21,955 nt of DNA from IMG/VR virus record IMGVR_UViG_3300035179_000071, positions 1-21,955 of that record; one strand, written 5' to 3'. This DNA comes from a virus. Both the position numbers and the translations under genes were made by a program. The notes under the pieces are model-generated. The model searched no databases. It saw only the letters and a program-made list of their open reading frames with translations, and had not been told where the DNA came from. Every line of letters starts with the position of its first letter. Position 1 is the first letter of the stretch. This document shows positions 1 to 21,955 of the stretch, one piece after another.

Positions 1-108
1 TGCAACCTTCTGCACCAGAATCAGGTCAAGTAGGGCCCAGATTATGAATATGGCCGCTATACCGCCCACCACTTTACCACTGTATTTTAGAACCTGTGAT
101 AACTTCAT
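1..108 (-). CDS. Small membrane protein, 3' end outside window (possible holin or lysis-region protein)
   Basis: An ATG at 108 opens a frame that stays open to position 1, giving the first 36 residues (MKLSQVLKYSGKVVGG...). It is preceded by a very strong ribosome binding site, AAAGGAGGAA at 111-120, one of the best in the window. Residues from about 14 to 31 are strongly hydrophobic (GGIAAIFIIWALLDLILV), so a membrane segment begins almost at once after a short basic N terminus. The upstream gene stops 14 bases before this start, so it belongs to the same operon. A holin or another lysis-module membrane protein would fit the place after the tail fibre and XhlA-like genes. The visible part is too short to assign a family, so the function is inference only. 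Confidence 0.6.
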   Translation of the reverse strand, partial: MKLSQVLKYSGKVVGGIAAIFIIWALLDLILVQKVA

Positions 109-122
109 GTTTCCTCCTTTGT

Positions 123-461
123 TTACCAGCCGCGCACTACCACATAAACCTGATATTGCTCAATGTGGAAAGCGCAGGCAAGGTTGTCATTAAATAATAT
201 GATATCTCTATGTTCAGGACTATCCGCGAATTGCTCAAATATTATCGCGCGAAGAGTCTCGTAAGAATCATGGAAAAAACTTTTAACTGCGCAGGCCTCG
301 GATTTCCCTGGCCTTAAATATTCCGGAGCATGACACCAGTTCTGCGTTTTGGCCATATGCAGGCAATGAAATAAACAATATTGATTTTCAATATGATTAT
401 CTAATGAGAGTGGATGCCGGCCGTTCTGTCTCCTGAATTCATTAATGATTTCTTTAATCAT
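123..461 (-). CDS. Small CAP/SCP-like domain protein (112 aa)
   Basis: The 112-residue protein reads like a minimal CAP (SCP/PR-1/Tpx) domain. It has an N-terminal helix INEFRRQNG followed by LSLDNHIE, a central His in WCHAPE (H44), a following Glu (E55), and the hallmark SPEHRDIILFNDN (H84), ending in strands that match the usual close of the fold (QVYVVVRGW). H44, E55 and H84 occupy the places of the conserved CAP cavity residues. It is shorter than typical bacterial CAP domains and has no signal peptide. Five cysteines (29, 33, 43, 57, 96) are unusual for its size. The start overlaps the stop of the upstream XhlA-like gene as ATGA. The role is unknown; CAP proteins are mostly secreted proteins of varied function. 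The family call rests on motif reading only. Confidence 0.6.
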   Translation of the reverse strand: MIKEIINEFRRQNGRHPLSLDNHIENQYCLFHCLHMAKTQNWCHAPEYLRPGKSEACAVKSFFHDSYETLRAIIFEQFADSPEHRDIILFNDNLACAFHIEQYQVYVVVRGW

Positions 462-781
462 TTTTTGAATACAAATGCTATTAATGTTCCTACTAAAGAC
501 ATTATTAAAGCGCTTATTGTTACTCCTCCCAGCCAGTAAGCCCCTCTTACCTTCTGGTTAAGATTGGACACTTTGGTCGTTAATCCGTCAGAATGCTGGT
601 CTCCAAATATTATTTTTTCCATTCTGCATACGCAATCGCTTATAATCTTCGCGGAAGTTTCTATGGATGCTGTCGTTTTCTCAACGGTATCTACTCTCTC
701 GTGGACCCTGGTTATAGATATTCTGAATTCCTTTTCTTTCCCGACGCATTCTTCTCTGCTGATACTATCTTCTGAGGGCAT
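458..781 (-). CDS. XhlA-like coiled-coil membrane protein
   Basis: The 107-residue protein has a polar, heptad-like N-terminal part (about residues 15-80, with RISITRVHERVDTVEKTTASI) and a single C-terminal membrane segment (about 84-105, LGGVTISALIMSLVGTLIAF) ending in two lysines. This layout matches the haemolysin XhlA family, which sits next to holin and endolysin genes in phages and helps lysis at the membrane. A ribosome binding site, GGAGAACTAATT, precedes the ATG at 781. It follows the tail fibre gene by 38 bases and overlaps the next start by ATGA. The family call is from architecture rather than a sequence match, so another small tail-anchored phage protein is possible. Confidence 0.6.
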   Translation of the reverse strand: MPSEDSISREECVGKEKEFRISITRVHERVDTVEKTTASIETSAKIISDCVCRMEKIIFGDQHSDGLTTKVSNLNQKVRGAYWLGGVTISALIMSLVGTLIAFVFKK

Positions 782-819
782 AATTAGTTCTCCGTGTTTT
801 ATATTGCATAATTATCCTA

Positions 820-2901
820 TTACCATTCTACTAACACGCACCCATTCTTTCCACTGCCACCAACTCTTGAGGTTGCTCCGTCTTCTGCTCCTCCACCGCC
901 ACCGGCACCATACCCAGCAGCATTTGTGCTATCGGCAAGATGGTTTGCTCCCGCCGAACCTAAACCAAATGGAGAAGAAGCACCTCCGCCACCGCCACCA
1001 TTGTCTCCAGATCCTCCCCTTCCACCCACATTACCAGCAGTAGAGGGTATTACCCCTGCTATGCCCCCTGTTCCGCCATCAGCGGCTCCTCCTGATGCAC
1101 TGTTTGCTGTTCCTCCGCTGCCACCAGCGGCCCCCCCTGTGCTGCTTCCGAAAGCCCCACCCAAACCAGGATTAAGGGTTACGGTTCCGCCATTAAAGGC
1201 AATAACTGCACTTCCACCATTCGAACCATTCTGAGCTTCCGCACCGCCAGTTCCACCGGAATTTATAGTAATAGCATATCCTGTGCTTGCGACGACAGGT
1301 AACTGCGTCTTTATGACATATGCTCCACTACCCCCTCCACCACCGCCGCCGTAAGCGTTCCGGCCCCCTCCGCCACCGCCACCACCTGCGATTGCTGTTA
1401 CCCAAATAGTAGAAATCCCTACCGGTGCGGTAAAAGTTCCGGATGAAGTGAAGAGTTGAGAATTTGAAGCCGCAAAATTACTTTTCTTGGCTTTTTTCTT
1501 CGCAAAATTATCCGCACTATCCTCTATAATAAACAAATCATCGGCGGCAAGAGAAGTCTTTTCAGCCATTGCATTAATTTCGCCGGCGGTGGTTTTAGAA
1601 AGCTTAGTATCTGTAAACGCCTTCCTGGCCAGTTGATTATCCGTAGTCGGGTTGGATGCAGGCCCAACAGGAATAGAGGTAAAAGTCTTTATTCCCGCGA
1701 TAGTCTGGTCGCCGGTATTATAGACTCCGTTTGTTACAGTTCCTGCATTGCCGTCGCAATTTCCATCTATGCTTCCGGTTATCTTACTTGCGAATGTTTT
1801 TACGCCCGCGATGCTCTGGTTGCCGGTCAATCTTACGAATCCGGCAAATAACGCGGTAATGTCCGTCCAGGCGCTTCCGGTATCAATATAAAGTTTATTT
1901 GTATCGGTAGCCCAATATAGGCGATTGATGACATAAATTTCTGGCTTGCTTGCATCCAATCCCGATAATATCTCCGGCGCGGCACCGGAAACGAGGAACG
2001 GCCGGATATCTTTCAAGATATATCCTTCATCGGGATTTGCGTCTTTGTCCTCATAGTTGACTATTTGAACCATCCCGACCTTGCAATATACCAGGCAAAT
2101 CGGAATCTTGTCGGTAGGTAAATCAGGTTCTTCAGGAGAACTATCCTCTTCGCCTTCTATCCATTCAGGCAATTGCGTGGTGGGATTTAATACTAACAAA
2201 TCAATCCTTGGATTAGCGCTCGGCAAATCTATTTCTGGGCTTGGGCCTCCGGCAAAGTCAATGCGCGTCAACCCCTGGTAAACCTGCTGATAGTATTCCG
2301 AAAGCAGGCCGCCTTCAACTGCCACATTAAGCCCGCAAATCGCCTCTACCTGGTCAAAGATATAATCTGTATCGGCATCAAGGACTGTAAAGCCCCATTC
2401 AATAATATCGCTCAAGTCAGCATCAGTTCCGTTATTGCTATCAGGAGTAGTCAAATCAAGTGTATCCTGCTGCCAGGTATTGATATTTGCATTCGTAGTA
2501 ATATCCCAATAGCTTTCATTGCCATCGCCATCCTTGACATAGAGTTGTATTTCAGAAGATTCCTCGGAGCAACGCTCCCAGAATTTTATTTCCTTGAATG
2601 CGCTTAAATTCAATCCCTGCATCCTGGATAATTTCCTATCGTTTGTCGCATCGATTTCCGCCAGCAGGGCATAGCTTCCTTCGTGCTTTGTGGTGGTCTT
2701 GGATACGGTAACACCTGCTCCCGACCATTCTGCCTGCGCCGCGCCATCGGTGGCATATTCAAATTCATCCAGAACCATCGATGCCCTAGGCCGCAGGGGC
2801 ATAAGGTCGCACTGGAACAGGGCCCGCAGGTTATTGCGCAGGTTCGCCAATGACATTGACTGTTGGGGTTGATTCGGGTCAAAAATACATTTTGGCAGCA
2901 T
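820..2901 (-). CDS. Tail fibre / receptor-binding protein with glycine-rich tip
   Basis: The 693-residue protein is built in modules. Residues 1-40 may attach to the tail. Residues about 43-190 (LDEFEYATDG... to ...YIFDQVEAI) look like a carbohydrate-binding beta-sandwich module. The middle, about 195-350, is typical fibre sequence. Two copies of a T-G-[ND]-Q-[ST]-I-A-G-[VI]-K-T-F repeat lie at 359-370 and 396-407, a motif common in phage tail fibres. From about 484 (FTSSGTFTAPVG) the protein enters a long glycine-rich region with Gly runs. This resembles polyglycine-helix adhesin tips known from T-even-like phages. The start has a good AAAGGAG site just upstream and follows the zinc-ribbon gene stop by 3 bases. 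It lies directly after the J and zinc-ribbon genes, the usual place for a fibre. Confidence 0.85.
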   Translation of the reverse strand: MLPKCIFDPNQPQQSMSLANLRNNLRALFQCDLMPLRPRASMVLDEFEYATDGAAQAEWSGAGVTVSKTTTKHEGSYALLAEIDATNDRKLSRMQGLNLSAFKEIKFWERCSEESSEIQLYVKDGDGNESYWDITTNANINTWQQDTLDLTTPDSNNGTDADLSDIIEWGFTVLDADTDYIFDQVEAICGLNVAVEGGLLSEYYQQVYQGLTRIDFAGGPSPEIDLPSANPRIDLLVLNPTTQLPEWIEGEEDSSPEEPDLPTDKIPICLVYCKVGMVQIVNYEDKDANPDEGYILKDIRPFLVSGAAPEILSGLDASKPEIYVINRLYWATDTNKLYIDTGSAWTDITALFAGFVRLTGNQSIAGVKTFASKITGSIDGNCDGNAGTVTNGVYNTGDQTIAGIKTFTSIPVGPASNPTTDNQLARKAFTDTKLSKTTAGEINAMAEKTSLAADDLFIIEDSADNFAKKKAKKSNFAASNSQLFTSSGTFTAPVGISTIWVTAIAGGGGGGGGRNAYGGGGGGGSGAYVIKTQLPVVASTGYAITINSGGTGGAEAQNGSNGGSAVIAFNGGTVTLNPGLGGAFGSSTGGAAGGSGGTANSASGGAADGGTGGIAGVIPSTAGNVGGRGGSGDNGGGGGGASSPFGLGSAGANHLADSTNAAGYGAGGGGGAEDGATSRVGGSGKNGCVLVEW
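832..1389 (-). repeat. Low-complexity glycine-rich coding tract of the tail fibre
   Basis: This part of the fibre gene encodes about 185 residues dominated by Gly with Ala, Ser, Thr and Asn, including runs of eight or more Gly near residues 505-513 and 518-525. On the plus strand it appears as repeated ccaccgcc-type sequence, which creates a false proline-rich reading frame. Such tracts are prone to slippage and to sequence variation between relatives. Confidence 0.8.
1681..1827 (-). repeat. Two-copy 12-residue tail fibre repeat
   Basis: Two related segments, 1792-1827 and 1681-1716, encode TGNQSIAGVKTF and TGDQTIAGIKTF. They are separated by 25 residues containing another short repeat-like run (GNCDGNAGTVTNG). 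These are typical shaft repeats of phage tail fibres. Confidence 0.75.
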
Positions 2902-2904
2902 AAT

Positions 2905-3135
2905 TTACTCCTTTATGGTTTTATAAATCTCTGTTCCGCAAACCAGACATTTGCCTTTATAGACTTTAGTTTCGTTTTTTAATTGTTCTTCTTTAACGTT
3001 ATCCATTCCAGTCATCTTATGGCATTTAGAGCAATATCCGGTCATTATTTCTTTGGCCTTTTGATCGATAAATAATTTTGGTTCTAATTTGTTTTTCTCA
3101 ATCAACCCTAATTTGTTTTTCTTAAACTGTTCCAT
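2905..3135 (-). CDS. Zinc-ribbon protein, DUF5679-like (76 aa)
   Basis: Starting at the ATG at 3135, the protein has 76 residues. Two CxxC pairs, CSKC (35-38) and CLVC (63-66), separated by 24 residues, form a zinc-ribbon with the family-like pattern Y-C-x-K-C ... K-G-x-C-x-V-C-G-T. This resembles DUF5679, a family of small zinc-ribbon proteins often seen in phages. The start was chosen because AGGGGA lies about 8 bases upstream and the ATG begins one base after the J stop; the longer frame would run 35 bases into J. The N-terminal part is lysine-rich with a short internal repeat. Function is unknown; nucleic-acid binding or structural zinc binding are both possible. Confidence 0.75.
   Translation of the reverse strand: MEQFKKNKLGLIEKNKLEPKLFIDQKAKEIMTGYCSKCHKMTGMDNVKEEQLKNETKVYKGKCLVCGTEIYKTIKE
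3084..3122 (-). repeat. 15-bp direct repeat with 24-base period
   Basis: The 15-base word ctaatttgtttttct (plus strand) occurs at 3084-3098 and exactly again at 3108-3122. The period is 24 bases, or eight codons, so the repeat is in frame. It gives two KNKL-containing segments in the N-terminal part of the zinc-ribbon protein, suggesting a small in-frame duplication. Confidence 0.7.
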
Positions 3136-3136
3136 A

Positions 3137-6100
3137 TTAATATCCCCTTGCCTCAAGATCAACCTCTGCAACTCCTATCGGATTCCCCGCAGGATTATAA
3201 ACTTTAACAAGACATCCATCTTTGGTTTTTTCGCTTACAACCGGCATCCCCACAATTCCATTAGATATAGTCGCTATTACTCTCGGAGCATATAAGAAAT
3301 TATTGCCAAAATATATCTCCTTGCCCTCTGCCGGTATAAGTATATCTTTGACCCAGGTAATGCGGGCCACAGGGGCCTCGATATAAATTGTGCAATTATA
3401 GAATATGCTGTTATGGTTGGCATCATCGGCCTGCATCTTAAATCTGAACCATAGATATTTTGCCCTGTATAATTTTCCGGCATTCAATTCTTCCCAGTCG
3501 GTATAAGTGATTCCATCCTCTGAAGATTTCAATTCTATTATCAGCATTCCCCCCGTGATATCTGGGTCGGCGACTATTTTAAACTCAAAAACTAACCCTA
3601 AATCAAGCGGCCTGACGGTTTCAAAAGTCTGCTGGGCAGTAATGAATTCCTTATCAAGAATCAGATCTCCGGCCGCCTCCGCCTCTTCCCAGGTCTTGCC
3701 TTCTAATTCAAGTTCTTCCCAGGTCTTGGCAGTCTTGATTGCTAATGCCTTCCTTACAAAATTCGGATTAAAAAGATTCCTGTATTCATAATATAATTTT
3801 TCCGTCAATTTATAATCGGTAGGTAATGACCAGATATAGTATTCATTGACAAAATTCATCTCTGGCGGGGGTTCAACGGCAATTATGTCGCTGGTCGGCG
3901 CATCGCTCTCATTGCCTGATGTATCCAATGCCTTTATCAGGAATGTAAGAGTGCCGATAGTCCCTATTGGATATATAAATTCATTTAAATCCGCTCTTTC
4001 GCAGATAATCTGCGCATCACTCCAATTCTGTCCTTTTTTAATCCTGTAAAAAGCGAAATCAAAGTCTGTCGGCGGATCGCAGGAAAACCTTAATATATTG
4101 CCTTCCTGATGGACATCAAAACCTGTAACATTAGCCGGCGGTGCGGATTTGCCTATCACCTCTATAGATGCCTGCGGGCTTAGAGAAATTGTAGATTCTT
4201 CTCCTTTATCGCTTACTGATACGACCGCCACAGTATATGTAGTATCTCCTGTGATATCACCTTGTATCAGATAATATGAATCCGCGGTTTCTCCCCTGCA
4301 AATCCAACTTTCACCGCTATTATCCGAAATATAGATTTTCGCCTTTGCGTATTTTTTTATACTGCAATTGACTATCTCCGGCTTCTGGAAAGATATCTCA
4401 ATACAGTTTTCGATAGTGCCATCCTTTAGCACCACCATCTTTTCGACCAGGACAAGGTTGCTGACATAGGGCATTTCATATGAAAGCATGGAATAATTAT
4501 CCAGGGGAAGCGTAAATAAATCCTCATCGAAGATATCTTCGTTATATTCTATCGCGACTATCTCGACTTCCCCCCCCGTCAATCTCTTCATATTTACGAT
4601 TCTAAATAACTTATTGACGAGATTTTCCACCCCTACCGCGTAAACATCGAAATCCTGCGGCGGAGTATCCCATTCCCCATCAACTATCAATTCGGTATAT
4701 GTCCCAGGTTCATTTTTTATGGTCTTTTCTTCTATTATATCAGTAGAGTTATGCCTGACCCTGATTCTATATGTATTCTCTGCCGCTAAAACCACCGGCT
4801 CATCGAGAACGACACTCGGCGGGTCCTCGTTACTTCCACTCTTTACCCTGCCGGATCCAATAGACCATTGGGGTACATCATAGGCAAATTCGATGACATC
4901 AAAGACCTGACAGGTAATGGCGTCTATCATCGCCTTAAATGAAATTGTCCTGGTGAGATATTTCATACAGCGCATCTCATATCGCGTATCCCTGACTATC
5001 TGCGACAATCTTGTAACGCCTATTTTGCTGTATTTCTGCGTCCTCGGCGGTTCTCCTGCGGCAATCGCATCTTTGTCTTCAAATCCATAAGTCTGCATTT
5101 TGTAATCCTTTGATGCGTCTGTAAATTCGACCTCAAAGGAATTTTTGACATCTTGCAGAGATGCAAAGCTTTCGGAAAAAGAATTCTCGATGATATTCCC
5201 TTTTCCAAATACCTGGCTTGAGATTTCTGGTTTATTTATGATTATTTTTATGAGTCCTTCTGTATAAAATCCCATTGCCCTAAAAGTAGAACACAGGCGC
5301 ATAATCCAATCTGTCGCCTTCTGCTGACTATCCAGCACGACATCCATCTGAAACCGTTTTTCCTTTATCCCTTCTTCGATGCCGCTTTCCGTGAGTTCAT
5401 CGCAGTAATTTGCCATTTCAATAAATAAATCTATCGGTAGGTTTTCGGCATCTATATACCAACCAAGTCCATACCGCTTATTGGTAAGTAAATCGTACAT
5501 ACACCAGATAGGATTTGCGCTCCATTTAGTAACCCAGGCCTCTTCATACCAAATTGCCTCTGCGCCGTCGCTTATTCTCTTGAATCCGTTATCATAATAA
5601 TAGTCATCATAATCAAGTTCGACTCCTTCGCACATTATTTTGGGTTGCGATACTTTTAAGCCTTTAAGCATTAATGTCGTGTTTGGCATCTGTCCGGATA
5701 ACTGTTCATAGGCAAGAAATCTTATAGCGGCCTTGGCAAGATTCGGATAAATCAGATCATCCTTCTTGATTTCATCTATCCTGATTAAATACAAACTGGC
5801 CGAGATAAATTGTGTGCTATCTATCGATAATTTAGTAACGCGTATATCATATTTGTTTTGCTCAAGCCCTTCCTTGGTAAAATTAAACCTCACCGCAGAA
5901 CGTGTCTTTTTTGTAACCGTGAATGTTCCCAGATCGACCCAACTTTCTTCTCCTTCGCCGTTAATCTTATATTCGACTTTATATTGCACGGAATATGAGG
6001 ATGTGGAACCGTCTGCATTCCCTTTCATTAGGCCATTGGGGCAGCTTAACCCGAGGATGAAGCCCTCGACATCATCATTAAGTGTGGTGTAAGTATAAGG

Positions 6101-7291
6101 ACCATCTTTCTTCAATTCGACATTTAATTCATAAATATCATGCAGATCCTCGAAGTGATCTATAATCTCATCATCATTGGTTCCTTTCCTGAAGTGAACT
6201 TCTGGCGAAATCCCGTCGGTAGAGAAATTACTGATAGGATTATCGTTAATCAATATATCGGATATCCCTTCAATTTCTCCTTCGCAGAGGCCGAGTAAGA
6301 TATTGAGGTATTGTCTATCAACCTCTGTGGGACTTTCCACCGGGACCTTACCTTTAAGGCTGCTATAATATGTCAGGTTCTCCGGAACACCCAGGATGGC
6401 ATTTTCAGGAATAACTGCCGTGATTCTTATGTCATATTGTGAAGGTTCCAGGTTCGGTATCTGTATAACCATCCCGCGAAATGCCTGCGAAATGATAGAC
6501 CCCCAGAAACTTCCTCCGGAGGTTGTCGTATAATAAGTCCATTCACTATCTACTGTCTTCTTATACTCGATCTTATATCTGACGCGCCCGTACGTATAAT
6601 ATTTAAGATAACTGTCCTGATAATTGCCCTGTAAGTTATATCCTATGCCCGCTATACCTACATTTAAAGAATGCACTATCCTATAAAGCAGCGCCTTCAG
6701 GCTGAATTCTATTCCCTTGATTGTCGGTGTAGTGAAAGTATTAACATATCCGGAATTAACGACACTTCCTGCCGTAATTGTCTTCCATTTCCAGTCGTAT
6801 TGCGGTTCGCTTTCGATGAATACATTTATCCTGTTCCCCCCTACTCTATGTTGTCCATAAACAATCGGTATGGGTATATTGACTTGCTGCATGGTCTGTA
6901 TCCCATCCCAGCCATATGTATTACTATCCTTTAAATCCCCCCCGCCATAAGAAGGTATTCTTGGGCGGAACATGAATGCCTGGACCAAAGAATATATTAT
7001 TGATATTGCTATGAATGCAGCTATGAAGGGATGTAGAGTTATGGCAGTCCAGATGACAGCAAGAGCAGCAGTTATCGGGTCCTTAATTTTCGGGATTAAG
7101 ATTATCTCATTTTTATCCCTTAGGGTTTTATCAAAATCTTTTATTACTCCGCCCGATACTATAACATTGTATTCCTCGAATTTATAGCCGGTTAGATAGT
7201 CCTTAAGTTTCTTTCCCGAAACATACTCAAGGCTCGAGATTTCCTGCTTCTTTAATTCAAGAGGATTTTTAATTACCCTTAATTTCAGCAT
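3137..7291 (-). CDS. J: Tail tip / host specificity protein J with N-terminal gpI domain
   Basis: This 1384-residue protein is the largest in the window. Residues 1-70 look like the small beta-grasp part of lambda gpI, ending in IILIPKIKDP like the gpI IHIVPRVAG segment. Residues about 73-106 are hydrophobic, and 108-160 contain IPIPIVYGQHRVGGNRI, matching the gpI segment VLPVLYGEMRVGSRVV. After about 165 the protein is J-like, including LCEGEIEGISDILINDNPI near residue 335 and a central hub region to about 900. From about 930 to 1140 there are fibronectin III-like repeats (SAPPANVTGFDV; ALDTSGNES). The C-terminal 200 residues are probably a receptor-proximal domain. It overlaps the NlpC/P60 gene by 23 bases. 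No separate I gene exists, so the two lambda functions appear fused. J forms the tail tip hub and determines host range in lambda. Confidence 0.88.
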   Translation of the reverse strand: MLKLRVIKNPLELKKQEISSLEYVSGKKLKDYLTGYKFEEYNVIVSGGVIKDFDKTLRDKNEIILIPKIKDPITAALAVIWTAITLHPFIAAFIAISIIYSLVQAFMFRPRIPSYGGGDLKDSNTYGWDGIQTMQQVNIPIPIVYGQHRVGGNRINVFIESEPQYDWKWKTITAGSVVNSGYVNTFTTPTIKGIEFSLKALLYRIVHSLNVGIAGIGYNLQGNYQDSYLKYYTYGRVRYKIEYKKTVDSEWTYYTTTSGGSFWGSIISQAFRGMVIQIPNLEPSQYDIRITAVIPENAILGVPENLTYYSSLKGKVPVESPTEVDRQYLNILLGLCEGEIEGISDILINDNPISNFSTDGISPEVHFRKGTNDDEIIDHFEDLHDIYELNVELKKDGPYTYTTLNDDVEGFILGLSCPNGLMKGNADGSTSSYSVQYKVEYKINGEGEESWVDLGTFTVTKKTRSAVRFNFTKEGLEQNKYDIRVTKLSIDSTQFISASLYLIRIDEIKKDDLIYPNLAKAAIRFLAYEQLSGQMPNTTLMLKGLKVSQPKIMCEGVELDYDDYYYDNGFKRISDGAEAIWYEEAWVTKWSANPIWCMYDLLTNKRYGLGWYIDAENLPIDLFIEMANYCDELTESGIEEGIKEKRFQMDVVLDSQQKATDWIMRLCSTFRAMGFYTEGLIKIIINKPEISSQVFGKGNIIENSFSESFASLQDVKNSFEVEFTDASKDYKMQTYGFEDKDAIAAGEPPRTQKYSKIGVTRLSQIVRDTRYEMRCMKYLTRTISFKAMIDAITCQVFDVIEFAYDVPQWSIGSGRVKSGSNEDPPSVVLDEPVVLAAENTYRIRVRHNSTDIIEEKTIKNEPGTYTELIVDGEWDTPPQDFDVYAVGVENLVNKLFRIVNMKRLTGGEVEIVAIEYNEDIFDEDLFTLPLDNYSMLSYEMPYVSNLVLVEKMVVLKDGTIENCIEISFQKPEIVNCSIKKYAKAKIYISDNSGESWICRGETADSYYLIQGDITGDTTYTVAVVSVSDKGEESTISLSPQASIEVIGKSAPPANVTGFDVHQEGNILRFSCDPPTDFDFAFYRIKKGQNWSDAQIICERADLNEFIYPIGTIGTLTFLIKALDTSGNESDAPTSDIIAVEPPPEMNFVNEYYIWSLPTDYKLTEKLYYEYRNLFNPNFVRKALAIKTAKTWEELELEGKTWEEAEAAGDLILDKEFITAQQTFETVRPLDLGLVFEFKIVADPDITGGMLIIELKSSEDGITYTDWEELNAGKLYRAKYLWFRFKMQADDANHNSIFYNCTIYIEAPVARITWVKDILIPAEGKEIYFGNNFLYAPRVIATISNGIVGMPVVSEKTKDGCLVKVYNPAGNPIGVAEVDLEARGY

Positions 7292-7709
7292 ATTTATAGA
7301 ATCCCTCTATGTTACTTTTTTTGACTTGACCTAGTCTCATAATGCATGAATTGCCTTTATTGGTTATAGGGCTTTTATAGGCATGAATGAATCGGTTACT
7401 ATCGATCATGACACCAGCATGACATGCAGCTCCATTAAATTTCTTAAATAATATTATCGACATCGATTGCGGCCTATCCAATCTTACCCACTTGTCTATA
7501 TGTTTATTGTATTTATCGGAGAAATAATTATCACCATATTGTAGGCCTTCAGGATAATCTTTATTGACGTCTGGCAAGTCAATATCGAATATTTCTTTAT
7601 ATATCAGTATTATCAACCCCCAGCAGCTCACCCCATCAAAATTATTACCATGATATTTGTAAGGTATGCCGACAAACTTTTTAAACAAAGATAAATCTAC
7701 TTGGGACAC
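7269..7709 (-). CDS. K: NlpC/P60 family tail tip peptidase, lambda gpK-like
   Basis: The protein shows the NlpC/P60 cysteine peptidase core: GIPYKYHGNNFDGVSCWG with the nucleophile Cys29, CHAGVM with His97, and RFIHAY with a second His109 (numbered from the GTG start). In lambda-like phages this tail tip protein may cut peptidoglycan during DNA entry. The start is set at the GTG at 7709 because GGAGG lies 8 bases upstream; a longer TTG-initiated reading from 7724 would contain that site. The first part overlaps the L gene by 29 bases and the end overlaps J by 23 bases. The usual N-terminal Mov34 (JAB) domain of lambda gpK is absent, so this is a short, peptidase-only version (146 residues). 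Confidence 0.85.
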   Translation of the reverse strand: MSQVDLSLFKKFVGIPYKYHGNNFDGVSCWGLIILIYKEIFDIDLPDVNKDYPEGLQYGDNYFSDKYNKHIDKWVRLDRPQSMSIILFKKFNGAACHAGVMIDSNRFIHAYKSPITNKGNSCIMRLGQVKKSNIEGFYKYAEIKGN

Positions 7710-8310
7710 TTGGAAATCCTCCAAATCTTCGACTGTTGCCTAATAATTTACAGTTATTTAAAGTTTTATTGCATTCTGATGCTAAACCGTTATATCCGCA
7801 TTCAGCGGATATAAATTGCCACCGGCAGAAATTCCGCGAGTAGGTCTCTCTTGGAAGAGAAACTTCCATCAGATCAAATTTTGACGTCAGGGTAAAAATG
7901 GCGTTTACATCATTGGTGACTACCCTCGATACGTAATAAACGTCTCTAATATAACAATCCGGATCATCCAGTTTGTTCGCCCAAACAGTTTTGATTATTA
8001 TTTTCTTACCTCTTAATGCGTTATATTGCTCAAGATAGTATTGTATGTCCCTTGAGACATTGCTTACCCTTACCTCTACTGTATCGACTTCTCCCTGCGC
8101 ATTTTCAGAGACATTGTCGAATTCAATCGGGAATTTATAATATCGCTTCAGCGGTTCTCCGAAATCGACATTGAAATTAACTCCGGCAAAATAAAGCCAA
8201 TTAAGAGGATCATTCTCCGGATATTTAAAGTTTATCTCATAGAGATAGATCGGCTGATTAACTCTTAAATTCTTCTGTTCTATGAATGTAGGTCCCGCGT
8301 CTCTTGGCAT
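7681..8310 (-). CDS. L: Minor tail protein L with four-cysteine Fe-S motif
   Basis: The 209-residue protein has the gpL layout: an N-terminal beta domain (IYLYEINF, YYKFPIEFDNVS, about 20-155) and a C-terminal Cys-rich tail. Cys162, Cys171, Cys180 and Cys187 sit in FCRWQFISAECGY ... CNKTLNNC, followed by the conserved RFGGFPSVP. In lambda gpL these four cysteines bind an iron-sulphur cluster, so this is a likely Fe-S tail tip protein. It lies one base after the M-like gene and just before the K-like gene, exactly the lambda order M-L-K. The ribosome binding site is weak (AGGA), so translational coupling to M is likely. Confidence 0.88.
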   Translation of the reverse strand: MPRDAGPTFIEQKNLRVNQPIYLYEINFKYPENDPLNWLYFAGVNFNVDFGEPLKRYYKFPIEFDNVSENAQGEVDTVEVRVSNVSRDIQYYLEQYNALRGKKIIIKTVWANKLDDPDCYIRDVYYVSRVVTNDVNAIFTLTSKFDLMEVSLPRETYSRNFCRWQFISAECGYNGLASECNKTLNNCKLLGNSRRFGGFPSVPSRFIFV

Positions 8311-8311
8311 A

Positions 8312-8644
8312 TCAATAAACTATCCTGAATTCAAATTCGCATCGAAAAACGCCATCCTCATAAGTGGTCCTGAATGTATTTTGTTCAAATCTTACATTAT
8401 ATTCCATATCATCAAAGATCGATTCAAAGGTAAAACTTTCCGCTGCCCCATATTTGCTGATAATGAAATTCCTATATTCCTGCATCTGTACTTTTGTCAA
8501 TGCCGGACTCTTGATTTTAAATCCCAGCAATATCTTATTGGATACAAGCCTTCTCTGTTCTGTCTTATTAACCGCAGTGCTTATCAAGACAGAAAAGTCG
8601 AGTATTTCTTCTATGCTTTCTCTTTTTAAAGTAAAATCTGCCAT
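8312..8644 (-). CDS. Minor tail protein, lambda gpM-like
   Basis: The 110-residue all-beta protein lies between the tape measure and L, the place of lambda gpM. Its second half, with KYGAAESFTFES and DMEYNVRFEQNTFRTTYEDG, matches the usual M pattern in which a short helix and an E-S-F segment precede three strands ending in an acidic-aromatic strand (FRCEFEFRIVY). It starts one base after the tape measure stop and ends one base before L. Distal tail/M proteins join the tail tube to the tip. Similarity is by position and pattern, so the family is moderately certain. Confidence 0.72.
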   Translation of the reverse strand: MADFTLKRESIEEILDFSVLISTAVNKTEQRRLVSNKILLGFKIKSPALTKVQMQEYRNFIISKYGAAESFTFESIFDDMEYNVRFEQNTFRTTYEDGVFRCEFEFRIVY

Positions 8645-8645
8645 A

Positions 8646-10205
8646 TTAACCTCTCTGTACTACCCTTCTTATTGTCCCGCCGCGCAATGAACTGGCATTG
8701 ATTGTATTTAAAATAACATTCTCCCCTTCTCTTCCGGCCATGGCTGCCGCTACTGCTTCCGGAGTAACCTGATTGACAATAGTAAGTTCTATGGTCCCAT
8801 TTTTGTCAGCATCATATCTGGGAGTAACTTTCTCGCCTTCATGTAGTTTATATATACCGGTAGAAGGCACAGAATCAGTACCTTCTGCAAATCCACCAAG
8901 TCTTATTCCTGCGAAAGCATTGGCTGAAGTCCCAGCAGTTCCGGAAATTACCCCTACTAATTTTTGTACAACCCACAATGTAATTAACCGCGCAATAATA
9001 TCAGCGATTATTTTCATCATGAATTTACCGAAGTCCACGAAGATGTTTTTAGTTCCATTAAGATAATCTCCTATATTCATAAGAAAATCACTTATAGAAG
9101 ATTGCATAAAAGAAGATGTTTGCTGGATTATGTCTCCGGCCATAGCGCCCCAATCGCTTAATTCCGCTATTGTTTTATCTATTGCGTCTTTCCATCCCTC
9201 GGCAAATGTTTTAGAGACTGCCTGCCAGTTCTTTACTCCTACCTCCTGGCTGCCTAAATTCTTAAATAAATCTATCCAGGATTGCGCCTGGGTTTTCATA
9301 TTGTCGAAACCTTCTGAGAAATTACTCTGACCAATTGTCAATACATCAAACGTATTCTTTCCGGCATCGGCTATATTCTTCAGGTTGGTATTCGCTAAAT
9401 CATTATATTGCTGCGCCAGTTTCCATGCACCTGTTGCTAACCCCTCAAGCTGTTCTTTCGCTTTTTTATTCCAGGGCGCGGTCGTTGCAGCTGCAAGTTT
9501 CAATGCTCCAGTTGTAGCGGAAAAAAATGCACCTGTGATAAGATTAATGATATAGAGAATTGAATTCAGGCCTATCTTAGCCATATTAAAAAGGATTTGG
9601 AAAGTGTTCATAACTATATCCCCGACCGCTTTCCACTTAAACATGGCCAAAATAATACCTACAATTGCGATTCTAATGAGAAGCAGTTCAGGATTGAGTA
9701 CCGCGAAAGTGGCAAATGCACCGGCCATTCTTATCACATATCCTATTAGCATAGCTATCTTTAATATAACCATGCTTACGGCACCTCCCAGGGTAAGGAA
9801 AACACCTGTCAGGAGTGCGGTTCGGAGCATAGCTTCTCTAAGCGCCGGAGAAATCGCCTGCCATCTCTGGGCCAAATCAGCAATTGCATTTCCGAATGTG
9901 TGCATTATAGGAAGCAAACTTTCGGCAATAGACACTCTAAGGCCTATAAAAGCATTATTCATTTTCTGCAATTCTACCCGAGCAGAGTTAGAATATTTTT
10001 CCGCACTCTTAAAGGCAAGAATTATAGGAGCAGTGATACTTGCTCCCAGAAAAGTTAAAGCAGATGCCGCACGCGTTAGTTGACGAGTCGTGGAAATTAT
10101 ACTCTGGCCAAAAGTTTCTATTTTTCGAGATGCACTTACAGCAGAAGCTTGAAATCCTGAAGTATCTAAAATAAGTCGGCCAACTATACTTCCCGCATCA
10201 AACAT
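8646..10205 (-). CDS. H: Tail tape measure protein
   Basis: The 519-residue protein begins with a typical tape measure N terminus (MFDAGSIVGRLILDTSGFQASAVSASRKIETFG). It has hydrophobic helices at about 49-66, 128-155 and 160-190, amphipathic and Ala-rich regions, and a C-terminal GGFAEGTDSVPSTGIYKLHEGEKVTPRYD seen in many lambda-type tape measures. It follows the frameshifted chaperone and precedes M and L, the canonical place. GGAGGAG lies just upstream of the ATG at 10205. Using the general rule of about 0.15 nm of tail per residue, the tail would be roughly 75-80 nm, shorter than lambda's. That value is an estimate. Confidence 0.92.
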   Translation of the reverse strand: MFDAGSIVGRLILDTSGFQASAVSASRKIETFGQSIISTTRQLTRAASALTFLGASITAPIILAFKSAEKYSNSARVELQKMNNAFIGLRVSIAESLLPIMHTFGNAIADLAQRWQAISPALREAMLRTALLTGVFLTLGGAVSMVILKIAMLIGYVIRMAGAFATFAVLNPELLLIRIAIVGIILAMFKWKAVGDIVMNTFQILFNMAKIGLNSILYIINLITGAFFSATTGALKLAAATTAPWNKKAKEQLEGLATGAWKLAQQYNDLANTNLKNIADAGKNTFDVLTIGQSNFSEGFDNMKTQAQSWIDLFKNLGSQEVGVKNWQAVSKTFAEGWKDAIDKTIAELSDWGAMAGDIIQQTSSFMQSSISDFLMNIGDYLNGTKNIFVDFGKFMMKIIADIIARLITLWVVQKLVGVISGTAGTSANAFAGIRLGGFAEGTDSVPSTGIYKLHEGEKVTPRYDADKNGTIELTIVNQVTPEAVAAAMAGREGENVILNTINASSLRGGTIRRVVQRG

Positions 10206-10220
10206 TTTGCTCCTCCATCA

Positions 10221-10825
10221 CTACCTTCTCCCTATTTTCTTAAGTTCGCTCCAATTCTCTCTTATTGCTTTATCCTCTCCGAATTCTAATGCGTTAATTT
10301 GATTCTGTAATCCAGTCATTATTTCCTGATAACCACTATCCTGCACCTGCGCTAACCGCGCCGCCTGGATAGCTTTCATTTGACTCTGTATCAGTTTCTT
10401 CTGGGCTTGTCTGAACCAAAATATCAAGTCCCTAACGTCGAGATTCAGGAGTTCGAGATAACTGAACCCTGGAAAGGCAGAAGCAATTACGACTAAGATT
10501 TTGCCTCTGCCTGCAAAGGGTTTTTTATCATGTCAAGCCCTTTGGTTACTTCATTCATAATAAAGTCAAGCACCCTGCCGATAATACGTAAGTCATTTCC
10601 CTGAATCTCCTGAACAGAAACTCCGAGCAAGGTAGCCAATTGCTTAACCGGTATATCCATCGGCATTTGTTCTTTGGGTATATCCTTAGGCGTAAGTTTA
10701 TTGACTTCGTCCAGGATGCCGGTCGTTATTTTCTCGATTTTATACTCCTTATCCCCCAGAATACCGGCCTCGATGATGATTGGTTCGGAAAGTTGCTTGA
10801 CTTCTTCACGTTTTAATGTAGCCAT
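10221..10825 (-). CDS. Tail assembly chaperone GT fusion made by -1 frameshift
   Basis: In lambda-like phages a fraction of ribosomes shift from G into T, giving a GT fusion needed for tail assembly with the tape measure. Here the zero-frame chaperone reads AAA AAC in the heptamer A_AAA_AAC at 10526-10520. A -1 slip continues in a frame open without stops from CCC at 10520 to TAG at 10221-10223. That downstream frame reads SAFPGFSYLELLNLDVRDLIFWF and then a helical, charged T-like part (QAQKKLIQSQMKAIQ). The fused product would be 201 residues: 102 from G, including the slip codons, and 99 new. The only in-frame initiation candidate for a separate downstream gene is TTG at 10427, well inside the conserved-looking part, so a stand-alone gene is unlikely. 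Confidence 0.88.
10493..10825 (-). CDS. Tail assembly chaperone G (zero frame product)
   Basis: This 110-residue acidic-helical protein lies between the tail tube and tape measure, the place of lambda gpG. It contains KEYKIEKITTGILDEVNKL and a C-terminal half with DLRIIGRVLDFIMNEVTKGLDMI, and stops at TAG 10493-10495. The start is taken as ATG at 10825, not the GTG at 10828, because AAGGAGGA sits immediately upstream and leaves a usable spacer only to the ATG. G is made in excess over GT in known systems. The sequence shows the slippery site near its 3' end. Confidence 0.88.
   Translation of the reverse strand: MATLKREEVKQLSEPIIIEAGILGDKEYKIEKITTGILDEVNKLTPKDIPKEQMPMDIPVKQLATLLGVSVQEIQGNDLRIIGRVLDFIMNEVTKGLDMIKNPLQAEAKS
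10520..10526 (-). promoter_or_regulatory. Programmed -1 frameshift slippery heptamer A_AAA_AAC
   Basis: On the minus strand the bases are A AAA AAC, and the zero frame reads AAA AAC as lysine and asparagine in ...DMIKNP. This is a canonical X_XXY_YYZ -1 heptamer. It lies eight codons before the zero-frame stop, and the -1 frame is open for 99 further codons to the tape measure gene. A weak possible stem (TTTGC...GCAAA) lies just downstream, but it is too close and short to claim as a stimulator. Confidence 0.88.
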
Positions 10826-10852
10826 CACTCCTCCTTGATTAAAAGGTAAATG

Positions 10853-11344
10853 TTATCCTATCCTCCACAACTGTTTATTCTCGTCCGGGAAGACCTTGAA
10901 AATACATTTGTAAACCCTCTGGCCTTCGCTGTTATAAACAACTTCCAAATCCACTTTCGGATACGCTTTATGAATCGTAAGCCACTCAGTCGGGTCGGTA
11001 GAAACAATATTATTGACTATGGGCTTTAAGATTAACTGCTTAGCATTCTCCAAAAGCGAAATCCCTACCGCTACTCCTACCCTTAAGGCCTTACCGGTAT
11101 AAGTAGAATTACCTATAACCTTGGACAATTGCCCCAAACTTGAACGAGTTAAAGGCACCTCAACTTCACAGGAATACCCCACCTTAATCTCGTCAATTGC
11201 CGATACCCCTGACTGATCCTCTTTTACAGGAGTACTTTCTTCAGTGTGTCTGAAAATGACACCCCCCATTGTTGACCCTAAATCTTCCCCTCCACCATCA
11301 CCGAAGATTACTGCACATGGTCCCAAATCACCGAGCGGATTCAT
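10853..11344 (-). CDS. Major tail tube protein
   Basis: The 163-residue protein occupies the lambda gpV position, between the tail terminator and the G chaperone. It starts with NPLGDLGPCAVIFGDG and has beta-rich sections such as KVGYSCEVEVPLTRSS and PKVDLEVVYNSEGQRVYKCIFKVFPDE, typical of tube proteins, which are small beta sandwiches. The ATG at 11344 is preceded by AAAGGAGGAATAA, the strongest site in this stretch and consistent with a highly expressed protein. It starts 18 bases after the terminator gene's stop. Gene order and size are the main evidence. Confidence 0.8.
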   Translation of the reverse strand: MNPLGDLGPCAVIFGDGGGEDLGSTMGGVIFRHTEESTPVKEDQSGVSAIDEIKVGYSCEVEVPLTRSSLGQLSKVIGNSTYTGKALRVGVAVGISLLENAKQLILKPIVNNIVSTDPTEWLTIHKAYPKVDLEVVYNSEGQRVYKCIFKVFPDENKQLWRIG

Positions 11345-11362
11345 TTATTCCTCCTTTTTTTG

Positions 11363-11758
11363 TTATACGTTTTGAACACGTATTATGAAATTGGTTGATA
11401 TATTAAAAAGCCCCTTCTCGTCTTTGTCTAAACTCTGTGGGGCTGTTATTGCCTCGGCGGTGCTAACGTAATAGGCCAAAGCATCAATCACTGGTAAAGT
11501 TACTCCTGAAATCCCATGCAGGCAGTCATAAACCTTTTTAGCATTTGCCGAAGCCACCCAATAATCCGTCGCCCTGGACAGAACCTGGATGCTTTTTTCC
11601 ACCTGATCCACCAGATAGAAGTTAGGCGCTCCGCCTGTCTCGCGAATAATGACCACATCATTTTGCGCTGTTGCAGGAGCGAAGGCGGCGAAGAGATTCG
11701 TGCCAATGGTGAAACCGGTGGTATTATTTTTTATATATTGGGTAATTTGTTTAAGCAT
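11363..11758 (-). CDS. Tail terminator protein
   Basis: Starting at the ATG at 11758, the protein has 131 residues: MLKQITQYIKNNTTGFTIGTNLFAAF, then a beta region with NDVVIIRETGG, and a helix with ANAKKVYDCLHG. This pattern matches the tail terminator (lambda gpU/minor capsid type) family, which caps the top of the tail tube and sits just before the tube gene. The start was chosen because GAGGGTGGAG lies directly upstream; a longer reading from 11803 would extend far into the previous gene. It overlaps the tail completion gene by 8 bases. Confidence 0.75.
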   Translation of the reverse strand: MLKQITQYIKNNTTGFTIGTNLFAAFAPATAQNDVVIIRETGGAPNFYLVDQVEKSIQVLSRATDYWVASANAKKVYDCLHGISGVTLPVIDALAYYVSTAEAITAPQSLDKDEKGLFNISTNFIIRVQNV

Positions 11759-12209
11759 CTCCACCCTCTCTGATCGTATTGGCAATATCAGCCATATAAA
11801 CACTACGCTTAGAAATCATTTTACTTTCCAGATATTTCGGGCCGCTGGAAGGTTCTGAAAAATGATACCCCACAGACTCATGTAATTTTGCAGCATAGCT
11901 TGTATTAAAACCTATCAATCCTACGAAGTTACCAGCCATGATGTTCTCTATATAACTTTTTATGGCCTTGCCTGCCCTAGCCATCGGAAGGCTTGTGCTA
12001 TCGGCCACAAACTTATTCTGAACGAATATACTGGCGGATCCGCGCAGCCAACCTTCTTTCAACGGCACCGTAGGTACTTCCATTACGCAATCGTTCATCA
12101 AGTCAAGCATTGCCCTGCCTAATCCTTTTTTAACGAGTGCCGGAATAGCGGTCTTGATTATGTTGCCGAATTTCTTGTTAAAGTCTGAAGCGTCGAATAC
12201 AATTTCCAT
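11751..12209 (-). CDS. Tail completion / HK97 gp10-like protein
   Basis: The 152-residue protein contains VPLKEGWLRGSASIFV and a later VGLIGFNTSYAAKLHE followed by GPKYLESKM. This is the usual pattern of HK97 gp10-like proteins at the head-tail junction: an acidic-basic helix, a W-L-R-G-S strand, then G-x-N-x-x-Y-A-x-x-x-H-E and a G-x-K-Y-L-E segment. It comes right after the putative metallopeptidase gene, whose TAA stop touches its ATG. AGGAG lies about 8 bases upstream. It precedes the tail terminator, the usual order in this module. Confidence 0.82.
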   Translation of the reverse strand: MEIVFDASDFNKKFGNIIKTAIPALVKKGLGRAMLDLMNDCVMEVPTVPLKEGWLRGSASIFVQNKFVADSTSLPMARAGKAIKSYIENIMAGNFVGLIGFNTSYAAKLHESVGYHFSEPSSGPKYLESKMISKRSVYMADIANTIREGGDA

Positions 12210-12608
12210 TTACTTAAAACTCCTCTTAAGAATTAAATTACTAAATATTTCATCCGCCAAGAAGCCTATTGAGTAAGCAAATGCCTCGTCGCTGTCGTCT
12301 GTTAATTTAATACCACGACTTCGCAGAGTGTAACTAATAGCGTGAAAGCACTCGTGGACAATATCTCTTTTACAATTTGCCCAGATATAACAAACCTCTG
12401 TATTGCTATGATGAATAAATACATTGAACCCGCCGCCAGTTTCTTTATCTTTCGGCTCAATTTTACATTTAAGCTCTTTTAAGCATATATCCCTATACTC
12501 TTTATGGGTTTTTGCTGGGATAAAATAATAATTCTGACGATAGGTAAAATCATAAATATGCAGTATGTTGCCCACCCACTTAGAGATATATTTTTCTTTT
12601 TTCATCAT
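12210..12608 (-). CDS. Putative HExxH zinc metallopeptidase in the head-tail module
   Basis: The 132-residue protein has IVHECFHAISYTL with the HExxH zinc motif at His85-Glu86-His89, and a downstream Glu108 in DSDEAFAYSIGFL that could be the third ligand, as in gluzincins. The N-terminal half is beta-strand rich (YYFIPAKTHKEYR, GGFNVFIHHSN). It has no signal peptide. The ATGA overlap with the upstream head closure gene and the absence of a good ribosome site suggest translational coupling. Similar small HExxH proteins occur in phage structural modules, but the role is unknown. A head maturation protease is less likely because such proteases are usually encoded upstream of the capsid gene. Activity cannot be shown here; a structural zinc site is possible. 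Confidence 0.62.
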   Translation of the reverse strand: MMKKEKYISKWVGNILHIYDFTYRQNYYFIPAKTHKEYRDICLKELKCKIEPKDKETGGGFNVFIHHSNTEVCYIWANCKRDIVHECFHAISYTLRSRGIKLTDDSDEAFAYSIGFLADEIFSNLILKRSFK

Positions 12609-12895
12609 GCTAAATAAATTAATAGATATCGGTTGCTAAAATCCTTCTTCAACTCTATGACCAGAATCGAATACGTTACGCCGTTATAAACTACCTTGTC
12701 CTGATGCCCCAGAATCATCACCGGCAGCATTATATTTGCGCTTGAAACAACCTGATCACCGGCAATATTGCGAACGAGCTTGGTTGCAAATATGAATCTA
12801 CCTTTAACTGATACATTAGTTGGTATCGCACCACCCCAAGTGCCGTAGACTATCTTCTGGATAGTAATATCATCTGTAAAATAGGCGTTTATCAT
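12605..12895 (-). CDS. Head closure / head-tail joining-like protein
   Basis: The 96-residue protein is beta-strand rich (DDITIQKIVYGTWGG, VKGRFIFATKLVRN, NIMLPVMILGHQDKVVYNGVTYSILVIEL). This fits the small head closure or head-tail joining proteins that seal the portal before tail attachment. It overlaps the gpF-like gene by ATGA and the metallopeptidase gene by ATGA, and lies before the gp10-like gene, where these proteins are usual. There is no single diagnostic motif, so the call is from size, fold pattern and place. Confidence 0.62.
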   Translation of the reverse strand: MINAYFTDDITIQKIVYGTWGGAIPTNVSVKGRFIFATKLVRNIAGDQVVSSANIMLPVMILGHQDKVVYNGVTYSILVIELKKDFSNRYLLIYLA

Positions 12896-13833
12896 ATCGT
12901 AGCCATAAGTTCTTCAAATCTGCTGAATGAAGGAACTGCTATACTCGGTGCATTACTTAATTTAATAACTTCATCCATATATCCGCGCGATTCTAAATTC
13001 GTTTTTGTTATAGGCATTAAAACACAGAGGCAATTTGGGTGATAAGGAGGACTTTCTACTAACTGTGGAAAATTATCATCCGCTCCACTTATAGAGAATA
13101 CGCGTCCTGCATGCTGTTGACAGAATTCACAAGCACCAGAATGAACATCAATTTGTACGAGGTCTACACCATATCTAAGCGCCGTATTGATAGTTCCATG
13201 CGAGGTCGCCTCGCGCGTGCGTGTGCGTGCGAGAAGCTCTGCGTATTTCGAGGGTTGATAGTTTCGGCCATTGATTACCAAAAACCTTTCCTCGCCCAGT
13301 TGCGTCCTCAATCCCTGGAGAATCTTATCTGAAACTGTCCTGCGCGCCTCGCCCTGGATAAGTCCTTCGGCTATCATCCTGCTGATTTCTTTATCCTGCA
13401 ACAAAGTCTGCTGGGTTTGCGTGATTATTCGATTAAAAAACTTCTTCATTCCCTCATTAGCCATAATTAACTCTGTCGATACGCTCTGGACAAGGGCATT
13501 TATGGCCGTAGTATGTATCTGGGCATCATAAGCCACGAATCTCGTTATATTAAGGGCCCTGAGCCTCTCTGCTGCTAAATCTATGCCTTGTTCATAGGCG
13601 TATGGCAATGCATCCTTGGCCCATTTATAGACTCCATTGTTTAACTGAGCGACTATGATATCTACCTGCTTGAGCAATTGCTGCGCCCGGACCATCTGGA
13701 AATCGGTTAAATCTACTTGCTTTAATTGCGCAACCAGATTCTTCTGCGCAGCGCTATAAATGGCCCGCAGCTGGTCAATTTGCTGGCGCAAGTACATCTC
13801 TTTTGCTAATGGACTTAATTCTCTAAATGCCAT
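12892..13833 (-). CDS. Head morphogenesis protein, Mu gpF / SPP1 gp7 family
   Basis: The 313-residue protein has a helical N-terminal part (1-200, many Gln/Ala) and then the family motif: RTREATSHGTINTALRYGVD, DVHSGACEFCQQHAGRVFSI and SPPYHPNCLC. Cys235, Cys238, His265, Cys268 and Cys270 form the conserved putative metal-binding cluster of Mu gpF/SPP1 gp7 proteins, which are minor head components. AGAGGA lies upstream of the ATG at 13833. It overlaps the epimerase gene by 19 bases. In most phages this gene is upstream of the capsid gene next to portal; here it lies downstream of the capsid and after a connector gene, which is unusual. Confidence 0.85.
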   Translation of the reverse strand: MAFRELSPLAKEMYLRQQIDQLRAIYSAAQKNLVAQLKQVDLTDFQMVRAQQLLKQVDIIVAQLNNGVYKWAKDALPYAYEQGIDLAAERLRALNITRFVAYDAQIHTTAINALVQSVSTELIMANEGMKKFFNRIITQTQQTLLQDKEISRMIAEGLIQGEARRTVSDKILQGLRTQLGEERFLVINGRNYQPSKYAELLARTRTREATSHGTINTALRYGVDLVQIDVHSGACEFCQQHAGRVFSISGADDNFPQLVESPPYHPNCLCVLMPITKTNLESRGYMDEVIKLSNAPSIAVPSFSRFEELMATI

Positions 13834-14726
13834 TTAACCGTCCTCTTCAGTCCTTCCTCAAAACTTATTTTTGGTTTCCAATTTAATTCAACAATGGCTT
13901 TGGATATCCCTGCGTGTGATTTTCTTATATCCCCTTTTCTGGCAGGAGCATATTCGGGCCTAATTTCTTTGCCCATAATGATATTTAAAGCTCTATATAA
14001 TTGATTGATAGATTTCGGTTTTCCGTTGCCTATGTTATAAACTCCGTTACCGTGATACATTGCCTGTATATTGGCACTAACGACATCATCGATATAGGTA
14101 AAGTCTCTTTTCTGTTCTCCGTCCCCAAAGATAATAGGATTATCATTGTTCTTAATTTTAGTGATAAATTTAGGGATAACTGCGGAATATTCATCGTCTA
14201 ATGCCTGTCTTATTCCGAATACATTAAAATATCTTAAACAAACAATCGGCATTTCTTTTGAACTGAACATGGCGGCGATATGTTCGGTGCTTAATTTACT
14301 GTCGGCATAAGGGGATATCGGATTTGTGGCCATACTTTCCTTCACAGGAAATAATGATTGTTCTCCATAAACTGAACTTGAAGAAGCCAAAACTATTTTT
14401 TTAACTCCACTTTCTTTGGCAGCAAGAATTAGATTCAAAGTCCCGATGACATTAACCTCGTAAAATTCTTTCGGATTAAGGAAAGATTTCGGTACGGTTC
14501 GAAGTGCTGCTTGATGCAAAATACAATCTACCCCCTTAAGAAAAGACGCATCAATGCTTCGTATATCTTTAATATATAATTGAACTTTATCTTTAAATCC
14601 GGCGATATTGGCTTCCTTTCCGGAACTAAGATTATCCACGATAATAACTTCATGCCCGAGGTTGACAAGTTTCTCTGCTATATTTGACCCTATAAAACCG
14701 CATCCACCGGTAAGCAATATCTTCAT
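13815..14726 (-). CDS. NAD-dependent UDP-sugar 4-epimerase-like (extended SDR)
   Basis: The 303-residue protein is an extended short-chain dehydrogenase. It shows TGGCGFIGSN (residues 6-15), the NAD-binding G-x-x-G-x-x-G pattern, and D31 after the second strand. The catalytic set is S-S-S-S-V-Y-G (115-121) with Tyr140 and Lys144 in YADSK. The remaining blocks (RYFNVFG; GDGEQKRDFTYIDDV; YNIGNGK) match UDP-glucose / UDP-N-acetylglucosamine 4-epimerases. The expected reaction interconverts UDP-glucose and UDP-galactose, or the N-acetyl forms; which one cannot be told. It starts as ATGA after the 53-residue ORF and is separated from the other sugar genes by three small head-region genes. It probably supplies activated sugar to the glycosyltransferases. 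Confidence 0.88.
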   Translation of the reverse strand: MKILLTGGCGFIGSNIAEKLVNLGHEVIIVDNLSSGKEANIAGFKDKVQLYIKDIRSIDASFLKGVDCILHQAALRTVPKSFLNPKEFYEVNVIGTLNLILAAKESGVKKIVLASSSSVYGEQSLFPVKESMATNPISPYADSKLSTEHIAAMFSSKEMPIVCLRYFNVFGIRQALDDEYSAVIPKFITKIKNNDNPIIFGDGEQKRDFTYIDDVVSANIQAMYHGNGVYNIGNGKPKSINQLYRALNIIMGKEIRPEYAPARKGDIRKSHAGISKAIVELNWKPKISFEEGLKRTVKWHLEN

Positions 14727-14884
14727 TCCTGTTTATCCTTGGCACTTCGCCATTTAGAGAAACACATGGCTATGATGCTATCTTTACTTTGACCGGTATC
14801 TTCGTTTTCGACATAAGCGATGCACCTTGAAACAAAACCATCCCGGTCATTCTTTTTTAATTCTTCTGTCGTAGGTTCCGGCAT
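14723..14884 (-). CDS. 53-residue conserved-type phage ORF
   Basis: The ATG at 14884 is preceded by AGAGGAGATGGTAAG and starts one base after the previous stop. The 53 residues (MPEPTTEELKKNDRDGFVSR...) contain DRDGFVSRCIAYVENED and IIAMCFSKWRSAK. The pattern D-x-F-x-x-R-C followed about 20 residues later by A-x-C-[FY]-x-x-W is often seen in small phage head-region proteins and at the ends of phage head proteins, from memory. The two cysteines (21 and 41) and the final Trp are the notable residues. It ends as ATGA with the epimerase. Function is not known. Confidence 0.65.
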   Translation of the reverse strand: MPEPTTEELKKNDRDGFVSRCIAYVENEDTGQSKDSIIAMCFSKWRSAKDKQE

Positions 14885-14885
14885 C

Positions 14886-15035
14886 TTACCATCTCCTCTT
14901 GAATAGAATATTGAACCCCAGAATCAATCTGTTCCAAATTCCTAATGATTTTGTCCAGTCCTTAAATTCCGAGGCGATCTTCTGTTCCAACTTCTTTACT
15001 TCGCGCCTTACTTTTTTGGCTGTCTTAGGGTTCAT
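14886..15035 (-). CDS. 49-residue basic ORF
   Basis: The ATG at 15035 overlaps the connector-like gene's stop (ATGA). The protein has 49 residues, MNPKTAKKVRREVKKLEQ..., very basic in its first half, with a hydrophobic-aromatic C-terminal helix (LGIWNRLILGFNILFKRRW). It looks like an amphipathic peptide rather than a folded enzyme. It is too short to assign a family. It is supported by its tight fit between two genes and the next gene's good ribosome site inside its end (AAGAGGAG). Confidence 0.58.
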   Translation of the reverse strand: MNPKTAKKVRREVKKLEQKIASEFKDWTKSLGIWNRLILGFNILFKRRW

Positions 15036-15457
15036 ACAATCTCATTTTCATCACGTTCAATTGCGACTATCTGTATGTCAGAATCTATTAAATATTCCTT
15101 AAGCATTTGTTTTACCAAGGGTGGTATAGGTATCCCATCGATTTCTTTGCCATAAGTCTCCTGGACAATGCCGGCCTGACTCACGCCCTGCGCCTGAAGG
15201 CCCATGCGCGCGTCCATATCAGTTCCATGCTGCAGAAGGAATAATGCCATTTCGCATTGGGCCTGCTCCATATTGACGCTAATCTCAGAAGGTATCTCGA
15301 ACAGTCCGCTGTTCACCAGCATATTGTAAGCGGTAACCAACGCGGCTTCTTTGGCGATTGCGGTATGCCAGAACATTGAAGCATTTAGTCTAGTGGCCAT
15401 ATAAAGTTCTGCGTCTGCCAGCGAAATCCAGGTATTAGTATTCAAGGTTAATGACAT
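15032..15457 (-). CDS. Head-tail connector-like protein (DnaT-like phage family)
   Basis: The 141-residue protein starts MSLTLNTNTWISLADAELYMATRL and goes on with KEAALVTAYNMLVNSG. This matches a well-known family of phage head-tail connector-like proteins (some annotated as 'DnaT-like'), with the N-T-x-T-x-x-S/T-L-A-x-A start and the later A-A-L-x-x-A block. The clear site AGGAGAG lies upstream of the ATG at 15457, and the start overlaps the methyltransferase gene by 23 bases. It would act at the portal-tail interface. The annotated name DnaT-like is by similarity only. Confidence 0.75.
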   Translation of the reverse strand: MSLTLNTNTWISLADAELYMATRLNASMFWHTAIAKEAALVTAYNMLVNSGLFEIPSEISVNMEQAQCEMALFLLQHGTDMDARMGLQAQGVSQAGIVQETYGKEIDGIPIPPLVKQMLKEYLIDSDIQIVAIERDENEIV

Positions 15458-15965
15458 TGTAGCTCTCCTTCTTTACGATTAGATACATATAAGTCGGGTC
15501 CTTAATTCCTTCCCGGTAAATTACTTCACTATCCAGAATAATACCGTATTTTTTCATAAGATTAGTAATTCCCATCACTGTAAACCTCACACGGTCGTTA
15601 TCGTAAACAGGAAAGCCGGTCAAGATCGTGCCTATTAAAACTATACTTCCTGAATTCAGGTAAAATAAATTGTCAAATAACCTAAAAGGATTTTCACACT
15701 GTTCAACAACTCCATTGCAAATTATGGCTCCAGGCATATCTATCAATATCATGGCATTAGCATCTTCTATGTTATGAACTAAATCCGGTTTCTTATCCGG
15801 GTCTTTATCAATAGTCAAGTATTTATATCCTTTAAATGTTTCAGCATAATCGTACTTCGCCGACTTACCAATATCATAGACGAGGCATCCTGGAGTCAAA
15901 TAAGCCTTAAACTTCTCCAGCCATTCATGATATTTCTGTCTTTCTAAGCTATCAGGTCTGTCCAT
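15435..15965 (-). CDS. Class I SAM-dependent methyltransferase-like protein
   Basis: The ATG at 15965 gives 176 residues; AGAGGA upstream supports this start over an earlier one at 16019. The pattern is class I methyltransferase: CLVYDIGKSAKYDY (28-40, motif I, SAM binding), YLTIDKDPDKKPDLVHNIED (acidic loop with Asp53), then AIICNGVVEQCENPFRLFDNLFYLNSGSIVL (motif IV and the strand that follows). The overlap of 14 bases with the radical SAM gene and 23 bases with the connector gene places it in the head operon. The methyl acceptor is unknown; a sugar or protein is plausible given its neighbours. Confidence 0.75.
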   Translation of the reverse strand: MDRPDSLERQKYHEWLEKFKAYLTPGCLVYDIGKSAKYDYAETFKGYKYLTIDKDPDKKPDLVHNIEDANAMILIDMPGAIICNGVVEQCENPFRLFDNLFYLNSGSIVLIGTILTGFPVYDNDRVRFTVMGITNLMKKYGIILDSEVIYREGIKDPTYMYLIVKKESYNVINLEY

Positions 15966-16764
15966 TAACGCATCCTCTGCATAAAGGCAATTCTGAATAA
16001 CGATTACACCAAAGCGCATCCGCTAAAGCATCTTTCTTCTTCATTACTGCTTCGCTAAATATCCCATCCTTTAAAGCATTCCCGTAAATCTGCCATTTAG
16101 TATCGTCTCCGCAACACCCAATTAAATCTCCGTCCCAGTGCATCATAGGGAATGCAGCAAAGTATTCACCACAATCAATCTGTTTTTTATTTGATAATCC
16201 ATCTTTGACCTGCCCATAAAAATCATGGAGATATTTTTGGCAATAAAGAAAATTATCGCTTCCTAACACCCGGATGAAATCCTCTATAGTCTCATCCTCT
16301 GTAGCTTCATAAATCATGTGCTGAATGTGGACGCTAAATTTATGTTTTGAACCTATGAGTATTTGAGCATTATGGATTACCTGCTCGAAATTTGACCCGG
16401 TATTGATTTTCTCCATTAGTTCCTTGACTGAAGAATTGAGGGAAATCGATATAAAATCCAAACACTTAAATTTGCACAATTCCTTAATTATATCTTCAGT
16501 TAGAAGCAATCCATTAGTAGAAAAGTCTACTTTTTTGAATCCTTTATTTTCAAGGTATGTCAAATTCTCAAAGAAATCCGGATTCAAGAACACATCCCCG
16601 AATCCGTGCAGGGCCACACGTTCATTCTTAAATTTCAATAACTGATCAATCACACACCTAAAATTGGCAGCCATCATATATCCTTTCGGCCTCTGGTTAA
16701 GCCGATTGGGACAGGATACGCACTTCAAACCGCAATAATTAGTCTGTTCTATAAGGACTAGCAT
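15952..16764 (-). CDS. Radical SAM / SPASM-like enzyme
   Basis: The 270-residue protein starts almost at the catalytic cluster: CGLKCVSC (Cys11, Cys15, Cys18), the C-x3-C-x2-C binding motif for the 4Fe-4S cluster, followed by ALHGFGDVFLNPDF, the G-G-E-P-like segment, and STNGLLLT. The C-terminal part has further cysteines at 198, 217, 218, 253, 262 and 265 in the order seen in SPASM domains (DCGEYFA ... MHWDGDLIGCC ... LCRGC). This suggests one or more auxiliary Fe-S clusters. The reaction is not known: SPASM proteins include peptide maturases, sugar-modifying enzymes and others. It lies between GT4 and a methyltransferase and overlaps both. Confidence 0.85.
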   Translation of the reverse strand: MLVLIEQTNYCGLKCVSCPNRLNQRPKGYMMAANFRCVIDQLLKFKNERVALHGFGDVFLNPDFFENLTYLENKGFKKVDFSTNGLLLTEDIIKELCKFKCLDFISISLNSSVKELMEKINTGSNFEQVIHNAQILIGSKHKFSVHIQHMIYEATEDETIEDFIRVLGSDNFLYCQKYLHDFYGQVKDGLSNKKQIDCGEYFAAFPMMHWDGDLIGCCGDDTKWQIYGNALKDGIFSEAVMKKKDALADALWCNRYSELPLCRGCVNGQT

Positions 16765-17596
16765 TTCTTATTGCCTCGTACATCCGCTTATACTCTGGCA
16801 TGATCTGTTCCCAGAGGAATTTCTGTTCAATCAATCGGCGCCCCAGATATTTCTGGAGTTTAAATTCTATATCCTCGACCGTAGGCTCGATGAATTCGAC
16901 CCATCCCTCGAATTCTTTCCACCCCCCCGCGCGAGTCATCAGTACCGGAATATTGCATGATAAGGCTTCAATGATAGTATTATTGAACCCTTCCGTAGTC
17001 GAAGGATGTATATAAACATCCAAATCCAGGTAAAAATCCTGCATCTTCTCATGCTCGGTCTCTCCGGTATTCAGCAGCGAGAGATATCCTGTAAGTTTCA
17101 ATTCTAAATCCAGATGCTTGCATACTGTTTCTAAAAGTTCGACATTTTTTGTCCCTATATATTTGGCTCCTGCGAATCCGATCACCGGCTTTTTATATTT
17201 AAAGAATTTGTCTTTATCAATGCCATTCTTTACGTAGGGTATCCTGTATTTTTCAGCGATCATAGGAGTTAAAGAATTTATATAAGGACATTCTTTGAAT
17301 ATCTTATCTAATTGCTCCGGATTGCCGAGATGCCCATATAGTAAAGACCTTTCATTGACTATGGTTATCGCTACTTTATTTTTATGCGACATGATATAGT
17401 CATAGAACATCGGCGTTAATCCAGCGGTAATCAAAAAATGCACGATGTCAAATTCTCTCTCATTAACCAAACAATCTTTGTTGCCGAATGCCGGTTGAAT
17501 ATCATATTCATACTCGGGGAGAAATTTCTTTAAAGCAAGGGCCTTATTATGTATCGCCCAATTATTCAGATTATCAGGAAGAAGTAGAATTTTCAT
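16739..17596 (-). CDS. Glycosyltransferase, GT4 family (GT-B fold)
   Basis: The 285-residue protein is a GT-B glycosyltransferase. The N-terminal Rossmann half is poorly conserved; the C-terminal half has PVIGFAGAKYIGTKNVELL and the diagnostic YIHPSTTEGFNNTIIEALSCNIPVLMTRAGG with an E-x7-E motif (Glu202 and Glu210). Such enzymes transfer a sugar from a nucleotide sugar with retention of configuration. The length is shorter than typical GT4 proteins, mainly in the N-terminal half. It has no membrane segment. It overlaps the deacetylase-like gene as ATGA at its start and the radical SAM gene by 26 bases at its end. Confidence 0.85.
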   Translation of the reverse strand: MKILLLPDNLNNWAIHNKALALKKFLPEYEYDIQPAFGNKDCLVNEREFDIVHFLITAGLTPMFYDYIMSHKNKVAITIVNERSLLYGHLGNPEQLDKIFKECPYINSLTPMIAEKYRIPYVKNGIDKDKFFKYKKPVIGFAGAKYIGTKNVELLETVCKHLDLELKLTGYLSLLNTGETEHEKMQDFYLDLDVYIHPSTTEGFNNTIIEALSCNIPVLMTRAGGWKEFEGWVEFIEPTVEDIEFKLQKYLGRRLIEQKFLWEQIMPEYKRMYEAIRNASPYRTD

Positions 17597-18078
17597 TGCC
17601 TCAACGCCTCTTCTAATGCCTTCATGCGATCTTGGTCATACATACACCAATAATGAAAATTATAGACAAGCCCACCGATCCTGTTGTCAACCTCAAGCCC
17701 GAACTCATCACATATCTTGATTAAGGTTGCGTTTACTCTATTCCAGGGAGGAAGGAATTTTTTGATATGGATATATTCTTTTTTATGGTCCTTTAACTCT
17801 TTCTCCCAGTAATTCAGGCACAGATTCAGATCCTTGCGTATATCCTCTTCGTTCATCACCGAATAGTCTTTATGGTCCCAACCATGCAGACAGATTTCCA
17901 GGTTAGGCGCGGTCATCATCCAGTACCAAATCTCTTTATTCTCCCAAATATCTTTCATCAGAACCGCTATGGTATGCGTCTTGTTATACTTAATGAAAAG
18001 CTCATGTACGTGCCTGAGCAAATCACAATTAGAGGTTACGGATATATCATCGTCCCTGAATATCTTAATATCCGACAT
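17593..18078 (-). CDS. NodB-like polysaccharide deacetylase-like protein
   Basis: The 161-residue protein resembles a small NodB/CE4-like hydrolase: IFRDDDIS (Asp9-Asp10-Asp11; catalytic motif 1), EICLHGWDHKDYS with His65 and His69 in an H-x3-H arrangement (motif 2), and KFLPPWNRV (the R-P-P-like motif 3). This protein class usually removes acetyl groups from amino sugars using a metal ion. The Asp, two His and PP segment are visible. It is shorter than typical CE4 domains and lacks a signal peptide or membrane anchor, so it would act in the cytoplasm, for example on nucleotide-linked or protein-linked sugars. It overlaps both neighbours, by 1 and 4 bases. Confidence 0.72.
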   Translation of the reverse strand: MSDIKIFRDDDISVTSNCDLLRHVHELFIKYNKTHTIAVLMKDIWENKEIWYWMMTAPNLEICLHGWDHKDYSVMNEEDIRKDLNLCLNYWEKELKDHKKEYIHIKKFLPPWNRVNATLIKICDEFGLEVDNRIGGLVYNFHYWCMYDQDRMKALEEALRQ

Positions 18079-18983
18079 TAAATCATCCTCCTAATCTGCT
18101 CGTCGATAATCCTCACCACTTCGCTGTAATCGGTTAGCTTCCGAATATTGCTCTTAAGCCCTTCCTCGTCCGGAGGAGTGCGCAAGATATTAAGCAGCGA
18201 CTGCTTATCGCTAAACTTAGGCATATATAAATCCGCATACTGGGTATGAATAAAAGTATCGGGAACGACTACACGAATGCCGCGCGCTATCATATCCAGA
18301 ATCCCATACCCATAACTTTCATAATGCGTAACGATGAACGTCTCAAGTGTGTCAGTTGCCTTCAAATATTCTAGAAAAGATAATTGCTTCAATTGCTTTA
18401 AATACGGACTAATTCTTGCCTGTCGTTCTCCTACCTCAACGCTCGGCTCATCCTGAACCTGCCGGTAAATCATGAACTCATCCTTCATTTCTTCCAGCCA
18501 TTCCTCAATCTTATAAGTCCAGTCCCAGTTATTATCCGCCTGCCAGTGGTCAACCATTATCGACTTAGTAATCTTAGGGATATTCTGGTACAACTTTTTA
18601 TATATCGGCAGAGGTATAAGCGTTATTCTTTCTCCAGAAGATTTAACCCCGAAACTAAAACTCCAATCCGCTCCTGAAATTAAAGGGAACTCGCAGATAG
18701 TAAACAGCTTCTTGCAGCTGGTAACTTGGCGGACTTTATCTTTTTTGAGTTCTTCCCAACTCTCGGTCAGACCCAAGAATAATACCGCGTCGGCTTTAGG
18801 CAGGTCATTCCAGATTATCTCGTTAGGATAATGAACCTGATGAAAGATTATATTGATACCTAATGCCTTAAAACTTTCATACAACGCAATGGTGATCTGA
18901 TGCCAGCATTCGGTAGAGTGAGCGATATCTAAATCACCTTTATCGGTTTGCCGGCCTAAGAGTAATAAAATGTAAGGTTTCAT
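18078..18983 (-). CDS. GT-B-like glycosyltransferase
   Basis: The 301-residue protein reads as a divergent GT-B glycosyltransferase. It opens with PYILLLLGR, a first strand, and has the acceptor-domain segments ADAVLFLGLTES and KLFTICEFPL. The C-terminal half has TFIVTHYESYGYGILDMIARGIRVVVPD (from about residue 215), like the E-x-x-G-x-x-x-x-E-A-x-A-x-G-x-P-V-V segment of GT4-type proteins, with Glu222. It lacks membrane segments. ATGA links it to the methyltransferase before it, and it shares one base with the deacetylase after it. The exact family is uncertain because the motif is weak. Confidence 0.65.
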   Translation of the reverse strand: MKPYILLLLGRQTDKGDLDIAHSTECWHQITIALYESFKALGINIIFHQVHYPNEIIWNDLPKADAVLFLGLTESWEELKKDKVRQVTSCKKLFTICEFPLISGADWSFSFGVKSSGERITLIPLPIYKKLYQNIPKITKSIMVDHWQADNNWDWTYKIEEWLEEMKDEFMIYRQVQDEPSVEVGERQARISPYLKQLKQLSFLEYLKATDTLETFIVTHYESYGYGILDMIARGIRVVVPDTFIHTQYADLYMPKFSDKQSLLNILRTPPDEEGLKSNIRKLTDYSEVVRIIDEQIRRMI

Positions 18984-19558
18984 TGTTTTATAAATGCTAT
19001 CTTGTCCTCAGACATTCCAAAAATATAAGGCTTCTCTTTATCCATAAATTCTTTTATTGCCTTGGCTGCGAATATCTTAGTATTTTTAGGAAAGTCATCG
19101 CAAAGTAATATGCCGCCTAATGCTAATTTCTTATTCCAGAGCCAATCTAAAGAATCTACTGTTGGTTGATGATGGTCTACATCCAAATACACAAAAGCAA
19201 TCTTCTCGTTTTCTGGAAATCTTTTGAACGTTTCAGGAACGAATCCGTCAATGATAAAATAATCTTTATTCAATTCTAAGCCTGAAAGAAGATTGATAAT
19301 GTGCTGGAATCCCCCTGTATCAAATTTACCTTTTGGATATTGCGGTTTATTCGGCCTTGGGTCAATATCAAATTCAGAAGGTTCACCCATACCCGCGAAC
19401 GAATCGAAAGCATAAGATTTCTTACCCTGTAATTTTGCTTCCCTGGCGATAAATTGGAATGTATCTCCTTTATAAACGCCTATTTCGACAAATACACCCG
19501 CAGTATGCAAGACTTTGTCAAAACAGAGTTCTAATAATTCGGGATTAGTATTAATCAT
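18980..19558 (-). CDS. TylF/macrocin O-methyltransferase-like protein
   Basis: The ATG at 19558 gives 192 residues. It shows FVEIGVYKGDTF (SAM motif), SYAFDSFAGMGEP, and FVYLDVDHHQPTVDSLDWLW with Asp126 and Asp128, followed by LGGILLCDDF with Asp154-Asp155. This is the arrangement of TylF-type sugar O-methyltransferases, in which the Asp residues bind a metal. In macrolide pathways they methylate sugar hydroxyls; here the acceptor is unknown but a sugar is most likely. It overlaps the preceding fusion gene by 8 bases, and its stop overlaps the next start (ATGA). A longer reading from TTG 19591 exists but is less likely. Confidence 0.82.
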   Translation of the reverse strand: MINTNPELLELCFDKVLHTAGVFVEIGVYKGDTFQFIAREAKLQGKKSYAFDSFAGMGEPSEFDIDPRPNKPQYPKGKFDTGGFQHIINLLSGLELNKDYFIIDGFVPETFKRFPENEKIAFVYLDVDHHQPTVDSLDWLWNKKLALGGILLCDDFPKNTKIFAAKAIKEFMDKEKPYIFGMSEDKIAFIKQ

Positions 19559-20882
19559 GTCTCGTCTTTCTGCTGAACACATAATGCTCAATCATTGGCT
19601 CGCCATATTTTGCCATTGTGTCAAATATCTGGGTATAGTTTGGAGGCAACTCCAACAGTTTACCATCCCAATTCTTTATGGTCTCCTGGAGTACCCATTG
19701 CGACAAGTGCATGTTGGGATGCTTGGCGTTGTCCGCTATCCATCTATCAACTAACTCCAGAGCCTTAGGCGTATAATTGAAGAACATCGTCCCGCCCAAA
19801 AGTTCTTTCTTATATGGATAGCCCCCGCCATATACCTCGTCGGTATTTAAATAATGCACAGCAAAATCAGCGTCGAGATTATCAAACAATTCTGGATAGT
19901 GAATAATAAGGGCGTCGCTGTCTAACCACACGATAGGCCTCTTGTGCTTCAATAACATCTCCTTGACGAAATCTGCACGACTGTAGATAGTCTTGAGCCA
20001 GCTGCCTTTCTTCTGGATATGAACGATATCTGTCTCTAAACCAAACTTAATAGCTGAGCGTTCCATCGTCTTGGCGGCTTCTGCGTATTCATCTGTGTAG
20101 AATGAAACGATAACAGGCCGCTTTAATTTCGGGATATCTTTAAACTTACCGAACTCAAAATATTTAAGATTGCTCTTAGGATTAAGATTAATAACCTTGG
20201 TATGATTTCCTAACTGGAGTGATGCCGCGTGGAAATCATCCTGGAAGACTTTATATAATTCTTCACTCTGACCCATGTTCTCTGGGTAACCGGAATGGAA
20301 ATTAGCGAGTTTGCCATCTATTCCGTATAAGTCAAAACCCAAAAGGTAAATAGGATTCGCTCCCAGGCAGGCCGCCATCATAATGGCATTAACCCCAGAA
20401 TTACCGTAGATAGGAATGCCCCGATAATATTCCTGGAATGTAAAATCAGTAGGGGCTAATGGATTGATTGTGTAGATGTCTTCTGGGAATGGAAATGCCT
20501 GAACATTAAGCCAGACTTTATAACCCTTATAAGAACGGAATTTCTCTGTCGCCTCGGGGCCTAAATCTTTGCTGCTCTCGTACCATCCCCATACGCGCGC
20601 GTCCGTGCATACGTTCATCGCAGAGAATGGGCACGATTCAAAACCGCGATTAACCGTGATGACCAGTTCGCCCTTTAGTTTACTGAAATCAAAACCTTTA
20701 AGTGAGGGCCCACCACCGATAATAAAGCACCGCTTGCCTTTCCATATATCTTTCGGAAAGATGTCTTGGATGCGTTTATTATTCCTCAGATTACCCTGGC
20801 TATCTGTAATCTCGGCGAATGCCTCAACGGTTCTCTGTTCTGCGCTCTTGACGTCGCACATCCGCACTACTTTGCTAACCAT
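19551..20882 (-). CDS. DUF115/MptE-like and GT-A glycosyltransferase fusion
   Basis: The start at ATG 20882 has AGGAG with a 7-base spacer; the reading from 20933 has none. It gives 443 residues. Residues about 48-190 resemble a DUF115/MptE-like domain: CFIIGGGPSLKGFDFSKLKG, VITVNRGFES, VCTDARVWGWYES and NSGVNAIMMAACLGANPIYLLGFDL. From about 255 the protein changes to a GT-A-like domain: RPVIVSFYTDEYAEAAKTMERS, IVWLDSDALI with the DxD motif (Asp321-Ser-Asp323), ELLGGTMFFNY and SQWVLQETI. So one polypeptide seems to carry two enzyme-like domains. Both families include proteins that handle nucleotide sugars or related substrates; the overall reaction is not known. It is the first gene after the capsid and its hairpin. 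Confidence 0.8.
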   Translation of the reverse strand: MVSKVVRMCDVKSAEQRTVEAFAEITDSQGNLRNNKRIQDIFPKDIWKGKRCFIIGGGPSLKGFDFSKLKGELVITVNRGFESCPFSAMNVCTDARVWGWYESSKDLGPEATEKFRSYKGYKVWLNVQAFPFPEDIYTINPLAPTDFTFQEYYRGIPIYGNSGVNAIMMAACLGANPIYLLGFDLYGIDGKLANFHSGYPENMGQSEELYKVFQDDFHAASLQLGNHTKVINLNPKSNLKYFEFGKFKDIPKLKRPVIVSFYTDEYAEAAKTMERSAIKFGLETDIVHIQKKGSWLKTIYSRADFVKEMLLKHKRPIVWLDSDALIIHYPELFDNLDADFAVHYLNTDEVYGGGYPYKKELLGGTMFFNYTPKALELVDRWIADNAKHPNMHLSQWVLQETIKNWDGKLLELPPNYTQIFDTMAKYGEPMIEHYVFSRKTRHD

Positions 20883-20907
20883 AAAGCATCTCCTCTTAAG
20901 AGTAGGC

Positions 20908-20927
20908 CGGGAGTTTTTACACTCCCG
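20908..20927 (-). other. Hairpin between capsid gene and the sugar block
   Basis: The 65-base gap between the capsid stop (20948) and the next start (20882) holds an exact 7-bp inverted repeat, CGGGAGT at 20908-20914 and ACTCCCG at 20921-20927, with a 6-base loop. Two further pairs form after one mismatch. No T-run follows on the minus strand, so it is not a standard intrinsic terminator; it may be a processing, stability or attenuation element. An adjacent palindrome CTCTTAAGAG lies at 20893-20902, just before the AGGAG site. Confidence 0.65.
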
Positions 20928-20947
20928 ACCCACAGATTACTTACTGG

Positions 20948-21955
20948 TTAAGAAAGTACGCAGCGTGCGATTTGGTCTGTATCTCCAACTGCGCCACCAT
21001 AGCGCATCCAGCCGACCATCGTATCCGCGTAGGATTCGATATTGAACTGGTCGAAGAGGGTCAGATCCATTCTGTTGCCACCTTTACACTTTGCCTTCGG
21101 GAAGCAAACATAGTAGTAAGAATTGCTGGCAAGCATAAGGGTGTAAATCGGCCGGACGTTGAAATTCAAACGCTCTCCGGAGCCAACCACCGGCTGCTGA
21201 ATCATCTTCAAGGCTCTTTCGATTCTTGATTTGATAGCAACTGGAGCAACGATCACGAATTGGCTATTCGCGTTAGCACCCACGCCTTTATCCTTAAGAT
21301 CAGTAAGGATGGCCAGAATAGCGGCGTTGATGGTGTTGACATCGCGAATCGAATCGTAATTCTCATTCGATGAAGCAACGGATGCCGGTGTTACTGCGGC
21401 CCACGTACTCTGGATATTGCCGGAAGCAGCGCCTGCGGCCTCAAGCAATGCGTAAAACGCAGCGGCCTTCGATGAATATGCTTTGTTGCGGAACGCTATG
21501 GCATTGTCTTCGAGCGTCCAATACTGACGGTCATCAATCAACTTCCTGTCCCAATTCAAACCGCCACCGTACATATCAAACGTAACTTCGGTCAATGCGC
21601 CGGACATCTTGAATATCTTCGCCTTCTCTCCAGTGAGAACTTTAGCGAATGTCAAACCGCTTTCTACATCGAGAATCTTGAAGCCTGCTTCGTTAGTGCC
21701 GGTAAAATCCCTGATGTCGAAAATTTGCTCATACCCTAAATCATAGTCCGGTACGGCGTGGAACTTTTCGAGTATCTGCAGGATCTCTGCGGGAAAATCA
21801 CCTTTTGTAGCAAACGCTTGAAACGCCTTGCGGATCGGGCTATCAATCGCTGCAGGCTGTCTCATGAAGTGCTGTAAAGCACCCACAACCTTTGCCCTTA
21901 GAGCGGGATCAGTAAAACTGACCTTCGTCCAGTCGGCTATAATTCTGCCTTTCAT
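20948..21955 (-). CDS. Major capsid protein (HK97-fold, Mu gpT-like)
   Basis: The frame is open from 21955 to a TAA at 20948-20950. The ATG at 21953-21955 is at the window edge, so the true start may lie beyond it; no ribosome site is visible. The 335 residues have the size and layout of HK97-type capsid proteins of the Mu gpT kind: a charged N-terminal section, then DYDLGYEQIFDIRDFTGTNEAGF, MYGGGLNWDRKLIDDRQYWTLEDN, a long Ala-rich helix (residues about 155-185) and a C-terminal beta region (DLTLFDQFNIESYADTMVGWMRYGG). It precedes the head-tail connector and tail genes in the operon. Similarity to gpT is read from pattern only. Confidence 0.82.
   Translation of the reverse strand: MKGRIIADWTKVSFTDPALRAKVVGALQHFMRQPAAIDSPIRKAFQAFATKGDFPAEILQILEKFHAVPDYDLGYEQIFDIRDFTGTNEAGFKILDVESGLTFAKVLTGEKAKIFKMSGALTEVTFDMYGGGLNWDRKLIDDRQYWTLEDNAIAFRNKAYSSKAAAFYALLEAAGAASGNIQSTWAAVTPASVASSNENYDSIRDVNTINAAILAILTDLKDKGVGANANSQFVIVAPVAIKSRIERALKMIQQPVVGSGERLNFNVRPIYTLMLASNSYYYVCFPKAKCKGGNRMDLTLFDQFNIESYADTMVGWMRYGGAVGDTDQIARCVLS

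Follow-up and report, generated by a model that had tools for sequence, protein, structure and literature searches.

The window analysed here, a 21,955-nucleotide stretch of viral DNA (IMG/VR record IMGVR_UViG_3300035179_000071), carries seven tightly packed open reading frames for sugar and methyl transfer on the minus strand, between the gene for the major capsid protein (MCP) and an Ad1-type head-tail connector, with a nucleotide-sugar epimerase gene beyond. This block of a tailed phage probably encodes a cytoplasmic, Maf-like machinery for glycosylating a virion protein. An earlier, sequence-only reading had taken the seven genes for one coordinated insertion; they are rather one near-universal head gene, the DUF115 gene or anchor, followed by exchangeable cargo. 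Gene content, motifs, linkage to the capsid gene, co-divergence and the modular gain and loss of genes were observed directly.

Gene content of the cassette

All genes of the block and its flanks lie on the minus strand, and the seven reading frames occur between MCP and connector in the order first described. The HK97-type MCP (20948..21955, 335 amino acids), whose reading frame runs to the window end, was recognised by PF25209 (2.4e-6) and phrog_24071 (1.2e-22); the capsid family PF05065 was tried and gave no match. Behind it, the anchor (19551..20933; phrog_4603, 2.8e-20) encodes a DUF115/Maf/Cst-II-like domain fused to a GT-A domain. Its longest reading frame begins at GTG 20933, and position 20882, previously given as the end of the block, is an internal ATG that could serve as an alternative start. 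A TylF-like O-methyltransferase gene, an optional cargo gene with alternative starts (18980..19591; PF13578 (Methyltransf_24) 2.5e-10, PF05711 (TylF) 2.8e-9), is followed by that of a GT-B-like putative glycosyltransferase (18078..18983), named from its cassette position and an EX7D-like motif. The next genes encode a NodB/DUF2334-like deacetylase with D-D and HXXXH metal motifs (17593..18078; PF01522 (Polysacc_deac_1) 4.5e-6, PF10096 0.0012), a GT4-type glycosyltransferase in which EX7E is present (16739..17596; PF13692 1.6e-10, phrog_2170 2.4e-14), and a radical SAM enzyme with a CX3CX2C motif (15952..16764; PF04055 2.5e-14) and C-terminal cysteines that look SPASM-like by eye. A putative class I methyltransferase, MT2 (15435..16019), was assigned from the appearance of its sequence, and its start probably lies at 15965 because a 99% relative in another locus (L037) has no upstream extension. 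The Ad1-type connector (15032..15457; phrog_477, 7.9e-8) closes the cassette, and beyond it lie an NAD-dependent nucleotide-sugar epimerase/dehydratase with YXXXK and GXXGXXG motifs (13815..14726; PF01370 1.7e-57, phrog_540 7.8e-87) and, as a flank, a MuF-like minor head protein (12892..13833; phrog_4611, 1.1e-44).

The domain names proposed earlier thus hold by profile for the radical SAM enzyme, GT4, the deacetylase and TylF and by structure for GT-A, whereas those of the GT-B-like protein (18078-18983) and of the last methyltransferase (15435-16019), neither of which had a significant Pfam or PHROG match, follow from motifs or appearance. The overlaps of 1 to 26 bases that had been described apply to most neighbouring pairs, while two junctions hinge on the choice of start codon. 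As had also been claimed, no membrane segment was seen in the cassette proteins, the highest 19-residue hydropathy of any protein being 1.55, and no Pfam match to a flippase, polymerase or polyprenyl-phosphate transferase was found in the window cassette. An origin as a genomic island was considered and rejected, the cassette's GC content of 0.37-0.44 showing no clear difference from that of the structural genes. The arrangement is not due to chance, because it recurs in relatives.

The anchor protein

The N-terminal half of the anchor (about residues 55-275) is a DUF115/Maf/Cst-II-like domain with a GGGPSL motif, and the C-terminal half is a GT-A domain with a DXD motif (D338-S-D340). The DUF115 label needs qualification, since PF01973 scores the window protein at 24.6 bits, under the Pfam gathering cut-off of 34.6 bits, whereas PHROG 4603, annotated as 'alpha-2,3-sialyltransferase', matches it at the E value given above. 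Across 26 anchor members, PF01973 reached 3.8e-6 (27.2 bits) at best and E<=1e-3 in 16 of them, and the GxGPSL and downstream IYLxGxD motifs are kept, with G73-G75, S77, N95, D111, I195, Y196, G199 and D201 invariant. The DUF115 profile aligned collinearly, at a modest score, with seven chains of Cst-II (GT42) over profile positions 16-156 (E 7e-4 to 1e-3), and its E value against the Maf structure 5mu5 was 0.63. The Cst-II tyrosines that bind the phosphate of the CMP donor (Y156/Y162) fall in columns that are not conserved in the DUF115 profile alignment, which is weak at that point. Because these tyrosines seem not to be conserved and no CMP-nonulosonate pathway was seen in the cassette, a sialic-acid-like donor sugar appears unlikely.

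Structure prediction, which the sequence-only reading had suggested, bore out the GT-A half. An AF2 model of the full anchor had a pLDDT of 85.5, and the top PDB fold match of that half was 2p6w, a capsid glycosyltransferase of PBCV-1 (E 1.9e-8, TM 0.68 by target length). The Foldseek list for the full model was filled by GT-A matches, and the DUF115 half alone reached a pLDDT of 34 in single-sequence AF2.

Linkage of the anchor to the capsid gene

The DUF115 gene is a near-universal, vertically kept component of the head module. The relatives of the window MCP (94 non-redundant in the full set) form a large phage group, most members of which are uncultivated, and MAG contigs hint loosely at Omnitrophota and Aminicenantes. 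When relatives were collected by MCP alone and presence was scored by domain coordinates, a DUF115 gene lay directly behind the MCP gene in 65 of 67 non-redundant, testable cases, its domain starting 108-880 bases behind MCP at MCP identities down to about 39%. DUF115 divergence tracks that of the MCP (Mantel r 0.58, n=87, 0/2000 permutations), the corresponding values for Ad1 and MuF being 0.54 and 0.73. No DUF115 gene is present in the distant Microcystis phage MACPNOA1 (27% MCP identity), so the gene is not essential for this capsid type.

Searches from the DUF115 side found the MCP upstream at most loci and the Ad1 connector just upstream at 14 of the remaining ones, and other MCP families (phrog_247, phrog_1328 and phrog_617) also occur near DUF115 genes. 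In phages beyond the main MCP lineage, it is the Ad1 connector or a tail protein that precedes the DUF115 gene, so that its position by itself does not point to the MCP as acceptor. No report of MptE-like or DUF115 genes beside phage capsids was found in the literature searched, an absence that is not proof.

Exchangeable cargo

The genes behind the anchor are interchangeable cargo, among which radical SAM, TylF, NodB and epimerase genes are optional. Across relatives, the cargo comprises GT2, GT-A and GT-B transferases, methyltransferases, radical SAM enzymes, NodB or PIG-L deacetylases and epimerases, and single cargo genes distinguish phages that are otherwise near-identical. One relative (L001) is missing the TylF-like gene and keeps the GT-B-like protein at 89% identity; in another, a complete one (G001), the radical SAM protein is 57% identical to that of the window and the adjoining GT4 87%, and the epimerase is absent from the stretch searched. 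A third (L005) encodes DUF115, GT-A and methyltransferase as one 847-amino-acid reading frame. A search of cultured phages with the window's radical SAM protein returned no match. In 36 long records of relatives, all 37 GT2 matches lay within 7 kb behind the MCP (7.7 expected), as did 17 of 20 Methyltransf_24 matches (4.6 expected) and 6 of the 7 radical SAM matches over the cut-off. Together with the anchor counts, this survey, proposed with the earlier reading, found linkage to the capsid gene rather than a usual place in unrelated host polysaccharide loci.

Proposed mechanism and related systems

For the enzymatic activities, step order, acceptor, donor sugar and benefit, we infer the following scheme. 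During late expression, the DUF115/Maf-like transferase, or the GT-A domain fused to it, would act in the cytoplasm and link the first sugar, or a glycan assembled beforehand, to a virion protein; the capsid protein is the leading candidate acceptor, with other head, neck or tail proteins as alternatives. The epimerase may supply the sugar nucleotide, the radical SAM enzyme may change the sugar at the carbon level and the NodB deacetylase may free an amino group; the GT4 and GT-B-like transferases would extend the glycan, and the two methyltransferases would cap it. Given the exchange of cargo genes among related phages, even near-identical ones are expected to carry different glycans. Such a coat might hide the particle surface from adsorption, proteases or predators, or alter adsorption. 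More tentatively, the head module of a broad group of tailed phages could include, as a near-constant part, a Maf/GT42-related transferase whose task is to glycosylate the capsid or a different virion protein. The exchangeable cassette would then let near-identical phages shift their particle serotype gene by gene, and the whole would be the phage equivalent of the glycosylation islands for flagellin and S-layers.

Phage virion glycosylation is already known, and the capsid-linked DUF115 anchor with its exchangeable cargo would be a variant of it. Virion-protein glycosylation is the best-supported interpretation, as the sequence-only reading held, but its 'previously undescribed virion-modification system' was too strong, as mycobacteriophages and chloroviruses glycosylate capsids with their own enzymes. 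Mycobacteriophage virion glycosylation involves Che8 gp110, Corndog gp38 and Myrna (Freeman et al. 2023, as cited in PMC12363180 and PMC11256854), and in the F1 phage Maravista the glycosyltransferase genes are placed near the genome 3' end (PMC11256854), so that linkage to virion genes supports such a system but does not define it. Phage-encoded glycosyltransferases are common to both, and a soluble cytoplasmic route probably is too; in the mycobacteriophages, capsid and tail tube proteins are glycosylated. Here, a transferase of the DUF115 type stands next to the MCP, and its cargo comprises radical SAM, deacetylase, epimerase and methyltransferase genes.

According to PMC11339370, Maf_flag10 (pfam01973) is similar to Cst-II and adds O-linked sugars to flagellin, and work cited there has flagellin glycosylation preceding export. 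The window anchor shares the GGGPSL-type motif and the collinear Cst-II profile match, and it may, like Maf, transfer sugar to Ser/Thr of a self-assembling protein. It differs in that its gene adjoins that of a capsid and not of a flagellin, and it falls under the Pfam cut-off, is fused to GT-A and has no visible nonulosonate pathway.

PBCV-1 A064R is described as a GT-GT-MT protein (PMC9614988), and the fusion in L005 likewise joins glycosyltransferase and methyltransferase in one virus-encoded protein. A064R, which gives the top PDB match for the fold of the window's GT-A half (at about 15% identity, GT-A being a common fold), acts on major capsid N-glycans, and its methyl capping of the capsid glycan offers an analogy for what the cassette methyltransferases may do; it belongs to a eukaryotic virus, concerns N-glycans and lacks a DUF115 domain. 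The chlorovirus capsid fold is unrelated to that of the window phage.

Among cultured phages, a DUF115-like gene followed by glycosyltransferase and methyltransferase genes stands amid virion genes in the jumbo Caulobacter phages CcrColossus (gp126-gp131) and CcrBL9 (gp174-gp179), although there the row is flanked by a tail protein, immediately ahead of it, and by endolysin behind. Its members are annotated as hypothetical or sialyltransferase.

Alternative explanations

A possible but less probable account places the glycan on a distinct fibre or decoration protein and regards the MCP neighbourhood as no more than a genomic slot; it overlaps with the preferred explanation. One locus (L030) has a collagen-repeat protein (PF01391, 5e-37) just ahead of Ad1 within the MCP-Ad1 interval, another (L015) has a YadA-head-like protein in the same interval, and the Caulobacter cassette comes after a tail protein; however, the interval holds no fibre gene in the window and most loci examined, and the collagen family occurred in 2 of the 73 cargo proteins scanned. 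Action on host surface polysaccharide or lipid-linked sugars, for superinfection exclusion or seroconversion, is unlikely. Prophage glycosyltransferases can alter O-antigen, and GT2, GT4, epimerase and methyltransferase genes are generally common in surface polysaccharide loci, but the window cassette has none of the export or membrane functions sought, its genes belong to the late head module instead of an early or lysogenic region, the anchor co-diverges with the MCP, and all GT2 matches of the 36 records lie behind the MCP.

It is quite improbable that these are accessory genes (morons) that hitch-hike in a permissive slot and have no joint virion function: the cargo does vary, and one cassette neighbourhood (L007) holds an HNH homing endonuclease, yet the same classes (glycosyltransferase, methyltransferase, radical SAM, deacetylase and epimerase) recur, DUF115 is near-universal and vertically kept, and DUF115-GT-MT fusions occur. 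Equally hard to credit, if not slightly more so, is the transfer of sugars or methyl groups to phage DNA bases. Phage base glycosylation is well known and the TylF-like protein weakly matches phrog_2675 'DNA methyltransferase' (2.8e-6), but TylF-type enzymes methylate small sugars, and the radical SAM enzyme, NodB deacetylase and TylF sugar O-methyltransferase fit sugar building at a location among head genes.

Implications

If glycosylation of a virion protein is the true function, protein glycosylation would extend beyond a few mycobacteriophages and be a constant trait of a large group of phages, most of them uncultivated, with DUF115 as a recognisable marker gene and CcrColossus and CcrBL9 as a testable cultured model. 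The cassettes would also offer new enzymes for modifying sugars (radical SAM, deacetylase and methyltransferase), which probably share an acceptor. Variable sugar coats would be predicted on particles where no vertebrate antibodies occur, raising the question of what such coats protect against. The place of a gene resembling flagellar glycosyltransferases, immediately behind that for the capsid and ahead of rapidly changing genes for sugar and methyl transfer, suggests that the phages cover their virions with a sugar coat of their own making, which they vary.

Gene order and protein families of the cassette

In the window, an IMG/VR virus record of 21,955 b, the genes lie on the minus strand, with the major capsid protein (MCP; 20948-21955) followed by seven non-structural genes (15435-20933), an Ad1-type head-tail connector (15032-15457), a small ORF, and then a nucleotide-sugar epimerase (13815-14726). 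Further downstream on this strand are a MuF-like minor head protein, more connectors and head proteins, the tail tube, tape measure, tail tip, and fibre. Pfam and PHROGs confirm the MCP, connector, epimerase, radical SAM protein, GT4 glycosyltransferase, NodB-like deacetylase, and TylF/Methyltransf_24 protein; neither gives a significant match for the second GT-B-like protein or for the last methyltransferase, whose names are therefore provisional. Catalytic motifs are present in the radical SAM protein (CX3CX2C), GT4 (EX7E), deacetylase (HXXXH and DD), epimerase (YXXXK and GXXGXXG), and GT-A half of the DUF115-GT-A fusion protein next to the MCP (DXD). Because peak 19-residue hydropathy is only 1.55, no membrane segment is assigned to the cassette proteins. 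Elsewhere, a CAP/SCP-family protein, unusual for a phage, lies toward the tail end of the operon (123-461; PF00188, 1.2e-4), and a phrog_1365 protein flanked by two head-tail genes (12210-12608) carries a short HECFH stretch that, by eye, makes it a possible metallopeptidase.

Linkage of the DUF115 gene to the capsid gene

Relatives were gathered from viral contigs and contigs of binned genomes with the MCP as the sole query, yielding 87, or 75 once MCPs more than 97% identical were dropped. In 67 of these the contig runs on for 700 b or more past the MCP, and in 65 of the 67 the DUF115 domain follows, starting 108-880 b beyond the MCP end (median 246). Of the two exceptions, L054 retains just 857 b behind the MCP, containing a methyltransferase-like frame identified by eye, and L026 (5755-9167) carries a methyltransferase and, by eye, a radical SAM-like gene. 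No DUF115 match is seen in the cultured but distant Microcystis phage MACPNOA1, whose MCP is 27% identical. Across 87 non-redundant loci of the full set, DUF115 and MCP distances are correlated (Mantel r 0.58, a value reached in 0 of 2000 permutations); the correlation is similar to that of MCP with Ad1 (0.54) and below that with MuF (0.73). DUF115 thus acts like an inherited component of the head module. In three bacterial MAGs, DUF115 profile matches occur solely on contigs with the phage MCP, the contig numbers of all but two of these matches having been compared with the MCP loci.

Exchangeable cargo between MCP and connector

Apart from DUF115, the MCP-Ad1 interval varies from 1.5 to 9.7 kb (median 4.8 kb). 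Among 73 cargo proteins scanned, six from the window, matches comprised 10 GT2, 8 Methyltransf_24, 6 Methyltransf_23, 3 Nucleotid_trans, and 2 TylF, together with 6 radical SAM, 3 PIG-L deacetylase, 3 cupin, 2 SPASM, 2 collagen, and 1 epimerase. Non-homologous genes fill the same biochemical roles, with NodB in the window and PIG-L in relative L005. In 36 long records (20-52 kb), all 37 GT2 matches fall within 7 kb behind the MCP against 7.7 expected from length. The same stretch takes in 17 of 20 Methyltransf_24 matches, where 4.6 would be expected, and 6 of the 7 radical SAM matches that exceed the cut-off, one via circular wrap; the binomial P values for this concentration (7e-26 and 7e-9) overstate independence, since same-gene matches and close-kin records are counted separately.

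Close relatives show gain, loss, and replacement of individual cargo genes. On either side of a short replaced stretch, L037 matches the window at about 99% identity; the stretch itself holds an extra methyltransferase between the radical SAM gene and the last methyltransferase. G001 (also L001 and L176), the closest well-covered relative, is complete, as shown by a 127-b terminal overlap (46,496 b including the overlap). Its MCP is 96% identical to that of the window and it lacks TylF and the epimerase; its radical SAM gene is 57% identical, the adjoining GT4 87%, and the Ad1 after it 89%. In L007 (7727-8419), an HNH/NUMOD3 homing endonuclease stands where the window has its epimerase.

Predicted function and acceptor

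The AF2 model of the fusion protein (19551-20933; pLDDT 85.5) matches 2p6w best in its GT-A half (E 1.9e-8, TM 0.68 by target length, 15% identity), a glycosyltransferase acting on the major capsid of PBCV-1; the next matches are other GT-A enzymes. For the DUF115 profile, structures of the sialyltransferase Cst-II are matched at E 7e-4, whereas the match to Maf structure 5mu5 (0.63) falls short of significance. Maf O-glycosylates flagellin, and its central domain (pfam01973) has been likened to Cst-II (PMC11339370). The PBCV-1 capsid glycan is completed by A064R, a GT-GT-MT protein (PMC9614988); in L005, DUF115, GT-A, and methyltransferase domains are similarly fused in a single 847-aa ORF.

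Gene content, linkage, co-divergence, sugar-gene concentration at this slot, and single-gene swapping are established observations, and the protein families suggest that the cassette performs sugar transfer, deacetylation, and methylation. By position and analogy, the acceptor would be a virion protein, most likely the MCP; action on the host surface or on phage DNA is less likely. The acceptor is the weakest step of the interpretation, because outside this lineage the DUF115 gene follows a connector or tail protein, and because the interval of some loci encodes collagen-like or YadA-like proteins. Among the best 80 of 247 loci retrieved with DUF115, most have the same MCP upstream; of those without it, 14 carry an Ad1 homologue just upstream, and among a sample of these the neighbouring capsid gene falls in phrog_247, phrog_1328, or phrog_617. 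Virion linkage is not universal, since a Stenotrophomonas phage homologue adjoins ribonucleotide reductase genes. A collagen-repeat protein directly before the connector (L030, 16886-18226; also L027 and L031) is a candidate fibre and possible glycan acceptor, and the corresponding interval of L015 (12753-16114) encodes one protein resembling a YadA head and another, of 685 aa, whose family is unknown.

The cultured Caulobacter jumbo phages CcrColossus (gp126-gp131; L175) and CcrBL9 (gp174-gp179; L171), in which a tail protein directly precedes a DUF115-like gene, followed by glycosyltransferase and methyltransferase genes, and an endolysin/lysozyme, offer a ready test system. Mycobacteriophages are already known to glycosylate their virions with enzymes of their own (Freeman et al. 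2023, cited in PMC12363180 and PMC11256854). As far as the literature searched shows, what is new is that a diverse group of phages keeps a DUF115/Maf-like anchor behind the capsid gene, together with a cassette whose genes are exchangeable.
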